Shown here in pieces: positions 1 through 64,000 of a stretch of DNA of 64,000 nt. The stretch lies in contig NZ_JQMP01000003.1 of NCBI RefSeq assembly GCF_000744775.1, forward strand, positions 186,001 through 250,000, read 5' to 3'. This DNA is from Thermorudis peleae. GTDB taxonomy: Bacteria; Chloroflexota; Chloroflexia; Thermomicrobiales; Thermomicrobiaceae. Made by a program: the position numbers and the translations under genes. The notes beneath the pieces are model-generated. The model saw only the letters and a program-made list of their open reading frames with translations, made no database searches and was not told the DNA's origin. How positions within the stretch are numbered: the first letter of the stretch is position 1; every line of letters starts with the position of its first letter.

Positions 1-324
1 CAGCTCTCCGGCGGCCAGCAGCAACGCGTCGGCATCGCCCGGGCGCTCGTCAAGGAGCCCTCCCTCATCCTCGCGGACGAGCCGACCGGCAACCTCGACA
101 GCCGCTCCGCCGAGGAGATCCTCGCCATCTTCCAGCGGCTCAACGCCGAGCGCGGCATCACCATCGTCCTCGTCACCCACGAGCCCGATATCGCCGCTCA
201 CACGCAACGCGTCATCCGCATGCGCGACGGCTTCGTCATCGGCGACGAGCGCCAGGAGCCCGTCCTGGCCGGCAGCTGGGCCACCGTTGCGCCCGCGGTG
301 ACTTCACCGGAGGTGCAGCCATGA
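1..324 (+). CDS. ABC transporter ATP-binding protein, MacB/LolD type (3' part only)
   Basis: This is the C-terminal part of an ATPase that would power the MacB-like permease encoded next to it. The gene runs in from the left edge, so the Walker A motif is missing. Visible are the ABC signature (LSGGQQQRV) at the very edge, the Walker B segment ([13 protein letters not shown]) with the catalytic Glu, and the H-loop (LVTHEPD). The NLD after the Walker B motif is typical of the LolD/MacB/FtsE subgroup. Its TGA overlaps the ATG of the permease gene, so the two are translationally coupled and almost certainly form one complex. The substrate cannot be told from this fragment. Confidence 0.93.
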
Positions 325-1568
325 GCATCGGCGACGCCTTCGCCATCGCCTTCCACGCCCTGGCCACCAACAAGCTGCGCACCGCCCTCACCATGCTCGG
401 CATTATCATCGGCGTCTGTGCCGTCATCGCCATGATCGCCATCGGCCAGGGCGCCCAGCAGCAGGTCGTCTCCCGCATCTCCTCGCTCGGCACCGACCTG
501 CTCTACATCCGCCCCGGCGCCCAGCAGCAGAACGGCGTGCGCACGGCCGCCGGTACCGCCCCGACCCTCAGCATCGACGACGGCCAGGCCATCGCCCAGA
601 ACGTCGACAACGTCAAGGCCGTCGTCCCCGTCGTCTACGGCAACGCCCAGGTCATCTACCAGGGGCAGAATGTCAACACCCGTATCATCGGCACGACCCC
701 AGCCTACCAGGACGTCCATAGCTACTATCCCGTCGACGGCGACTTCTTTACCGACCAGGACGTTACCGCCGCCAACCCGGTCATCGTCCTCGGCTCCAAC
801 GTCGCCCAGGAACTCTTCGGCGACACCGAGCCGGTCGGCCAGACCGTCCGCGTCTCGGCCGGCCGCGTCTCGATCCCCTTCCGCGTCGTCGGCGTGATGC
901 AGTCGAAGGGCAGCCTCGGCTTCGTCAATGTCGACGACCAAGTGCTGATGCCCCTCACAACGCTCGCCCGCAAGATCCAGGTTAACCGCAACACCAAGGG
1001 TGGCCAGCTCGTCGACGAACTCGACGTCCAGGTCACCAGCACGGACGTAATCCCAACCGTCCAGAACCAGATCGACGACCTGCTCCGCACGCGCCACCAG
1101 GTCGCTCAGGACGACTTCACGATTCTGAGCCCGCTCGACTTCCTGAACACGCTCTCGAGCGCGATCCAGGCCTTCACCATCCTGCTCGGCAGCATCGCCG
1201 GTATCTCCCTCGTCGTCGGCGGCATCGGCATCATGAACATCATGCTCGTCTCGGTCACGGAGCGCACACGCGAGATCGGCATCCGCAAGGCGATGGGCGC
1301 CCGGCGACGGGATATTCTGACCCAGTTCCTGATCGAGGCCGTGACGGTGAGCCTGATCGGCGGCGCAGCCGGCATCTTGCTCGGCGTCGGGGCAGCCCAC
1401 GTGCTCAACGGCCGGCAGATCGGCACCGGCACGCTAACAACGGCGATCGTGCCGTCCTCGATCGTGCTGGCCTTCACCGTCGCCGCAGCGGTCGGGATCG
1501 TCTCCGGGATCTACCCGGCGATGCGGGCTGCCTCGCTCAACCCGATCGAGGCCCTGCGGTATGAGTGA
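321..1568 (+). CDS. ABC transporter permease, MacB/FtsX family
   Basis: A 415-residue membrane subunit of a MacB-type ABC exporter or mechanotransmission complex. It has the family layout: one N-terminal transmembrane helix at about residues 18-42 ([20 protein letters not shown]), an extracytoplasmic MacB periplasmic-core domain of about 220 residues, and three C-terminal helices (from about residue 280) forming the FtsX domain. The cytoplasmic coupling motif [13 protein letters not shown] between helices 2 and 3 is a family hallmark. The start codon overlaps the stop of the ATPase gene (ATGA). Proteins of this type export peptides, antibiotics or lipoproteins; nothing here fixes the substrate. 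A membrane-fusion protein may lie upstream, outside the window. Confidence 0.93.
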
Positions 1569-1688
1569 CACGCAGCCGCCACGCCCGCCGCACTGCTGCG
1601 GCCCGCCCGGTGCCAGGGAAACGCGGCGCCGGGCGACCGGACAGGCAGCAGGCACGGGATCGCTGGGTAGGGGTGGAAAGGAGAAGGC

Positions 1689-2333
1689 ATGCGCAATCGC
1701 TTTACCCAGGTACTCGCCGTCGTCATCATCCTCGGCCTCGGCATCGGGGCTGCATTCGCCGCCGGCTCGGTCTACGGCCGGAACACGGCGGCCAAGAACG
1801 TCCAGCCGGTCGTCATCGGCGCGGGCGGCACAGGCGGCGTCGCCGCAGCGAGCGGCACAGCCGACGCCGCCGGTGGCACCGGCAGCGGCAGTGGCAGTGG
1901 CCGCCAGGGCTTCGGCGGAGGCGGCTTCGGCGGCGCCATCAGCGGCACCGTCAGCGCTGTCAACGGCCAGCAGCTCACGCTGACGCTCGCCAACGGCCAG
2001 CAGCTCACCGTCGCCCTCACGGCTGACACCCACATCGGCACGGTGAGCCAGGCGAGCCAGAGCGCGCTCACCAGCGGCGCTGAGGTACTGGTTACGGGCA
2101 CCCGCGGCAGCGACGGCACGCTGACCGCCAGCGCCGTGATCGTCGTGCCGTCGGGCTTCCTGCCGACGCCAGCAGCCGGCAGCACCAGCGGCGCAGGCGC
2201 CTCGGGCGCAGGCACCTCGGGCGCAGGCACCTCAGGCGCGGGCGCCGGGACTGGCGGAGCCGGCCGGGCCGGTGGACAGGCCACGCCGGGCGCAAGCGGA
2301 CGCCCCGCGGCCACGCCCACCCCGACGCCCTAG
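1689..2333 (+). CDS. Secreted or membrane-anchored DUF5666-like protein with Gly/Ala-rich linkers
   Basis: A 214-residue protein with an N-terminal hydrophobic segment (residues 8-26) acting as signal peptide or anchor, then a Gly/Ser/Ala-rich linker. A compact beta-rich segment at about residues 80-155 (GTVSAVNGQQLTLTLANG ... VTADTHI-like ... GSDGTLTASAVIVV) resembles DUF5666, a small domain common in exported proteins. The C-terminal 55 residues are low complexity, with GASGAGTSGAG repeats ending in a Thr/Pro tail. A GGAAAGGAG ribosome binding site sits 6-8 nt before the ATG. It follows the ABC exporter by 120 nt on the same strand and may be co-transcribed. The domain assignment is by resemblance and the function is unknown. 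Confidence 0.75.
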   Translation: MRNRFTQVLAVVIILGLGIGAAFAAGSVYGRNTAAKNVQPVVIGAGGTGGVAAASGTADAAGGTGSGSGSGRQGFGGGGFGGAISGTVSAVNGQQLTLTLANGQQLTVALTADTHIGTVSQASQSALTSGAEVLVTGTRGSDGTLTASAVIVVPSGFLPTPAAGSTSGAGASGAGTSGAGTSGAGAGTGGAGRAGGQATPGASGRPAATPTPTP

Positions 2334-2389
2334 CCCCACCTAACTCGATCACACCAGTCCGTTTGCTCCAGTCCTTTTTCTCCACGCAC

Positions 2390-2418
2390 GTGGGCCGGGA
2401 GGTAACCTCCCGGCCCAC
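2390..2418. terminator. Strong GC-rich hairpin after the DUF5666-like gene
   Basis: A perfect 13-bp inverted repeat (GTGGGCCGGGAGG and its complement) with a 3-nt loop lies 57 nt after the stop codon at 2333. No T-run follows on either strand, so it could act as a U-tract-less terminator or as an mRNA 3'-end stabiliser. Confidence 0.5.
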
Positions 2419-2970
2419 CCTGCTGCTCGGGCACGCCCGCGCACGCCGTCTCTGACCAGCCTTGTGCCGGCATGCCAGGGCAGGGCACGCAGCGCTGCCA
2501 GCTCTCCCGCAGAGACAGCCTGTGCCAGGCGCTCCAGCCTGCCAGCGAGCCCCAGGCCGTCGCCACGGCCCACGCTCGCCACCCCAGCACGCCACACCTG
2601 GCCCACGCACAACCGGGAGGCGCACGCAGAGCTGGGCCATGACGTCGATGCACGATGCGCAGGTGCGCGCCCGAGTCAACACCCGGCTCAGCGCACGCGC
2701 CAAACGCGCACAACATCACAACGCGCAACCGGCAACGCGAAAAACGCGGGCGTCACGAGCGGGCAGCGGGCAGCGCCCAGCGCATCGCTCGCACCATAAC
2801 ACCGACCCGCAAACCGGCGACGCCGGCGGACAGCACGGGTGCATTGCCTGCCCAACACCCAGGAACGCAGGCATCACTGGGGAATCACGACCGGGGCATG
2901 GTCGCACAAGAGCACGAGCGCCTTGCCGCGTAACACGCTGGTGCGACAGCCAGGCGCATTGGCCGCGCAC

Positions 2971-3008
2971 CAAAAGAAACGGCCCCGGGGGAAATCCCCC
3001 AGGGCCGC
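2971..3008 (-). terminator. Rho-independent terminator of the Thr/Pro-repeat surface protein gene
   Basis: Read on the minus strand, an 11-bp stem with one mismatch (GGCCCTGGGGG against CCCCCGGGGCC) and a short loop is followed by GTTTCTTTTGG. It lies about 30 nt past the TAG that ends the frameshifted tail at 3039-3041, not near the premature stop at 3212. This supports the tail being part of the original gene. Confidence 0.7.
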
Positions 3009-3038
3009 CCCAGCGTCTCCGCCGTGCTTACGGATACG

Positions 3039-3217
3039 CTACGGAATCACGTAGACCGTCTGCACGTTGGACAGTGGCGTCGTCCCGTCTGCCGCGAAGA
3101 GCTGGACCTGGAAGTACGTGCCAGCCGTACCCGAGCAGACGTAGATCGGCTGCGTTCCACCGGTGAGCGTCACCGACGTTGCTGGCGGCTGAATGTTGCA
3201 CTGCTGGAAGCTCACCG
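3039..3217 (-). other. Out-of-frame C-terminal tail of the surface protein gene (about 59 codons)
   Basis: After the stop at 3212-3214, another frame continues with clearly protein-like sequence. It reads [20 protein letters not shown], then a beta-rich segment with Cys, Tyr and Phe (YVCSGTAGTYFQVQLF), and ends in a TAG at 3039-3041 just before the terminator. The segment looks like the final beta-strands of an extracellular domain. Inserting one C after base 3218 restores the repeat unit and joins the tail to the upstream protein in frame. This is either a real frameshift or a base-calling error in a repeat. Confidence 0.75.
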
Positions 3218-5380
3218 TGGCGTGGCCGTTGCCGTCGGCGTGCCGGTCGGCGTGCCCGTCGGCGTGGCCGTTGCCGTCGGCGTGCCGGTTGGCGTGCCCG
3301 TCGGCGTGGCCGTCACGGTGCCCGTCGGCGTGGCCGTTGCCGTCGGCGTGCCGGTTGGCGTGCCCGTCGGCGTGGCCGTCACGGTGCCCGTCGGCGTGGC
3401 CGTTGCCGTCGGCGTGCCGGTTGGCGTGCCCGTCGGCGTGGCCGTCACGGTGCCCGTCGGCGTGGCCGTCACCGTGCCGGTGCTGGTTGCAGTCGGCGTC
3501 GGGGCCGGCGGCGGCGTGAACAGGCCAGGCACGACCGCCAGGTTGAACACGGCCGAGCCGTCACCCTGCACCGCGTAGTTCACGTCGTTCGAGACACCGC
3601 TGACCGGGCCACCGGAGTCGATCTTGATAACAGCCGAGCCCTGGAAGCCGAGCGGCAGCGTCGACAGATCCGTCGGCGCGTAGATCGTCAACCCGCCGAA
3701 GGCCGGGATCGTCGTGATCACCGGGCTGCTCAGGGTCGGCGCCACCTTCGCGCCCGACTGGTCATAGAAGGTGACCTCGATCGTGGCGGCCGTCGTGCTG
3801 CTGGCGTTGAAGAGGTTGATGCCGCTCGTGTCACCGAACGGCGAAGCCGCACCCGCGCCACGCTGGAAGAGCGGCAGCGCCAGGCCGTCGTTCGTCACAC
3901 CGCCGGTCTGCGCCAGGTAGCTCATCGCCTGGCCCATGCCGTCGGCCTTGGTGCCCATGTACTTGACTTCATCGACCACTGCCGCCAGCGGGCCAGTGCC
4001 GCTGATCACCGCCTGGGCAATGCCGCCGATGCCGACATTGGCGAACTCCGGCCGGTAGACGTAGGTCATCGACCGAGCATCGATCGACACCTGCTGGGCC
4101 GCGACCGCCGTGCCGGCCTGGTTGTAGAAGGTGACCGTCACGGTGTTGCTGGAATCGCCCAGGTTGGCGATGTTGATGCCGGTGTTCCAGCCGTTATAGG
4201 TCTGGAAGATCAGCGGCGCGTAGACCGTCTGTGCGCTCGCACCCTGATCCGACGACACCCGTGGCTGGACGACGTTCGTCAGCGCCATCGAGGTCGAGGC
4301 CTTGACGCGATCGACGTTCCCAACGATCGCGCAGTCCGACGAAATCCAGGCCGAGCCGACCCAGGTGTTCAGCCCGGTCGGGAAGGTGCCCAGCGCCAGC
4401 AGGTCGACCGTTGCCGACTGGCCCATGTTCAAGGTCGTCGTGAAGCTGTTGGGCACGCTCGGGTTCGTCCCCTGCGGGTAGAAGATGACCGTCACGCCGC
4501 AGGCATCAGTCTGCGAGACGTTGGTCACGTGGATGATCGAGTCCCAGCCGTTGTTGGTCTGGACGATCGGCAGCACCCAGTTCCACTGACCGGTCGTCGT
4601 GATCGTCGTGTCGTAGTCGGTCGGCACCGTCAGGCCGCGCGACAGCGTCACGTCCGACAGCGGCAGCGCCGTGTAACCGGAGACGATCGTCTGGGCCGAG
4701 CTGGTCTGGGCCGCCGTCGACGCCGACGGTGCGACGTGCTTCTCCGCGCCAGCGATCGCCGGGCAGGCACCAGGCGCCAGGTTGAAGCTCACCTTGTACT
4801 GCGACCCCGGCGCTGGCTCGTTAGCGTTGACGTTGCCGATGGTGTTCCAGTTGATCTGGAAGCCGGTCGACGTCAGGTTCTGGATCGCGTAGTCGGTGCC
4901 CGAGACATAGGTCGTGCTGCCCTGCTTGACGACGATGTTCGGCGTCGCGGTATCGACCGGCGCCGTCACCGTGTCGGTGCTGTCAAGCGCGCCGTGCGTG
5001 ATCGTCACCGTCTCGGAGCACTCAGCCAGCGCGACCAGCGCACCACCCGGGCTGCTGATGCCCAGCTGGGCCGCCGACAGCGTCTTCGACGCAAACGGCT
5101 CGAGCACCGTCGACAGGATCGGCGTCGAGCTCGAGCTATCGCCCGGCTTGTGGAAGTCAACGGTGATCTCCGCGTTGTTGAGGTTCTGCACCGTCACCGT
5201 GCCGTACCACGGCCCGGTGCCGTTCAGGGTCTCCCCGTTCGGTACCCACGGGAAGAAGATCGCGTTCTGCCCGGGGTTCTGGGGGCCCTGCTGTGCCGGC
5301 GCTGGCGCCGTCGTCAGCCCCGCCAGGGCGCCGACGATCAGGCCGAGCGCGGCCAGAAGATAGAGTACTCGCTTCGTCAT
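3212..5380 (-). CDS. Secreted multidomain surface protein with Thr/Pro stalk (3' end frameshifted)
   Basis: A 722-residue exported protein of unknown function. A signal peptide ([19 protein letters not shown], cleavage near APAQQ at about residue 30) is followed by beta-rich modules of roughly 140-160 residues. Similar phrases recur in them ([13 protein letters not shown]..., [14 protein letters not shown]..., [14 protein letters not shown]...), each followed by V-FY--GT or V-FYDQSG, so the modules are probably internal duplications of one fold. The C terminus is the Thr/Pro tandem repeat. I chose the ATG at 5380 because AAGGGGGA lies 4-8 nt upstream; the ATG at 5398 lacks such a site. The frame stops at 3212, but coding-like sequence continues in another frame to 3039. 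Expression probably starts at the promoter at 5582-5610, leaving a leader of nearly 200 nt. Adhesin or S-layer-associated roles are possible but unproven. Confidence 0.85.
3219..3480 (-). repeat. 66-bp tandem repeat encoding Thr/Pro/Gly-rich stalk
   Basis: A 66-bp unit recurs head to tail with starts at 3309, 3375 and 3441 and partial copies on both sides. Each unit encodes 22 residues ([12 protein letters not shown] followed by [10 protein letters not shown]). The copies are nearly identical at DNA level, so copy-number change by slippage or recombination is likely. In the protein it would form an extended, probably O-glycosylated stalk near the C terminus. Confidence 0.9.
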
Positions 5381-5748
5381 ACGTCCCCCTTCATGCACAC
5401 AAACCTTCTGCCGTCAGGCGCACACTGCGCGAAACGACACAAGGATCGACGTGGCAGCCGGTCACCACCACGTCACACCCCGCTGACGCACACCCGTGCG
5501 TCTCATCCCATGCCCCTTACCCGCTAAGCTACCCTCCTTTCCTTCCCCTTCCCCAGACGTGTGTTGTCCACACTACCACACAGTCTAGCGAAGGGTCATC
5601 ACCCGGTCAAGAGATCTCCACTGCCACGCACCAGGCCGCGCCTGTTCGCTCACGTCATCTCACGCAGCCACCACCCTGCGGCCAGCAGCGGAGGGGAGCA
5701 CTCCCTCTCAGCGCTCCCACTCTCTATAACGAACGAGCGCGCCAAAGG
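5381..5748. other. Long 5' leader and promoter region of the surface protein gene
   Basis: No gene is seen. Reading leftwards, it holds the promoter at 5582-5610 and a leader of about 195 nt. Within the leader, 5485-5502 forms a 7-bp hairpin (GACGCAC / GTGCGTC, 4-nt loop). A known riboswitch could not be matched. The right part (5611-5748) is the 3' flank of the SPW-type gene. Confidence 0.5.
5582..5610 (-). promoter_or_regulatory. Sigma-70-type promoter for the surface protein gene
   Basis: On the minus strand TTGACC is followed after 17 nt by TAGACT, a near-consensus housekeeping promoter. It points at the gene starting at 5380. Confidence 0.65.
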
Positions 5749-6135
5749 TTACGCGCGCCCGGCCATTGCATGGTTGTTGCGCCAGCCGCCCGCTACGCTC
5801 CCCAGCGCCAGGACAGCCACGATCAGCCCGGTGGCGATGTTGCCGAACACCGCCGCCCCAGAGGCCGTCGCCCCAAAGACGAACGGCGACACGGCCAGCC
5901 ACAGCCCAAGCACCACGTTGGCCAGCCCCGACCAGCGGTAGGTCGGCGACAGCACCAGTTCGGTGATCGCCCAGCCGACGATCAAAAAGCCGCAGACGAC
6001 GTCGTTGATCCGCACTCCGTGGTAGAGCCAGAACTGCAGCGCATAGGGCATTGCGACCGTCCAGGCCCCGAGCACGATGCAGGCCCCGGCCAGGAGGTCC
6101 CACAACACCGACGGCCGCTCTGCTGTGTTGGCCAT
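5749..6135 (-). CDS. SPW-repeat-type small membrane protein
   Basis: A 128-residue integral membrane protein with four predicted helices (about residues 13-33, 42-60, 68-88 and 95-118). The phrases GLWLAVSPFVFG and LSPTYRWSGLANVVLG match the SPW repeat pattern (S-P-x-W-like motif at the start of paired helices) found in small uncharacterised membrane proteins. I prefer the ATG at 6135, with GGAGAGGG 9-12 nt upstream, over a TTG nine bases earlier that would sit on top of that site. The gene stands alone on the minus strand. The biochemical role of the family is not known. Confidence 0.8.
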   Translation of the reverse strand: MANTAERPSVLWDLLAGACIVLGAWTVAMPYALQFWLYHGVRINDVVCGFLIVGWAITELVLSPTYRWSGLANVVLGLWLAVSPFVFGATASGAAVFGNIATGLIVAVLALGSVAGGWRNNHAMAGRA

Positions 6136-6337
6136 CTCCACCAACCCTCTCCGTCTGCACCCTGCACGCCAGCTTCAGCCCAGCCTGCCGCCAGGCCCGG
6201 CGCGATTCTACCATGCCCCCGCGCCGCCGCAGGACATTGCCCCGCTGTACCGCCAATACTGCCAGCACTGGCGCCGTCGGGGCACGACCATCGCCGGGCC
6301 CCGGCCGGGCGTAGTTGGCCGTCGTGACGGGCAACGC

Positions 6338-6366
6338 TTGCGCCCGGCTGAGATGCCAGCTATCCT
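6338..6366 (+). promoter_or_regulatory. Promoter for the coiled-coil protein gene
   Basis: TTGCGC, a 17-nt spacer and TATCCT end 21 nt before the GTG start at 6388, leaving a very short leader. The phrase TATCCTTGGG recurs at 11873, upstream of the adenosyltransferase gene, and as TATCCTTAG at about 59051, upstream of the MBL-fold gene. TATCCT may therefore be a common -10 form here. Confidence 0.55.
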
Positions 6367-6387
6367 TGGGTCGAGAGGAGCCTGCCG

Positions 6388-7584
6388 GTGGCAGCCCACC
6401 ACGACGACCACGAGCTGATCGAGCAACTGCTGCGGCTGGTGCGCGAGCACCCTGAGCTGCGCGAGGCGCTGCGCCGCGAGCTGCTAAGCGAGGAGTTGCT
6501 CGCCCTGCCGGCCCGCGTCGACCAGCGGTTCGCTGAACTTGCCCAGCGCATCGAGGAACTCGCGGCCCGTACGTCCGAACTCGCCGACCGCATCACCTTC
6601 CTGGCGACCCGTCAGGAGCGGACGGAGGCCGGCCTCGCCCGGCTCGACGAGCGGCTCGAACGCCTCGAAGCCCGCACCGAGACCCAGGCGCAGGCCATCG
6701 CCGCCCTCCTCGACGCCCAACAGGCCACCGAGCGCCAGCTCGCCACCCTCGCCGAGCGCATGGCCGAGCTCGCTGACCGCCAGGCGGTGACCGAGCAGCG
6801 GCTGGCCCAGCTCGCTGCGCGCATGGACGCTCTCACCGAGCGCATGGAGCGTGTCGAAGCCCAAATCGCCAGCCTCACCGCGCGCATGGAGCAGGCCGAG
6901 CAGCAGATCGCCAATCTGACGGCGCGGATGGAGCGTGTTGAAGCGCAGATCGCCAGCCTGACTGAGCGCATGGAACGCGTCGAGGCCCAGATCGCCAGCC
7001 TCACTGCGCGGATGGAGCGCGTCGAGGCACAGATTGCGAGTCTCACTGTGCGTATGGAGCAGGTCGAGCAGCAGATCGCCAGCCTGGTGGAAGAACTCCG
7101 GGCCTTCCGCCAGGCGGTGGAGGCCCGCTTCCAGCGAGTCGAGGACCGGCTTGGGGTGCTCAGTGGCTTCTTCCACTACACCTTCTATCTCCATCGCCTC
7201 GCCTCGATCCTCGGCCACCAGGTCCGACGGCTCCGCGCCGACCAGCCTGGTGTGCTGCTCGAGCCACTCGCCGACCGCCTCGGCCCGGCCGCCTACCGCG
7301 CCTTGCTCGACACCGACCTGATCGCCCGCGGCCGCTTGACCGACGGGCGCGAGGTCTGGCTGGTCATCGAGGTCTCGGCGGTCGTCGACGAGCACGACGT
7401 CGAGCGCGCGCTGACCCGGGCTGCGCTCTTGCGCCGCGCTGTGCCGCTCGTCCTGCCGGCCGTCGCGGGCTCGAGCGCGACCGAGGCCGCTGAGCAGCTC
7501 GCGGCTGAGTCCGGCGTGATCGTCATGCAGGACGGCCTCCACCCCGCGCTCGACCCCCTGCTCGAACGCTGGGCCGCAGCCTAG
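6388..7584 (+). CDS. Long coiled-coil protein with C-terminal DUF3782-like nuclease-fold domain
   Basis: A 398-residue cytoplasmic protein with no signal peptide or membrane helix. Residues about 20-255 are continuous coiled coil with an exceptionally regular 14-residue heptad pair (MERVEAQIASLTAR and variants) repeated at least seven times. Residues about 270-398 form a globular domain (ASILGHQVRRL..., GREVWLVIEVSAVVDEHDVERA..., VPLVLPAV, GVIVMQDG). This resembles DUF3782 and similar domains, which have been linked to the PD-(D/E)xK nuclease fold; the V-I-E-V-S strand could carry an acidic residue of that site. The start is a GTG after AGAGGAG. The coiled coil implies dimers or longer rods. 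Function is unknown; nuclease activity would be inference only. Confidence 0.85.
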   Translation: MAAHHDDHELIEQLLRLVREHPELREALRRELLSEELLALPARVDQRFAELAQRIEELAARTSELADRITFLATRQERTEAGLARLDERLERLEARTETQAQAIAALLDAQQATERQLATLAERMAELADRQAVTEQRLAQLAARMDALTERMERVEAQIASLTARMEQAEQQIANLTARMERVEAQIASLTERMERVEAQIASLTARMERVEAQIASLTVRMEQVEQQIASLVEELRAFRQAVEARFQRVEDRLGVLSGFFHYTFYLHRLASILGHQVRRLRADQPGVLLEPLADRLGPAAYRALLDTDLIARGRLTDGREVWLVIEVSAVVDEHDVERALTRAALLRRAVPLVLPAVAGSSATEAAEQLAAESGVIVMQDGLHPALDPLLERWAAA

Positions 7585-7600
7585 CTGCCCCCAGCACGCC

Positions 7601-7630
7601 TTGCCACCGCTGCACGCCCTGCCGTACACT
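7601..7630 (+). promoter_or_regulatory. Promoter of the nicotinamidase-niaR operon
   Basis: TTGCCA, an 18-nt spacer and TACACT. The predicted transcription start falls at about 7637, inside the inverted repeat that follows directly. Confidence 0.6.
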
Positions 7631-7654
7631 CTGACATGACAGGTGTCTTGTCAG
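7631..7654 (+). promoter_or_regulatory. Candidate NiaR operator (inverted repeat over the transcription start)
   Basis: A 24-bp imperfect palindrome with arms CTGACAtGACA and TGTCtTGTCAG matches at 10 of 12 positions per arm. It abuts the -10 box and covers the expected start site, the classic place for a repressor. The second gene of the operon encodes a NiaR-type repressor, so autoregulation by niacin is the simplest reading. I did not compare it with a published NiaR matrix. Confidence 0.55.
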
Positions 7655-7727
7655 CTCACAGGTGGGCACGACCGCATCTGCTGGCCGCACGCCCGCGCCC
7701 ACCGACCGGCAACGAAAGGAGTCCGCC

Positions 7728-8372
7728 ATGACACGCGTCGTCGAGGTTCCCGACTACCCGGTGGCCAGCCACGTCGCGATCGACCCTGCCCGGACAGCCC
7801 TGATCGTGGTCGACATGCAGAACGACTTCGTCGAGCCGCAGGGCGCGCTCTTCGTCCCCGACGCCCCAGCCACCGTGCCCCGCATCCAGCAACTGCTCGC
7901 GCTCGCCCGCGCCCACGGCCTCTTCACCGTCTTCACCCAGGACACCCACTACCCCGGCGATCCCGAGTTCCCGATCTGGGGCGAGCACTGCCTCGCTGGC
8001 ACCTGGGGCTGGCAGATCGTCGATGCCCTCGCTCCCCAGCCCACCGAACTCGTGCTGCCCAAGCGCCGCTACGACGCCTTCTACGGCACGCCGCTCGACC
8101 ACGAGCTGCGCCTCCGCGGCATCACCCACCTCGTCATCTGCGGCACCGTCGCCAGCATCTGCGTCCACTACACCGCCGCGAGTGCAGCCCTGCGCTGGTA
8201 CCAGGTCATCATCCCGGTCGACGCCACCTCTGCCCTGCATCCGTTCGACCTCGAAACCGCCAACCGGCAGACGGCCTTCCTCTTCCGTGGCATCCTCACG
8301 ACTGTCGATGCCATCACCGTCGAGCCAGCCGCTGCCGCAGCCGCCACTCAGCCCGCCGAAGGAGCACGCTGA
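7728..8372 (+). CDS. pncA: Isochorismatase-superfamily cysteine hydrolase, probable nicotinamidase
   Basis: A 214-residue cytoplasmic amidase, probably converting nicotinamide to nicotinate for NAD salvage. The superfamily triad is present: Asp29 (VVDMQNDF), Lys112 (LPKRRYDAF) and Cys145 (GTVASICVHY). Unlike plain isochorismatases it also has a metal-site pattern typical of nicotinamidases: Asp72-x-His74 in TQDTHYPGD and His87 in WGEHCLAGTWG. The ATG at 7728 follows GAAAGGAG. The stop overlaps the start of a NiaR repressor gene (TGATG), which strongly supports the niacin assignment. Other cysteine hydrolases of this family (ureidoacrylate or N-carbamoylsarcosine amidases) remain possible because substrate cannot be read from motifs alone. 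Confidence 0.78.
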   Translation: MTRVVEVPDYPVASHVAIDPARTALIVVDMQNDFVEPQGALFVPDAPATVPRIQQLLALARAHGLFTVFTQDTHYPGDPEFPIWGEHCLAGTWGWQIVDALAPQPTELVLPKRRYDAFYGTPLDHELRLRGITHLVICGTVASICVHYTAASAALRWYQVIIPVDATSALHPFDLETANRQTAFLFRGILTTVDAITVEPAAAAAATQPAEGAR

Positions 8373-8926
8373 TGCCCACGACACACGCGCCGTCGCCGCT
8401 CACTCCCGACCGGGCAGCCGCCCCTGAGGCACGCCGCGCGCGCTTGCTCGATTGCCTGCGCCAGGCCGACCGGCCGCTCACCGGCGGCGAACTCGCTGCG
8501 CTGCTCGGCGTCAGCCGCCAGATCATCGTCCAGGACATCGCTGTCCTGCGGGCTCGCGGCGCCGCCATCACCGCCACACCCCGCGGCTACCAGCTCGCCT
8601 CCCCGGCAACCGGCCTGCGGGCGATGGTCGCCGTCCGGCACACGCCAGCCCAGACGGCCGACGAACTGTTCGCGCTCGTCGATGCCGGCGTCGAGGTCAT
8701 CGACGTCATCGTCGACCACCCGCTCTACGGCGAGTTGCGCGGCAACCTGCGCCTCGCCTCGCGCGCCGACGTCGAGCAGTTCCTCGACGCCGTCTCCCGG
8801 ACACGCGCCCACCTGCTGAGTGAGCTGACCGACGGCCTCCACGTCCACACGCTCGAGGCCCGCTCCCTCGAGGCGCTCGAGCGCGCCCGCAACGCCCTCC
8901 GCGCCCGCGGTTACCTCATCGAGTAG
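8372..8926 (+). CDS. niaR: NiaR-type niacin-responsive transcription repressor
   Basis: A 184-residue regulator with an N-terminal winged helix (HTH_11 type) at about residues 20-78 (LTGGELAALLGVSRQIIVQD...) and a C-terminal 3H domain at about 88-180. The three conserved histidines that name the 3H domain are visible in VRHTPAQ, VDHPLYG and GLHVHTLE; in characterised members they bind a metal and the niacin ligand. Translation is coupled to the nicotinamidase gene (one-base overlap), with GAAGGAG upstream. The family represses niacin uptake and NAD synthesis genes when nicotinate is abundant. Here it most likely represses its own operon through the palindrome at 7631-7654. Confidence 0.9.
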   Translation: MPTTHAPSPLTPDRAAAPEARRARLLDCLRQADRPLTGGELAALLGVSRQIIVQDIAVLRARGAAITATPRGYQLASPATGLRAMVAVRHTPAQTADELFALVDAGVEVIDVIVDHPLYGELRGNLRLASRADVEQFLDAVSRTRAHLLSELTDGLHVHTLEARSLEALERARNALRARGYLIE

Positions 8927-8935
8927 CGCCCGCGC

Positions 8936-10948
8936 TCACGGCGCTGGAAGCATCACGACCGGACGCGGCGTGCCTGGCAGCGGGTGCCAGTCCGCCGTGG
9001 CCACCAGCTGCAGCTCGACCTGCAGCTGCCCAACCGTCCCCGCCGGCAGTGGCAGCAGCCACCAGTCCTCGACGGCGTCACCCGGCTGCCACAGCCGCGG
9101 CGCGCTCATTCCCGCCAGCGCGTAGTCCCGCCGCTCGGCGACAATGCGCCCGGCAGCGTCGCGCACCCGCAGCCAGATCATCGCGTCACGGCCGAGCGGC
9201 TGGCGCACCTGCCAGCGCAGCTGCACCACCAGTCGCGAGCCAGTGCGCTGCGCCGTCGCCTCAGCCAGCTCGAGCGCATCGGCAAAGGTCGCCAGCGGCG
9301 TGGCAGCCGTCGCCCCGCCGGGGAGAAGCCGCCCCGGCTCCCGCACGACGATGCCGTCTGGCAAGAACTCGGTGACGCCCAGCGCGAAGCCCGCCCGCAA
9401 CCGCTGGTCGATGGCCTGATGGTCAATCGGCTCACCATGGGGACCGAACGTCAGCCGCCACGCGTGCACCGGCGGCGCCAGCGACCGCGATTCCACCGTC
9501 GCCCGCACGTTCGCCCCGGCCAGCACCACCCGCTCTAGCCCCACGTACTCCGGCTCAACCTGCACACCAAAGCGGCCAATCGGCCACTCGTAGCGGTCGC
9601 GCGCAAACCAGGCCGGTACGTTGACCAGCAGCAGCTGGCCGCCGGGATGCGCCGCGCCGAGCCGGATGATCCCCTCGGCCACCGTCGAGGCCGCGGCAAA
9701 CCAGTCGGTGCGCATGGCGATGAACTGCACGCTCTGCACGAGCACCGCCGCCAGCGCCAGCGGAACGGTCACCGCAGCAGCGTGCCGCCAGCGCGTCACC
9801 GCCACGCCTTCGCCCCAGGCACGCCAGACCGCCCGCGGCAGCAGTCCCCAGAAGGCCGCAATCCCCGGCGAGGCAGCGTAGAGCAGGCGCGGGCTGTTGA
9901 CGACGTAGCCGGGGAACGTGAGGCGCGTCGCTGCCGGAGCAAACGCCACGGCCGCCCAGGCCAGCGCCAGCAGCCCCAGCCAGCCCTGCCGCCCCGTCCG
10001 GTGGAGCAGCAGCCCGGCCAGCACCCCGGCCAGCCCCGTCCCCACCACCCAGCGCAGCGGGTGCGCCTCAAGCGCGGCCGGCGGCACCAGCCAGCTGAGC
10101 TGGCGCGTCACCGGGAACGCCACGCCTTCCAGCCCAAACACGCTGTTCCAGAGCACGTCCCGCAGCACCACGTGGTCGCCACGCGGCTTGGGCAAGACCA
10201 CGAACCAGACCAGCAGGTAGCCCGCCTCCGCCAGCAGCGGCAGGAGCAGCCACGCGCTCGGCCGCCGCGCACGCCCGCTCCGCCAGCGCCACAGCTCGAT
10301 CGCCAGCAACGCCGGCCCGAGCAGCACCGCCGACTCGTGCGTCAGCAGCGCCGTCACCGCCAGCACGCCCGCCGCGGCCAGCCAGCCTGCTGATCCCCGC
10401 TCCCGCCCACGCAGCCAGCAGACCAGCGCCCCCAGCACCTGCGGTAACGACAGCGGATGGCACATCGCCCCAAAGATCGTAACCGCCTGGTAGCTCCAGG
10501 GAAACGCCAGGAAGAACGCCCCCGGCAGCAGCGCCCACCGCCAGCCCACCGCCCGGCGCAGCAGCAGCACCACGCACCAGCCAGCCAGCGCGTGCCCCAG
10601 CAGCGAAACCCCGTGCAGGAGCACCGTGTCGTAGCGGCCAAGCAGGTCGAACGTCGCCTTCCAGAGCACGAACGGGATCGGCCGGAAGTAGGGATACCCG
10701 TTCGGCAGCGGCTGCGTCAGCAGCTGCCAGTAGCTCCGCTCCTGCGTCCGCGTCGTGTCGTAGGCATCGTCGAGAAAGAAGGAGAAGCCCAGCGCCCGGC
10801 CATAGAGCGCCAGCGTCACCAGCAGGCACGCCACCAGCGTCCCCGCCGGCAGCGCCCAGCGCGCCCACGCCCGCGGCAGCCCCACTCCCCGCGCAGCAGC
10901 CTGCCGCGTCGCCCGGCGCGAACGCTGCGCAACCTCCACTCCTGCCAT
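8936..10948 (-). CDS. Polytopic membrane protein, GT-C-like glycosyltransferase
   Basis: A 670-residue protein with about ten to twelve hydrophobic helices in the first 430 residues and a soluble C-terminal region of about 220 residues rich in beta structure. Just after the first helix lies FSFFLDDAYDTTRT, with paired Asp residues in the first external loop, where GT-C fold glycosyltransferases (PMT/ArnT/GT39-like) keep a catalytic acid; NGYPYFRPIPFVLWK after it fits that loop too. Such enzymes move sugars from polyprenyl-phosphate carriers onto proteins or lipids outside the membrane. I chose the ATG at 10948; an upstream start would run into the promoter region of the divergent aldolase gene. 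The donor and acceptor are unknown, and a non-catalytic relative cannot be excluded. Confidence 0.75.
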   Translation of the reverse strand: MAGVEVAQRSRRATRQAAARGVGLPRAWARWALPAGTLVACLLVTLALYGRALGFSFFLDDAYDTTRTQERSYWQLLTQPLPNGYPYFRPIPFVLWKATFDLLGRYDTVLLHGVSLLGHALAGWCVVLLLRRAVGWRWALLPGAFFLAFPWSYQAVTIFGAMCHPLSLPQVLGALVCWLRGRERGSAGWLAAAGVLAVTALLTHESAVLLGPALLAIELWRWRSGRARRPSAWLLLPLLAEAGYLLVWFVVLPKPRGDHVVLRDVLWNSVFGLEGVAFPVTRQLSWLVPPAALEAHPLRWVVGTGLAGVLAGLLLHRTGRQGWLGLLALAWAAVAFAPAATRLTFPGYVVNSPRLLYAASPGIAAFWGLLPRAVWRAWGEGVAVTRWRHAAAVTVPLALAAVLVQSVQFIAMRTDWFAAASTVAEGIIRLGAAHPGGQLLLVNVPAWFARDRYEWPIGRFGVQVEPEYVGLERVVLAGANVRATVESRSLAPPVHAWRLTFGPHGEPIDHQAIDQRLRAGFALGVTEFLPDGIVVREPGRLLPGGATAATPLATFADALELAEATAQRTGSRLVVQLRWQVRQPLGRDAMIWLRVRDAAGRIVAERRDYALAGMSAPRLWQPGDAVEDWWLLPLPAGTVGQLQVELQLVATADWHPLPGTPRPVVMLPAP

Positions 10949-11076
10949 AACGGCCCCCGCCCGTTCTCCCAATTCCCCGGTAAGCCTAGCCCAGGCTTTT
11001 CCTTCCGGCAACCATGCGGTAGCCTGAAGCACAGCGGCGCTCGAGCCGCCACACACAGAGGGAAAGGATTGCAGGT

Positions 11077-11862
11077 ATGCGGGAAAACACGGCCAAGCGT
11101 AAGATGCTCGCCGGCCAGCCAGCGTTCGGCTACACGCTGCAACTCTACGCGCCGCTCGTCGCCGAGGCGCTCGCCAGTTGCGGCATCGACTTCATCCTCA
11201 TCGATACGCAGCACGGCACCTTCGGCCCCGACGGCCTCATCGACACCCTCGTCGCCCTCACCCACGGCACCGCCGTCCCGATGGTGCGTGTCGCCCGCAA
11301 CGACTACACGCTGATCGGCCGTGCCCTCGACGACGGCGCACTCGGCATCATCGTGCCGCTCGTCAACAGCCGGGCCGACGCCCAGGCCGTCGCCGACGCC
11401 TGCCACTTCCCGCCCCGCGGCACACGCTCCCTCGGCTGGGGCCGCGCCCGCGTCTACGGCGCCGACTACCCCGACTGGATCGACCGCGAGCTCTTCGTCG
11501 CCGTCCAGATCGAGACCATCACCGCCGTCGAGCACGCCGACGAGATCCTCGCTGTCGACGGCATCGACGGCTGCTGGATCGGCCCCGCCGACCTCGCCCT
11601 CTCCCTCGGCATCGACTACCGCCGCGCGGCCGACGACCCCCGCCACGCCGAAGCCATCGCCCACGTACTCGACGTCTGCCGCCAGCTCGGCAAAGTCCCC
11701 GGCTTCGCCGCCTACTCCATCCCCGACGCCCAGGCGCGCGCAGCCCAGGGCTTCCGCTTCGTCACCGCCGGCAGCGACATCGGCTTCCTCGTCAACGGCG
11801 CGCTTGAGGGCGTGCGCGCGCTCGGCCTCACTGCCCAAACGGGGCCGGGCTACGGCGCCTAA
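11077..11862 (+). CDS. HpcH/HpaI aldolase family protein
   Basis: A 261-residue class II pyruvate-type aldolase, the family's usual length. It has the conserved barrel elements: DTQHGTF with the catalytic His46 (where many homologues read D-x-E-H-x), VRVARND, the metal ligand Glu in VAVQIETI (about residue 149) and the metal ligand Asp in GPADLALSLG (about 175). Members cleave 2-keto-3-deoxy sugar acids or 4-hydroxy-2-oxoheptanedioate to pyruvate or oxaloacetate plus an aldehyde. The Gln in place of Glu before the catalytic His is a small departure from many family members. A GGGAAAGGA site precedes the ATG. It is divergent from the membrane protein gene and 44 nt upstream of the adenosyltransferase gene, which does not define the substrate. 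Confidence 0.9.
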   Translation: MRENTAKRKMLAGQPAFGYTLQLYAPLVAEALASCGIDFILIDTQHGTFGPDGLIDTLVALTHGTAVPMVRVARNDYTLIGRALDDGALGIIVPLVNSRADAQAVADACHFPPRGTRSLGWGRARVYGADYPDWIDRELFVAVQIETITAVEHADEILAVDGIDGCWIGPADLALSLGIDYRRAADDPRHAEAIAHVLDVCRQLGKVPGFAAYSIPDAQARAAQGFRFVTAGSDIGFLVNGALEGVRALGLTAQTGPGYGA

Positions 11863-11906
11863 CGCCGTCAGCTATCCTTGGGCCAGGCCAACGGAGGGAG
11901 GCTCCC

Positions 11907-12461
11907 ATGTTCTACACCCGCAAAGGCGACGAGGGCTACACCGACCTGCTCGGCGGCCGCACCCGCGTCGCCAAGTATCACCCGCAGCCCGACGCCTACG
12001 GCACGCTCGACGAAGCCAGCGCCGCCCTCGGCCTCGCGCGCGCCCTCGCCCAGCACGAGCGCACCAAGGCGCTGATCATCCAGGTTCAGCGCGACCTCTA
12101 CCTGCTGATGGCCGAGCTCGCCTTCGCCCCCGGCATCGAGCAAGAGCGCTACCACATCACTGCCGAGCACGTCGCACGCATCGAGCGCGAGACCGACGCC
12201 CTGGCTGCCGACGTCCCGCTCGGCCGCCACTTCATCCTGCCCGGCGACAGCCTCGGCGGGGCCGCGCTCGACCTGGCACGCACCATCGTGCGGCGCGCCG
12301 AACGGCTCGTCGTCCGGCTTGCCCACGAGGGCGCCTTCGACAACCCCCAGGCGCTGGCCTACCTCAACCGGCTGTCCTCCCTGCTCTTCATCCTTGCCCG
12401 CTTCGAAGACCGCGTCGCCGGCGTGACGCCCACGCCCGCCAAGGCCGAGGACGCGTCCTGA
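11907..12461 (+). CDS. PduO-type ATP:cob(I)alamin adenosyltransferase
   Basis: A 184-residue enzyme that transfers the adenosyl group of ATP to cob(I)alamin, making coenzyme B12. The ATP-binding N terminus is clear (YTRKGDEGYTDLLGG, then RVAKYHP), as is the helical-bundle segment with FILPGDS and the arginine-rich motif ARTIVRRAERLV that binds ATP phosphates in this family. It acts as a trimer in the cytosol. A GGAGGGAGG stretch lies just ahead of the ATG. A B12-dependent partner is not seen nearby, so its main client enzyme lies elsewhere in the genome. Confidence 0.93.
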   Translation: MFYTRKGDEGYTDLLGGRTRVAKYHPQPDAYGTLDEASAALGLARALAQHERTKALIIQVQRDLYLLMAELAFAPGIEQERYHITAEHVARIERETDALAADVPLGRHFILPGDSLGGAALDLARTIVRRAERLVVRLAHEGAFDNPQALAYLNRLSSLLFILARFEDRVAGVTPTPAKAEDAS

Positions 12462-12638
12462 CCAGGCGCCGGAGGGATCACAGCGGGATGGTAGCACACG
12501 GCTGAAAAGCCGCCGGAGCGGGCGCCCAGCGACGACCATGGGCATGCCCGCTCCAGCCGACGGGAGGAGGAGAGCAGGCAGCTGGCTGGGGAGACGACCA
12601 GCCGCCTGGCGCCGGGTGCGCCTGGCCCCGCCCCCGGC

Positions 12639-12755
12639 CTAGTAGAGGTAGTAGCCGCCCATGTAGTAAGTTCGCTCGAGCAGCGCGGCAGCCGTCCCAA
12701 GCAGGGCCAGCACCGGCACCAGCCGCACCGCCAGCAGCGTCAGTCGCATCCGCAT
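12639..12755 (-). CDS. 38-residue single-helix membrane peptide
   Basis: A short frame encodes MRMRLTLLAVRLVPVLALLG, then a hydrophobic Ala/Leu stretch, and ends in a Tyr-rich tail (ERTYYMGGYYLY). The pattern of positive residues at the N terminus, one helix of about 21 residues, and an aromatic interfacial C terminus is that of a genuine membrane peptide. A strong GGGAGGTG ribosome binding site lies 5-8 nt upstream of the ATG. It sits alone between the adenosyltransferase gene and the replication-protein gene. No homologue is recognised; it could be an accessory subunit of a membrane complex or a stand-alone stress peptide. Confidence 0.6.
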   Translation of the reverse strand: MRMRLTLLAVRLVPVLALLGTAAALLERTYYMGGYYLY

Positions 12756-12909
12756 CACACACCTCCCTTCGGTCACTGACCGGCTTTGCCTGTCCGCCCG
12801 GGCGCCCCCGGCCTGGGGCGCTCGCGAGCGACTTCCACCCTGTTCAACGCACGACCCCCTGCGCGACTTACATCCCCAACGGCGCGGCAGTGCACGCCCC
12901 GCCAGCTGG

Positions 12910-15531
12910 TCAGCGGGCGGCGCGTGCGGCGAGCGCGCCGTCTGATCCGGCTGTCGCCTGCTCGGTTGACCCCTGTTCGGCTGAGGCCACTGCCGCGTGC
13001 CAGGCAGCACTGCAGGCCGCGCTGCAAAAGCGACCGCTTGGGTCGGCTGGCCAGAAGTCACGGGCGCACCAGTTGCAGATGGCCGGCTCAGGGGGCAGGA
13101 CGCGCCCAGCGGGGCGGTAGCGTGACTGAGACGTTCCCGGGCGTGAGGTGGCGAGCAGGCGTAGCCACCCAGCGTCGGCCAGCTCATGGGCAGCCGACAT
13201 CGCCACATCGACCGGCAGGCCAGCGGCCCGGGCAGCGTCGGCGATGCTCGACGGGCCGAGGCGCGCCCAGGTCCTGAACAGCGTGACCGCCTGGGGCGAG
13301 AGGGCGAAGCGGTTCGCTGGCGCAGCTGCCGCAGTCGGCGCGGGCGGGGTGGACACCGCCACCGGAGGCGGATCGCTCGGCTGGCCACCGGTGGCCGGTG
13401 CGGTGGCGGTGGCAGCCCGGGCTGGCTCGGGGGGCGGGGGCTCCGCGGGCGGGGCAGGAGCATCCGCCGCGGGGGGAGCATCCGGCTGGGCCGCATCGCC
13501 AGTAGCCGCCCAGCGGCCGTCGCCGAGGGGAGCAGCGCGCCCACGGCGGCGCAGGAGCGTCAGGGTGTTCCGCACGGTCTTCTCGGCGAGGCCGAGCTGC
13601 TCGGCGAGCTGGTCAGGCGTGCGCGGGCCCTCTAGAGCGAGGACGCGGGCGAGCTGTTCCTGCGGCGGCAACTGCGGCGCAAGGCCATCGAGGGCGGCGT
13701 CGGTCAGCTCAAGTGGGCGCACCTGGATGGCGTCGGCGGTGAAGTGCAGGGCAACGCTGCAGAGTGCCCCCACCGGTGCCAGGTTCGACTTGGTCACCCG
13801 CAGCAGCACGGCAGCGCCGTCGGTGGCGGAGAGGAGCACCACGTGGCGCGCTTTGGCCCGTTTCGCGAAGCTCCCCCAGGGCCGGGGGGTGGCGGCATAG
13901 CCGAGGCCGGGCGGCGGTTTGGGGATGTGGTCGATGACCAGCACGGTGGTCGGCAGGCTCTCGAGGAAGGCGATGATCCCGGCGGCGGCCGTCGCCTCTT
14001 TCAGGTCATCGGCATAGGAGCCGAGCGTCAGGCTGTCGACGATGAGCAGGCGGGGCTGGTACCGCGTGACCAGGCGGGCGATCTCGTCCTGCCCGGCGGG
14101 GCTGCCGAGGCTGGCGCGCAGGCGGTAGTAGCGCAGGGCATCGCGCTGGGCCTCGGTCGGCGTGAGCTGGAGGCCGCGCACGAGGCGCTGGCACCGGCGC
14201 ACGAACTCGTCCTGGGCGAACTCGGTGTCGAGGTAGAGCACGACGCCGGGCTCGACGGGCTGGCCGAGGAACGGCGTGCCGGTGGCAACAGCGACAGCCA
14301 GGGCGGTGGCCAGCGTCGACTTGCCGCTGCCGTCGTCGCCGAACCAGAGGGTCACGGTGTGCTCGGGGACGAAGCCCGGCAGGAGCCAGCGGCGTGGCTC
14401 GGGCTCGGGCAGGCGCAGCACCGCGACGGCCTCCGGGCTGGGGTCCCCGCCGCCGGGCGGCGCGCCACCCGGCGGCCCGGCCGGGTCCTCCTCCCGGCCT
14501 CCGTCCTCCCTGGTTCCCGATTCCCGATTCCCGTTCCCTATTAGGGAACGGGAATCGGGAATCGCCTCCGGGGAACCATTGGGGGATTCCCGAACCGGTT
14601 CCCGGCGGGAATGGTTCGGGAAGGAACCGGGAATGTGGTCACGGACAGCGTTGTCCGATTCCTCCCGTTCCCGATCCCTTAGGGAAAGGGAACGGGAGGA
14701 ATGGGATGGCTCGCCGGGCGGGTAGGTGCGCCAGACCCGGGCGATGAGCGCGGCGACTGACTCTTCGCCAGGATCGGAAGGGTAAGGCGGCTGGCACGCC
14801 GCCGCTGCCTCGGCCAGGAGCCGCTCCGCCACCACAGCCGGCACGTCGGCCGCGCGCAGCCGGCAGGCCAGCTGAAAAAGCGCGGTGTTGCGCTGCCCCT
14901 GCGGCACCCCGGCCAGCACCGCCGCCGTCGTCCACCGCGCCGCTCCCCCGTCGCGTGCCGCCTCCGTGCCCCCCGCGCGCCCCACCCCCGGCAGCACTGC
15001 TGGATCGAGCACCGCCACCGCGCTCCAGTCGTCGCCACCCCCCGCGTGCAGCCAGCGATACTCCCCACCCGACGGATGCCGCGAGGGCGGCACCAGCACG
15101 TAGCTCCGCTGGGCTTTGACGTCGCCCCAGGCGCAGCGGGTGGTGCGCACCGGCTGACCGTCAGGCGCGCGCAGGTAGACGTGGAGCCCGCCCGAGCCCG
15201 TCTCGACCACCAGCCCCTGCTCCCAGGCCGGGCACTGCTGCCGCAGCCAGTCCACCGCCGCGTCACGGAAGCGCGCTTCAATGTCCAGCACCCAGATCCC
15301 CGGCACCAGCCGCTCGAGCGCCAGGCCAATCGGCAACGCCAGCCCGGTGGCCGCCTGCCAGGGCCAGTCCGCCGCTTCCGCCGGCGTGGGTAGGGCGTCG
15401 CAGTACGGGCCCCAGGTCACCAGCGCACGCTTCCCCTGCACCGGAAAGACCGGCAGCCCACGCTGCCAGTAGTCCGCCGCGACCGTTTCCCAGTCCAGCC
15501 GCGGCCCAGACAACGCAGACGACGGTATCAC
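12910..15531 (-). CDS. Bifunctional primase-polymerase / RepA-like helicase fusion with C-terminal zinc motif
   Basis: An 873-residue replication protein. Residues about 12-165 form a Prim-Pol domain (PF09250 type): acidic pair Asp83/Glu85 in WVLDIEA, the histidine motif SGGLHVYL (His117), and SYVLVPPSRHPSGGEYRW. Residues about 275-362 are a low-complexity linker encoded by a palindrome-rich stretch. Residues about 385-605 are a RecA/RepA-like ATPase: Walker A GDDGSGKST, DTE at about 435, Walker B LLIVDS (495-500), then DHIPKP. Winged-helix-like segments follow (about 635-670 and 750-795), and a C-terminal C-x2-C-x13-C-x3-C motif (Cys819, 822, 836, 840) suggests zinc binding. The GTG start has AAAGGAG seven bases upstream. 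Such proteins initiate replication of plasmids, phages or integrative elements. No integrase or relaxase is seen nearby, so this looks like a remnant or a domesticated copy. Confidence 0.85.
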   Translation of the reverse strand: MIPSSALSGPRLDWETVAADYWQRGLPVFPVQGKRALVTWGPYCDALPTPAEAADWPWQAATGLALPIGLALERLVPGIWVLDIEARFRDAAVDWLRQQCPAWEQGLVVETGSGGLHVYLRAPDGQPVRTTRCAWGDVKAQRSYVLVPPSRHPSGGEYRWLHAGGGDDWSAVAVLDPAVLPGVGRAGGTEAARDGGAARWTTAAVLAGVPQGQRNTALFQLACRLRAADVPAVVAERLLAEAAAACQPPYPSDPGEESVAALIARVWRTYPPGEPSHSSRSLSLRDREREESDNAVRDHIPGSFPNHSRREPVRESPNGSPEAIPDSRSLIGNGNRESGTREDGGREEDPAGPPGGAPPGGGDPSPEAVAVLRLPEPEPRRWLLPGFVPEHTVTLWFGDDGSGKSTLATALAVAVATGTPFLGQPVEPGVVLYLDTEFAQDEFVRRCQRLVRGLQLTPTEAQRDALRYYRLRASLGSPAGQDEIARLVTRYQPRLLIVDSLTLGSYADDLKEATAAAGIIAFLESLPTTVLVIDHIPKPPPGLGYAATPRPWGSFAKRAKARHVVLLSATDGAAVLLRVTKSNLAPVGALCSVALHFTADAIQVRPLELTDAALDGLAPQLPPQEQLARVLALEGPRTPDQLAEQLGLAEKTVRNTLTLLRRRGRAAPLGDGRWAATGDAAQPDAPPAADAPAPPAEPPPPEPARAATATAPATGGQPSDPPPVAVSTPPAPTAAAAPANRFALSPQAVTLFRTWARLGPSSIADAARAAGLPVDVAMSAAHELADAGWLRLLATSRPGTSQSRYRPAGRVLPPEPAICNWCARDFWPADPSGRFCSAACSAAWHAAVASAEQGSTEQATAGSDGALAARAAR
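14511..14705. repeat. Cluster of TTCCCG/CGGGAA repeats forming large palindromes inside the primase-helicase gene
   Basis: The stretch is built from GATTCCCG, GTTCCCG and their complements. Bases 14518-14564 form a 22-bp perfect hairpin with a 3-nt loop (ATT). Bases 14658-14702 form a 15-bp perfect stem around a smaller CCC-TTA-GGG hairpin. Between them (about 14565-14640) the same units lie in mixed orientations around AACCGGTT. The reading frame stays open through it, encoding the Arg/Ser/Asn/Gly-rich linker between the two enzymatic domains. It may be an internal origin with iterons or an in-frame palindromic repeat insertion. Confidence 0.85.
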
Positions 15532-16154
15532 GAGGCGCTCCTTTCACCATGCAGCCTGACCACCCCGCCGGGAAGGAGTGCGCCCCGACGGGCGAAGGTG
15601 GCGCCGCCGGCACCCAGGCGCACGCTCGCCGCTGGGCTCCCAGCATTCCCCCTTCTACTCACTATCAAGACAGCGAGCGAGGCAAAAACCGCCACATTTT
15701 CTTTCAGCAGAAATCGCCGCCTGCAGCGCTCGCGCGCCTCTCGTGATTTCGTTGTCGTTCTGGGAAGATCGTCGCAGGCAGGACGCCGGCTCGCCCGGCG
15801 TTTCTTCCATCAGCAGAAAGCCGCAGCGGGCTCCACATGCGTTACCGGTCGTGCGTGGGAGCACCACGCAGCTCCGCCGTTCGTGGGTGCGCACCCCCAA
15901 CACCTGGCAACGCGTCCCGCAGTCCTCACCCGGACTTCGCGTGTCCCGCACGCCGGTGCTGGGAGACTGTGACGGTACAGCCAGTCCAGGTGCGCCGCCA
16001 CAATCGCTGGAGCGATCGCGACGAGCGCGTCGAGAGACGCCTCTTCAGCCTGGCAGCCCGGCAACCCCTGGACGACGCCGAGGCACAAAGCACCCCCAGC
16101 GCTCGACGAGGAGCGAGCATGGCATCGCCCCCTCCTCCCGATGGCCGCGCTGTC
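15532..16154. other. About 620 nt without a recognisable gene
   Basis: Open frames here lack ribosome binding sites and look like chance frames. The leftmost part includes the ribosome binding site of the primase-helicase gene. A local structure stands out at 16028-16108: complementary arms CGTCGAG and CTCGACG enclose GCCCGGCAACC, a phrase seen in SAM riboswitches, but the rest of that aptamer is not matched and no methionine gene follows. Composition is a little lower in GC around 15660-15720. Confidence 0.5.
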
Positions 16155-16748
16155 TTACTCCCCGCCGCGCCGGCGCGTCGTCAGCTCCTCAGGCAGCCGG
16201 CTCGGCCGCGGGTCGACCTGGCCGGCGTACTTGTTGCCACGCTTGTGCCGGTAGGGAACCAGCGCGGGGGAGGTCAGCTCTTCGAACGTGAAGGAGCAGA
16301 TCCGCATCCCCGGGTAGAGGGCAACGGCCATCCGCCCCAGGTTCGACAGCTCCATCGTGGCCGTGCCCGCCCAGCCCGGCTCGAACAGCGCCGCCGTGCT
16401 GTGCACCGTGATCCCCAGCCGGGCAATGCTGCTCCGCCCCTCCAACCGGCCGACGAGGTCATCGGCCAGCTCGAGATACTCGAGCGTTGAGGCCAGGGCA
16501 AAGTCGCCCGCCTGCATGATGAACGCCTCGCCGTCCGGCACCACAATCGTGCGCATCGCCGCGTCGATCGACTGTGGCTGCTGCGGGTCGATGTAGGAGA
16601 AGCGCGAATGCTCGAACACCATGAAGGTGTTGCCGAGGCGCAGGTCAATCGAGCACGCCCCGAGCTGGGTCGACAGGTCAGGCTCGGGCGTAATCTTGAT
16701 CCGCCCGCTCTTGAGCGCGGCGAGAATATCGCGATCCGAGAGAATCAT
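16155..16748 (-). CDS. dcd: dCTP deaminase (Dcd, possibly bifunctional dCTP deaminase/dUTPase)
   Basis: A 197-residue homotrimeric nucleotide enzyme that deaminates dCTP to dUTP (or directly to dUMP in bifunctional members), feeding thymidylate synthesis. The dUTPase-fold signature is clear: ACSIDLRLG near the N terminus, the substrate loop GRSSIARLGITVHSTA with the Arg-Ser-Ser, and PGWAGTATMEL in the final strand. A GGAAGGGTGGAGG stretch supports the ATG at 16748; an in-frame extension upstream is Arg-rich and not typical. It is 110 nt downstream of cca on the same strand. Whether the enzyme is mono- or bifunctional cannot be settled by eye. Confidence 0.93.
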   Translation of the reverse strand: MILSDRDILAALKSGRIKITPEPDLSTQLGACSIDLRLGNTFMVFEHSRFSYIDPQQPQSIDAAMRTIVVPDGEAFIMQAGDFALASTLEYLELADDLVGRLEGRSSIARLGITVHSTAALFEPGWAGTATMELSNLGRMAVALYPGMRICSFTFEELTSPALVPYRHKRGNKYAGQVDPRPSRLPEELTTRRRGGE

Positions 16749-16858
16749 GCGCTGCCTCCACCCTTCCGGCGCGCCACGCGGCTCCCCACGCGTGTCAGCA
16801 CGCGTCTGGGATTCCACCGCCCAGTGTACGGACAGTATGCGCTGTCCACGCACCCCCG

Positions 16859-18325
16859 TCAAGCGTTCCGGTCAGCGGCGTGTTGCGCTGGCGGCCAGGT
16901 GATGCCGTACTCGGCGGCGTGCTCGGCCATCCAGCGCTCGGCCGCTGCCTGGGCCCCAGCCTTGTCGCCGGGCGCGAGCGTGCCGTCGAGCACCAGCTCG
17001 CGCAAGTACGCCTTGAGCCCGGCGATCCACCGTCCGGGCGGCAGGCCGAACAAGGCCATCAGCTCGTGGCCGTCCAGCGGACTCTTGATCTCGGCCAGCG
17101 CCGCCTCCTCGCGCAGCCGGGCGATGTGCGCGCGCAGCTGGGCCAACCGTTGTGCAGCCTGCCGCCGCCGCTCGGGCCGAGCGCTCGTGACGTCAGCCGC
17201 GGCCAGATCGAGCAGGTCATCGAGCAGATCACCCGTCTCGACCATCAAGCGGCGCACGGCGCTGTCCGTCCAGGTCTCGTCATAGGCGGCTGGGCGAAGG
17301 TGCAGCGCGACCAGCTGGGCCACGCGTTCCGTCAGGGCCTTGTCCTTGCGCAACCGTCGTAGCAGCCGTCGGGCCAGCTCGGCGCCGACCACGTCATGCC
17401 CGAAGAAGTGGACTTCCCCGTGCTCGTTGATCACGCGGGTCATCGGCTTGGCGGCGTCATGCAGCAGCGCCGCCCAGCGCACCGCCAGTCGTGGCGGCGT
17501 CTGGTCGACGACCTTGAGCGTGTGCCGCCAGATATCCTTATGCCGCCCCAGGCCGCGGTCTTCGGCCATCGGCACCAGTTCGGGCAGGGCAACCGCCAGC
17601 AGCCCGCTCTCGCGCAGCAGCTGCAGCCCGTGCGATGGCCGCGGCGCGAGCAGCAGCCGGTCGAGTTCGGCGGCGATGCGCTCGACGCTCACCCGCCCAA
17701 GCTCGCTCGCCATTGCCTGGATCGCAGCCAGCGTCTGCGGCTCAATGGCAAACCCGAGCTGTGCCGCCAGGCGCACGGCCCGGAGCATCCGCAGCGGGTC
17801 TTCGTCGAAGCGCGCCGCGGGGTCACCGACCGCCCGGATCACCCGGCGCGCAAGGTCAGCCTGCCCGTCGAACGGATCGACGAGCGCCCCGGTGAGCGGG
17901 TCGAGCGCCATGGCGTTGATGGTGAAGTCGCGGCGCGCAAGGTCGGCCTCCAGCCGGTCGATGAAGGTCACCACCGGATGGCGGTCGGGCGTTGGGTAGA
18001 CCTCCGCCCGGAACGTCGTGATCTCGACCGTCACCCCATCGATGACCAGGCCGATCGTGCCGTAGGCCTCGCCAACCGTGTAGATCGCCTCCGCGCCAGC
18101 CTCCTGTGCCAGCGCCTTCGTCACCGCCGGCGGGGCGGACGTCGCGCAGTCCAGCTCACCGACCGGCCGCCCGAGCAGCAGGTCGCGCACCACGCCGCCA
18201 ACCAGGTAGAGTGCCTGGCCGTGCGCGGCGAACACCTCCGCCAACCGTGCCGCAACCGCGCGCTGGGGCGCTGGCAAACGGTCGAGCAGTGGAGCCGCCT
18301 CGGCCAGTGATGCATCGTGTCGCAC
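16859..18325 (-). CDS. cca: CCA-adding tRNA nucleotidyltransferase with HD domain
   Basis: A 488-residue class II nucleotidyltransferase that adds or repairs the tRNA 3' CCA end. The N-terminal domain has YLVGGVVRDLLLGR and the metal-binding carboxylates in GELDCATS, where a Glu replaces the more usual first Asp. RRDFTINAMALD and the RFDEDPLRMLRAVRLAAQLGF motif follow, as expected. An HD-type domain lies at about residues 255-330 (RHKDIWRHTLKVVDQ ... ALLHDAAKP). I chose a GTG start 3-4 nt after GAGGAGGG; no other start codon lies close to that site. A poly(A) polymerase role is the main alternative within this family. Confidence 0.9.
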   Translation of the reverse strand: MRHDASLAEAAPLLDRLPAPQRAVAARLAEVFAAHGQALYLVGGVVRDLLLGRPVGELDCATSAPPAVTKALAQEAGAEAIYTVGEAYGTIGLVIDGVTVEITTFRAEVYPTPDRHPVVTFIDRLEADLARRDFTINAMALDPLTGALVDPFDGQADLARRVIRAVGDPAARFDEDPLRMLRAVRLAAQLGFAIEPQTLAAIQAMASELGRVSVERIAAELDRLLLAPRPSHGLQLLRESGLLAVALPELVPMAEDRGLGRHKDIWRHTLKVVDQTPPRLAVRWAALLHDAAKPMTRVINEHGEVHFFGHDVVGAELARRLLRRLRKDKALTERVAQLVALHLRPAAYDETWTDSAVRRLMVETGDLLDDLLDLAAADVTSARPERRRQAAQRLAQLRAHIARLREEAALAEIKSPLDGHELMALFGLPPGRWIAGLKAYLRELVLDGTLAPGDKAGAQAAAERWMAEHAAEYGITWPPAQHAADRNA

Positions 18326-18468
18326 AGTCCCTCCTCGGACAACGCCAGCTGCGTTGCCAATATCGGTATTGTACCCGCGCCCGGCCACCAGCTTGCGCGC
18401 TCGCCCCCGCCCGGCTACCCTTGCCGCGGCACGAGCGCCCACCGTGCCGACACGGACGCGAACGCACG

Positions 18469-20322
18469 ATGACGCGAAGGACACCACCGTCCGGCTCCGC
18501 ACCACCGGCGCCACTGCGCCGTCTCACGCCTCAGCCTGCCGCCGTGCCAGCCCGTCGCTGGCGGGCCTGGCAGTGGGTTGTCGTTGCCGCGCACCTGGCC
18601 GTCATCCTCGGCCTGCTGGCGACCACCGGCGGCGTCGTCCTCGCGGGCCGGATGGCCCTCCGTGGCATCGAGACCGGCGAGGACGGCCAGCCCATCCCGT
18701 ATACGGACGTCAACCCGCTCGGCGTCAACACGTTCCTCAACGAGCTCGCCAACCCGGCCGACGTCGCGCGCGAGCTCGACATGATCGCCGCGGCCGGCTT
18801 CAGCTCCATCCGTCAGCCGTTCTTCTGGTATGAGATCGAGCCGCAGCCCGGCGTCTACCAGGACCCGCAGTGGGGCGGCAGCACCTGGACGAAGTACGAC
18901 CGGATCGTCGAGCTCGCCCAGGCCCGCGGCATCGAGATCATCGCCCGGCTCGACAAGCCGCCGCGCTGGGCTCGCGCTGGCCAGCCCAACCTCGACCAGT
19001 GCCCCGACGGCCCACCCACGCACCTTGCAGACTACGCCCACTTCGTCGCCACCGTCGTCAGCCGCTACCGCGGGCGCATCCACTATATCCAGCTCTGGAA
19101 CGAACCGAACCTGCAAGGCGAATGGGGCTGCCAGCCGATCGACCCCGCCGCCTTCACGCAACTCCTCAAAGCCGGCTACGAAGCTGCCAAACAGGCCGAC
19201 CCCTCGATCGTCGTCCTGATGCCCGGCCTCGCCCCCACCGACCAGCGCGGCCCGGCCAACCTCAGCGACCTGCTCTTCCTCCAGGGCATGTACGACGCCG
19301 GCGCCAAGCCCTACTTCGACATCGCCACCGCCATGGTCTACGGCTACGGCTACAGCCCCGAAGACCGCCGCGTCAGCTTCGCCCGCAACAACTTCTCCCG
19401 CGTCATCCAAACCCGCGAGATCATGGTGCGCAACGGCGATGCTGCCAAGCCGCTCTGGGTCATGGAATACGCCTGGGAGGCCCTCCCGCCCGGCTGGACC
19501 GGCCGTCCATCGGTCTGGGGCAAATCCGTCAGCCCCGACACCCAGGCTCGCTACCTCTACGAGGGCTATCTCCGCGCCCAGCGGGAGTGGCCGTGGATGG
19601 GCGTCATGTGCATCTGGTACTTCCGCTGGCCCATCCCCTCGACCGACCCCCAGAACCGCGACGACCCCACCCGCGGCTTCGCCATCGTCAACGAGGACTT
19701 TACCCCGCGCCCAGCCTACACACTGCTCAGCCAGTCCCGCAGAGTCCTCGACCGGGCGTGGACCGGCGTCTACACCGCCGCCAGCCGCTACCTCACCCAC
19801 GACGCGCACTGGTCAGCCGGGCCAGACACCTGGCACGGCGCCCCCGTCCTCCGGCCAACACAACCTGGCGCGAGCGCGACCATCACCTTCGGCGGGCCCG
19901 GCCTCGACCTCATCCTCACCGCCCCTGCCGCCCGCTACGCTGTCTGGATCGACGGCCAGCCCGCCCCCGGCCTGCCCCGCGACGCCCAGGGGCGTGCAGT
20001 GCTCACCGCACCCGCCCGTGCCGCGCCCGGCACAGCAGTGCGCGTCACCGTCGCCCGCGGCCTGGCTGATGCGCCGCATATCGCCCGCATCGAGGCGCTT
20101 GACGTCCCGAGCGCTGGCGGCCTTGCTGGCTTCGCCGTTGTCCGCATCCCGCCGCAAGCGCGCCAAGTGCAGCTGAGCCTTGCACTCTGCGCCCTCGCCC
20201 TCCTGCTCAACCTCGGCTCACTCCTCTGGAACCTGCGCCATCCCCTCACAACCCCCTCGCCCACGCCCCGAACCGGCATGACCTCTTCACGCCCTACGCC
20301 CACTCCTGAGCTGCGCGCCTGA
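18469..20322 (+). CDS. Membrane-anchored glycoside hydrolase, clan GH-A (GH5/GH39-like)
   Basis: A 617-residue protein with an N-terminal transmembrane anchor (about residues 36-60), a (beta/alpha)8 hydrolase domain at about 75-430, a beta-rich region at about 440-560, and a second hydrophobic helix near the C terminus (about 563-585). The clan GH-A acid/base Glu is in IQLWNEPN and the likely nucleophile Glu in LWVMEYAWE, at the expected strand 4 and strand 7 positions. The catalytic domain would face outside the cell, cleaving or remodelling a beta-linked glycan. The start at 18469 is the first ATG of the frame and lacks a strong ribosome binding site. It is divergent from cca. The substrate is not predictable from sequence alone. 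Confidence 0.85.
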   Translation: MTRRTPPSGSAPPAPLRRLTPQPAAVPARRWRAWQWVVVAAHLAVILGLLATTGGVVLAGRMALRGIETGEDGQPIPYTDVNPLGVNTFLNELANPADVARELDMIAAAGFSSIRQPFFWYEIEPQPGVYQDPQWGGSTWTKYDRIVELAQARGIEIIARLDKPPRWARAGQPNLDQCPDGPPTHLADYAHFVATVVSRYRGRIHYIQLWNEPNLQGEWGCQPIDPAAFTQLLKAGYEAAKQADPSIVVLMPGLAPTDQRGPANLSDLLFLQGMYDAGAKPYFDIATAMVYGYGYSPEDRRVSFARNNFSRVIQTREIMVRNGDAAKPLWVMEYAWEALPPGWTGRPSVWGKSVSPDTQARYLYEGYLRAQREWPWMGVMCIWYFRWPIPSTDPQNRDDPTRGFAIVNEDFTPRPAYTLLSQSRRVLDRAWTGVYTAASRYLTHDAHWSAGPDTWHGAPVLRPTQPGASATITFGGPGLDLILTAPAARYAVWIDGQPAPGLPRDAQGRAVLTAPARAAPGTAVRVTVARGLADAPHIARIEALDVPSAGGLAGFAVVRIPPQARQVQLSLALCALALLLNLGSLLWNLRHPLTTPSPTPRTGMTSSRPTPTPELRA

Positions 20323-20566
20323 CAGCCGTGTCCACCATTGCTGAACAGCGGCCTTGACCGCGCCCCACCCTCTCAGCACGATGCTCCATAAGAACCATTT
20401 CGTGCGGTTGAGCTGACCGTCTCCTCACCGCAACGCATCAGCCGAGGCAGCATGGCCGACTGCGGCTGCCGGCCATCGCCTCCGGGTGGCATGACGTTGC
20501 CACAAGCGAGGCGGATCAGCGCCGATCACCCTCTAGACGAGCATGGTGTAGAAAGGGGAGGAGTAC

Positions 20567-21907
20567 ATGAACCGACGGCAATTCCTGGCCCGTTCCGGGG
20601 TTACGCTTGCGGGCGCGCTGCTCGCCGCCTGCGCGGGAGGCAGCACTGCAACGCCAACTGCCACCCCTGCCCCAACCAGGGCCCCCGCCACAAGCCCGAC
20701 CACCGCGCCAGCCGCAGCCGCGTCCCCAACGACTTCCGCCAGCACCCCCTCGCCAGCGTCCCAGCCCACGCCCACCACCGGCGTTGCCCGCAGCACCACG
20801 CCGTTCAAGATCGGCGTGATCGCGGCCCTCACTGGCGATCTCGCGGCATCCGGCAAGCGCCACGTCGATGGCATGCAGCTGGCACTCGACGAACTCGGCG
20901 GCAAAGCTGGCGGTCGGCAGCTGCAACTCCTCGCCGAAGACTCCGCTGGCTCGCCCCAGCAGGCCGTCGCCAAAGTCCGCCGCCTTGTCGAGAGCGAGCA
21001 CGTCGACGCCATCACCGGCTTCACCATCACTCCCGAACTCACCGCCAACCGCGACTACCTCCACCAGAACCAGCAACTCACCCTCGTCTCCACCGCCGGC
21101 TGGCCAGACCTGACCCGCAACCCCACCGTCCGCAGCCCCTACATCTTCCGCACCTCGTTCTGCCAGGGCCAGTACGAGTACATCCTCGCCCAATGGGCCT
21201 ACGACAAAGGCGGCTTCCGCTCCGTCGCCTTCATGGCGCCCGACTACTCCACCGGCCACGCCACCGCCGACGTCTTCCGCACCTACTTCAAGAAAGCTGG
21301 TGGCCAGGTCACCACCGAGGTCTATCCCCCGCTCAACACCCAGGACTTCGGCCCCTACTTCCAGCGTCTCTCCCAGAGCATCGGCGACGCGAAGGCGGTG
21401 TGGACGTGGTTCATCGGCGCCGACGCCATCCGCTTCATGACGCAATTCCAGGACTTCGGCCTTAAGGACAAGTACACCGTCCTCAGCACGGCCGAAGTCG
21501 GCGACGAGCCCTACCTCAAGGAAGTCGGCGATGCCGCCCTCAACATCATCAGCGCCATCAACTACGCTGCCCGCTACGACCGCGCCGAGAACAAGGCCTT
21601 CGTCGACCGCTTCCAGGCCAAGTACAACCGCCTCCCCGGCCACCTCGAGTACTGGGGCTACATCACCGTCATGATCCTCGCCAAAGCGCTCGACGCCGTC
21701 AGCGGCGACACCAGCAACAAGGACGCCTTCCTCCAGGCCATCCGCAACGTTCGCTTCCAGGGCCCGATGAACGAGGTGCACTTCCACCCCGAAGCCCAGG
21801 GGCTCTACGTCACCGTCGTCGTCCGCAAAGTGCAGAAGCTCGCCGACGGTACCCTCGGCAACGTCGTCGTCGCCGACTACCCCAACGTCCACGACCTCTC
21901 GTTCTAA
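20567..21907 (+). CDS. ABC transporter substrate-binding lipoprotein, branched-chain amino acid type
   Basis: A 446-residue periplasmic-binding protein of the Leu/Ile/Val type (Peripla_BP_6). The N terminus has a twin-arginine start (MNRRQFLARSG) and a lipobox ending at Cys22 (ALLAAC), followed by a Thr/Pro/Ala-rich tether to about residue 80. The binding domain begins at FKIGVIAALTGDLAASGK and contains typical phrases such as DSAGSPQQAVAKVRRLV, with a VFRTYFKKAGGQV segment in the second lobe. AAAGGGGAGG precedes the ATG. No permease or ATPase genes adjoin it, so it is an orphan binding protein working with components elsewhere, or a ligand sensor. Amides, urea or nucleobase derivatives are also bound by this family. 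Confidence 0.9.
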   Translation: MNRRQFLARSGVTLAGALLAACAGGSTATPTATPAPTRAPATSPTTAPAAAASPTTSASTPSPASQPTPTTGVARSTTPFKIGVIAALTGDLAASGKRHVDGMQLALDELGGKAGGRQLQLLAEDSAGSPQQAVAKVRRLVESEHVDAITGFTITPELTANRDYLHQNQQLTLVSTAGWPDLTRNPTVRSPYIFRTSFCQGQYEYILAQWAYDKGGFRSVAFMAPDYSTGHATADVFRTYFKKAGGQVTTEVYPPLNTQDFGPYFQRLSQSIGDAKAVWTWFIGADAIRFMTQFQDFGLKDKYTVLSTAEVGDEPYLKEVGDAALNIISAINYAARYDRAENKAFVDRFQAKYNRLPGHLEYWGYITVMILAKALDAVSGDTSNKDAFLQAIRNVRFQGPMNEVHFHPEAQGLYVTVVVRKVQKLADGTLGNVVVADYPNVHDLSF

Positions 21908-21926
21908 CCCCTGGACCTGTCCGGTA

Positions 21927-21964
21927 CCGCGCTGCTCCCTCTCTTCTCACAGGGAGCAGCGCGG
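21927..21964. terminator. Bidirectional terminator hairpin between convergent genes
   Basis: A perfect 14-bp inverted repeat (CCGCGCTGCTCCCT and its complement) with a 10-nt loop lies 20 nt after the binding-protein gene and about 48 nt from the end of the convergent ABC-2 permease gene. No strong T-run is present. Confidence 0.65.
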
Positions 21965-22011
21965 CTTCGCTGCCCGTGCCGGTTGCTTGCGCCCCCGATC
22001 TTGCGAGCACC

Positions 22012-22827
22012 TTAGCTCCGCAGCAGCCGCTCCCGCTGAAACAGCGCGAAGCTCACCGCCAGCAGCACCACGTCGATCGCCAGCACCACCGCCGCCCCGA
22101 CCAGCGCAGCCTGCAGCGGGTGCAACCCGCTCAGCCAGCTGACCACCGACTGCCGCAACCCAGCCGGCATCAGTTGCAGCCCGATGAACGGCACCAGGAA
22201 CAACACCACAAAGAACATGCTCGTAAACTGCTGGGCCTGCCGCAGACTCCGCGCATAGATCGAGACGATCGACGCCAGCGCCGCTTCAAACACCGCCAGC
22301 TCAAGCCCTACCAGGAGCAAGCCTCCCAGCCACGCCGGGGGAACTGGCAGCCCCATACCCGGATGGACCACCAGCGTCGTCACCGTGCTCAGCACCAGGC
22401 AGACCACCGACAGCCCCATCCCGATCGCGATCCCCGCCAGCAGCTTCCCCAGCAGGATCGCCCGGTCGGGCAAGCGCGTCGCCAGCAGCGTCTCCAGCGT
22501 GTGCCGCTCGCGCTCGCCCGCAATCGCATCGCAGACGATGTTGCCGGGAAAGATGAACGCGATCAGCAAGAGCCCCAGCATCACCGGCACCCCCGCGATG
22601 ACCCGCCCCGGCGCCAGCTCCGGGGGCACCCCGTGCGTCCGGCTCGGCGTCGCGATCAGCGGCAAGATGATGCCAAAGTAGCCGAGGATGAACAGCAGAG
22701 TCCAGCGGCCGCCACGCCCCGTCCCGCCGCTGCGCAGCCCCTCCCGCACATCTTTCCAGAAGACCGCCACGCTGTCGGCCACTAGCGATCCGCCCTCAGC
22801 CCGTGGCCGCTCCGTCTTCTGCACCAT
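22012..22827 (-). CDS. ABC-2 type transporter permease
   Basis: A 271-residue membrane protein with about six helices and the ABC-2 layout: an N-terminal amphipathic stretch (VFWKDVREGLRSGG), helices in pairs, and the conserved cytoplasmic segment AIAGERERHTLETLLATRLPDRAILLGK between helices 2 and 3. That segment contacts the ATPase in this family. Its ATG overlaps the stop of the ATPase gene by one base (TGATG), so the two subunits are made together. The pair would form an exporter for a drug, lipid, polysaccharide or peptide; the substrate is not evident. It could also be classed with NatB-type sodium exporters, which look similar. Confidence 0.9.
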   Translation of the reverse strand: MVQKTERPRAEGGSLVADSVAVFWKDVREGLRSGGTGRGGRWTLLFILGYFGIILPLIATPSRTHGVPPELAPGRVIAGVPVMLGLLLIAFIFPGNIVCDAIAGERERHTLETLLATRLPDRAILLGKLLAGIAIGMGLSVVCLVLSTVTTLVVHPGMGLPVPPAWLGGLLLVGLELAVFEAALASIVSIYARSLRQAQQFTSMFFVVLFLVPFIGLQLMPAGLRQSVVSWLSGLHPLQAALVGAAVVLAIDVVLLAVSFALFQRERLLRS

Positions 22828-23786
22828 CACACGACCTCCTGCTGCGCTTCGGCCTGCGATTCTTCCGCCATCAGCGTCAAGAAGACGTCCTCCAACGACG
22901 CCTGCTCGCGCCGCACCTCGGCCACCTCCACCCCCTGCTGCACCAGCAGGCTCACCAGCGGCACAGTGTCGACCGCACTGTCGTGCAGCGTCACCACCAG
23001 CCCTTCATGCGTCGGCGTCACCGCCTCCACGCCCGGCTGCGCGCGCAGCGCTGCAACGGCACGCTCCGGCACCGTGCGCGCCACCACCACTAGCCGCGGC
23101 TGCCCCTGCCGTGCCCGCAACTCCGCCAGCGTGCCGACCGCCAGCAGCCGCCCCTGCCGGATCACCCCCACCAGGTGACAGAGCCGCTCCGCCTCCGCCA
23201 GGTTGTGCGTCGTCAAGAAGACGGTTACCCCCTCCTGCGCAACCAGCCGGGCAATATCCTCACGCAGGGCTGCCGCCGCCACCGGGTCGAGCCCCGCCGT
23301 CGGCTCATCGAAGAACACCAGCGCCGGCCGGTGCAACAGCGCCCGCGCAATCGCCAGCTTCTGGCGCATCCCCCGGCTCCACTGCCCCACCGGATCGTTC
23401 CGGCGATCCCACAGCTCGAAGTGCCGCAGCAACGCCTCACTGCGCGCACGGCGCTCGCTCGCCGAGAGGTGCCAGATCCGGCCGAAAAACTCCAGGTTCT
23501 CCAGCGCCGTCAGCCGGTCGTAGAGCCCTGGATAGTCCAGCAGCACGCCCACCCGCGCCCGAACCGCATCCCCCTGCTTCCACGGGTCGAACCCCAGCAC
23601 TCGTGCCTGCCCCACCGTCGGCGCAAGCAGGCCGAGCAGCAGCCGGATCGTCGTCGTCTTCCCAGCCCCGTTCGGCCCAAGAAAGCCGAAGATGCTGCCA
23701 GCGGGCACCGTCACCGTCAGGTTGTCAAGCGCCCGCAGACTGCCAAAATCCCGCGTGAGCCCCACCGTCTCAATTGCGGCCGTCAT
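22827..23786 (-). CDS. ABC transporter ATP-binding protein (ABC-2 exporter)
   Basis: A 319-residue ATPase with a complete nucleotide-binding domain: Walker A GPNGAGKTTTIRLL at about residue 38, Q-loop, signature QWSRGMRQKL, Walker B ALVFFDEPTAGLD and H-loop VFLTTHNL. The last 100 residues form the extra C-terminal domain common in DrrA/CcmA-type exporters. The ATG at 23786 has GGAGGTGG just upstream; an earlier in-frame start would overlap that site. It is followed directly by its permease gene. Confidence 0.93.
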   Translation of the reverse strand: MTAAIETVGLTRDFGSLRALDNLTVTVPAGSIFGFLGPNGAGKTTTIRLLLGLLAPTVGQARVLGFDPWKQGDAVRARVGVLLDYPGLYDRLTALENLEFFGRIWHLSASERRARSEALLRHFELWDRRNDPVGQWSRGMRQKLAIARALLHRPALVFFDEPTAGLDPVAAAALREDIARLVAQEGVTVFLTTHNLAEAERLCHLVGVIRQGRLLAVGTLAELRARQGQPRLVVVARTVPERAVAALRAQPGVEAVTPTHEGLVVTLHDSAVDTVPLVSLLVQQGVEVAEVRREQASLEDVFLTLMAEESQAEAQQEVV

Positions 23787-23929
23787 CTGCCACCTCCAGC
23801 CCACTGCCGCATCGCCTCAAGCATAGTCCCGCGCAGCCAACCAGACAACCGATAGTTTCTCCCGATTCCGTACCGCCTGCCCATCGCGGAGCGAGTGCGC
23901 CCTGTGCCTGCCGCTCCGGCATGTGCCAC

Positions 23930-23958
23930 TTGGCAACCGGCCAGCAGCTTGCTATACT
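23930..23958 (+). promoter_or_regulatory. Promoter of the serine-biosynthesis fusion gene
   Basis: TTGGCA, a 17-nt spacer and TATACT form a near-consensus housekeeping promoter. Transcription would start at about 23965, leaving a structured leader of about 240 nt before the fusion gene at 24205. Confidence 0.7.
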
Positions 23959-24029
23959 GCGAACGCGCAGGTGCGCAGTGGATGGTTCCGGATACACGCA
24001 GTGTCCAGCAACGGAGGACGGAGGACAGC

Positions 24030-24230
24030 ATGGAGATCACGCAAGCAGTCGGCTTGAGCACCAGTGCGATGATGCAGCACGGCCGCTTCCTGCTTGCTGG
24101 ACACGGCGTGAGTAGCCCCTCCAGTCGGGGATCTGGATCGAGCGCCGGTTCGGCGCTCTGGGCAATCCCGGTGGAGCAACGTCAGCAAAGACTGGAGGGG
24201 AACCATGACGACCGTTCGACTCGCGCTTGA
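24030..24230 (+). CDS. Putative serine-rich leader peptide upstream of the HAD-SerA gene
   Basis: A 66-codon frame with an unusually strong ribosome binding region (GGAGGACGGAGGA, 4-16 nt before the ATG). Codons 28-41 encode SSPSSRGSGSSAGS preceded by Val27: eight serines in fourteen codons, using five different serine codons. The stop lies at 24228-24230, overlapping the start of the fusion gene in another frame. The serine codons lie on the 5' arm and loop of a stem that hides the fusion gene's ribosome binding site. This is the layout of a translational attenuator sensing charged tRNA-Ser. It is not typical in that the frame reads past the downstream start codon. It may instead be a chance frame through an RNA structure. 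Confidence 0.5.
   Translation: MEITQAVGLSTSAMMQHGRFLLAGHGVSSPSSRGSGSSAGSALWAIPVEQRQQRLEGNHDDRSTRA
24116..24200 (+). promoter_or_regulatory. Structured leader: stem that sequesters the ribosome binding site of the HAD-SerA gene
   Basis: Bases 24116-24126 (CCCCTCCAGTC) pair perfectly with 24190-24200 (GACTGGAGGGG), and the 3' arm contains the GGAGGGG ribosome binding site of the gene at 24205. Inside, 24128-24132 pairs with 24165-24169 (GGGAT/ATCCC) and encloses an 8-bp hairpin at 24140-24158 (GAGCGCCG, loop GTT, CGGCGCTC). The nested, perfectly paired helices are far from random and imply translational control, either by a leader peptide or by a riboswitch-like aptamer. I matched it to no known riboswitch class. 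Confidence 0.75.
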
Positions 24231-26418
24231 CCTTGACGGGGTCCTCACCGAACACCCCGCACCTTTAGCCCAAGCAGCCAACCAGGCCCTCGGCATGGAG
24301 TTGCCGGACACCGCGTTCGTCGACTCCCACGGCTGCAACGTCCCCGAAGCTGTCCGGCTCTGGGTCTATGGCCCGGGCGGGCCCGCAAGCCTGCTCAAGC
24401 CCGCGCCACACGCCCAGCTCTGGCTCAGGCGCCTCATCGAAACGCTCGGCCGCGACAACGTCTGGATCATCACCGCCCGGCCCGAGCGTTCTCGCCCTGT
24501 CACCGAGGCCTGGCTGCACGAGCATAACTTTCCCGCCTGCCAGCTCTACTTCGTCGAAGACAAAGTCGCCCAGGCACGCCAGCTCGGCGTCACCCACGCC
24601 ATCGAAGACAGCCTGCGCCACGCCCAGCGATACGCCCAGGCCGGCATCACCTGCTTCCTCCTGACCAACGAGCCTGCGCCAGCTGGCGAATCACCGTTCA
24701 TCGTCCGCGTTCCTGACCTCGCCACCGCCTGCCGCACCTTGCTGGGCCTTGACACGCCACTCAGCACTGATGGCAACGAGCACGGGCGGCGCAAGCGCAT
24801 CGTCATCAGCGACGTCATCGATGCCCGCGCTCGCGAACGGCTGGCAGCCGAGGCCGAGATCATCGACGTTGACGGACGCGACCGCGACGCACTCTTCGCC
24901 GCGCTCCGCGACGCCGACGCCCTCGTCGTCCGCAGCGAGACCCGCGTCACCCGCGAGGTGATTGCCGCCGCACCGCGGCTCCGCGTCATCGCCCGCGCCG
25001 GCACCGGCGTCGACAACATCGATGTCGACGCCGCCACCGAGGCGGGCATCCTCGTCCTCAACGCACCCGGCGCCAACGCCGTCTCGGCCGGCGAACACAC
25101 CATCGCGCTCCTCTTAGCCATCAGCCGCTGCATCCCCGACGCCAACGCCTCAACCCACGCCGGCCGTTGGGAGCGCAAGCGCTTCAAGCCCTTCGACCTC
25201 AAAGGCAAGACAGTCGGCATCGTCGGCCTTGGCCGCGTCGGCTCGGTCGTCGCCCAGCGTTTGCGCGCCTTCGAGATGCGCCTGCTCGGCTACGACCCCT
25301 ACATCACGCGCGAACGCTTCACCCAGCTCGGCGTCGAGCCGGTCGACTACGAGACCTTGCTCGAAACGGCCGACATCGTCACGTTCCACGTTCCAGCCAC
25401 CCCCGAAACCCACCACATGCTCAACGCCGCCGCCATTGCGCGCATGAAGCCCGGCGCGATCGTCATCAACGCTGCCCGTGGCGAAGTCGTCGACGTCGAC
25501 GCCCTGGCCGACGCCCTCAAGCGCGGTCACCTGGCTGCCGCCGCGGTCGACGTCTTCCCCGAAGAGCCAGCCTACACCAGCCCGCTCTTCGGCCTGCCCA
25601 ACGTCGTGCTCACCCCACACATCGGCGGATCAAGCAAAGAAGCGCTGGCGGCCATTGGCGACATCATCAGCACCACCACCTTGGCTGCCCTCCGCGGCGA
25701 GATCGTGCCCAACGCCGTCAACCTGCCAGCCGCATCCCTCCACGCCCCCGAACTCCAGCGGCTGACCCAGGTCGCCGAAGCCGCGGGCACCTTGATCGCC
25801 GTGCTCCAGCCCGAGCTGCCCAGCACCTTCCACGTGCTCGTCCGTGGCCAGGTGCCGCAGGACGTCGCCGAACACGTCACCGCCGTGGCCCTCAGCACCG
25901 CGCTCCGCCGCTGGTCCGATCGCCGCGTCACGCCCGTCAACGCCCGGCTCGTCGCCCAAGAGCTCGCCCTCGCCGTCAGCCTCCACTTCGATCCCACGGC
26001 TACGACCATCCCCGACTTCTCCATCGAAGTCGACGGCGAGACGCCCCACCGCGTCACCATCCGCTGGGACCGCAAAGATGCGGGGATCATGGAAGTCGAC
26101 CGGTTCACGCTCGAACGACCGCTCGCCGGGCACATGCTCATCACCCACCACCGCGATCGCCCCGGCATCGTCGGCCGCATCGGCATGATCCTCGGCCGCT
26201 ATGAGGTCAACATCGCGGGCATGCAGGTCGGCCGGCACCACCGTGGCGGCGACGCCATCATGGTACTGAACGTCGACGATCCCATTCCCGAAGAGGCGCT
26301 CGAGGAAATCCGGCAGATTCCCGATATCGCCACGGCCTACGTCGTCTCGCTGCCCCAGCCGCAGCCGCTGGTGACGACCCGCAGCGTCCGTGTGCTCACC
26401 TCCAGCGCCGACGACTGA
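24205..26418 (+). CDS. serA: HAD-family phosphatase fused to D-3-phosphoglycerate dehydrogenase (SerA)
   Basis: A 737-residue fusion. Residues about 5-180 are a HAD-like hydrolase: nucleophile Asp9 and acid/base Asp11 in LDLDGVL, Thr90 in IITARP, Lys120 in VEDK, and acidic motif IV in AIEDS (Glu134/Asp135). It resembles NT5C-like nucleotidases more than classical SerB. Residues about 198-737 are a complete long-form 3-phosphoglycerate dehydrogenase: NAD fold VGIVGLGRVGSVVAQ, catalytic Arg near 425 (NAARGEVVD), Glu in PEEPAYTS, His472 (TPHIGGSS), an intervening ASB domain, and a C-terminal ACT domain (DRPGIVGRIGMILG) for serine feedback. SerA is the first step of serine synthesis; a fused phosphatase could supply the last step, though its substrate is unproven. 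The start is the ATG just after GGAGGGG in the sequestering stem. Confidence 0.92.
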   Translation: MTTVRLALDLDGVLTEHPAPLAQAANQALGMELPDTAFVDSHGCNVPEAVRLWVYGPGGPASLLKPAPHAQLWLRRLIETLGRDNVWIITARPERSRPVTEAWLHEHNFPACQLYFVEDKVAQARQLGVTHAIEDSLRHAQRYAQAGITCFLLTNEPAPAGESPFIVRVPDLATACRTLLGLDTPLSTDGNEHGRRKRIVISDVIDARARERLAAEAEIIDVDGRDRDALFAALRDADALVVRSETRVTREVIAAAPRLRVIARAGTGVDNIDVDAATEAGILVLNAPGANAVSAGEHTIALLLAISRCIPDANASTHAGRWERKRFKPFDLKGKTVGIVGLGRVGSVVAQRLRAFEMRLLGYDPYITRERFTQLGVEPVDYETLLETADIVTFHVPATPETHHMLNAAAIARMKPGAIVINAARGEVVDVDALADALKRGHLAAAAVDVFPEEPAYTSPLFGLPNVVLTPHIGGSSKEALAAIGDIISTTTLAALRGEIVPNAVNLPAASLHAPELQRLTQVAEAAGTLIAVLQPELPSTFHVLVRGQVPQDVAEHVTAVALSTALRRWSDRRVTPVNARLVAQELALAVSLHFDPTATTIPDFSIEVDGETPHRVTIRWDRKDAGIMEVDRFTLERPLAGHMLITHHRDRPGIVGRIGMILGRYEVNIAGMQVGRHHRGGDAIMVLNVDDPIPEEALEEIRQIPDIATAYVVSLPQPQPLVTTRSVRVLTSSADD

Positions 26419-26421
26419 CGC

Positions 26422-27648
26422 CTAGCGTCGTGCGCCGGCCAGCACCTGGCGATAGAGCGCCAGCGTCTGCCGCGCGATCGCGTCCCAGCTGAACTGCTCC
26501 TCGACCCTGCGCCGGCCACGCTGCCCCATCTGCCGGCGCAGGGTCGAATCGACAACCAGCCGGTTGATCGCCTCCGCCAGCCCACGGGCAAACCCGTCCG
26601 GATCCACTGGCGTGAGCGTATCTGGATCGATCGTCACCGGCACCAGGATCCCCGTCTCACCGTCAACCACGACTTCCGGAATGCCGCCAACCGCCGACGC
26701 AACAACGGGCACCTCGCACGCCATCGCCTCAAGGTTTATCAGCCCGAACGGCTCGTAAATCGACGGACAGCAGAAGACCGCTGCATGCGAGTAGAGCTGC
26801 AGCAGTTCCTCCCGCGGCAGCATCGCCTGAATCCAGATCACGCCCGGCCGCGTTGCCTGCAGCGCCGCCACCTTGCTCGCGACCTCCTGCCCAATCTCCG
26901 GCGTATCGGGCTTGCCCGCGCAGAGGACGACCTGGATGCCCGGATCCAGATACGGCACGGCATCCAGCAAGTACGGGAGCCCCTTCTGTCGTGTCATCCG
27001 CCCGACGAACAGCACGTACGGCCGCCCCGGGTCAACGCCATAGCGCATGAGCGCCGCAGTCTCCTCGACCTTGTGGTAGACCGTCGGGTCAATGCCGTTG
27101 TGGATCACGTGGACGCGCTCCGGCGCAACGGCAAAGAGGCGCAGCACGTCCGCACGCGTCGCCGCCGACACCGCGATCACCGCATCAGCGTGCTCAATGC
27201 CCGTCCGCTCCATCCACGAACTCACCCGGTAGGCTGCCCCCAGCTGCTCGGCCTTCCAGGGGCGCAGCGGCTCGAGCGAGTGAATGGTCACGACCAGCGG
27301 CGTCTCCCACAGCAGCTTGGCGAGAAACCCCGCCAGGTCGGTGTACCAGGTGTGACAGTGGACAAGCTCGCCGAGCGGCCGATCCTTGACCATCAGCAAC
27401 GTCCGCGAGAGCGCATCGAACGCGCCAGCAAAACGCGGATCCGCCGGACGTGCCACCGCCTCCCAGGCCGGATAACCCCGGACACGCAACCGCTCGGTCT
27501 CGAGTTGCTGGTCGCCAAAACAGCGGACTTCGACGGTGAGCAGACGAGACAGGGCCCGGGTTAGCTCCGCGACATGCACCCCGGCCCCACCATAGACATG
27601 GGGCGGATACTCGTTGGTGAAGAAGGTCACCGCACCTGGCGTCGACAC
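26422..27648 (-). CDS. GT4 glycosyltransferase, glycogen-synthase-like (actinobacterial GlgA/GlgM type)
   Basis: A 408-residue retaining glycosyltransferase of the GT-B fold. The N-terminal phrase FFTNEYPPHVYGGAGVHVAEL carries the GGAG loop that binds the sugar nucleotide in bacterial glycogen synthases. The C-terminal domain has YVLFVGRMTRQKG, the catalytic E-x7-E stretch YEPFGLINLEAMACEVPVVA, and VGGIPEVVVDGETG. In the Corynebacterium-type family it uses ADP- or NDP-glucose to extend alpha-1,4-glucan or make maltose-1-phosphate. I chose the GTG at 27648 with GAGGGGG upstream. It ends three bases from the convergent HAD-SerA gene. The assignment to glycogen is by overall similarity. Confidence 0.88.
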   Translation of the reverse strand: MSTPGAVTFFTNEYPPHVYGGAGVHVAELTRALSRLLTVEVRCFGDQQLETERLRVRGYPAWEAVARPADPRFAGAFDALSRTLLMVKDRPLGELVHCHTWYTDLAGFLAKLLWETPLVVTIHSLEPLRPWKAEQLGAAYRVSSWMERTGIEHADAVIAVSAATRADVLRLFAVAPERVHVIHNGIDPTVYHKVEETAALMRYGVDPGRPYVLFVGRMTRQKGLPYLLDAVPYLDPGIQVVLCAGKPDTPEIGQEVASKVAALQATRPGVIWIQAMLPREELLQLYSHAAVFCCPSIYEPFGLINLEAMACEVPVVASAVGGIPEVVVDGETGILVPVTIDPDTLTPVDPDGFARGLAEAINRLVVDSTLRRQMGQRGRRRVEEQFSWDAIARQTLALYRQVLAGARR

Positions 27649-27712
27649 AGATACCCCCTCGAGCACGATCGCCTTCTCGCGGCGATTGTACCCGAGGGGG
27701 CAGCAACGGACG

Positions 27713-28294
27713 CTACGAATTCCCGATCAGCACACCGGCCGCAAAGACCAGCGCCCCACCGACAATTACCTGGATAACCGACTTCAGCATCGGCATCTTG
27801 AAGAAGCGGTAACGGATCAGAGCAATCGCGATCAGCTCAACGCCCACGACGATGTACGCCGACACCAGCGCCAGGTGCAGCACCGGGATCAAGAAGGGCA
27901 ACGTATGCAGGATACCGCCGACAAAGGTCGATGCCCCGGTAATCACGCCGCGCTGCACTGGCCCGCCACGCCCCGTCAGCTCCCCCGTGTCAGACAGCGC
28001 TTCCGCAAAGCCCATACTAATCGCCGCACCAACCGCCGCCGCAAGACCAACGACGAACGCCACATGCGGCCGACCAGTCGCATAGGCGCTGGCAAAGATC
28101 GGAGCAAGCGTCGAGACCGAGCCATCCATCAACCCGACGAGCGCCGGCTGCACCACCTGGAGGATGAACCGCTGCTCCAGTTCCGCGGGATCTTCACCGT
28201 GCCGCACGCCCTGGCGCAACCCCGGCACCAGTGACCACCACCAGGGGTGCCGACTGCTCGCCTTCTGCTCTGCCTCACGCACGCTCACTGCCAT
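27713..28294 (-). CDS. VIT1/CCC1-family membrane transporter (iron/manganese)
   Basis: A 193-residue protein with a soluble N-terminal stretch of about 40 residues and four to five helices from about residue 45. The family signature around helix 1 is clear ([20 protein letters not shown]), as is the MGFAEALSD segment of helix 2, where VIT proteins place metal-contacting Met and acidic residues. Relatives export or sequester Fe2+ and Mn2+. GAGAGGGG precedes the ATG. Its promoter and an iron-box-like palindrome sit just upstream, so iron-dependent expression is likely. The ferritin domain of MbfA-type exporters is absent. Confidence 0.88.
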
Positions 28295-28312
28295 CCCAAC
28301 CCCTCTCGCACT

Positions 28313-28333
28313 TGAGAATGAGTCCTATTTTCA
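28313..28333 (-). promoter_or_regulatory. Iron-box-like inverted repeat upstream of the VIT1/CCC1 gene
   Basis: On the minus strand TGAAAAT, a 7-nt spacer and ATTCTCA form arms that match at six of seven positions and resemble half-sites of Fur-family operators. It lies immediately downstream of the promoter at 28343-28371, where a bound repressor would block transcription. The family of the regulator is inferred only from the resemblance and the transporter type. Confidence 0.4.
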
Positions 28334-28342
28334 TCACGAACC

Positions 28343-28371
28343 AGTGTAGCAGAGCCCGTCGGCCGCGTCAA
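28343..28371 (-). promoter_or_regulatory. Promoter for the VIT1/CCC1 transporter gene
   Basis: On the minus strand TTGACG, a 17-nt spacer and TACACT, placing the start of transcription at about 28336, beside the inverted repeat at 28313-28333. Confidence 0.65.
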
Positions 28372-28462
28372 CACCACGCCGGCCGTGGGCATTGGGCGTG
28401 TATACTCTGATGTCGGCACGGCAGTCTGTGGCCGTCGCGCCGCGCACGAACAGGGAGGGTTG

Positions 28463-29269
28463 ATGAAGGGCGTCGTCCTCGCCGGCGGGTTAGGCACACG
28501 GCTCTACCCGCTCACCTACGTCACCAACAAGCACCTGCTGCCGGTCTACGACCAGCCCATGGTCTACTACCCGATCCAGACGCTGGTGCGCGCTGGCATC
28601 ACCGACATCCTCGTCGTGACCGGCGGCCCCTACGCCGGCGACTTCCTGCGCGTCCTCCGCAACGGCAAGCATCTTGGCGTCCGCCACCTGGAGTACGCCT
28701 ACCAGGAAGCCGAACATGGCATCGCCGATGCCCTGGCCCTGGCCGAGGAGTTCGCCGACAGCGAACCCATCTGCGTCATCCTCGGCGACAACACCACCGA
28801 CGCCGATATCGGTCCCACCCTTGCCACGTTTACCGATGGCGCCCTCCTCTTCCTCGCACGCGTCCCTGACCCCGAGCGGTTCGGTTGTCCCGTCTTCGAT
28901 CCAGCCGACCCAACACGCATCGTGCGCATCGAGGAAAAACCCCGTCAGCCCGCCAGCTCCTATGCCGTCACCGGGCTCTATGTCTACGACGCCCACGTCT
29001 TCGACTACATCCGCCAGCTCACGCCTTCAGCCCGCGGCGAACTCGAGATCACCGACGTCAACAACCGCTACCTCGCAGCTGGCAAGCTGCGCTGGGTCGA
29101 ACTCAACGGCTTTTGGACGGATGCCGGCACTGTCGAAGGCCTCTTCCGCGCCAACGCCTACTGGGCACGCAAACGCGGCTTCCGTGACGACTGGTTCACA
29201 CCCGCCGAGCCGCCCGCTGCCGGCACCACAGCCCCCGCCCTTTCCACAGACAGACAAACGACGAGGTGA
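28463..29269 (+). CDS. Glucose-1-phosphate thymidylyltransferase-like nucleotidyltransferase
   Basis: A 268-residue sugar nucleotidyltransferase, close in length to short RmlA enzymes. The N-terminal nucleotide-binding signature GVVLAGGLGTRLYPLT is followed by NKHLLPVYDQPMVYYPI, and the metal-binding Asp is in VILGDNTTD. Later motifs (FGCPVFD, IEEKPRQPASSYAVTGLYVYD, WTDAGT) fit the RmlA/Cld family, which makes dTDP-glucose from glucose-1-phosphate and dTTP for dTDP-rhamnose and related sugars. GGGAGGG precedes the ATG at 28463. It is followed by argS after a short gap, but no other deoxysugar genes are near. Confidence 0.9.
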   Translation: MKGVVLAGGLGTRLYPLTYVTNKHLLPVYDQPMVYYPIQTLVRAGITDILVVTGGPYAGDFLRVLRNGKHLGVRHLEYAYQEAEHGIADALALAEEFADSEPICVILGDNTTDADIGPTLATFTDGALLFLARVPDPERFGCPVFDPADPTRIVRIEEKPRQPASSYAVTGLYVYDAHVFDYIRQLTPSARGELEITDVNNRYLAAGKLRWVELNGFWTDAGTVEGLFRANAYWARKRGFRDDWFTPAEPPAAGTTAPALSTDRQTTR

Positions 29270-29274
29270 CGCCA

Positions 29275-31437
29275 ATGTTTCAGCAGGAGACGCAACGCGT
29301 CGCAGCCCTCATCAATGAGGTATTAGAAACGCTCGGCTACGGCCGCCGCCAGCTCGAGCTGCGCCCTGTCCCCTTCTCCGGCGTCTGGGGTGCCGCCTCC
29401 TCGATCAGCTACCAGCTCGCGACCGAGCAACTCGAGGCCGAACTGCAGCCCCAACTCGCCGAGCTGCCCAAGAAAGAAGCCAAGCGGCTGCTCCAGGAAC
29501 GCGTGCGCGAGCGCGCCCAGGCCATCGCCGAGCAGATCGCAGCCCAGCTCATCGCCCGCGACGGCTTCGCCCGTGTCGAGGCCGTCAACGGCTACGTCAA
29601 CGTCATCTTCGACTCGAGCCACTACGCCAACGCCGTCATCCGGGCCGTCCTCGAGCAGGCCGAGCGCTACGGCCAGGGCGAGCCCAAGACCGAGCGCATC
29701 ATGGTCGAGTTCTCGCAGCCCAACACCCACAAGGCCTTCCACATCGGCCACCTGCGCAACGCCTGCCTCGGCGACAGCCTCTGCCGCATCCTGCGCTTCG
29801 CTGGCTACGACGTCCTCGCTGCCAACTACATCGGTGATATCGGCCTCCACGTGATCAAGACCCTCTGGTGCTATCTCCGCTTCCACCAGGGCGAGGAGCC
29901 GCCACGCCAGCAACGCGGGCGCTGGCTCGGTGAAATCTACGCCGAAGCCGACCGCCGCTTGAACTACCGCGACGACGTCGTCGCCCTGCTCAACGAGCTG
30001 GCACACGACGACCAGCTCTTCGTCCAGGCTATCGATCGCATGCTCAAAGAACTCTGGCGCGAGCACAAAGTCGGCGAAGATATCGCCTATCTCCTCGGCC
30101 AAATCTCCAGCGGCCGTGAACTCAAGCCCGACGCCTTCTACGACGACCAGACCATCGTGGCGTTCTGGCCGATCGTCGGCAAACAACTCGAGCACGAACT
30201 GGCAGCCTTGCGCGACCAGCAGGCCGCTGAGCCCGATAACCCCGATATCCCACGCCTGCTCGCAAGCACCCAAGAACGCTACCAGCGCTGGCAGCGCCTG
30301 GCCGAAACCATCGACTGGTGGCCGCAGGTGCCAACCTGGCAGCGCGAAGTCCGCGAGACATTCCAGCGCTGGGAACGCAAAGACCCCGACTTCATCCGCC
30401 TTTGGGAAGAAACGCGAGCCTGGAGCCTCGAAGAATTCCACCGCATCTACGCCGAACTCGACATCCACTTCGACGTCTGGTTCTACGAGAGCGAAGTCGA
30501 AGACGAGGGCCGGGCCATCGTCCGCGAACTCCTCGAAAAGGGCATCGCCGAAATCAGCGACGGCTTGCCGGTCGTCAAGATCGACGAGAAACTCGGCCTC
30601 GATAAAGAGACCTACCGCACGCTGCCGATCCTCCGCTCCGACGGCACCACGCTGTACTCCACCAAAGACCTCGCCCTCACCAAGCGCAAGTTCGAGCAAT
30701 ACGGCGTCGACCGTGCCATCTGGGTCGTCGACACCCGGCAAAGCCTCTACCTGCAGCAAATCTTCAAGGTGATGGAACTGTGGGGCTTCCCCCAGGCCGC
30801 CAAGTGCTACCACCTCGCCTACGAGATGGTCACCTTGCCCAGCGGCGCGATGAGCAGCCGCTCCGGCAACGTTGTCCTCTACGAGGACATCGCCCGGCAG
30901 GTGCTCGAACGCGCCCGCGAGATCATCGACGAGAAGAACCCAACCCTGCCGCCCGAACGCAAGGAGGAAGTCGCCCGCCAGGTCGGATTAGGCAGCCTCA
31001 AGTACAGCATGCTCTCCCGCGACAACAACCGCGTCATCGTCTTCGATATCGAGGAAGCCCTCTCCTTCGAAGGGCATGCCGCCCCCTACATCCAGTACGC
31101 CCACGCCCGCGCCTGCCGCATCCTCGAAAAGGTCGACGCCCTGCCAGAAGGGCCATACACCTTCCGCGACCTGACGCCCGAAGAGATCAACCTCATCGAG
31201 CACCTCGCCAACTTCCCCAACGACGTCGCTAAGGCCGCCGAAGAGTACAAGCCGCTCGTTATCGCAAATTACGTCTACGAGCTTGCCAAGCGCTTCAACG
31301 ACTTCTATCATGTCTGCCCTGTCTTGCAGGCCGAGGAGCCAACGCGTTCCGCCCGCCTCGCACTCGTTGCGGCCACGCGCCAGACGCTGGCCAACGGCCT
31401 CCGCCTCCTCGGCATCGCCGCCCCCGACGTCATGTAG
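29275..31437 (+). CDS. argS: Arginyl-tRNA synthetase
   Basis: A 720-residue class I synthetase charging tRNA-Arg. The N-terminal additional domain (about residues 1-125) precedes the catalytic core with the HIGH-type motif (NTHKAFHIGHLRNA, about residues 150-163). The Rossmann fold continues with LRSDGTTLYSTKDLALTKRK, and the KMSKS-equivalent loop is MSSRSGN (about residue 525). The C-terminal DALR anticodon-binding domain is all-helical (HARACRILEKV..., PLVIANYVYELAKRFNDFYH). It is longer than E. coli ArgS (577 residues); the extra length lies in an insertion at about residues 190-360. An ATG at 29275 follows GAGGTG; a GTG nine bases upstream is the alternative. A terminator follows at 31458. 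Confidence 0.96.
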   Translation: MFQQETQRVAALINEVLETLGYGRRQLELRPVPFSGVWGAASSISYQLATEQLEAELQPQLAELPKKEAKRLLQERVRERAQAIAEQIAAQLIARDGFARVEAVNGYVNVIFDSSHYANAVIRAVLEQAERYGQGEPKTERIMVEFSQPNTHKAFHIGHLRNACLGDSLCRILRFAGYDVLAANYIGDIGLHVIKTLWCYLRFHQGEEPPRQQRGRWLGEIYAEADRRLNYRDDVVALLNELAHDDQLFVQAIDRMLKELWREHKVGEDIAYLLGQISSGRELKPDAFYDDQTIVAFWPIVGKQLEHELAALRDQQAAEPDNPDIPRLLASTQERYQRWQRLAETIDWWPQVPTWQREVRETFQRWERKDPDFIRLWEETRAWSLEEFHRIYAELDIHFDVWFYESEVEDEGRAIVRELLEKGIAEISDGLPVVKIDEKLGLDKETYRTLPILRSDGTTLYSTKDLALTKRKFEQYGVDRAIWVVDTRQSLYLQQIFKVMELWGFPQAAKCYHLAYEMVTLPSGAMSSRSGNVVLYEDIARQVLERAREIIDEKNPTLPPERKEEVARQVGLGSLKYSMLSRDNNRVIVFDIEEALSFEGHAAPYIQYAHARACRILEKVDALPEGPYTFRDLTPEEINLIEHLANFPNDVAKAAEEYKPLVIANYVYELAKRFNDFYHVCPVLQAEEPTRSARLALVAATRQTLANGLRLLGIAAPDVM

Positions 31438-31457
31438 CAACCCACGCCGTGCAGACC

Positions 31458-31502
31458 GAGCCGGCAGCACGAGGATCTCCCACGCTGCCGGCTCGCCGTC
31501 GT
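31458..31502 (+). terminator. Rho-independent terminator of argS
   Basis: An 11-bp perfect stem (GAGCCGGCAGC and its complement) with a 15-nt loop is followed by GCCGTCGTTTT. It lies 20 nt after the argS stop and before the convergent cyclase gene. Confidence 0.75.
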
Positions 31503-31515
31503 TTTCGATTGCACG

Positions 31516-32328
31516 CTAGCCTTCGACGAAGGCGACGAGACGGCAGAACGCCGCTTCCCCACCTTTGAAGCGCCAGGGGAAGCAGCCAACCAGCACGCGC
31601 TGATCAAGCACCTCGTCGATCTGTCCCCCCGCGTTCTCGACGTGGATGACCCCATGGGGGAAGAGCAGCACGTGCATCACCTGGTAATCCGACTCCGGGA
31701 AGAGCGTCGCCAGCGGTTGGCCGAGCACCTGCTCCGCCTCCGCCGCAAGGTCCGGCCGCACCCGCCGGATCACGGTGTTCATCGGATGATCGGCTGAGCC
31801 GCAGTCCACGGCCAGCCAGCGGATGCCGCGATCAAGCACCCACTCCGCAAAGGCCCGCGTCGGCCCCGGATGCTTGATGAAGTAGCGCGTATCGTCGGGC
31901 TCGACCGCTGCGCAGCGCGTCGCCCAGTCGCTGGGATAGTGGCGGTGATAGCCGGTATGGATAATCAGGATATCGCCCCGCTCAATCCGAATCCCCGTGC
32001 GCCGTTCCCATTCCTCGAAATGCTCAGGGCCATAAATCCCATAGTCGCCGACCCCCAGCTTCGTGAGATCGACCACACATGCCGGCCCAACCAGCGTGTC
32101 AAGCGGGATTGACGCGATGTCCTTGCCGTTCGTCTGGAAGTGCAGCGGCGCATCAAGGTGTGTGCCAACATGGAGCGTCGAGCCGATCCACTGGCCCCCC
32201 GCCCGCTCGAACGCCAGCCGCTTGACCCACTTCACCGTCGGCCCCTCGTAGAGGGCAAACCCTGGCGTATGAATATCCCAGTCCTGAGACAGATCGAGCA
32301 CACGCATCGTCGCAAGATCAGCCAACAA
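31516..32328 (-). CDS. Cyclase-family hydrolase (kynurenine formamidase / isatin hydrolase fold)
   Basis: A 270-residue metal-dependent hydrolase of the cyclase family (PF04199). The metal-binding signature VGTHLDAPLHF, with His, Asp and His ligands, is at about residue 52; later conserved phrases include DILIIHTGYHRHY and DCGSADHPMNT. Relatives open amide or lactam rings or formamides (N-formylkynurenine, isatin). The start is taken as TTG at 32328, five bases after GGGAGG; an ATG 21 bases later is possible. It is the last gene of the molybdenum-hydroxylase operon and is paralogous to the gene before it, so the two may open successive or alternative ring products. Confidence 0.88.
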   Translation of the reverse strand: MLADLATMRVLDLSQDWDIHTPGFALYEGPTVKWVKRLAFERAGGQWIGSTLHVGTHLDAPLHFQTNGKDIASIPLDTLVGPACVVDLTKLGVGDYGIYGPEHFEEWERRTGIRIERGDILIIHTGYHRHYPSDWATRCAAVEPDDTRYFIKHPGPTRAFAEWVLDRGIRWLAVDCGSADHPMNTVIRRVRPDLAAEAEQVLGQPLATLFPESDYQVMHVLLFPHGVIHVENAGGQIDEVLDQRVLVGCFPWRFKGGEAAFCRLVAFVEG

Positions 32329-32443
32329 GGCTCCCTCCCTCTCTCGTCATCGCGGCGCACACGCCACGCTGCTGCGGCACGACGCCGGCATCATGCCGCG
32401 ATCCCGCGCGAGCCGCACAGCGCCCAAACACACGCGCGCCGGT

Positions 32444-33235
32444 CTATTCCTCCACAAACGCGACAGCCCGGCAGAACGCTGCCTCGCCCCCCTTGAACTT
32501 CCAGGGGAAGACGCCAAGCGTCAGCCGCCGGTTGTGCAACTCCTTCAACCCAATATCACCACCGAGGTTCTCGACATGGATGCAGTCGTGCGGGAAGAGC
32601 GCGTTATGCGTGAGCTGGTAGGCCGACTCAGGGAAGAGTTCGTCAAGCTTGTCGCCAAACTTCGCCTCGCAGATCTGCCGCACCTTCCGCCACTGCTCCA
32701 GCCCACCACGCCCTAGAAACCGCCCGATCGGCAGGTTCATCGGGTGGTCGGTCGAGACCATATCGACACCCCAGATATGGATCTTCTTCGCCAGGAGCCA
32801 GTCGACAATCCGGTAATGTGGCCCGGGATGCCGCAGCAGATACTTCTCCTCGTCGGGCGATTCCCCGAACTGGGCATAGCGGTGCCAGCCGGTATGGATG
32901 AACAGAATATCGCCCTCACGCACGTCGACACGCTCTTCGATCATCTCCGGGGTGAAAATATCGAGCTCATCGAGCACATCGCTCAAGTCAACGATCACCC
33001 CCGGGCCGTAGCACCACTCGAGCGGAATCTCGTCGATCGTTCGCCCGCCGGTGACAAAGTGCCGGGGCGCATCGAGGTGCGTGCCCATGTGGTTCGACGT
33101 CATGATGTACTGGGCGTTGACCCCATGCTCCGCCTTCCGCTTGATGTACTTCACCTCAAACGGCGGATAGAACGGCCAGAACGACACGTCCTGGTTGAGC
33201 GGCTGTGAGAGGTCATAGATCTTGGTCTTGCCCAT
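32444..33235 (-). CDS. Cyclase-family hydrolase, second copy
   Basis: A 263-residue member of the same family (PF04199) as the following gene. It has the ligand motif MGTHLDAPRHF at about residue 47, GDILFIHTGWHRYA, and GVDMVSTDHPMN. The two products share the same motif order and a similar C terminus (VFPWKFKGGEAAFCRAVAFVEE here, WRFKGGEAAFCRLVAFVEG there), so they arose by duplication. AAGGGAG supports the ATG at 33235. It lies 39 nt after the molybdopterin-subunit gene, in one operon with it. A role in hydrolysing the hydroxylated ring product is the natural inference. Confidence 0.88.
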   Translation of the reverse strand: MGKTKIYDLSQPLNQDVSFWPFYPPFEVKYIKRKAEHGVNAQYIMTSNHMGTHLDAPRHFVTGGRTIDEIPLEWCYGPGVIVDLSDVLDELDIFTPEMIEERVDVREGDILFIHTGWHRYAQFGESPDEEKYLLRHPGPHYRIVDWLLAKKIHIWGVDMVSTDHPMNLPIGRFLGRGGLEQWRKVRQICEAKFGDKLDELFPESAYQLTHNALFPHDCIHVENLGGDIGLKELHNRRLTLGVFPWKFKGGEAAFCRAVAFVEE

Positions 33236-33274
33236 CGGCTCCCTTCCCTTCTCCTTGGGCGGCCTGTCCCGCAC

Positions 33275-35662
33275 TCACTCTGCAACGCTGCTCGCCCGTC
33301 CCTGGGCAACCAGCGCGCGTACGGCACTTGGGTCGAGCGGCATGCGCGTGACGCGGACGCCGAACGGTCGCAAGGCATCGTCGAGCGCGGCAGCGACCAC
33401 CGCTGGCATCGGGATCGCCCCCGCCTCGCCAACCCCCTTCACCCCAAGCGGATTCAGTGGTGACGGCGTCTCAAGATGCTCGACCTCGATCGGCGGAATC
33501 TCCATCGCCGTCGGCAACAGAAAGTCCATGAAGCTTGCGTTGACCAGCTGGCCGCGCTCGTCATACGCCAGCCGCTCGTAGAACGCACCGCCGATCCCTT
33601 GGGCAACGCCGCCGTGAATTTGCCCCTCAACCACCAGCGGGTTGATCATCTTCCCGCAGTCATGCACGACGCAGAGGCGATGGAACTGCAGCATCCCCGT
33701 CTCCGGATCAACTTCCAGCACCACGCCGACCGCCCCGCTGGCCCACGTCGCGTGTGGCGGCGAGTAGTACTCGACTGCCTCGAGCGCCGGCTGGCGGCCC
33801 GGCGGCAAGGCCGGCCCCGTCCACGGCCGCGGCCGCACCGCCAGGTCACCGGCGTAGGCGTAGCGCAGCGGGTTGGCGAGCTGCGCTAGTTGCCCCCAGG
33901 TGAAGCCACGCTCGGGCGCCCCACGCACGAAAACCCGCCCATCCTCAACCACAAGGTCGTGCGGATCGACCTCGAGTTCCTCGGCAGCCAGCTGCAGCCC
34001 CTGCTCCCGCACCCGTTGCGCTGCCAGCGCCACGGCACTGCCCGCAACCACCGCGCTCCGGCTCGCGTAAACTCCGGAGCCAAACTCGAAGGCAGCCGTG
34101 TCGCCTTCGACGACCTGCACCAGCTCCAACGGCACCTGCAGCGTCTCCGCCACAACTTGCGCCAGAATCGTCCGGTGCGCTTGCCCTTGCTGCGGCACGC
34201 CGGTCGCAACGTAGACCTGGCCCGTCGGCTCCACCCGCACATGCGCGCCCTCGTACGGCCCAATCCCCGTGCCTTCGACGTAGCAGGCAATGCCAACGCC
34301 GACATACCGGCCCTCGGCACGCAGCCGCGGCAACTCCTCACGCTGCAGCCGCTCGTAGTCGAGCATGGCCAGCAGCTTGTCGAGCATCGCGGGGTAGTTG
34401 CCACTGTCGTACCGCGTCGGCGCGCCGTCCTGGAAGATCAACCCGACGTCGTAGGGGAACTCGTGCGGCTGGATGAAGTTCCGCCGCCGCACCTCCGCTC
34501 GGTCAATCCCAAGCTCGTCAGCTACACGATCCAGCAGCCGCTCCATGACAAAGCAGGCATGCGGCCGGCCAGCACCACGGTAGGGACTGACCGGCACGGT
34601 GTTGGTGAAGACCGCACGGAACTCGACGTGATAGTTCGGCACTTTGTACGGGCCAGGCAACTGGCAAGCAGTAATCTGGGGGACAATGATGCCGTAGGGC
34701 GTATACGCCCCGGCATCATGCAAGAACCGGTCGCGAATCCCGAGGATCCGACCGTCAGCATCCACCGCAATTTCCGCTTCGTGGATCTGCAGCCGCTCCT
34801 GATTGGTGCCAATGAAATGCTCCCGACGGTCTTCAACCCACTTCACCGGCCGCTTCAACGTCAGCGCCGCAAAGGGCACGAGCACTTCCTCAGGATAGAC
34901 CATGATCTTGCAGCCAAACCCGCCGCCAACGTCCGGCGCAATCACCCGCACCTGCGTCGGCGGCAAGCTGAAGAGCGCCGCCAGCGCGTTGCGGATCACG
35001 ATCGGCGCTTGCGTCGAATCCCAGACCAGCAACCGTTCCTCGAACTCGTCCCATTGGGCCAGCACGGCCCGGGTCTCGATCGGCATCCCAGCGCTGCGCT
35101 CGATCACCAGCCGCTCGCGAAAGACATGCGCGGCCTCGCGAAATGCCCGCTCGGGGTCGCCGACAACGCCAACGTAGTGCGCCGCCACGTTCGTGCCCAG
35201 CTCCTCATGGACGAGCGGCGCTCCCGGCGCAACCGCCGCCTCAATGTCGACCACCGGCGGCAACTCCTCGTAGTCAACCGCAATCAGCTCAAGCGCATCC
35301 TCGGCCACGTAGCGGCTCGTCGCCACAACCATGGCCACGCACTCCCCAACGTGGTTGACCTCATCCCGGGCCAGGGCGTAGCGCGTAGCGGGATGTGTCA
35401 AGGCCGGATGCGGAATGAGCAGCGGCATCCGCTGCTTGACTGGGCCGATATCGTCGTAGGTGTAGACAGCCACAACCCCGTCGAGCTCCCGCGCCTTGCT
35501 GACGTCGATCCCCCGGATTCGCGCATGGGCATAGGGACTGCGCAAGAACGCGGCATGGAGCATGCCCGGCAGATCGATATCGTCAACGTATCGTCCCTGC
35601 CCGGTCAACAACCGCGGGTCTTCCCGCCGCTTCACCGGCTCGCCGAACATCCGGGTCGGCAT
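33275..35662 (-). CDS. Molybdenum hydroxylase large (molybdopterin-binding) subunit, CoxL/XdhA-like
   Basis: A 795-residue catalytic subunit of the xanthine-oxidase superfamily. It has the N-terminal VKRREDPRLLTGQGRYVDDI motif common to CO-dehydrogenase-like enzymes, the cofactor contact PDVGGGFGCK (about residue 245), an active-site loop SPYRGAGRP (about residues 358-366) and the catalytic Glu746 in GVGEAGAI. Form I CO dehydrogenases carry AYRCSFR with a Cys at the loop; this protein has YRGAGR, so it is not a form I CODH. Most such form II-like enzymes hydroxylate N-heterocycles or aldehydes. Downstream cyclases and the upstream NCS2 permease favour a heterocyclic substrate. It is separated by 18 nt from the iron-sulfur subunit gene. 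Confidence 0.93.
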   Translation of the reverse strand: MPTRMFGEPVKRREDPRLLTGQGRYVDDIDLPGMLHAAFLRSPYAHARIRGIDVSKARELDGVVAVYTYDDIGPVKQRMPLLIPHPALTHPATRYALARDEVNHVGECVAMVVATSRYVAEDALELIAVDYEELPPVVDIEAAVAPGAPLVHEELGTNVAAHYVGVVGDPERAFREAAHVFRERLVIERSAGMPIETRAVLAQWDEFEERLLVWDSTQAPIVIRNALAALFSLPPTQVRVIAPDVGGGFGCKIMVYPEEVLVPFAALTLKRPVKWVEDRREHFIGTNQERLQIHEAEIAVDADGRILGIRDRFLHDAGAYTPYGIIVPQITACQLPGPYKVPNYHVEFRAVFTNTVPVSPYRGAGRPHACFVMERLLDRVADELGIDRAEVRRRNFIQPHEFPYDVGLIFQDGAPTRYDSGNYPAMLDKLLAMLDYERLQREELPRLRAEGRYVGVGIACYVEGTGIGPYEGAHVRVEPTGQVYVATGVPQQGQAHRTILAQVVAETLQVPLELVQVVEGDTAAFEFGSGVYASRSAVVAGSAVALAAQRVREQGLQLAAEELEVDPHDLVVEDGRVFVRGAPERGFTWGQLAQLANPLRYAYAGDLAVRPRPWTGPALPPGRQPALEAVEYYSPPHATWASGAVGVVLEVDPETGMLQFHRLCVVHDCGKMINPLVVEGQIHGGVAQGIGGAFYERLAYDERGQLVNASFMDFLLPTAMEIPPIEVEHLETPSPLNPLGVKGVGEAGAIPMPAVVAAALDDALRPFGVRVTRMPLDPSAVRALVAQGRASSVAE

Positions 35663-35680
35663 ACGCGTCCGCCTTTCCCT

Positions 35681-36181
35681 CTAGGATGACTGCCGCAGAA
35701 GACGAGCAGCCTCGAGCGCTGCGGCCACGATGTTTTGATACCCCGTGCACCGGCAAAGATTGCCCGAAATGGCTTCGCGCACCTCCTCCGGCGTTGGATC
35801 AGGGTGCTCGGCCAGAAACGCCTTGAGCGTCATCAGCATCCCGGGCGTGCAGTAGCCACATTGCAGGCCATGCTTCTCCCAAAACGCCTGTTGCAGCGGA
35901 TGCAACTGCTCCGGGCTCGGCGCAAGCCCTTCGACCGTCTCCAGTTCCTGTCCATCGGCCTGGACCGCCAGCATCAAACAGGAACGCACCGGCTCGCCAT
36001 TCAGCAGCACGGTGCACGCCCCGCAGACCCCATGCTCACAGCCCACGTGCGTCCCCGTCAGCCCCAGTTCATGCCGCAGAAAATCGGATAGCAGCAGGCG
36101 TGGCTCGACATCCCGCTCGTAGCGCACGCCGTTCACCGTCACTCGCACACGGTGCAGCTTCGTCGCTGTCGTCGCGCTCAT
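35681..36181 (-). CDS. Molybdenum hydroxylase [2Fe-2S] subunit (CoxS-like)
   Basis: A 166-residue electron-transfer subunit with both expected clusters. The plant-ferredoxin-type cluster ligands are in [12 protein letters not shown] plus a later Cys (RSCLML), and the second cluster's are in CGYCTPGM and NLCRCTGY. It passes electrons from the molybdenum centre to FAD. Its ATG overlaps the stop of the FAD subunit gene (ATGA), so subunit production is coupled. Length and motif order match CoxS/XdhC-type small subunits exactly. Confidence 0.96.
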
Positions 36182-37059
36182 TGCAGTTCCTCTCCGGTCA
36201 CACGCCGGTAGGCATCGGCCAGCGCCCGCTGCGCCAGCACCCCAGCAACATGGCGGCGATAGTCGCGACTCGCATGCAGGTCATCCGCCGGATCGAGTTC
36301 AGCCGCCACCAGCCGAGCCGCCTCCGCCAGCAACTGACGCGACAGCCGCTCTCCACGCAGGCGTTCTTCGGCCTGCCGTGCCCGCACCGGCCGCCCACCA
36401 ACGCCGATGAACGCCAGGCGCACATCGTGCACGGCGCCCGCGTCGTCGAGCGTCAGGACCGCGCCAAGGCCAACCAGCGCGTAGTCCCCGTGCCGTCGCG
36501 CAACCTCAAGCCAAACGTGACTCGTCCGCTCTGGGAGTGCCGGCAGCCAGATCTCCGTGACCAGTTCGTCAGGCTCCGCGACCGTCGTCAGCGTATCGAC
36601 AAAGAACGCCTTACTCGGCACAACCCGCTCGCCGCGCTGGCTGCGCAAGCGCACATGCCCGTCGAGCGCCACCAGCACGCCAGGAATCTCTGCTGCCGGA
36701 TCGGCATGCGCAACGCTGCCACCAACGGTTCCACGCGTCCGGATCGGGAAATGCCCAACGTAGCGGATCGCCTGCGCCAGAAGCGGGCAGCGCGCCGCAA
36801 TCAAGGCTGACTGCTCGACCGCGCGCTGCCGCGTCATCGCCCCGATCGCAATCCCGCCATCCCGCTCGGTTATGAACGCCAGCGCCGCCAGCCGGTTCAA
36901 ATCGACCAGCAACCTGGGCCGGGCAAGGCGCATGTTGAGCAAGGGCACCAGACTCTGCCCGCCGGCAAGCGGCTTGGCGTCGTAGCCATAGTCGTGCAAC
37001 GCTGCCAGCGCATCAGCGAGCGAATCCGCCACCATGTAGTCAAAGGGCGCTGGCTTCAT
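36178..37059 (-). CDS. Molybdenum hydroxylase FAD-binding subunit (CoxM-like)
   Basis: A 293-residue flavoprotein subunit. The FAD pyrophosphate-binding loop [20 protein letters not shown] is at about residues 29-48, and the second flavin-contact motif [18 protein letters not shown] is near residue 115. The C-terminal CO_deh_flav_C domain follows ([16 protein letters not shown]...). It delivers electrons to a quinone, oxygen or NAD. It follows the permease gene by 47 nt and precedes the iron-sulfur subunit gene with overlap, in the order M-S-L usual for CO-dehydrogenase-like operons. Confidence 0.95.
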
Positions 37060-37106
37060 CGTCGTTCCCCTCGTCTTCTCGCCATCCTGCTCCTGTTTCC
37101 CTCGCC

Positions 37107-38507
37107 TTAGCGACGGCCACGCGGCTGCCGCGATTGCCGCGGTTGCGTCGGCGGAGCCGGTCGGCGCTCCGCCGGCTCAGCATCAGCCGGCACCGCCTCC
37201 GCCTCACCAAACGCCTGCGGCGCGCCCTTGAAGAGCTGATAGAGGATGATCGCTCCAAACGTGCCCACCGCAATCCCCGCGAACTGGAACTGCCCGAGCT
37301 TCAGCGTGTAGTCCGCCGCTCCCATGATCAACGCGACCGCCGCAATGAAGAGGTTAATCCCCTTGGTGAAATCAACGCCATTTTCAACCCAAATGCGCGC
37401 TCCCGTGACCGCAATCAAACCAAAAAGCACCGTCGAGATGCCGCCGAGCACCCCGCCGGGAATCGACTGAATCAACGCCCCGAACTTCGGCGACAGCCCA
37501 AGCAGAATCGCCACCAGTGCTGCAATCGGGAAGATCACCGTCGAGTACACGCGCGTCATCGCCATCACGCCGATGTTCTCCGCATAGGTCGTGACGCCAG
37601 TGCCGCCGCCCAACCCCGACACAATCGTCGCAATGCCATCACCGGCAAAGGCCCGGCCGAGGTACGGCATCAAATTGCGCCCCGTCATCGCCTCGATCGC
37701 CTTGATATGCCCGAAGTTCTCAGCAACCAGAATGATCGCCACCGGCGCAATCAACGTGATCGCACGCACGTCGAACGTCGGGCTTTGGAAGTGCGGCAAC
37801 CCAAACCAGGGGGCCTGCTTGACCTGACTCAGGTCAACCCCCTGCACCCGGAAAAACCAGATCTCGCGCCCATTCGGGTTGGTGCCTCCAAGCACCAACG
37901 CAACCACGTACCCAAAGACTGTCCCCAGCAAGACCGGCAACCGCGCAACCAGTCCGCGTGTCATCAAGCCAATCACAAGCACCGCCAGCATCGTGATGAT
38001 CGCCAGGAACGGCCCTTGCTTCACCAGGCCATAGGCCGCCGGAGCCAGATTCAGCCCGATGATCATCACAACCGCACCAGTCACCACCGGCGGCATGAGC
38101 CGGTCGATCCAGTCCGTGCCGCTAAAGTGGACAATCACGCCAAGGATTGCGTACACAATCCCAGCAGCGATAATGCCACCGAGCGCCTTGGGGATATCCG
38201 CCGGGTTATACGTTCCCGCCGCCTTCGAGCCGATCACCGCCGCCACCGGACCGATGAAGGAGAAACTCGATCCAAGGTAACTCGGCACCCGCCCGCCAAC
38301 GATCAGGAAGAAGAGCAACGTGCCAACACCCGAGAAGAAAATCGCCAGGTTTGGGTCAAACCCCATGACCAGCGGCGCCACCACCGTCGCACCAAACATC
38401 GCCAGCACGTGCTGGAGGCCAAGCGCAATCGTCGGCCCCCATGGCAACCGCTCATCCGGCGCGATAATTCCCCCGCGCTTCTCGCGCCATGACAGCTGGA
38501 TCGCCAC
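37107..38507 (-). CDS. NCS2-family nucleobase permease, UraA-like
   Basis: A 466-residue transporter with 14 hydrophobic spans and the NCS2 hallmarks: GLQHVLAMFGATVVAPL at helix 1, the substrate-binding Glu in VAENFGHI (helix 8), and the helix 10 motif GGTGVTTYAENIGVMAMTRV. The last reads TTYAENIG, like uracil permease UraA, rather than the TxxQNNG form typical of xanthine and urate carriers. Uracil or a related pyrimidine is therefore the better guess. The GTG at 38507 follows GGGGGGA; an upstream start is less likely. It is the first gene of the molybdenum-hydroxylase operon. The Arg/Pro-rich last 35 residues are a cytosolic tail. Confidence 0.92.
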   Translation of the reverse strand: MAIQLSWREKRGGIIAPDERLPWGPTIALGLQHVLAMFGATVVAPLVMGFDPNLAIFFSGVGTLLFFLIVGGRVPSYLGSSFSFIGPVAAVIGSKAAGTYNPADIPKALGGIIAAGIVYAILGVIVHFSGTDWIDRLMPPVVTGAVVMIIGLNLAPAAYGLVKQGPFLAIITMLAVLVIGLMTRGLVARLPVLLGTVFGYVVALVLGGTNPNGREIWFFRVQGVDLSQVKQAPWFGLPHFQSPTFDVRAITLIAPVAIILVAENFGHIKAIEAMTGRNLMPYLGRAFAGDGIATIVSGLGGGTGVTTYAENIGVMAMTRVYSTVIFPIAALVAILLGLSPKFGALIQSIPGGVLGGISTVLFGLIAVTGARIWVENGVDFTKGINLFIAAVALIMGAADYTLKLGQFQFAGIAVGTFGAIILYQLFKGAPQAFGEAEAVPADAEPAERRPAPPTQPRQSRQPRGRR

Positions 38508-38732
38508 ATCTCCCCCCTTCTGTTCCCGGTACAAGGCGGCCAGCACCCGCCGACACCACTATTACCAAACAGCAGCAGCCCGGCCGTGCCGGCTCAGCCG
38601 GGCGCGTGCTTCCTCCGAACCTGCTGGCAACGAGCAGCGTACGCGTACCGATCTGCCGTCGCTGCCAGAGACGCCGCCGAGCGGCAGTATAGCGCGATGG
38701 CATCACCCTGCAACCCCTTGGGAGGCTGCCAC

Positions 38733-39563
38733 ATGCACGTGACCGCTGTGACCACACTCCTCATCCCACGCCTCACCGCCCCGGCAACGCCCTTGCCAGT
38801 CCTGACGGCCCTGCCAACTGCGCTCTACCTCGATGCCCCCGAGGGCGTGGTCGCCATCGTCACCAGCCCGCACGTCTTGCCCCCGCTTGGCCTCGCCCTC
38901 AGCCAGCCCGACCTCGACCTGCGCCACGCCCTGTGTGACACCACGGTCACGCTCGGCAACGGCCACGTGTGCATCCCCGGCCTGCCACCGAGCGCCCTCG
39001 CGCCCCAAACCGAACGCTGGTGTCCGAGTCTGGCAGCCCACCTGCCGCCACACATCGACCTCGACGCCATCCGCGCACTCCTGCCCGCCATGGCCACACT
39101 CACTCCGCCGCCCGATCCCGCCCTGCAGCCCGTCCTCAGCCGTGCCACCGCCCTCTTCGAGGCGTTGCGTCGCGGCAATGCCGAAGCCGTCCTGGCACGC
39201 GCTGCCACGCTCGTTGGGCTTGGCCCCGGACTGACCCCGGCCGGCGACGACCTCCTGATCGGCCTCTGCGCTGCCTTGACCCTGCTGGGCCACGCCCTCC
39301 CCGCTCGCCAGTCGTGGCTGTTGACCCTGCGCCAGCAACTCGGCCGCCTTGCCCCCCAGACGACTACCCTGAGCGCGAGCTGGCTGACGCACGCCGCTGC
39401 TGGCAACCTCCAGCGCCTGCTCATCCATACCGCCCAGGCCCTTGCGCTCGCCGATGCGCCCGCGCTTGCCCAGGCCACACGTCACCTGATGCGCTACGGG
39501 GCAACGTCTGGCTGGGCCATGCTAGCCGGTTTGAGTCAGAGCCTCGCCGCCCTCCTCACGTAA
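38733..39563 (+). CDS. DUF2877 protein (AllH/YlbF-like)
   Basis: A 276-residue cytosolic protein with the DUF2877 signature LVGLGPGLTPAGDDLLIGL at about residues 165-185. In E. coli the relative AllH (YlbF) works with AllF (FdrA) and AllG (YlbE, DUF1116) as oxamate carbamoyltransferase, and the same three families are adjacent here. GGGAGG precedes the ATG at 38733 by seven bases. It is divergent from the permease operon across a 225-nt intergenic region, so both are probably controlled from there. The fdrA gene has its own promoter 25 nt downstream. Confidence 0.88.
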   Translation: MHVTAVTTLLIPRLTAPATPLPVLTALPTALYLDAPEGVVAIVTSPHVLPPLGLALSQPDLDLRHALCDTTVTLGNGHVCIPGLPPSALAPQTERWCPSLAAHLPPHIDLDAIRALLPAMATLTPPPDPALQPVLSRATALFEALRRGNAEAVLARAATLVGLGPGLTPAGDDLLIGLCAALTLLGHALPARQSWLLTLRQQLGRLAPQTTTLSASWLTHAAAGNLQRLLIHTAQALALADAPALAQATRHLMRYGATSGWAMLAGLSQSLAALLT

Positions 39564-39585
39564 CCGCGCCCGTGGCCACTTCCGC

Positions 39586-39614
39586 TTGCGCCATCGGCAA
39601 GCCAGCCGTATAGT
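39586..39614 (+). promoter_or_regulatory. Promoter of the fdrA-DUF1116-carbamate kinase operon
   Basis: TTGCGC, a 17-nt spacer and TATAGT in the gap between the DUF2877 gene and fdrA. Transcription would begin at about 39621. Confidence 0.6.
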
Positions 39615-39639
39615 GGCAGGGTAATGATGGCTGGGCGCA

Positions 39640-39659
39640 TTGTCAACACGTGGTGTCAA
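39640..39659 (+). promoter_or_regulatory. Candidate operator centred on CACGTG in the fdrA leader
   Basis: A 20-bp imperfect palindrome, TTG-CA-CACGTG-TG-CAA with 16 of 20 symmetric positions, lies about 20 nt after the predicted transcription start. GTCAAC occurs three times nearby (39642, 39655, 39664). A regulator of the catabolic island would fit, but none is encoded next to it. Confidence 0.4.
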
Positions 39660-39718
39660 CGATGTCAACGCATCCGCCCCAGCCAACACCGCACGAACCA
39701 GGGAGAGAGGACAGTCCA

Positions 39719-41269
39719 ATGGCGACGGCAGTTCGCGTCGTCCCCAATACCTATTTCGATTCGGTAGCCCTGATGGTTGTCGCCGGGCAACTCAGCCAGC
39801 AACCCGGCGTCACCCTCGCGTCACTCGTGATGGGCACGAGCGCCAACCGCGCCCTCTTGGCAGAAGCCGGCGTTGACCCCGCGGTAATCGCGCACGCCGG
39901 ACCCAACGACTTGATCATCGTGGTGCAGGCCGAGAGCACCGAACGCGCCGAGGCGCTTGTCGCCGAAGCCCTCACCCAGCTCACCAGTACCCGAGCCCCC
40001 GCTACGCCGACCGGCGACGGCGCTGCGCCACGTCCACGATCCTTGCGCACTGCGCTCCGCCATGCCGCCGACGCCAACCTCGTCCTCATCTCAACGCCAG
40101 GCGCCTTCGCGGCAATCGAAGCCGAAGAAGCGCTGCGCGCCGGCAAACACGTCTTCCTCTTCAGCGACAACGTCCCGCTCGAGGCCGAAGTCCGGCTTAA
40201 GCGGCTTGCCGCCGAACAGGGCCTGCTCGTCATGGGCCCAGACTGCGGCACCGCGCTGATCGGCGGCGTTGGCCTCGGCTTCGCCAATGCCGTCCAACGG
40301 GGCCCCATCGGCATCATCGCTGCCTCCGGCACCGGCCTCCAGCAGGTCTCGTGCCTCATCGATTGGCTCGGCTCCGGCGTCAGCCACGGGATTGGCGTCG
40401 GCAGCCGCGACCTCAGTGCCGCGGTCGGCGGTGCGACCATGCAGGCCGCGCTCGCCGCGCTCGCGAACGACCCGGCAACGCAGGTCATCGTGCTCCTGTC
40501 AAAGCCGCCAGCCCACGAGGTCGCGGCGCGCGTGCTCGCCGCGGCCCACGCCACCGGTAAGCCGGTCGTCGCCGCCTTCCTTGGTGCGCACCTCAGCGCG
40601 CCCGAAGGCGTCACCGTCGTCCCGACCCTCACCGCCGCTGCCCAGGCCGCGGTCGCACTCGCCACTGGCCAGTCGACCGGTTCATCCGCTATCGACCCGA
40701 TACCGATCGATACGCTCACCCACGAGCGCGCAAGCCTCAGCCCCGAGCAGCGCTTTGTCCGCGGGCTCTACTCTGGCGGCACCCTGTGTGAAGAAGCGCT
40801 CTGGATCCTCAGCCAGCGCCTCGGCCCAGCCTGGTCGAACGTCCCCCTCAACCCTGCCTACCGCCTGCCCAATCCACACCAGAGCCACGAGCACACGCTG
40901 CTCGACCTCGGCGACGACGAGCTGACCGTCGGCCGGCCTCACCCCATGATCGACCACACCCTTCGCATCGAGCGATTGCACCGTGAGGCAGCCGACCCTA
41001 CGACCGCCGTCATTCTGCTCGATGTCGTGCTCGGCTACGGCGCGCATCCCGATCCCGCCAGCGTGCTCGCCCCTGCCATTGCCGCCGCACGCCAGCACGC
41101 CCGCCAGCACGGCCGCGGCCTCCCCATCATCGTCACCCTCGTCGGCACCGAACGCGATCCCCAACGACTCTCACGCCAGCGCCGAGCCCTTGAAGAGGCA
41201 GGCGCCCTGGTAACAACTAGCAACGTCAGCGCAGCCGAGGCCGCAGCCCAGCTTCTCGCCGACCGATAG
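39719..41269 (+). CDS. fdrA: FdrA family protein (AllF-like carbamoyltransferase component)
   Basis: A 516-residue protein with an acyl-CoA-synthetase-like (succinyl-CoA ligase alpha-type) fold. Characteristic phrases are TYFDSVALMVVAGQL at the N terminus, NVPLEAEVRLKRLA, GPDCGTALIGGVGLGFAN, and ASGTGLQQVSCLIDWLGSGVSHGIGVG split by short gaps. In E. coli FdrA (AllF) is part of the complex that converts oxamate-carbamoyl compounds (oxalurate) to oxamate and carbamoyl phosphate. GGGAGAGAGGA precedes the ATG at 39719. It is followed 23 nt later by the DUF1116 gene and then by a carbamate kinase, the same partners as in enteric allantoin clusters. Reaction identity here is inference from context. 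Confidence 0.9.
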   Translation: MATAVRVVPNTYFDSVALMVVAGQLSQQPGVTLASLVMGTSANRALLAEAGVDPAVIAHAGPNDLIIVVQAESTERAEALVAEALTQLTSTRAPATPTGDGAAPRPRSLRTALRHAADANLVLISTPGAFAAIEAEEALRAGKHVFLFSDNVPLEAEVRLKRLAAEQGLLVMGPDCGTALIGGVGLGFANAVQRGPIGIIAASGTGLQQVSCLIDWLGSGVSHGIGVGSRDLSAAVGGATMQAALAALANDPATQVIVLLSKPPAHEVAARVLAAAHATGKPVVAAFLGAHLSAPEGVTVVPTLTAAAQAAVALATGQSTGSSAIDPIPIDTLTHERASLSPEQRFVRGLYSGGTLCEEALWILSQRLGPAWSNVPLNPAYRLPNPHQSHEHTLLDLGDDELTVGRPHPMIDHTLRIERLHREAADPTTAVILLDVVLGYGAHPDPASVLAPAIAAARQHARQHGRGLPIIVTLVGTERDPQRLSRQRRALEEAGALVTTSNVSAAEAAAQLLADR

Positions 41270-41292
41270 CCTACGGGAAGGGAGCAAGCACG

Positions 41293-42729
41293 ATGGAGAC
41301 CAACGCCATCCAGGCACTGCTCACCAACGGCATCCACCAGCCGATCAACGTCGGACTCGACCTCTTCGCCGATGCGCTTGCCCAACAAGGCCATCCCCCC
41401 GTGCGCGTCGACTGGCGCCCGCCGCTCATCGAGCCCGATCCTGCAGCAGCCACCCTGTTCCTCGACCCAGCCATCGACGCCGCAACTCGCGAGTCCGTGC
41501 AGCGCATGATGCGCGCCCAGCCAGTCCTGGTCGGCGTCGCCAGAGCCCTCGATGTCTTGCCCGGCATGACCCCGCGCACGTTCTTCCACGCCGGCCCACC
41601 GATCGACTGGGCACACGCCTCCGGCCCACTCCGCGGCGCGCTCATCGGCGCAGCCCTCTTCGAAGGCCTGGCGACTACGCCGGAAGAGGCCGTCCAGCTC
41701 TTCGAGCGTGGCGCAATCGAGCTCGCGCCCAACCACGAGCACAGCGCCGTCGGGCCAATGGCCGGCGTCATCTCGCCATCCATGCCGGTCTTCGTCGTCG
41801 AGAACGCCGCTGGCACGAACCGGGCCTACTCCAATTTCAACGAAGGCATCGGCAAGGTCATGCGCATGGGCGCGTACAGCCCTGAGGTGATCGACCGGCT
41901 GCGCTGGATCACTACCGTCCTCGCCCCGCTGCTCGGCCAGGCCCTCGCCCGCACCAACGGCATCGACCTGCGCAACATCATCGCCCAGGCCCTGCAGATG
42001 GGTGACGAATGCCACAACCGCAACAAAGCCGCCACCTCGCTCTTCATCCGCGAGATCGCCCCAGCCCTCGTCGAGTGCGACGCGCCCGCATCCGACATCG
42101 CCCAGGCGCTGCGCTTCATGCATGGCAACGACCACTTCTTCGTCAACCTGGCAATGGTCGCCTCGAAAGTCATGGCCGATGCCGCGCACGGCGTGCCCCA
42201 CAGCGCGCTGGTCACCACGCTCTCGCGCAACGGCACCGAATTCGGCATCCGCGTCAGTGGCCTCGGCGACCAGTGGTTCACCGGCCCGGCCCAGGTACCT
42301 CGTGGACTCTACTTCGCTGGATTTGGCCCTGACGACGCCAATCCCGATATCGGCGACAGTGCCATCACCGAAACCGTCGGGATCGGTGGATTTGCCCTGG
42401 CCGGTGCTCCGGCAATCGTCCAGTTCATCGGTGGCACGCCCGAGGATGCCGTCCGCGCCACGCTCGAAATGGACGAAATTACCGTCACCGAGCACGAGCT
42501 GTTCCGCATTCCCGCGCTCAATTTCCGCGGCACTCCCACCGGCATCGACCTGCGGCGTGTCGTCCGCACCGGCATTTTGCCCGTCATCGACACCGGCATC
42601 GCTCATCGCGAGCCAGGCATCGGCCAGGTCGGCGCAGGCATCGTCCGCCCACCAGCCCAGTGCTTCACCGCGGCCTTTCAGGCGTTCGCCGCGCGCTACG
42701 CTGCCGAACTCGAAGCCGGTCGGAGGTAG
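41293..42729 (+). CDS. DUF1116 protein (AllG/YlbE-like)
   Basis: A 478-residue cytosolic protein of the DUF1116 family, which is longer than half of FdrA and always found near it. Recognisable elements are MTPRTFFHAGPPIDWAHASG, the motif GPMAGVISPSMPVFVVEN, and NEGIGKVMRMGAYSPEV, followed by MGDECHNRNKAATSLF. The conserved His and acidic residues in MGDECHNRN are candidates for metal or substrate contacts. GGGAAGGGAG precedes the ATG. In E. coli the homologue (AllG) is required with AllF and AllH for oxamate carbamoyltransferase activity. It lies 6 nt ahead of the carbamate kinase gene. Confidence 0.9.
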   Translation: METNAIQALLTNGIHQPINVGLDLFADALAQQGHPPVRVDWRPPLIEPDPAAATLFLDPAIDAATRESVQRMMRAQPVLVGVARALDVLPGMTPRTFFHAGPPIDWAHASGPLRGALIGAALFEGLATTPEEAVQLFERGAIELAPNHEHSAVGPMAGVISPSMPVFVVENAAGTNRAYSNFNEGIGKVMRMGAYSPEVIDRLRWITTVLAPLLGQALARTNGIDLRNIIAQALQMGDECHNRNKAATSLFIREIAPALVECDAPASDIAQALRFMHGNDHFFVNLAMVASKVMADAAHGVPHSALVTTLSRNGTEFGIRVSGLGDQWFTGPAQVPRGLYFAGFGPDDANPDIGDSAITETVGIGGFALAGAPAIVQFIGGTPEDAVRATLEMDEITVTEHELFRIPALNFRGTPTGIDLRRVVRTGILPVIDTGIAHREPGIGQVGAGIVRPPAQCFTAAFQAFAARYAAELEAGRR

Positions 42730-42735
42730 CCTGCC

Positions 42736-43692
42736 ATGGCCCGCATCGTCGTTGCCCTTGGCGGGAACGCCATCATCCAGGCTGGCCAACGGGGCACAGC
42801 CGAGGAGCAGCAAGCCAACGTTGACCGCAGTTGTCAGCTCCTCGCCGACCTGATCGCACAGGGCCACGAGGTGATCATCACCCACGGCAACGGGCCTCAA
42901 GTCGGCAACCTCCTGCTCAAGAACGAACTCGCCCGCGACGTCGTCCCCGCGGTGCCGCTCCACTGGTGCGTCGCCCAGACCCAGGCAACGATCGGCTTCA
43001 TGATCCAACAGGCACTCGGCGCAGCGCTCGCCCAACGCGGCATCTCCCGCGTCGTTGCCGCCCTGGTGACCCGCACTGAAGTCAGCGCCGACGATCCCGC
43101 CTGGCAGAATCCAACCAAGCCCATCGGCCTCTTTTACCCGGAGGAACGCGCCCGAGCAATCATGGCCGAAACTGGTCAAACGTGGCGCCCACAAGGCGCG
43201 CGCGGCTGGCGACGCGTCGTGCCTTCGCCTGAACCCATCGCCATCGTCGACCGGCCAGCGATCGAGGCCCTCATCGGCGACGGTGCCATCGTCGTCGCCT
43301 GTGGCGGCGGAGGTGTGCCCGTCGTGCGCGACCCAGACGGCCGGTATCGCGGCGTCGAAGCCGTCATCGATAAAGACCTCGCAGCCGCCCTCCTTGCCCA
43401 CGAACTCGACGCCGACCTCCTGCTCATCCTCACCGATGTCCCAGCTGTCATGCTGGACTACGGCACGCCCAACGCCCGCCCGCTGCACAACGTCAGCGCC
43501 AGCGAACTGGCCGCCTACCACGCTGCCGGCCAGTTCGCCGCCGGCAGCATGGGCCCGAAAGTCGAGGCCGCCATCCGCTTCAGCCGCAGCCGCCCGGGAC
43601 GCCGCGCCATCATCGCCGCCCTCGACGACGCTGTCGCTGCCGTCGCCGGCCAAGCCGGTACCCACGTGACAGACACCCCCTCTCCCCACTGA
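42736..43692 (+). CDS. Carbamate kinase
   Basis: A 318-residue enzyme that makes ATP from carbamoyl phosphate and ADP, releasing carbamate (ammonia plus CO2). The amino-acid-kinase fold motifs are complete: VALGGNAII near the N terminus, THGNGPQVGNLLLKNE, the ATP contacts VACGGGGVPVV and VIDKDLAAALLA, then LTDVPAVMLDYG and the terminal GSMGPKVEAAIRFS. GGTCGGAGG lies upstream of the ATG. As the last gene after fdrA and DUF1116 it is the energy-harvesting step, equivalent to AllK of the E. coli cluster rather than the arginine-deiminase-linked ArcC, since no arginine deiminase genes are present. Confidence 0.95.
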   Translation: MARIVVALGGNAIIQAGQRGTAEEQQANVDRSCQLLADLIAQGHEVIITHGNGPQVGNLLLKNELARDVVPAVPLHWCVAQTQATIGFMIQQALGAALAQRGISRVVAALVTRTEVSADDPAWQNPTKPIGLFYPEERARAIMAETGQTWRPQGARGWRRVVPSPEPIAIVDRPAIEALIGDGAIVVACGGGGVPVVRDPDGRYRGVEAVIDKDLAAALLAHELDADLLLILTDVPAVMLDYGTPNARPLHNVSASELAAYHAAGQFAAGSMGPKVEAAIRFSRSRPGRRAIIAALDDAVAAVAGQAGTHVTDTPSPH

Positions 43693-43708
43693 ACGACGGG
43701 TGAGGGGG
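43676..43708 (+). terminator. Hairpin at the end of the carbamate kinase operon
   Basis: CCCCCTCtCCC pairs with GGGtGAGGGGG (10 of 11 positions) across an 11-nt loop that includes the carbamate kinase stop codon. There is no clear T-run, so the terminator assignment is tentative. Confidence 0.4.
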
Positions 43709-43818
43709 TGAGGCCACACATTCCGTGGCGGTTTTTGCCCTCGAACATGCATTGATAGAGATAGAGGGACATGAGACGACCTGCCGTGGGCAGTGCCTGC
43801 AGCGCCCACTGGCGAGCC

Positions 43819-44877
43819 TCATGTGAGCAGCGCCACGACCCGCTCAGCCACCTGCTCCGTTGTCGCACTGCCGCCCATGTCAGGCGTCAGCACCTGCCCC
43901 TCGGCTGTCAAGCGCTCGAGCGCCGCCAGCACCCGCTGTGCCGCCTCGCGCTCGCCGAGATGCTCAAGCATCATCGCGCCCGCCCAGATCGTGCCGATCG
44001 GGTTCGCGATCCCCTTGCCGGCAATATCCGGCGCAGAGCCGTGCACCGGCTCAAACAGCGACGGTACGCCCGGCTGGGCGGCCAGGTTCGCGCTCGGCGC
44101 AAGTCCCAAGCTTCCCATAATCGCGCCACCAAGATCCGTCAGGATATCGGCGAACAGGTTGCTCGCCACCACCACATCAAAGCGCTCCGGCGCACGTACC
44201 AGCAGCGCCGCTGCCGCATCGACCAGCAGCGAGGTGACGGTCACATCGGGGTAATCGCGAGCCACCGCCGTGACAACGTCGTCCCAGAACGTCATGCCGT
44301 AGCGCTGCGCGTTCGACTTGGTCACGCTGGTGAGATGCTTGCGCCGTCCCCGCGCCAGCTCGAAGGCATAGCGCACCACGCGCTCGACATTGAACCGCGA
44401 GAAGACGGCCGTCTCAATCGCGACTTCGTGCGGCGTGCCAACATGCACCCGGCCGCCAACACCCGCGTACTCGCCTTCCGTGTTCTCGCGGATGAAGATC
44501 ATGTCGATATCGGCCGGCCCTTTGTCACGCAGCGGCCCGCGCACGCCGGGCAGCAAGCGCACTGGGCGAACATTGACGTAGAGATCCAGCGCCTTGCGGA
44601 TCGGCAGGATCAGTCCCCACAGGGTAATGTGGTCCGGAATCCGCGGCGGGTCACCGACCGCGCCAAGATAAATCGCGTCGAACTGCCGCAACTGCTCGAC
44701 ACCGTCCGCCGGCATCATGCTGCCGGTCTCACGGTAGTAGTCCGATCCCCACGGGAACACCTGCCAATCCAGCTTGGCCCGGCCAGCAACCGCGGCCTCA
44801 AGGACCCGCTGGCCCGCTGGGATGACCTCCTTGCCGACGCCATCACCTGGAATCACCGCAATGCGGTAGCTGCGCAT
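43819..44877 (-). CDS. Isocitrate/isopropylmalate dehydrogenase family enzyme, tartrate/D-malate type
   Basis: A 352-residue NAD(P)-dependent beta-decarboxylating dehydrogenase. The N terminus reads YRIAVIPGDGVGKEVIPAG; the substrate-binding Arg-rich segment is LYVNVRPVRLLPGV; the FIRENTEGEYAG loop and the later SNLFADILTDLGGAIMGSLGLAPSANL metal motif (split here) are typical of TtuC (tartrate dehydrogenase/D-malate dehydrogenase). In this setting it might oxidise a hydroxyacid from ring degradation, for example a ureidoglycolate-type or malate-type product, but leucine-pathway LeuB remains possible. It lies 15 nt downstream of the M55 aminopeptidase gene in one operon. Confidence 0.9.
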   Translation of the reverse strand: MRSYRIAVIPGDGVGKEVIPAGQRVLEAAVAGRAKLDWQVFPWGSDYYRETGSMMPADGVEQLRQFDAIYLGAVGDPPRIPDHITLWGLILPIRKALDLYVNVRPVRLLPGVRGPLRDKGPADIDMIFIRENTEGEYAGVGGRVHVGTPHEVAIETAVFSRFNVERVVRYAFELARGRRKHLTSVTKSNAQRYGMTFWDDVVTAVARDYPDVTVTSLLVDAAAALLVRAPERFDVVVASNLFADILTDLGGAIMGSLGLAPSANLAAQPGVPSLFEPVHGSAPDIAGKGIANPIGTIWAGAMMLEHLGEREAAQRVLAALERLTAEGQVLTPDMGGSATTEQVAERVVALLT

Positions 44878-44892
44878 CCCATCCCCTCCCTG

Positions 44893-45741
44893 CTACGCCA
44901 GCCAGCTCGCTGGCTCATAGAGCGCCGCTCGAATCGCCGCCCAGAGCGTCCGATACTGCTGCCACGGATCATCACCCACAATCCGCACCGTCACCGGCCC
45001 AAGCCGTTCGACACCGGCCGTCCGGCTCGCCCGATCGCACTGTTGCATCGTCAAGAAGTCGACTTCCAGCCGAAACGGTCGCTCTGGCTGATATGGCCGC
45101 ATGTCCGGCAGCCGTGATAGCGCCCGCGCAGCCGCCGCGGTAATCTCAGGCCGGGTCGCCGATGGCGGCCGGCAGATCGCGGCATTGCGTCCACACGCCT
45201 CTTTCACCGCCACCGTCTCAATCTGCTCGCCGAGGAACGCCCGGGCTTCGGCGCAGGCCGCAGCATCGCCCGTGACCAGCACCACCGGGATGCCAAGCGC
45301 GCCGAGCACCGCCGCATTCAGTCCGCCTTCGCCATGCGGCCGCCCGTTCAGTCGCAACTCCGCCACCGCCGCGCCCGCAATCGTGTGCGGATGAATCGCG
45401 TTGAACGTCTTCGCCATCGCGTGATAGCCGATGAAGACCGCCGCATCGAAGGCAAAGCGATCCGCGCCCTCGAGCTGGCACCACGGCTTGGCATCACCGC
45501 TGCCAGAGAGCAGGTGCGCGGCCGGGTGCAACTCCTCAATCAACAGGTTGCGCATCGGCCCATGCCCATCGTTGACCAGAATAAACGTCGCCCCGGCTTG
45601 CACCAGCCCTTCGATCGCCGCGTTCGCATCGCCCGTCATCAAGCGCCGACCGCGGTCATACTCGCGCTCTCCCGGCATCATCATGTCGCCATGAACGATG
45701 CCACTAATCCCTTCCATGTCGACGGAGACAAACACCCGCAT
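44893..45741 (-). CDS. M55-family D-aminopeptidase (DppA-like)
   Basis: A 282-residue zinc aminopeptidase. The first metal ligands are in FVSVDMEGISGI (Asp8 and Glu10), then His in NDGHGPMRN (about residue 61), GYHAMAKTFNAIHPHT with further His residues, and Glu in GEGGLNAAVLGALGIPVVLV. In Bacillus DppA the family forms a ring-shaped decamer acting on D-Ala peptides. GGGAGGATGG precedes the ATG at 45741. Members of M55 also occur in nucleobase- and peptide-catabolic clusters where their substrates are unknown, so activity on a D-amide or carbamoyl compound is possible. It is divergent from pyrR. Confidence 0.88.
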   Translation of the reverse strand: MRVFVSVDMEGISGIVHGDMMMPGEREYDRGRRLMTGDANAAIEGLVQAGATFILVNDGHGPMRNLLIEELHPAAHLLSGSGDAKPWCQLEGADRFAFDAAVFIGYHAMAKTFNAIHPHTIAGAAVAELRLNGRPHGEGGLNAAVLGALGIPVVLVTGDAAACAEARAFLGEQIETVAVKEACGRNAAICRPPSATRPEITAAAARALSRLPDMRPYQPERPFRLEVDFLTMQQCDRASRTAGVERLGPVTVRIVGDDPWQQYRTLWAAIRAALYEPASWLA

Positions 45742-45877
45742 TGGCCATCCTCCCTCGTATGCCAATCCTGCGGCATTGTCGCGAGCATTTCCCGGCCTGC
45801 CAAGAGGGCATCGACAGGATTGGACCATGACCGGTAAGATCAGCACAGGAAAACGTGGCACACGGACAGGATGAGTG

Positions 45878-46447
45878 ATGTCGTCACCGGAAGCTGCACG
45901 GTTTGAAGCCACGCTCGTCCTCGACGCCGCCGGATTAGCGGTCACTCTCGATCACCTCGCTGAGGCGATCGCCGCGCAGTTCGCTGGGCAAAGAGAGCTT
46001 GCGCTTGTCGGCATTCGGCGACGCGGAGACCTGCTCGCCCAGCGACTCGCCGAGCGGTTGGCCGCGCACCTCGGCTTTCGCCCGCCGATCGGCGCGCTCG
46101 ACATCACTCTCTACCGCGACGACTTTGACAGCCTCGCCGAGCAGCCGATAATCGGCCAAACCGACATTCCCTTTGCCCTGCACGGCAAGACGATCATCCT
46201 CGTCGACGACGTGCTCTACACCGGCCGGACGGTTCGGGCCGCCCTCGATGAACTGCTCGATCTCGGACGGCCAACCCGCATCGCGCTCGCCGTCCTCGTT
46301 GACCGCGGCGGACGCGAGCTGCCGATTTGTCCCGATTTCACCGGCCTGCAGCTTCCCGTCGCACCTCATGCCCAGGTGCAAGTGCTGCTCGCCGAACTCG
46401 ACGGCCGGGACGCGGTCGAGCATCTCCAGCCACGAGAAAGCGCTTGA
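45878..46447 (+). CDS. pyrR: PyrR-type regulator / uracil phosphoribosyltransferase-like protein
   Basis: A 189-residue type I phosphoribosyltransferase. The PRPP-binding motif IILVDDVLYTGRTVRAAL is at about residues 104-121, preceded by ALVGIRRRGDLLAQRLAERL, and the tail has LVDRGGRELPICPDFTG, all in the PyrR pattern. PyrR binds pyr mRNA in response to UMP and has uracil phosphoribosyltransferase activity. No pyr biosynthetic genes are adjacent here. Instead it is 4 nt upstream of an M20 amidohydrolase, suggesting a link to pyrimidine salvage or breakdown. A Glu-rich or basic RNA-binding patch cannot be judged by eye. The ATG at 45878 is chosen although its ribosome binding site is weak. Confidence 0.9.
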   Translation: MSSPEAARFEATLVLDAAGLAVTLDHLAEAIAAQFAGQRELALVGIRRRGDLLAQRLAERLAAHLGFRPPIGALDITLYRDDFDSLAEQPIIGQTDIPFALHGKTIILVDDVLYTGRTVRAALDELLDLGRPTRIALAVLVDRGGRELPICPDFTGLQLPVAPHAQVQVLLAELDGRDAVEHLQPRESA

Positions 46448-46451
46448 ACCG

Positions 46452-47714
46452 ATGCAGTCACGCACGCGCGACTACGTTGTCAACGCCGAACGCATCCGCG
46501 AAGAACTCCGCGCCTTTGCTCGAATCGGCTATCGCGCCGACGGCGGCATGTATCGCCTCGCCTTCTCGCGCGCCGACCGGCAAGCGCGCCAGCGCTTCGT
46601 CTACCAGCTACGCCAGCTCGGACTCACCGTCGACGTTGACGCCTTCGGCAACGTCTTCGGCTGGCTGACTGATCAAGCGGCCGACCCAACCCTCCCGCCG
46701 ATCCTCCTCGGCTCGCACCTCGATACCGTGCCCGGCGGCGGCCGGTTCGACGGCACGGCCGGCGTCGTTGCCGCTCTTGAGGTTGTCACCGTCGTACGCG
46801 AACATGGCCTGCGCCTCACGCGGCCGCTCGGCGTCGTCGCCTTCAGCTGCGAGGAGTCGAGTCGATTTGGACGAGGCACGCTCGGCAGTGCACTCGTCGC
46901 CGGCACGGTGACCCCCGAGGAGATCCTTGACCTGCGCGATAGCCAAGGCACGACCTTGCGGCAGGTTCTGGCCCGCAGCGGGCTCTACCCCGAACTGCTG
47001 GCCACAGTGCGCCGTCCGCCCGGCGCGTTCGCAGCCTACCTTGAACTGCACATCGAGCAGGGCCGCGTGCTGGAAAGCACTGGCGCGGTCATCGGCATCG
47101 TTGAGGCCATCGCCGCGCCGACACGTCTGCGCGTCACCATCGTCGGCCAAGCCGACCACGCCGGCGCCACGCCGATGCCCCTGCGCCGCGACGCCTTAAC
47201 CGGCGCTGCCGAGATCATCCTGGCCATCGAACGGCTCGCCCTGTCGCACCCTGGCAGCGTCGGCACCGTTGGCGTCGTCCGCGTCGAGCCCGGCGCCATC
47301 AACGTCATCCCGGGTCGAGTCGAGCTGGGCATCGATCTCCGCAGCGCGGACGCCGGCACCAAGGCCGCGCTCGTCACCGCCGTGCAGCAGGCGATCGCGG
47401 TTATCGCTCGCGAGCGCGGCCTCGACGTCGAATGCGCCATCCTGACCGACGAGACGCCCGTGCCACTCGACCCTGCGCTCATCGCCTTGCTCGAGCAGTG
47501 CGCTGCTGCACGGCAGTTGCCATACCGGCGGATGATTTCAGGCGCCGGACACGACGCGATGCAGATCGCCCAGATTTGCCCAGCCGGCATGATCCTCGTC
47601 CCGAGCCGCGCCGGCATTAGCCACAACCCGCACGAGTGGACCACCCCCGACGACATCGCGCAGGGCACTCAGGTGCTGCTCGATGCTGCACTTGTGTTAG
47701 CAACATCAGGCTGA
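46452..47714 (+). CDS. M20-family amidohydrolase: N-carbamoyl amino acid hydrolase / allantoate amidohydrolase type
   Basis: A 420-residue dinuclear metal enzyme of the hydantoinase/carbamoylase family. Metal-ligand motifs are all present: GSHLDTVPGGGRFDG, FSCEESSRFG, ELHIEQGRVLE, and the C-terminal GISHNPHEWT; the dimerisation/lid segment includes GQADHAGATPMPLRRD. Enzymes here release ammonia and CO2 from allantoate, N-carbamoyl-beta-alanine (3-ureidopropionate) or N-carbamoyl-L-amino acids; these are hard to tell apart by sequence. Being four bases after pyrR favours ureidopropionate (pyrimidine breakdown), while the nearby FdrA set favours allantoate (purine breakdown). The end overlaps the convergent alpha/beta hydrolase gene by nine bases. 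Confidence 0.9.
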   Translation: MQSRTRDYVVNAERIREELRAFARIGYRADGGMYRLAFSRADRQARQRFVYQLRQLGLTVDVDAFGNVFGWLTDQAADPTLPPILLGSHLDTVPGGGRFDGTAGVVAALEVVTVVREHGLRLTRPLGVVAFSCEESSRFGRGTLGSALVAGTVTPEEILDLRDSQGTTLRQVLARSGLYPELLATVRRPPGAFAAYLELHIEQGRVLESTGAVIGIVEAIAAPTRLRVTIVGQADHAGATPMPLRRDALTGAAEIILAIERLALSHPGSVGTVGVVRVEPGAINVIPGRVELGIDLRSADAGTKAALVTAVQQAIAVIARERGLDVECAILTDETPVPLDPALIALLEQCAAARQLPYRRMISGAGHDAMQIAQICPAGMILVPSRAGISHNPHEWTTPDDIAQGTQVLLDAALVLATSG

Positions 47715-48557
47715 CGATGACGACGCAGGCAGCAGTCCGAGACGCTCGAGGAACGCGAGCAGGACAGCGTTGAACCCCTCAGGGTTATCGGCCGGTGAGC
47801 CATGCCCGGCGTTCGGCACTTCAACGAGTTCCGCGTGGGGGCAAAGGTCAGCCAGCGCGAGCGTCATCGCGCGGTAAAACGGCTGCGTGTGCGCGCCATA
47901 GACCAGCAGCATTGGCCGATCAAGCGCGGCAATCACCCCCGGGCCAGGATCAAAGGCCAGCACAGCGTCGATCCACTGCGGGACGGAGAAAATGTTCCGT
48001 CGCCACTCAGCCATGCGGCGCGAGCCGGCCTTGTGCTGCCAGTCCGGGCCGAGGCGTGGCTCGAGGAAAATCGCGAGCGCCTCGTCGATCCGATCGGCAG
48101 CGAGCAACGCCCGCGCCTGCCGCGCCTCCTGCTCCAGCCGGACTCGCCCAGCATCATCACTGAGCAACGCCGGAATCGACGGTTCGACCAGCACGAGTGC
48201 ATCCACGCGCTCGGGCCGAAGCAGTGCGAGCGCGAATGCAATCGTCGCGCCGAGCGAGTTCCCCAGCACCACAGCCCGCTCGACGCCCTCCGCGTCAAGC
48301 ACGGCAAGGGCGTCGAGCGCCGCCTCTTCAATCGTCTGGCGAGGCTGAGGCGGCGGGCTTTCGCCGTGACCGCGAATATGGGGCACGATCCACCAGAACT
48401 GCGGCAGGCGCAGCATCTGATGGATCCAGTTCGAAGTCCCGACGAGAACGCCATGCAGGGCAAGCAGAGGCGGCCAGGCGCCCGGCTCGTGCCGCACCTC
48501 GTACGCCAGGAGTTCGCCGTCAGGGGCCGGAGCCCGCCGCAGCTCGGTCACTGGCAT
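47706..48557 (-). CDS. Alpha/beta-hydrolase fold protein
   Basis: A 283-residue serine hydrolase. The nucleophile elbow is GNSLGAT (about residue 99-105), the oxyanion region is LLALHGVLVGTSN, and the catalytic His is in VPNAGHGSPADNPEGF near the C terminus. A likely acid residue is not obvious after LVYGAHTQPF, where Asp is usual. The gene lies 7 nt after the 2-oxoglutarate dehydrogenase E2 gene and is probably co-transcribed with it. Substrate unknown; esterase, lactonase or C-C hydrolase roles all occur in the fold. Confidence 0.85.
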   Translation of the reverse strand: MPVTELRRAPAPDGELLAYEVRHEPGAWPPLLALHGVLVGTSNWIHQMLRLPQFWWIVPHIRGHGESPPPQPRQTIEEAALDALAVLDAEGVERAVVLGNSLGATIAFALALLRPERVDALVLVEPSIPALLSDDAGRVRLEQEARQARALLAADRIDEALAIFLEPRLGPDWQHKAGSRRMAEWRRNIFSVPQWIDAVLAFDPGPGVIAALDRPMLLVYGAHTQPFYRAMTLALADLCPHAELVEVPNAGHGSPADNPEGFNAVLLAFLERLGLLPASSSSA

Positions 48558-48564
48558 CAGCGGC

Positions 48565-49956
48565 CTATCCTTCGAGCAACAAGCGCTCGGGGTCTTCGAT
48601 CAGCTCTTTGACCCGCACGAGGAACTGCACTGCCTCGCGGCCATCGACGATCCGATGGTCGTAGGTCAGCGCCACGTACATCATCGGGCGCACCACGATC
48701 TCACCGTTGACGACGACCGGCCGTTCCTCGATCTTGTGCATCCCCAGGATACCGACCTGGGGCGGATTCAGGATTGGCGTCGAGAACAGCGAGCCAAACA
48801 CGCCGCCGTTGGTGATCGTGAACGTACCGCCGCTCAATTCCTCAAGCGTGAGGCGGCGTTCGCGCGCCTTACGCGCTAACTCTTCAATCTCGCGCTCGAT
48901 CTGGGCAAACGACTTCCGGTCCGCATCCCGCACGACCGGGACAACGAGCCCTTCGTCGGTCGCCACAGCGACACCAATGTCGTAGTAGTGCTTCAGCACA
49001 ATCTCGTCGCCTTGGATCTCCGCGTTGAGATAGGGGAACGCCTTGAGCGCGCCAACAACGGCTTTCGTGAAGAACGACATGAAGCCGAGGCTGACGCCAT
49101 AGCGTTCGCGGAACTGGTCACGCCAGCGCCGCCGGAGCTCCATCACCGCGCTCATGTCGATCTCGTTGAAGGTTGTGAGCATGGCCGCGGTGTGCTGCGC
49201 CTCGACGAGGCGCTGTGCGATTGTCTTGCGGCGTTGTGTCATCCGGATGCGCTCTTCGCGGCGGTCGGCCGCGCCGACGACAAAGCCCGGCACTTCGACT
49301 GACGGCGCGCTTGGTGCTGCCGGCGTGCTCGGCACGGCCGCTGGCGCAGCAGGCGCCGCTGGCTGGCTGGCCGGCGCAGCCGTCGTGGTCGCGCCGTTTG
49401 TTGCTGGCGCGCTCGGCGCGGGAGCGGCCTGCCGCTGCTGGGCAAGGTAACGCAGCACGTCGTCGCGGGTGATCCGCCCACCCTCGCCACTTGGTGTCAC
49501 CTGCGCGAGATCGATGCCATATTCTTCAGCCAGCCGCCGCACTGCGGGCGACGCTCGCACACCCGCAGCCAGTGCAGCGCCTGCGCTGCTCTCGACAGGA
49601 GGCTGTGACGGCGTTGTCGGTTGCGGGCTCGGCGGTGCGGCTGGCGCGCTGGGCTGTGCCGCCACAGCCGCAGGCTGGGCCTGGGCAGCGACAGCCGCTG
49701 GCTCAGCGGTGACCGCCCCGGCCTCGCCGAGCACCGCGATCACCTCACCGACTTGTACCGTCTCACCCTCACGCTTGAGGATCTGTTGCAGGACGCCGTC
49801 CTGCTCGGCCGCGACTTCAACGTTGACTTTCTCGGTTTCAAGCTCAACGAGCGCCTCGCCAGCCGCAACCCGGTCGCCCTCTTTCTTGAGCCACTGCCCG
49901 ATCACGGCCTCGACGATCGACTCGCCGAGCGCTGGAACGCGCACCTCAATCGCCAT
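48565..49956 (-). CDS. sucB: Dihydrolipoyllysine-residue succinyltransferase, E2 of 2-oxoglutarate dehydrogenase
   Basis: A 463-residue E2 component. Residues about 2-76 are a lipoyl domain with the lipoylated Lys in [12 protein letters not shown] Pro/Ala-rich linker follows, then a peripheral-subunit-binding domain at about 133-170 ([19 protein letters not shown]). A second Ala/Pro linker leads to the catalytic domain (about 230-463), which ends in [16 protein letters not shown] with the HxxxDG active site. It transfers succinyl groups to CoA in the TCA cycle. The gene starts 18 nt after the E1 gene, and an E3 is not present here. Pairing with a SucA-type E1 favours the succinyl over the acetyl or branched-chain assignment. 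Confidence 0.95.
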
Positions 49957-49974
49957 TGCCCACTCCCATATGTG

Positions 49975-52776
49975 CTAGACGCGTGCAGCCCGCTCAGGCA
50001 CGCCCTGGAGTGCCTCGGCCAGGATCCGCGCCTGCTCCCGCTCGTGCAACTCGGCGAACCCTTCGGCCGGGCTGGAGCGCTCCGGCCGCCCAACGTAGCG
50101 CAGCGGCCGGTCACCAAGCAGCGCTTGCAGCCGCGGCTGGATGAACGTCCAGGCGCCCATGTTCTTCGGCTCTTCCTGCAGCCAAATCCAGTCGACTGCC
50201 TGCCGGTAGCGCGCGATGACGTCAGCCAACTCCGCCTCTGGGAAGGGGTAGAGCTGCTCCACCCGCACCACTGCGACCTGCTGCTTGGCTTTCTCCCAAA
50301 GCGGGCTCGTGACAAGATCAACGAACACCTTGCCGCTGCAGAAGACGACGCGGGCAATGTCGTCAGGATGGCTGCGGGCTTCGGCGTCGTCAAGCACCGG
50401 CTGGAACGTCCCTTGGGCCAACTCGCTCAGGGCTGAGGCTGCCTTTGGATGCCGCAGCAAGCTCTTCGGCGTCATGACGATGAGCGGGCGCGGCATCACA
50501 CGGAGCAGTAATGCCTGCCGCCGCAGCAGGTGGAAGTACTGCGCTGCCGTCGTGCAGTTGGCAACACGGATATTCTCTTCAGCAGCCAGCTGCAGGAATC
50601 GCTCGAGACGCGCACTGGAATGCTCTGGCCCCTGGCCTTCATAGCCGTGCGGCAGGAGCAAGACCATGCCCGAATCCTGGTGCCACTTCGCCCGGCCACT
50701 CACGATGAACTGGTCGATGATCACCTGGGCAACGTTGGCAAAGTCGCCGAACTGGGCCTCCCACAGCACCAGTGCCTCTGGCGCTTGCACGCTGTAGCCG
50801 TACTCGAAGCCAAGCGGCGCCGCTTCCGAAAGCGGGCTGTTGTGCACGTCGAAGCTCGCGCGCGCTGCTGGCAAGTGCTGCAAGGGGACGTAGCGCTCGT
50901 TGGTTTCGACGTCGAAGAAAGCGATGTGGCGCTGGCTGAAGGTGCCGCGAATCGTATCCTGGCCAGTCAAGCGGATCGGGATGCCGTCAGCCAGGATCGC
51001 GGCAAAGGCCAGCAGTTCGGCATGCGCCCAGTCAACCGGGCCATCGCCCTCGCCCACCTCGAGCCGCCGCTGGAGTTGACGGCGCAGCTTCGGATTGAGA
51101 TGGAACGTTTCTGGTAATGCGTGGGCTTGGCGGTTGAACTCGCGCAGGCGCTCAAGCGGCACGGCGGTCTGAATCTCGAGCGCTCGCCCGTTGCTGCCCA
51201 CCAGCCCATTCCCGCTGACGCCATCAGCATGCTGGGCCAACTCCTGGCGAATCTGCTGCAACGTGCCCAGCGCCTCCTGCACCATCTGCTCGGCTTGCTC
51301 GACCGTGACAAGCCCTTCGCTGGCAAGCCGCTCCGCCCAGATTGCCCGCACCGTCGGGTGCTTCGTGATCGTCTCGTAGAGCACGGGCTGGGTGAAGCTT
51401 GGCTCGTCACCCTCGTTGTGCCCCCACCGCCGATAGCCGATCATGTCGATCAAGATGTCCTTATGGAAGGCCTGGCGATAGGCGAAGGCAATGCGTGTGG
51501 CGATCAGGCATGCCTCGGGATCGTCAGCGTTGACATGGATGACCGGGATCTCGTAGCCGCGCGCGATATCGCTTGCGTACTGCGTCGAGCGGCCTTCCCA
51601 TGGCTCCGTCGTATATCCGAGCTGGTTATTGACGATGATATGCACGGTGCCACCGGTGGTATAACCCGGCAACTGTGCCAGGTTGAGCGTTTCGGCAACG
51701 ATACCCTCGCCAGGGAAGGCAGCGTCGCCATGGATCAAGACTGGCAAGCACGCATCGGCTGAACGCTTCGGCGCGCCTGGCGCTGAACGGTCATCCTGGA
51801 GCGCGCGGGCCATGCCTTCAAGCACCGGGTTGACAAATTCAAGATGGCTTGGGTTATTGGCAAGCACGACATGTACCGGCAAGCCATCACCGGCGGGACG
51901 GTCGGCCCCAAGGTGATACTTCACGTCGCCGGTATACCCGAACGTGCCGCCGCCTGCCTCAGAAACAGGCTCGCGATGGTGCAGCCCCATAAACTCAGCG
52001 ATGATCGCTTCATATGGCTTCCCGAGCACGTGCGCCAGCACGTTCAACCGCCCGCGGTGCGCCATGCCAAGCGCCACTGTGGGAATACCGTTGAGTGCTG
52101 CCGAGCGCACGAGGAGATCGAGCATTGGCACGAGCATGTCGTTGCCTTCAATCGAGAAGCGCTTCTGCCCGACGAAGGCGCGGTGCAGGAACCGCTCAAA
52201 GACCTCCACCTGGGTCAGTCGCTCGAGCAAGGCCCGCTTTTCCTCCGGCGACAGCGGCGTTGCATAGCGCCCTGATTCGACAGCGTCAAGCAGCCAGCGC
52301 CGCTCAGCCGGCGCCTCGACATGGCCGAAGTCGTAGCCGATCGTGCCGCAGTAGACGTGGCGCAGCCGCGCAATCGCCTCGGCCGCATTCGCCGCGCCCT
52401 CGCTGAGCGGCCCTCCGACGACGCTCGCCGGCAAGGCCGCCAGGTCGGCTTCGGACAGCCCGTGGCTTGCGAGCTCGAGGGCAGGGTCGCCTGGCGGCGG
52501 CGATCCCAACGGGTCAAGGCGCGCGGCCAGATGGCCACGATGTCGAATGGCCTGGGCCAGGTTCACTGCCGCGACCACTTTGCTCAGATCAAAAACCGGC
52601 GCCACCCGACCATCTGGCGGCGCCGGCGCAGCCAACTCCTGCACGAGGCGAGGGCCCCAGTGTGCGAAGAAGGCTTGCCACGCCGGATCAACCGCATGCG
52701 GGTCACGCTGATACTGCTCGTAGAGGTCCAGGAGATACCCGAGGTTGATTCCTGTAAACTGCCGTGTGATTTGCAT
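49975..52776 (-). CDS. sucA: 2-Oxoglutarate dehydrogenase E1 component
   Basis: A 933-residue thiamine-diphosphate enzyme, matching the E. coli SucA length. The N terminus (GINLGYLLDLYEQYQRDPHA) is the E2-binding region. The ThDP site is seen in GMAHRGRLNVLAHVLGKP, HGDAAFPGEGIVAETLN and the NNQLGYTT stretch. The C-terminal transketolase-like domain has the FEYGYSV and VLWEAQFGDFANVAQVIIDQ motifs of 2-oxoglutarate dehydrogenase. The ATG at 52776 with GGTGGGT just upstream fits the family start; a much longer in-frame extension is Arg/Gly-rich and not credible. It heads the sucA-sucB-hydrolase operon. A paired direct repeat lies about 170-205 nt upstream. Confidence 0.95.
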   Translation of the reverse strand: MQITRQFTGINLGYLLDLYEQYQRDPHAVDPAWQAFFAHWGPRLVQELAAPAPPDGRVAPVFDLSKVVAAVNLAQAIRHRGHLAARLDPLGSPPPGDPALELASHGLSEADLAALPASVVGGPLSEGAANAAEAIARLRHVYCGTIGYDFGHVEAPAERRWLLDAVESGRYATPLSPEEKRALLERLTQVEVFERFLHRAFVGQKRFSIEGNDMLVPMLDLLVRSAALNGIPTVALGMAHRGRLNVLAHVLGKPYEAIIAEFMGLHHREPVSEAGGGTFGYTGDVKYHLGADRPAGDGLPVHVVLANNPSHLEFVNPVLEGMARALQDDRSAPGAPKRSADACLPVLIHGDAAFPGEGIVAETLNLAQLPGYTTGGTVHIIVNNQLGYTTEPWEGRSTQYASDIARGYEIPVIHVNADDPEACLIATRIAFAYRQAFHKDILIDMIGYRRWGHNEGDEPSFTQPVLYETITKHPTVRAIWAERLASEGLVTVEQAEQMVQEALGTLQQIRQELAQHADGVSGNGLVGSNGRALEIQTAVPLERLREFNRQAHALPETFHLNPKLRRQLQRRLEVGEGDGPVDWAHAELLAFAAILADGIPIRLTGQDTIRGTFSQRHIAFFDVETNERYVPLQHLPAARASFDVHNSPLSEAAPLGFEYGYSVQAPEALVLWEAQFGDFANVAQVIIDQFIVSGRAKWHQDSGMVLLLPHGYEGQGPEHSSARLERFLQLAAEENIRVANCTTAAQYFHLLRRQALLLRVMPRPLIVMTPKSLLRHPKAASALSELAQGTFQPVLDDAEARSHPDDIARVVFCSGKVFVDLVTSPLWEKAKQQVAVVRVEQLYPFPEAELADVIARYRQAVDWIWLQEEPKNMGAWTFIQPRLQALLGDRPLRYVGRPERSSPAEGFAELHEREQARILAEALQGVPERAARV

Positions 52777-52812
52777 TGGTCTACCCACCCACCTCCGTGC
52801 ACTGGCCTTCGT

Positions 52813-52851
52813 GCCTCCCAGATACCGGCAGGCATCCCCCACCTGGGAGGC
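52813..52851 (-). promoter_or_regulatory. Leader hairpin ahead of sucA
   Basis: GCCTCCCAG and CTGGGAGGC form a 9-bp perfect stem with a 21-nt loop, 37-75 nt before the sucA start. It may be a leader structure or a terminator of transcription from upstream. Confidence 0.4.
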
Positions 52852-52943
52852 TGGGCAGGGCCACCGCCATCTGAGGGCGCGTAACCCTCCCCCGGCACGA
52901 GGTGCCGCAACAACAATGATACTCGAGATGGGGCATTTGTGGG

Positions 52944-52980
52944 GCATTCAGCTTATCGCTCGGGCGCATTCACCTTATCG
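52944..52980 (-). promoter_or_regulatory. 22-bp-spaced direct repeat upstream of sucAB
   Basis: GCATTCAnCTTATCG occurs twice (52944-52958 and 52966-52980), differing at one base, with starts exactly 22 bp apart, two turns of the helix. This spacing suggests two copies of one regulator bound side by side. It lies in the 333-nt gap between the copper operon and sucA. Confidence 0.55.
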
Positions 52981-53109
52981 TGTGGTGGCTTTCCTGCCTG
53001 CCTACCCAGACACAGGGCCAGGGACCGATCTCCCAGCCTCTGGCCCTGTGCCGTCACCGATCGGCTCCGGATGGCGCATCGCGCGCGACGCACCCCGCAG
53101 CTGATCGGG

Positions 53110-54915
53110 TCACCGGCGAGGGCTGCCGCTCCCAACCGAGAGGCGCTGGCGCTGGCTGGCCGCTGGCACCACCGCGCGCCACCGCAGCCCGCCCACGATG
53201 CTGACAACGCCGCCGAGGACCACACCCGCGCCAACCAGCCAGACCAGCCACCCTGGCCGGGGCGCGGTCCAGGGCGCCGGCGGTGGTGTAGTGCCGATTG
53301 TCACCTGCCCAACGGCGCGCCAGTCGGTCATCCCCGGCCGGCGCACGATCAGCTCAAGCTCCCACGTTCCAGCCAGGCTCAGCTGACTGCCAACGGCGCT
53401 GAAACGCTGGCCACCGAGCGGCATCAGCGCCACTTCCTGCTCGCTCGTCGCGAGATCGCGCGGGGCAACCCGCAGCAGCACCTGGGTGGCAGGGTTCGCT
53501 GCCCCTGGCACCGCAACGTCTGCGGTATAGCGGTTCGGGCCAGCCATCCCCGGCTCGATCGTCAGGTACACCTGGCCGTGCTCGCCCGCGAGGGTGACAG
53601 CCACGCGCCCAGCCCGCGCCTCCACGACACTGCGCGCCGGCGGCAGGCTGACCAGGAGTCCCGTCACGGCCAATACCCCAAGGCCCAATGCGGCCTCCAG
53701 TACGAGGGTGCGCGCGAACCAGTGCGGGCCCTCAGCAAGCCGCGGCAGCGCAACCCATCGGTGGAGCGCAGCCAGCGCCAGCATCAGCACGACGAGCCCA
53801 AGCTTGACCGCCAGCGTCTGTCCATACGCGGTGGTCAGCCCGTCCGGTGTGCCGACGTCGAGCCAGGTCGCGTAGAGGCCGGTGAGCACAAGCGCGACCA
53901 CACTCCCGAGAAACAGCGCCGAGCCCCGCTGCACCGCGGCGACAACGCGCGGCCGGTCACTCAGCGCCCGCAGCGTACCGAGCGTCAAGCTGACCACGAT
54001 CACGCCACCGACCCAGCAACTCGCAGCCACGAGGTGCACGAGATCGGCCAGTACGGCAACGGGTGCGCCCACCGGCTGCGCCGCAGCGTGGCTCATCGCC
54101 GCCTGGACCAGCGCCGCCAGCCCCGCACCCCCCTCGACGATCCACCCGCGCCGCAGCCACAGTCCAACGCCCGCACCAGCGAGCGCGAGCAGGGCGAGCC
54201 CAAGCAACTGGCCGGCTTGGGTCGCGACCAGCGCCTGCCACACGGCTGCCGGGCCAAAACGGTGACGGCCGGTCAGCGCCTGGGCGAGCACGACCAGCCC
54301 CGTGCCGCTCAGAGCAAGCAGCCAGGCGACGGTTGCGGCACGCCAGACGCGCTGGGCAAGGCGGTCGGCCGCGGCTGCCTGCTCGACGGCGCGACGGATC
54401 AGCGCCCAACTGAGGAGGATGCCCAGCAGCCCTGCCAGGCCGATCGCGCGCAGCCCACGGGCCACGGCCGCGAGCCAGATCGGCGGGCCACTCGGTGCTG
54501 GCGGCGGCGGAGCAGGCACGACCGGCGCACTGCCAACGGTGAAGGCGACCAGCCCGCCCGTTTGGTGTCCGTCCAGCGTGGAGACGGTCACCCACTGCAC
54601 GGTATAGGTGCCGGGCGGCAGCGTGGCAGGGAGCGGCAACACCAGGCTGTCAGCGGTAGGGCCGGGATGACTCGGCGCTGTCTGGACAGGTCGCCCCTGA
54701 GCGTCGAAGAGCTGGGCGTAGCTGTCCTGGGGCGCGATCGGCTCGGTGAACCAGAGGGTGACAGCAGCCGGTGGCGTCGGGAGGACGGCATTGGCGGGCG
54801 GGTCGCTGCGGGCGAGCAGGGCGTGGGCCATGACCAGCCCACGCCCCTCTCCGAGCGCGCACCCCATCCCAAGCAACAGGGCGAGGACAATCCCGCCCCA
54901 GCGGTGGGGACGCAT
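53110..54915 (-). CDS. CopC-CopD fusion copper-handling membrane protein
   Basis: A 601-residue protein. A signal sequence (about residues 1-33) is followed by a CopC domain whose mature N terminus begins with the copper ligand His (AHALLARSDPPANAVL), with VSTLDGHQTGGLVAFTV as the other conserved segment. A Pro-rich linker leads to eight helices of a CopD domain (about 165-450), with the family's Trp/His motif HLVAASCWVGGVIVVSL. Then comes an extracytoplasmic beta domain and a last helix. Proteins of this YcnJ type bind copper outside and import it or pass it to cuproenzymes. It starts 4 nt after the upstream gene, in one operon. Confidence 0.9.
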   Translation of the reverse strand: MRPHRWGGIVLALLLGMGCALGEGRGLVMAHALLARSDPPANAVLPTPPAAVTLWFTEPIAPQDSYAQLFDAQGRPVQTAPSHPGPTADSLVLPLPATLPPGTYTVQWVTVSTLDGHQTGGLVAFTVGSAPVVPAPPPPAPSGPPIWLAAVARGLRAIGLAGLLGILLSWALIRRAVEQAAAADRLAQRVWRAATVAWLLALSGTGLVVLAQALTGRHRFGPAAVWQALVATQAGQLLGLALLALAGAGVGLWLRRGWIVEGGAGLAALVQAAMSHAAAQPVGAPVAVLADLVHLVAASCWVGGVIVVSLTLGTLRALSDRPRVVAAVQRGSALFLGSVVALVLTGLYATWLDVGTPDGLTTAYGQTLAVKLGLVVLMLALAALHRWVALPRLAEGPHWFARTLVLEAALGLGVLAVTGLLVSLPPARSVVEARAGRVAVTLAGEHGQVYLTIEPGMAGPNRYTADVAVPGAANPATQVLLRVAPRDLATSEQEVALMPLGGQRFSAVGSQLSLAGTWELELIVRRPGMTDWRAVGQVTIGTTPPPAPWTAPRPGWLVWLVGAGVVLGGVVSIVGGLRWRAVVPAASQRQRLSVGSGSPRR

Positions 54916-54919
54916 CGCG

Positions 54920-55579
54920 TCAGTCTCCGCTCTGGCCCGGTGCCACTCGCGGTGCGGGGCGCATCGCCTGCGCCCGCCGCGCCGCCAGCAGCCCGCCAAG
55001 TCCAGCGATCAGGCCGAGCACGCCGACGACGAGGCCAGCAATGCCGAGCAGCCGCGCCTGATCCGCCGTGTGCTGGGCCTGCATGGTCATGTCGTGGACG
55101 GCCGCCAGCGGTGGTACCGCCGCCGGGAAGGTCAGCGTGCTGCGATCCTGCACAGGCGAGAAGGTAGTCGGGCTACTGGTAAAGCGCTCGTCAACGGACG
55201 TGCCGTTGATCGTGCCGAAGATGTGGAACGTGTAGTCGCCCGGCTGCGTTGGGATGAAATCGGCGGTGTACGAGCCAGGCTTGCCGTAGACCGCCCGCAA
55301 GGTCAAGGGCATGCGCTGCCCGCCGAAGAGTACTTCGGCCTTCAGCGTCTTCTCCAACCCTTCGACCGGCTTGGCATCCTGCCCTTCCCCTTGCGTCACC
55401 CGCAGGTCAAGGCCGTTCGGCTCATCGGCAATCGCAGGCTCATTGCGAAAGCCGACCGTTAGGGTGTATGGGCCAACATCGCGATGCTCATGGGCACTGG
55501 CCAGCCCGACAACGCTCACCAGCATGCTCACGGCGAGCGCCAGTGCCGCCAGCATGCGCAACCACCGCGCACCACGCAT
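54920..55579 (-). CDS. Secreted FixH/YtkA-like protein of the copper operon
   Basis: A 219-residue exported protein: signal peptide ending at GLASAHEH (about residue 30), a beta-sandwich of about 130 residues (GPYTLTVGFRNEPAIADEPN..., GSYTADFIPTQPGDYTFHIFGTINGT), and one C-terminal transmembrane helix (about 183-203) with a short basic tail. The His-Glu-His right after the predicted cleavage site is a likely metal-binding N terminus. The fold description is by resemblance to FixH/YtkA-like domains. It sits between two copper-type genes, so it probably binds or delivers copper outside the membrane. Confidence 0.8.
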   Translation of the reverse strand: MRGARWLRMLAALALAVSMLVSVVGLASAHEHRDVGPYTLTVGFRNEPAIADEPNGLDLRVTQGEGQDAKPVEGLEKTLKAEVLFGGQRMPLTLRAVYGKPGSYTADFIPTQPGDYTFHIFGTINGTSVDERFTSSPTTFSPVQDRSTLTFPAAVPPLAAVHDMTMQAQHTADQARLLGIAGLVVGVLGLIAGLGGLLAARRAQAMRPAPRVAPGQSGD

Positions 55580-55611
55580 GACTGCTGCTCCTTTCGCGCT
55601 TTCGTTCGCGT

Positions 55612-56163
55612 TTACCCGACAGAAACTACTGCGAGTGGTCGTGCGTGGATCACGCGCGGGGGCGGCGGATCAGGGGTGACCGAGCGGCCTTGTCCCATCA
55701 GGGGTGCACCGAAGAGGACGCCCAGTTGATCACGACGACGAAGCAGCCAGGCCAGCGCCAGCGCCGCAGCCAGCGCCTCGCCGAACGCTGGCGTCACGGC
55801 CGGCGCCTGCAACTGAGGCCCGCTCGCCGTCGCCAGAGGACCCTGCACCTGGCGGCCCGCTGGCGTTTCAGCCAGAGGACCGCCGTGGTAGTGGCCAGGC
55901 AAGAGAAACAGCACGTGCGGGTGGGGCAGGACGTCGCCACATTGGCATGTCGTGGGAAACGTCAGGAGGCCGCACAGTAGCGCAAGGGTGAGCACGACAC
56001 GCAGGCCACGCGGAGCACGCACCCGGCCAGTTGACGCTGCTACCTGGGTGAGCGCTGCCTGGCTGACGGATGCAACAGCCCCAGCGGCAAGCCACACGCC
56101 ACCGCCGGTGGTAAGGTCAGCAGTGGAAATGGTCGGCAGGTTGCTCGTCAGTCCAAGGCACAT
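55612..56163 (-). CDS. Cys/His-rich membrane protein at the head of the copper operon
   Basis: A 183-residue protein of no recognised family. A hydrophobic helix at about residues 55-70 (LRVVLTLALLCGLLTF) is followed at once by PTTCQCGDVLPHPHVLFLLP and GHYHGG, which offer C-x-C, H-x-H and H-x-H metal sites. A second, Ala/Leu-rich hydrophobic segment lies at about 130-142. Such clustered thiol and imidazole ligands suit Cu(I)/Cu(II). The start at 56163 has only a weak ribosome binding site. A possible -10 (TATAGT, minus strand, near 56208-56213) coincides with a 15-bp imperfect palindrome at 56199-56213 that may be its operator. Confidence 0.65.
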   Translation of the reverse strand: MCLGLTSNLPTISTADLTTGGGVWLAAGAVASVSQAALTQVAASTGRVRAPRGLRVVLTLALLCGLLTFPTTCQCGDVLPHPHVLFLLPGHYHGGPLAETPAGRQVQGPLATASGPQLQAPAVTPAFGEALAAALALAWLLRRRDQLGVLFGAPLMGQGRSVTPDPPPPRVIHARPLAVVSVG

Positions 56164-56236
56164 TGGTCAGTCCGCCAGGGCCAAGCCTGCCGCCGTCGCT
56201 ATGGTAACTATAGGCGAACGCACCGCGACCGTGTCG

Positions 56237-57511
56237 TCAGGAAAAGCTTGACGCATGCGACTGCAGTATGCCGGCCGCCTCAACCGCCGCTCGCACGGCC
56301 GCTGGCGAGTAGACTGTCGCTGGGTCAACGGCGTGCGTCATTGCTGCCACACGCTGCTGGGCCAGTACCGCATCCTGCCAGGTGAGCTGGCTGTAGGCCT
56401 CCCAGACGTCCTCGCCGACTGCTTGCTGGAGGCGGAAGGTAGTAAAGTCGTACATTGGCCGCAGGTCGGCATCGCGCGCCTGCTGGTACCAGGCAAGCGC
56501 CTCGGCTTCTGACCATTCGCCACTCCACCAGCGATCGAGCGCGTGCGCGAGCAGGCGAGCGCTCCGCATGGCGTCGCCGATGCCCTGGACGGAATGCGGA
56601 TCTTTATGGCACCCGGCATCACCGACGAGCGCCCACCCTGGGCCTGCGGCAGTGCGGAAGAAATTCGGCAATTCGCCGGTGCCGTAGATCGGTGTCTCCT
56701 GGCGCGCCAATCCGACACGGTCCCAGATTTCAGGCCAGCAGCGCAACCCTTCCCAGAACCAGCGCCGCGCGTTGCGCCGCATCCGCGGGAACGCCGTGTG
56801 GTCAACACCAAAGCCAACGAGCGTCAGGCCATGGTCAGCGGGGAAGAGGAACGCCGCCGCATAGCGTGCAGCAAGTGCGGGGAACTCGCCACTCACGGCA
56901 AACGCACTCGGTGGGCTATCGATCGGCACGTCAGCGCAATAGGTGTAATACCAGGCGTAGAGGGGCGGAACAGCGTCGTACGTTGCGGCCTTGACCGCCT
57001 TGGCGACGAACGACGCTCGACCATCGGCCCCGATCACGATGCGACCGCGGGCTTCGTGCTCAGCCCGTGAGCGGCGCAGCCGATAGCGCACGCCACAGAC
57101 ACGGCCATCGTCCCACAGGAGGCCGGTCACCTGGGCCTCTTCGCGCACGGTGATCAGCGGATGCTCGGCCGCGCGAGCGAGCACAAGCGGATCGAGCACC
57201 TCGCGCCGGATGCAGAGTGCAAATGCGTGGCCAGCCTGCTCGGGAATCGGCGCAGCGACGTAGGGGAAGCGGATCCACTGCAGCCGGGGCGCCGGCACAG
57301 CGAGCACGGCATCGAGCGCGCCGATATCGCGCAGGACAGCCAGGGTATCTGGGAAGAAGAGGTGGGTTGACAGCGTCGGCCGGTTGACACGGTCGCGCTC
57401 GAGGACGAGCACTCGCGCGCCACGCTGCGCCAGGAGCACTGCAGTCGTCGCCCCGGCAAGCCGCCCTCCAACAAGAATAGCGTCGTAGTGCTCGGTGTCC
57501 CTTTGCAGCAT
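56237..57511 (-). CDS. FAD-dependent oxidoreductase, geranylgeranyl-reductase/monooxygenase-like
   Basis: A 424-residue flavoprotein of the PHBH-like class. The dinucleotide fold is at the N terminus (YDAILVGGRLAGATTAVLLAQRGARVLVLERD, in two parts). The DG motif GRIVIGADGRASFVAKAV lies near residue 158, and the second FAD motif GWALVGDAGCHKDPHSVQGIGDAM near 290. The RxGG-type first loop reads GGRLAGA instead of GxGxxG, as in some geranylgeranyl reductases and halogenases. Substrates may be isoprenoid lipids or aromatics. The ATG at 57511 has AAAGGGA upstream. It is divergent from mgtE. Confidence 0.87.
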   Translation of the reverse strand: MLQRDTEHYDAILVGGRLAGATTAVLLAQRGARVLVLERDRVNRPTLSTHLFFPDTLAVLRDIGALDAVLAVPAPRLQWIRFPYVAAPIPEQAGHAFALCIRREVLDPLVLARAAEHPLITVREEAQVTGLLWDDGRVCGVRYRLRRSRAEHEARGRIVIGADGRASFVAKAVKAATYDAVPPLYAWYYTYCADVPIDSPPSAFAVSGEFPALAARYAAAFLFPADHGLTLVGFGVDHTAFPRMRRNARRWFWEGLRCWPEIWDRVGLARQETPIYGTGELPNFFRTAAGPGWALVGDAGCHKDPHSVQGIGDAMRSARLLAHALDRWWSGEWSEAEALAWYQQARDADLRPMYDFTTFRLQQAVGEDVWEAYSQLTWQDAVLAQQRVAAMTHAVDPATVYSPAAVRAAVEAAGILQSHASSFS

Positions 57512-57563
57512 GCCAGTATCCCTTTCCCCACTCTGTAGTATCGCACGGGCTGGCAACCGATGA

Positions 57564-57592
57564 TTGCCGGCTCATGCCACGCGCTGTAGACT
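57564..57592 (+). promoter_or_regulatory. Promoter of mgtE
   Basis: TTGCCG, a 17-nt spacer and TAGACT, about 80 nt upstream of the mgtE start. Confidence 0.6.
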
Positions 57593-57670
57593 CGCCCAGG
57601 GCAGAGCAGCACCCTTCAAACGACCGGTTGCCGAGGCACTCCAGGGAAGCGTGAACGGAGAACGACGACC

Positions 57671-59026
57671 ATGGCGACGGAAATGGGACATGCCACGCTG
57701 CTCATCACCGCTATCACGCAGCATGACCGTGAAGCGCTTGAGCACACCCTGTGGCAGCTCGCCGAGCAGGGGGAGCTGGCTGCGGCACTTGAGCAACTCA
57801 GCCCTGACCAACTCCGGCAACTGGCTGACCTGCTGGGCGATGAGACCTTGAGTGACATTCTCTCGGAACTCGAGCCGGATGAAGCAGCGAGCGTGCTGGA
57901 ACGGCTCGGCTCAGCTGAGGCCGCCGACGTCCTCGAAGCCATGGCCCCCGACGATGCGGCCGATGTCCTCGCCCAGCTGGCGCCGGAGAATGCCAGCCAA
58001 ATCCTTGTCGCCATGGAACCGCTCGAGGCCGAAGAACTGAAGTCGTTGCTCGCCTACCCACCCGACTCCGCTGGCGGCCGGATGACGCCCGCGTTCGTCG
58101 CCCTCTCGCCTGATATCCGGGTTGACCAGGCGATCGCCGCACTGCGCACGCTGGCCCAAGCCGCCGAGACGATCTACTACGTCTACGTGACCGACGAGCA
58201 CGGTCACCTGCTCGGCGTCGTGTCGATGCGCGACCTCGTCCTCAGTCCGCCAGACCGCACCGTCGGCGAGATTATGGAAACTGACATTGTGAAAGTGCAG
58301 GCGACCGCTGACCAAGAAGAAGCGGCGCGCCTGCTGACCAGTGAGGGGCTGATCGCCCTCCCGGTGGTCGACGACCAGAACCGCTTGCTCGGCATCATTA
58401 CGGCGGACGACGTTGCCGACATCCTTGAACAGGAAGTGACCGAGGACATCGAGCGACTCGGCGGTTCCCAGCCGCTCGATATCCCTTACATGAAGGCCAG
58501 TCCGATCCTGCTCTGGCGCAAGCGAGTTGGTTGGCTGCTGCTCCTCTTTATCGCCGAGATGTACACCGGCACGGTGCTCCGCCACTTCCAGCGGGAAATT
58601 GAACAAGTCGTGGCACTGTCCTTCTTTGTCCCGTTGCTCATCGGCACCGGCGGGAATGCCGGTTCGCAGGTCGTGACGACGCTCGTGCGCGCGATGGCGC
58701 TGGAGAAGATTGGCCTCCGCGACATTCCGCGCATTATTCCCAAGGAATTTGCCACAGCGATGTTGCTCGGCGCCGTCATGGCACTAGCAGCCTTCGCCCG
58801 GGCAGAAATCTTACAAGTCGGCACGGTCGTCGCCCTGACGGTGGCCATCGCGATCTGGGGGATTGTTCTCTGGGCGGTGACCGTGGCATCCGTCTTGCCG
58901 TTGGTCTTGCGTCGTCTTGGTATTGATCCAGCGGTCGTTTCCTCGCCCTTCATCGCAACGCTCGTTGATGGGACGGGACTTGTCATCTACTTCACCGTTG
59001 CACGCGTGATGCTTGGTTTGCAGTGA
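57671..59026 (+). CDS. mgtE: Magnesium transporter MgtE
   Basis: A 451-residue Mg2+ channel. The N-terminal superhelical domain (about residues 15-135) has the acidic repeats LLGDETLSDILSELEPDEAA and LEAMAPDDAADVLAQL. Two CBS domains follow (about 140-255), with YYVYVTDEHGHLLGVVSMRDL and LIALPVVDDQNRLLGIITADD. A plug helix leads to five transmembrane helices with the selectivity loop FVPLLIGTGGNAGSQVVTTL and the conserved Asp in the last helices (FIATLVDGTGLVIYF). It opens when cytosolic Mg2+ is low. GGAGAAC precedes the ATG. No M-box leader was recognised in the 75 nt of leader. Confidence 0.96.
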   Translation: MATEMGHATLLITAITQHDREALEHTLWQLAEQGELAAALEQLSPDQLRQLADLLGDETLSDILSELEPDEAASVLERLGSAEAADVLEAMAPDDAADVLAQLAPENASQILVAMEPLEAEELKSLLAYPPDSAGGRMTPAFVALSPDIRVDQAIAALRTLAQAAETIYYVYVTDEHGHLLGVVSMRDLVLSPPDRTVGEIMETDIVKVQATADQEEAARLLTSEGLIALPVVDDQNRLLGIITADDVADILEQEVTEDIERLGGSQPLDIPYMKASPILLWRKRVGWLLLLFIAEMYTGTVLRHFQREIEQVVALSFFVPLLIGTGGNAGSQVVTTLVRAMALEKIGLRDIPRIIPKEFATAMLLGAVMALAAFARAEILQVGTVVALTVAIAIWGIVLWAVTVASVLPLVLRRLGIDPAVVSSPFIATLVDGTGLVIYFTVARVMLGLQ

Positions 59027-59091
59027 TAACAGCAGCGAGGCAGCCAGCGTATCCTTAGACACTGCAGAAGGCGGCAGTACGAAGGGAGTGT

Positions 59092-60093
59092 GTGGTGGAG
59101 CCGATCGTCCAAGAGCTTGAGCCAGGAGTGTTTTCCATTGACCTCGTCTTCCGTGATGCACCGCAGGCGATTTTGGTCTACCTCATCGCGAGTCGGGAGG
59201 GCCTTACGCTCATTGAGACCGGCCCGGCTTCAACGATTGACGCGCTGCGAGCCGGGATCGCCGCAGCCGGTTTTGCGTTTGAGCAGGTCACGCAACTCGT
59301 CGTGACCCACATCCACCTGGACCATGCGGGAGCAGCTGGTGCACTGCTTGCTGCGCTCCCGAACGCCCGGCTCTTCGTCCATCGTCTGGGCGCGCCACAT
59401 ATGATCGACCCAACGCGGCTGTTGGCCAGCGCGGGGCGCATCTACGGCGACCAGCTGATTCCGCTCTGGGGCGAGACACTGCCTTGCCCAGCTGAACGCG
59501 TTATCCCGCTCGACGACGGCGATCTGATCGATGCCGGGAGCCGGACGCTCCGCGCCGTCGCAACACCCGGACATGCAAGCCACCACCACGCGTTCCACGA
59601 TGTTACGAGCGGCGCGGTCTACACCGGCGACGTTGCTGGCATCCGTATCAACAGCCGGCCGTTCGTCTTCCCGCCAACGCCGCCGCCGGACATCGACCTT
59701 GGTCACTGGCGGCAGAGCATCACGCGGCTGCGTGCGCTGCGTCCGTCTCGTCTCTACCTCACCCACGGCGGGCCAGTTTATGATCCCGACTGGCACTTTG
59801 ACGACCTGCTTGCCCGCCTCTTCCTCTGGAGCGGGTTGGTTGGCGCGCGGCTGCAGGCCGGCGACACCCCAGAAGCCATCACCGAGATGTTAATGCAACT
59901 CGGCGAGGCCGAATTCTTCACCACGTGCGGCGACGCAAGCACGCAGCCGGCCTACCGCTGGGCATCTGGCGGCTACCGCATGTCGGTCGACGGGCTGGTG
60001 CGCTACTTCCGCCGCCATGCTCCGAGCGCATCGGGGCTGTTGCGTGCGGACGATGTGCCCGGGGCAGCCAACCAGGCGGCAAGCTCGAGCTGA
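59092..60093 (+). CDS. Metallo-beta-lactamase-fold hydrolase
   Basis: A 333-residue MBL-fold protein with the full dinuclear zinc site: THIHLDHAGAAG (H-x-H-x-D-H), HASHHHAF with the third-site His, the bridging Asp in VYTGDVAGI, and the last His in YLTHGGPVYD. A helical extension of about 90 residues follows the core, as in glyoxalase-II-like and RNase-unrelated hydrolases such as SoxH-type. The start is GTG after AAGGGAG. The following gene begins 11 nt later, so the two are probably co-transcribed. Substrate unknown. Confidence 0.9.
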   Translation: MVEPIVQELEPGVFSIDLVFRDAPQAILVYLIASREGLTLIETGPASTIDALRAGIAAAGFAFEQVTQLVVTHIHLDHAGAAGALLAALPNARLFVHRLGAPHMIDPTRLLASAGRIYGDQLIPLWGETLPCPAERVIPLDDGDLIDAGSRTLRAVATPGHASHHHAFHDVTSGAVYTGDVAGIRINSRPFVFPPTPPPDIDLGHWRQSITRLRALRPSRLYLTHGGPVYDPDWHFDDLLARLFLWSGLVGARLQAGDTPEAITEMLMQLGEAEFFTTCGDASTQPAYRWASGGYRMSVDGLVRYFRRHAPSASGLLRADDVPGAANQAASSS

Positions 60094-60104
60094 GGAGGCA
60101 GGCG

Positions 60105-60785
60105 ATGACGGAATACCGTGCGCACGAGCAACCACTCCTCACCAGCCTGCTGGGCGAGGCGGCATCGTGGACACTGGAGAGCGACCTGCTGCACTTTGAC
60201 GGGCATACAGCTGTGGTGCGCGTGACCCTCCGGCTCGACCTGCAGACGGTCAGCGCCCTCGGCTCGGCCTCGACTGACGAGGGTGCACCGCCAGTCGAGC
60301 AGGCCGAGGACCGTGCACTGACGCGGTTGCTTGCACGGCTCGGCCGCGCGAGCATTCCGGCTGAACCGGCGCGTCCGGCCCTCGCCGGCACGTTCTCGCC
60401 TTCGGGCATTGACGATCTGCTCACGCCAGCGCCACCCGAGCCACCACCCCCGCCACCACTCGAGACGGTCCAGCCACCGTTTACGGCGTCATCGCTGTCA
60501 GAAGAGCTTCCGGTAAGCGTTGTCTCCCCAACGCCGCCGGCGGGTCAGCCGCTCGCCAAAAATGCGGCAGCACAGACCGCTGGTCGCAGCCGCTCCATCC
60601 GACAGACGGAGTGGGACAGCTTCTGGCGTTGGGCGCGCAGCATGGGCATCCGCAGCCGTCCCGAAATTGAGGAACTGCTTGGGCAGAGCATTGAGGGGCT
60701 GTCTCCGCGGGAGGTTCGCACCGCACTTGAGGCGAAGCTCGCGCAGCGCCATGCTGGCACCAGCCAAGGGACAAGCCTGCGGTAG
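60105..60785 (+). CDS. Hypothetical protein, faintly Rad52/single-strand-annealing-like
   Basis: A 226-residue soluble protein in three parts. The N-terminal ~85 residues (SWTLESDLLHFDGHTAVVRVTLRLD ... EQAEDRALTRLLARLGRA, in pieces) recall the beta-sheet and the A-x-R-A helix of Rad52-like annealing proteins. A Pro-rich linker covers about 100-160, and a C-terminal helical segment (RQTEWDSFWRWARSMGIRSR, then PEIEELLGQSIEGLSP) resembles the short domain found at the C terminus of phage recombination proteins. GAGGAGG lies ahead of the ATG. The resemblance is weak, key residues are not verifiable by eye, and it sits beside an MBL gene rather than recombination genes. Treat it as unknown. Confidence 0.7.
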   Translation: MTEYRAHEQPLLTSLLGEAASWTLESDLLHFDGHTAVVRVTLRLDLQTVSALGSASTDEGAPPVEQAEDRALTRLLARLGRASIPAEPARPALAGTFSPSGIDDLLTPAPPEPPPPPPLETVQPPFTASSLSEELPVSVVSPTPPAGQPLAKNAAAQTAGRSRSIRQTEWDSFWRWARSMGIRSRPEIEELLGQSIEGLSPREVRTALEAKLAQRHAGTSQGTSLR

Positions 60786-60796
60786 GCAGCAAAGGC

Positions 60797-60827
60797 GTAG
60801 CCGCCCGGCGCGATGCCAGGCGGCTAC
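60797..60827. terminator. Bidirectional terminator between the hypothetical and ferritin-like genes
   Basis: GTAGCCGCC pairs with GGCGGCTAC around a 13-nt loop, followed on the plus strand by CGTTTGGGG. It lies between convergent genes ending at 60785 and 60866. Confidence 0.65.
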
Positions 60828-60865
60828 CGTTTGGGGTGGGGAATCGGGCGGGCAGGAGTGCACGG

Positions 60866-62257
60866 TTATGGATAGGGCACGCCGTAGCGCTTGTTGAGCA
60901 CCTGGGCGCCGAGACGACCGAGCATGATGTCCCAGCGCTCCGGCCACTCGCCAGGGTGCCACTCGAGCCGAGCGCGCTCGAAGTACTGGACAACGTAGGT
61001 CTTGCCGTTGTCCGGGTTTTGCTCGCGGAACTCCTCGCTGATCGGGAAGCCAAAGATCTCGAGTCCGCCGAACTTCTGCCAGTAGCGCAGGAACCCGTGT
61101 CCGAGATAGTGGCCCGTTTGCGGGAAGTACACGACCTCGACCGAGTCGGGGACCATGCCACCGTTCCAGACCGGGGCGTTGCCCTGCGGCAGCGGGCGGA
61201 ACGGCGGCTCATTCTCGCGCCCGGCCGTCACCTCGCGGCCGACGAGGCCGAGCAACACGTCGTAGCGTTGCGGCGCAGCGCCGGGGTGCAGTTCGAAGCG
61301 AGCCCGCTCGAAGTACTGCACCGTGAGGCCGTTCTCTTGCATCACTTCGGTCAGCGGGTATCCGAAGATCGCTAGCCCACCGAACGCCTGCCAGTAGGAC
61401 AGGAACGCGCCCGAGACATTGTGGCCGGTTTCCTTGAAGTATGTCGCGCCTGGTTGGGGTTGTGCCGGCGCCGTAATACCTGGCATCGCCGGGGGCGTTG
61501 CCGCTGGCGAGCATGAGACCGATGGGCCAGTCGGCGCCGTGACCGTCACGTTCGCCTTGTTGATCGTCCCTGGCCCAGGATAGGTCACCTGCGGGCCACT
61601 ACCACCAATGTAGCCGAGTTGCTGGAGTGTCTGGGCAGCTTGTCCAACGGTAGTGAAGAGCGCTTTTTCGAACGCGACATCGCTTGCCGGCCGGGTACCA
61701 AGTGCATAGTTAGCCAGCACCCGGTGTTCGGCCTCAGTGCCAGCAATCTGGAACGCGACCTTGACCAGTTCTGGCTGGTTCATCGCAGCGAACTCGCGTG
61801 CCGCCGCGATGTAGGCCGCGATAAATGCCGTCTCGAGTGAGACGATCGTGCTGAAGAGCTTGGTGTATGAGGACAGGATACTTGTATCAGGAACGGTAAA
61901 CGTCTGCGTCAACGGCTGTGCCCCTGCGCTGAGCAAGTACTCGAGGTGAAACTCTTCCTCGGCCCGTGCTGCGTCAAGGATTGCCACGACAACATCAGGA
62001 ATTGGCTTATCATAGCCGCCCTTCTTGGCGCTGTCGATTGCACCACCGAGCAACGTTACTGCCATTGATTCGGCGGTCGCTGCAATGTTAATGATATCCT
62101 TAACCGACTCAGGCGAGTCGGCGAGTACCGACCGGAAGAGCCCAAGCCGTGACATGAGCAGTCCGGCACCAGCAATACCGGCGCCTTTAAAGAGCGTGCG
62201 CCGTGAGACGCGCGCATTCGTTACCGTGTTCAAGAGATCGACTGGATTCGTGGCCAT
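60866..62257 (-). CDS. Tat-exported ferritin-like protein with duplicated C-terminal FGYP-type repeats
   Basis: A 463-residue exported protein. The twin-arginine signal is NARVSRRTLFKGAGIAG (about residues 14-30). A ferritin-like four-helix domain spans about 50-235, with carboxylate/His pairs in AARAEEEFHLEYL and GTEAEHRVLANY. After a Pro-rich stretch come two copies of a module of about 80 residues: YFKETGHNVSGAFLSYWQAF, GGLAIFGYPLTE and QYFERARFELHPG; then YFPQTGHYLGHGFLRYWQKF, GGLEIFGFPISEE and QYFERARLEWHPG. These modules are widespread in Chloroflexota surface proteins and may bind sugars or cell wall. GGAGAAGGAGG supports the ATG at 62257. Its ferritin part is paralogous to the next gene. 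Confidence 0.9.
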   Translation of the reverse strand: MATNPVDLLNTVTNARVSRRTLFKGAGIAGAGLLMSRLGLFRSVLADSPESVKDIINIAATAESMAVTLLGGAIDSAKKGGYDKPIPDVVVAILDAARAEEEFHLEYLLSAGAQPLTQTFTVPDTSILSSYTKLFSTIVSLETAFIAAYIAAAREFAAMNQPELVKVAFQIAGTEAEHRVLANYALGTRPASDVAFEKALFTTVGQAAQTLQQLGYIGGSGPQVTYPGPGTINKANVTVTAPTGPSVSCSPAATPPAMPGITAPAQPQPGATYFKETGHNVSGAFLSYWQAFGGLAIFGYPLTEVMQENGLTVQYFERARFELHPGAAPQRYDVLLGLVGREVTAGRENEPPFRPLPQGNAPVWNGGMVPDSVEVVYFPQTGHYLGHGFLRYWQKFGGLEIFGFPISEEFREQNPDNGKTYVVQYFERARLEWHPGEWPERWDIMLGRLGAQVLNKRYGVPYP

Positions 62258-62314
62258 CGTTTCACTGCCTCCTTCTCCGTCTATCGCCAGCCAGTGCAGC
62301 ACCGTCCGGCACCA

Positions 62315-62965
62315 CTACGGTCGCAGCTGGGTTACCCCGGTGTTGTCGATCGAGCCGGGGCCGGGGTAGGTCACCTGTGGGCCGCTGCCGCCGATGAAGC
62401 CGAGTTGCTGCAAGGCTTGCGCAGCCGCGCCAACGCTGGTGAACATGGCCTTCTCAAAGGCGAGGTCGTTCGGCACACCCTGGAGAATGCCTGAGGCAAT
62501 GGCGAAGAAGCGCAGGTGCGCTCGATGCTCGGCCTCGACTGCCCCGATCTGGAGTGCCAGCTTGACCAGATCAGGCTGGCCGAGAATCGCGAACTCCTGG
62601 GCAGCTGCCATGTAGGCCGCGATAAACGCCTCTTCGAGCATGATACCGGTCTTGAGCAACGTCGCCGGATCGGTCACGATCTTCGGATCGGGAATCGTAA
62701 AGGTCAGGGTCAGTGGCTTGGCCCCCGCCCCGGTCAGGACCTCATAGTGGGCTTGCTCTTCAGCGCGGGCTGCCGTGAGAAATTGCACGACTTCGGCGTT
62801 GACATTCAGCTGGCCATTTTTCGCGGCATCGATCGCGCCACCCAGCGCCGTGACTGCCAGTGCCTCCGCTGTCGCCGCGATGTTGATGATGTCCTGCACT
62901 GACTCGCACTGCTGCGCCGCTGCAGCAAGCCGTGCGAGCTGATTCGTGCTTACGGTCAATGACAT
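62315..62965 (-). CDS. Ferritin-like domain protein without signal peptide
   Basis: A 216-residue protein that is nearly all ferritin-like domain. The helices carry AARAEEQAHYEVL and GAVEAEHRAHLRFF, the same E-x-x-H pattern as in the paralogue at 60866-62257, and the C-terminal phrase FIGGSGPQVTYPGPGSI matches it too. No Tat or Sec signal is seen at the N terminus (MSLTVSTNQLARLAAAAQQ), so this copy is probably cytosolic or co-exported. GAAGGAGG precedes the ATG. It lies 57 nt upstream of the paralogue in one operon. Iron or peroxide handling is suggested by the fold but not proven, since many members of this group (DUF4439-like) are uncharacterised. Confidence 0.87.
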   Translation of the reverse strand: MSLTVSTNQLARLAAAAQQCESVQDIINIAATAEALAVTALGGAIDAAKNGQLNVNAEVVQFLTAARAEEQAHYEVLTGAGAKPLTLTFTIPDPKIVTDPATLLKTGIMLEEAFIAAYMAAAQEFAILGQPDLVKLALQIGAVEAEHRAHLRFFAIASGILQGVPNDLAFEKAMFTSVGAAAQALQQLGFIGGSGPQVTYPGPGSIDNTGVTQLRP

Positions 62966-63258
62966 GGGTTCGCCTCCTTCGCTTCCATTCTGACCAGACG
63001 GACGCGTGTACTGCGCTGGACTCGCTGTTGCGCTCGTCGGGACGTTCCCGCTGTTCCACCCTCCACCGCTTCGCCGCCGCTACCTCCTCTCCTGCATGCG
63101 TGCTGCCATCGCACAGTGCTTGCAACGGTGCCTACGGCAAGAGCAACAGGAATAGATCACCAGAGACGTGGCAAAGCGGCAATTTCTTGCTAGACTGACC
63201 GCAGAAACCGGGTCAGCCTTGGCAACGCAGATGGCGACCGGGGAGGGGAACTGGGCAA

Positions 63259-63876
63259 ATGGTACGGAACAATGCGCCAAACGAGCGGGCTGCTGCCCAG
63301 CACGATCCCCGTACTGACGCGGAACTCTTGGCGGCGATCGCCGCTAGTGATCCTGACGCCCTCGTGGCACTGTATGACCGGTATGGTCGGCTTGCGTTCG
63401 GCCTCGCGTATCGCATCCTGGGCGACGCGTTTTTGGCGGAGGAAGTAGTGCAGGATGCCTTCATGAATGTCTGGCGCAACGCAGCCAAGTTCGATGCGAA
63501 CCGTGGGGCCGTGCGCTCGTGGCTGCTGGCGATTGTCCACCACCGCGCTGTTGACCGACTCCGCGAATGGCGCGGGAAGGCACCGGAAGTCGACCTCGAT
63601 GATGCTGCGCTGACCCTGGCTGCTCCTGACGTCTGGGGAGCGTTGCTTGACCAGCTCGAGCTGGAAAGCGTGCAACAAGCGCTTGCAGCGCTGCCGGAGG
63701 AACAGCGTCTTGCTCTCGAGCTCGCCTACTTCCAGGGTCTCACCCACCAGGAGATCGCTGAGCGAACCGGGTGGCCACTCGGTACGGTCAAGAGCCGGCT
63801 GAGGCTTGGCCTGGCCAAACTTGCCGACCTGCTGGCACCGTTACGAACACCAGGAGACCAGAATGCTCGGGGTTAA
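63259..63876 (+). CDS. ECF-type RNA polymerase sigma factor (SigK-like)
   Basis: A 205-residue group IV sigma factor. Region 2 is at about residues 28-95 (DPDALVALYDRYGRLAFGLA, then LAEEVVQDAFMNVWRNAAKF), and region 4 at about 130-190 (ALAALPEEQRLALELAYFQG, GLTHQEIAERTGWPLGTVKS, RLRLGLAKL). Signal-dependent genes are its targets; the partner anti-sigma factor gene follows. GGGGAGGGGAACTG precedes the ATG. It is divergent from the two ferritin-like genes, which might be in its regulon. Confidence 0.95.
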   Translation: MVRNNAPNERAAAQHDPRTDAELLAAIAASDPDALVALYDRYGRLAFGLAYRILGDAFLAEEVVQDAFMNVWRNAAKFDANRGAVRSWLLAIVHHRAVDRLREWRGKAPEVDLDDAALTLAAPDVWGALLDQLELESVQQALAALPEEQRLALELAYFQGLTHQEIAERTGWPLGTVKSRLRLGLAKLADLLAPLRTPGDQNARG

Positions 63877-63925
63877 CTCCCATGGCGCAGGCCCGCATCG
63901 AAACCTAGGTTCAAAGGAGCACGAC

Positions 63926-64000
63926 GTGTGGGAACAGGAACACTCTAACCACGAGCAGATTCGCGACCTCCTCGGCGCGTATGCCCTTGATGCGCTGAGC
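63926..64000 (+). CDS. Anti-sigma factor, RskA-like (5' part only)
   Basis: The first 25 codons run off the right edge. They encode VWEQEHSNHEQIRDLLGAYA and then LDALS, matching the N-terminal helix of RskA-type anti-sigma factors that binds an ECF sigma factor. The GTG at 63926 has AAAGGAG six bases upstream; an in-frame ATG at 63863 with AGGAG six bases upstream, overlapping the sigma gene, is equally plausible. A zinc-binding motif and a membrane helix should follow outside the window. Confidence 0.8.
   Translation, partial: MWEQEHSNHEQIRDLLGAYALDALS

Follow-up and report, generated by a model that had tools for sequence, protein, structure and literature searches.

A conserved serine-rich leader frame and a stem masking the serA Shine-Dalgarno sequence suggest translational attenuation in Thermorudis peleae and its relatives

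The serA gene of Thermorudis peleae is preceded by a short frame rich in serine codons, and the Shine-Dalgarno (SD) sequence of serA lies in a predicted stem whose other arm is formed by the same stretch of codons. The combination of serine frame and masking stem, both of which recur in the relatives, strongly suggests a built-in sensor that would raise the enzyme when serine is short. On comparative grounds we consider it very probable that the leader is a serine-sensing translational attenuator of serA which acts through stalling at serine codons. It is also likely that this is a natural serine-specific stalling attenuator in which the leader overlaps its target and UCC codons double as anti-SD sequence. 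The DNA analysed, called the window below, is a stretch of 64,000 nt (assembly GCF_000744775.1, contig NZ_JQMP01000003.1, positions 186,001–250,000 of the forward strand).

Anatomy of the serA Leader

The features of the locus are listed in Table 1. The original prediction had described a promoter, a leader of about 240 nt, a frame led by a ribosome binding site, eight serines in codons 28–41 and an 11-bp stem, and all of these were found where it had placed them. One promoter of this kind was observed against an expectation of 0.0 in shuffled sequence. The ATG of the leader frame (24030) is about 70 nt downstream of the −10 element and has its own SD, and the stop codon (24228–24230) lies within serA, so that the frame overlaps the serA start by 26 nt. 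In the cluster, the serine codons follow each other in the order AGT AGC .. TCC AGT .. TCT .. TCG AGC .. TCG. The two arms 24116–24126 and 24190–24200 make a perfect 11-bp stem, which sequesters the SD just 5′ of the serA ATG at 24205. The leader RNA is predicted to fold more stably than shuffled sequences (z-score −2.96). No intrinsic terminator was found between leader and serA, with 0 terminator-like sites in 23850–24300; this does not match a transcription-terminating attenuator and fits a translational switch.

Table 1. Features of the serA leader region of T. peleae (positions in the window)
Feature	Position	Strand	Support
Sigma-70-type promoter, TTGGCA-17-TATACT	23930..23958	+	10/12 matches to consensus
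Ribosome binding site of the leader frame, GGAGGACGGAGGAC	24013..24026	+	Purine-rich SD-like counterpart in 19/19 relatives
Leader frame, 66 codons, 11 Ser	24030..24230	+	Kept in 19/19 family genomes with HAD-serA
Serine-codon cluster, codons 28–41, 8 Ser, proposed stall site	24111..24152	+	Serine across genera, codons vary
5′ arm of the masking stem, CCCCTCCAGTC, anti-Shine-Dalgarno	24116..24126	+	Fold prediction, arm-pairing comparison
3′ arm of the masking stem, GACTGGAGGGG, includes serA Shine-Dalgarno GGAGGGG (24194–24200)	24190..24200	+	
serA, phosphoglycerate dehydrogenase with N-terminal HAD-like extension	24205..26418	+	TIGR01327; PF00389, PF02826, ACT

A second long stem (24001–24011 with 24094–24104) joins the 5′ UTR to leader codons 22–25, enclosing the leader start and adjoining the serine cluster on its 5′ side. 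Its perfect 11-bp core was seen in this genome only, and the counterparts in the relatives are shorter or absent.

With 535 bits (cut-off 454), the SerA protein matches the equivalog family TIGR01327, which identifies it as a true phosphoglycerate dehydrogenase; this enzyme catalyses the first step in the synthesis of serine. About 195 N-terminal residues (24205–24790) carry the HAD-like motif LDLDGVL, recognized by eye, and this extension is present across the order; the gene in this form is called HAD-serA here. Neither a Pfam model (at E 0.01) nor, by sequence, a solved structure matched the extension, and its identity as a fused phosphoserine phosphatase is a guess. SerA itself is modest in serine in these species (2.9–5.0% of the stretch read).

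Conservation of the Leader Frame

In the window alone, the serine run hardly exceeds chance. The 64 kb contain 19 clusters with 8 or more Ser in 14 open codons and 107 with 8 or more in 20 codons, while the in-frame serine count of the T. peleae leader reaches P = 0.0075 against dinucleotide shuffles. Had the relatives been left aside, the serine leader would have stayed a guess. The original prediction had warned that GC-rich hairpins can give serine-rich frames by chance; such frames are indeed common in the window, yet all 19 relatives keep this one.

HAD-serA was found in 19 of 21 genomes of the same family (Sphaerobacter and relatives), the 19 belonging to six genera (g1–g6); the two genomes in which it was not found are assemblies of 87% and 54% completeness. 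In all 19, an ATG-initiated leader frame stands in a constant frame relative to serA behind a purine-rich SD-like sequence, which is weaker in g2 and g4. The frames have 59–79 codons with 11–18 Ser, for example MTTSLRFAAAAMSTASLGRWWSSSSRRGSSSPSRSSSGSDV in g2 (Sphaerobacter), MVRTMFLNSTAVAGLTPRMTTAGSSSMSRSRTSSKSSSSSSSRSSRD in g4 and METMTRFATVAVFADTIGVVSSSSSRWSHSSSSTSSSST in g5. Conservation of the serine frame in close relatives, on which the original prediction was to stand or fall, holds across six genera, even where the nucleotides no longer align. Furthermore, 18 of 19 relatives have a TATACT or TATCAT hexamer 60–100 nt upstream of the leader ATG. The run of the frame past the serA start, noted earlier as an oddity, is common to all 19, with the stop 26–32 nt inside serA (at 26 or 32 nt when counted from the aligned start). 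The position of this stop is not independent evidence, because the conserved LDLDG codons of serA partly force it.

The best count of serines in 20 codons is 8–14 in the leader frame of all 19 genomes and at most 7 in the other two forward frames. The same frame has a count of 2–6 at 27 HAD-serA loci belonging to other families of the order, with the single exception of L055, where it is 9 and no ATG stands upstream of the cluster. The neighbouring families of the order have HAD-serA, and the leader was not found there. A profile of the leader found a single strong place per genome, always upstream of serA (E 4.7e-13 to 5.2e-23); the next best match in the family genomes had E 0.02, and outside the family there was only one weak, stop-interrupted match (E 7.5e-4). 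Since the profile was built from the same sequences, its informative part is that there are no second copies and no matches elsewhere. For serA beyond the order and in other phyla, isolated frames with 8–9 Ser per 20 codons occur at 4 of about 110 loci, which is taken as the chance level. At serS, where the start was taken as that of the longest frame and some loci picked the neighbouring gene, no comparable conserved leader was found. With the relatives included, the serine cluster is beyond chance.

Upstream of the HAD-serA of another family (L045, genome G028) there is a separate short frame, MVICLSSLSKRCSIEWWTGFSSSL, whose stop lies well upstream of serA; it may be a serine leader in its own right, independent of the one described here.

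Selection on the Serine Codons

TCN and AGY codons are both used in 10 of 12 serine-rich alignment columns, a count that is subject to the imperfect alignment of low-complexity peptides. A change between TCN and AGY requires two steps by way of another amino acid, and their occurrence in the same columns indicates that serine itself appears to be selected. The choice of codons differs by genus, TCA prevailing in g4 and TCC and AGT elsewhere. Against dinucleotide shuffles, the serine count has P ≤ 0.0025 in 11 of 19 genomes, including all of g2, g4 and g5, and is weakest (0.05–0.09) in L025, L026 and L028. An excess of change at third codon positions is the usual sign of a translated frame, and it is clear in g4 only (0.362 vs 0.174 and 0.182).

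Four genera have the string CCAGTAGT in their serine cluster (24104–24122, with counterparts in g2, g3, g5 and g6). Its conservation exceeds what serine codons demand, and an additional RNA constraint is possible.

The Masking Stem and the Geometry of Stalling

The strength of masking was assessed by resampling the synonymous codons of the leader with the peptide fixed and recomputing the cost of opening the serA SD, with 100 recodings per species. In T. peleae the opening cost is 12.0 kcal/mol compared with a mean of 6.6 for the recodings, only 1 of 100 being equally strong, and the masking stem of this species is above chance. In 13 of the 19 genomes, no more than 5 of 100 recodings mask the SD more strongly than the real sequence; in the other six (L026, L033, L034, L037, L038 and L039), masking is indistinct from the recodings (11–33 of 100). 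All stems are thermodynamic predictions at 37 °C, and the organisms include thermophiles.

The predicted partner of the serA SD lies within leader codons 28–39 or so, inside the serine cluster, in 18 of 19 genomes; L034 is the sole one without an upstream partner. A stem with its 5′ arm in the serine cluster, as the original prediction described it, therefore recurs with shifting registers. The stem conserved alone, or neither stem nor serine frame conserved, had been named beforehand as the contrary outcomes; in the relatives the frame is kept in all 19 and the stem in 18. In g1, g3 and g6 the SD pairs with CCCTCCGG or CCCTCCAG; the arm is CTCCA in two of three g2 genomes, and ACCTCTT, GACTTCC or GTCTCC in g4. 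Such differing arms indicate that masking is retained while sequence and register drift. The alignable genera offer few distinct arms, and the pairing register shifts between groups; paired changes can be seen by eye within them, such as CCAG/CTGG in T. peleae and CCGG/CCGG in g6.

If a ribosome is assumed to cover 18 nt upstream and 14 nt downstream of its A-site codon, 5–10 serine codons per leader would place it over the arm, compared with no more than three that would place it over the SD or start of serA. Among the 18 species with an upstream partner, 17 have only 1–3 of their 11–18 serines in the arm itself (the count in L038 is inflated by a split partner region). With so few serines in the arm, complementarity to the SD does not by itself account for the serine run, and the earlier worry that hairpins alone create the serines is weakened.

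Proposed Mechanism

The locus combines a leader frame with its start and SD, conserved codons for the amino acid that is the product of the pathway, and a predicted position-dependent structure, as expected of an attenuator. From this arrangement we infer leader translation, stalling, a change of fold and induction in the following way. When Ser-tRNA is plentiful, ribosomes would clear the cluster, cross the serA start and stop 26–32 nt inside serA; behind them the stem would re-form, and initiation at serA would be poor. When Ser-tRNA is scarce, a ribosome would wait with a serine codon in the A site and cover the 5′ arm. The downstream SD would then be left single-stranded and unobstructed, and SerA would be made. 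The triplet UCC is complementary to the GGAGG core, so sensor codons and masking sequence can share bases. For scarce Ser-tRNA, the original prediction had put forward the same course of stalling, stem opening and raised SerA synthesis, and as an interpretation it is supported by the comparison.

Alternative Explanations

The six genomes in which masking does not exceed the synonymous recodings, together with the passage of the leader over the SD and start of serA in all 19, would also suit a mechanism in which ribosomes translating the leader block the serA start and upstream stalling relieves the block, stem opening being secondary. We regard this as rather unlikely to be the main mechanism: occlusion alone needs neither the strong masking of the 13 other genomes nor an arm inside the serine cluster, as found in 18, and the leader stop beyond the serA start is partly forced by conserved serA codons. 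Occlusion may nevertheless contribute alongside the opening of the stem. A constitutive coupling, by which leader translation opens the hairpin or feeds reinitiation at serA and serine is incidental, seems improbable. Leader genes often lie near a structural gene, and in such cases reinitiation has been suggested (PMC4833913); moreover, UCC codons arise easily wherever anti-SD sequence is needed. However, most of the serines lie outside the arm, serine persists through TCN/AGY changes, and the stop is well beyond the serA start instead of just upstream of it. Pure coupling does not account for the serine content.

That the leader is a metabolite riboswitch or a T-box, its serine frame arising incidentally from GC-rich hairpins, is very improbable, even though the leader is long and structured, the family uses T-boxes at other genes, and serA is under a Ser T-box in Paenibacillus (PMC8002221). 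A search of the window with the Rfam 15 families gave no riboswitch or leader family and 0 matches of any kind above the gathering threshold; at the leader, only implausible matches appeared up to E 10, and T-box RF00230 was not among them. No T-box was found at serA or serS in these genomes. Loop lengths and sequences vary by genus while the serine frame persists, which is the opposite of riboswitch conservation. Lastly, serine-rich off-frames are frequent enough in the window to invite the view of a functionless frame in GC-rich DNA. This view is scarcely credible when one frame is kept in every genome with HAD-serA in the family and a comparable count is seen at 1 of 27 loci in the other families, that one lacking an ATG.

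Relation to Known Systems

Leader-peptide attenuators are classically known for his, leu, ilv, thr, trp and phe, and most of them switch a transcription terminator. To our knowledge, serine is not among these cases. The serA leader resembles them in that a leader frame ahead of a biosynthetic gene carries regulatory codons for the amino acid that is made, and differs in that no terminator was found (classical cases reviewed in PMC1183508). The open-access literature searched yielded no previous description of serine synthesis under the control of a serine leader peptide, which does not settle priority.

In the translational attenuation of erm and cat genes, an antibiotic acting with the nascent peptide stalls a ribosome on the leader and frees a masked SD. 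The release of a masked SD by a stalled leader ribosome is likewise proposed for serA, where the stall would come from a shortage of aminoacyl-tRNA in place of antibiotic and nascent peptide. Polycysteine leaderless sORFs reportedly attenuate downstream genes in mycobacteria, in work credited to Canestrari and colleagues in 2020. In these, too, codons for a single amino acid follow one another in a short frame ahead of the gene, and the supply of that amino acid governs downstream expression by way of ribosome speed. The serA leader is not a member of this class, since its run is of serine and its ATG is some distance past the −10 element with its own SD. It differs as well in lying behind a 5′ UTR, in its phylum (Chloroflexota), in its target, in the masking stem inside the serine codons and in the overlap into the target gene. 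By analogy, it may still work like the polycysteine attenuators.

In Bacillus subtilis, serine codons of sinR slow ribosomes under serine shortage and thereby set protein output (PMC3862929). These codons are part of the regulated gene, whose output they reduce, and neither a leader frame nor an RNA switch is involved. Serine is an awkward stall sensor, having six codons in two boxes and several tRNAs, and from a conserved example in nature one could learn which of these codons respond to starvation. If the proposed mechanism is true, it extends translational attenuation by overlapping leaders to another phylum, and shows one stretch of bases serving as both sensor codon and anti-SD.

The serA gene of Paenibacillus polymyxa senses serine starvation through a Ser T-box (PMC8002221), which binds uncharged tRNA and switches a terminator, unlike the leader described here, which has no T-box match. 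Six RF00230 T-boxes lie elsewhere in the T. peleae genome (L256–L261; contigs C1, C3 and C4). As judged by eye from the downstream proteins, they precede leuS, leuA, an anthranilate synthase component, an ileS-like gene, thrS and one unclear gene. T. peleae would then have tRNA-sensing T-boxes for other amino acids and a leader peptide for serine.
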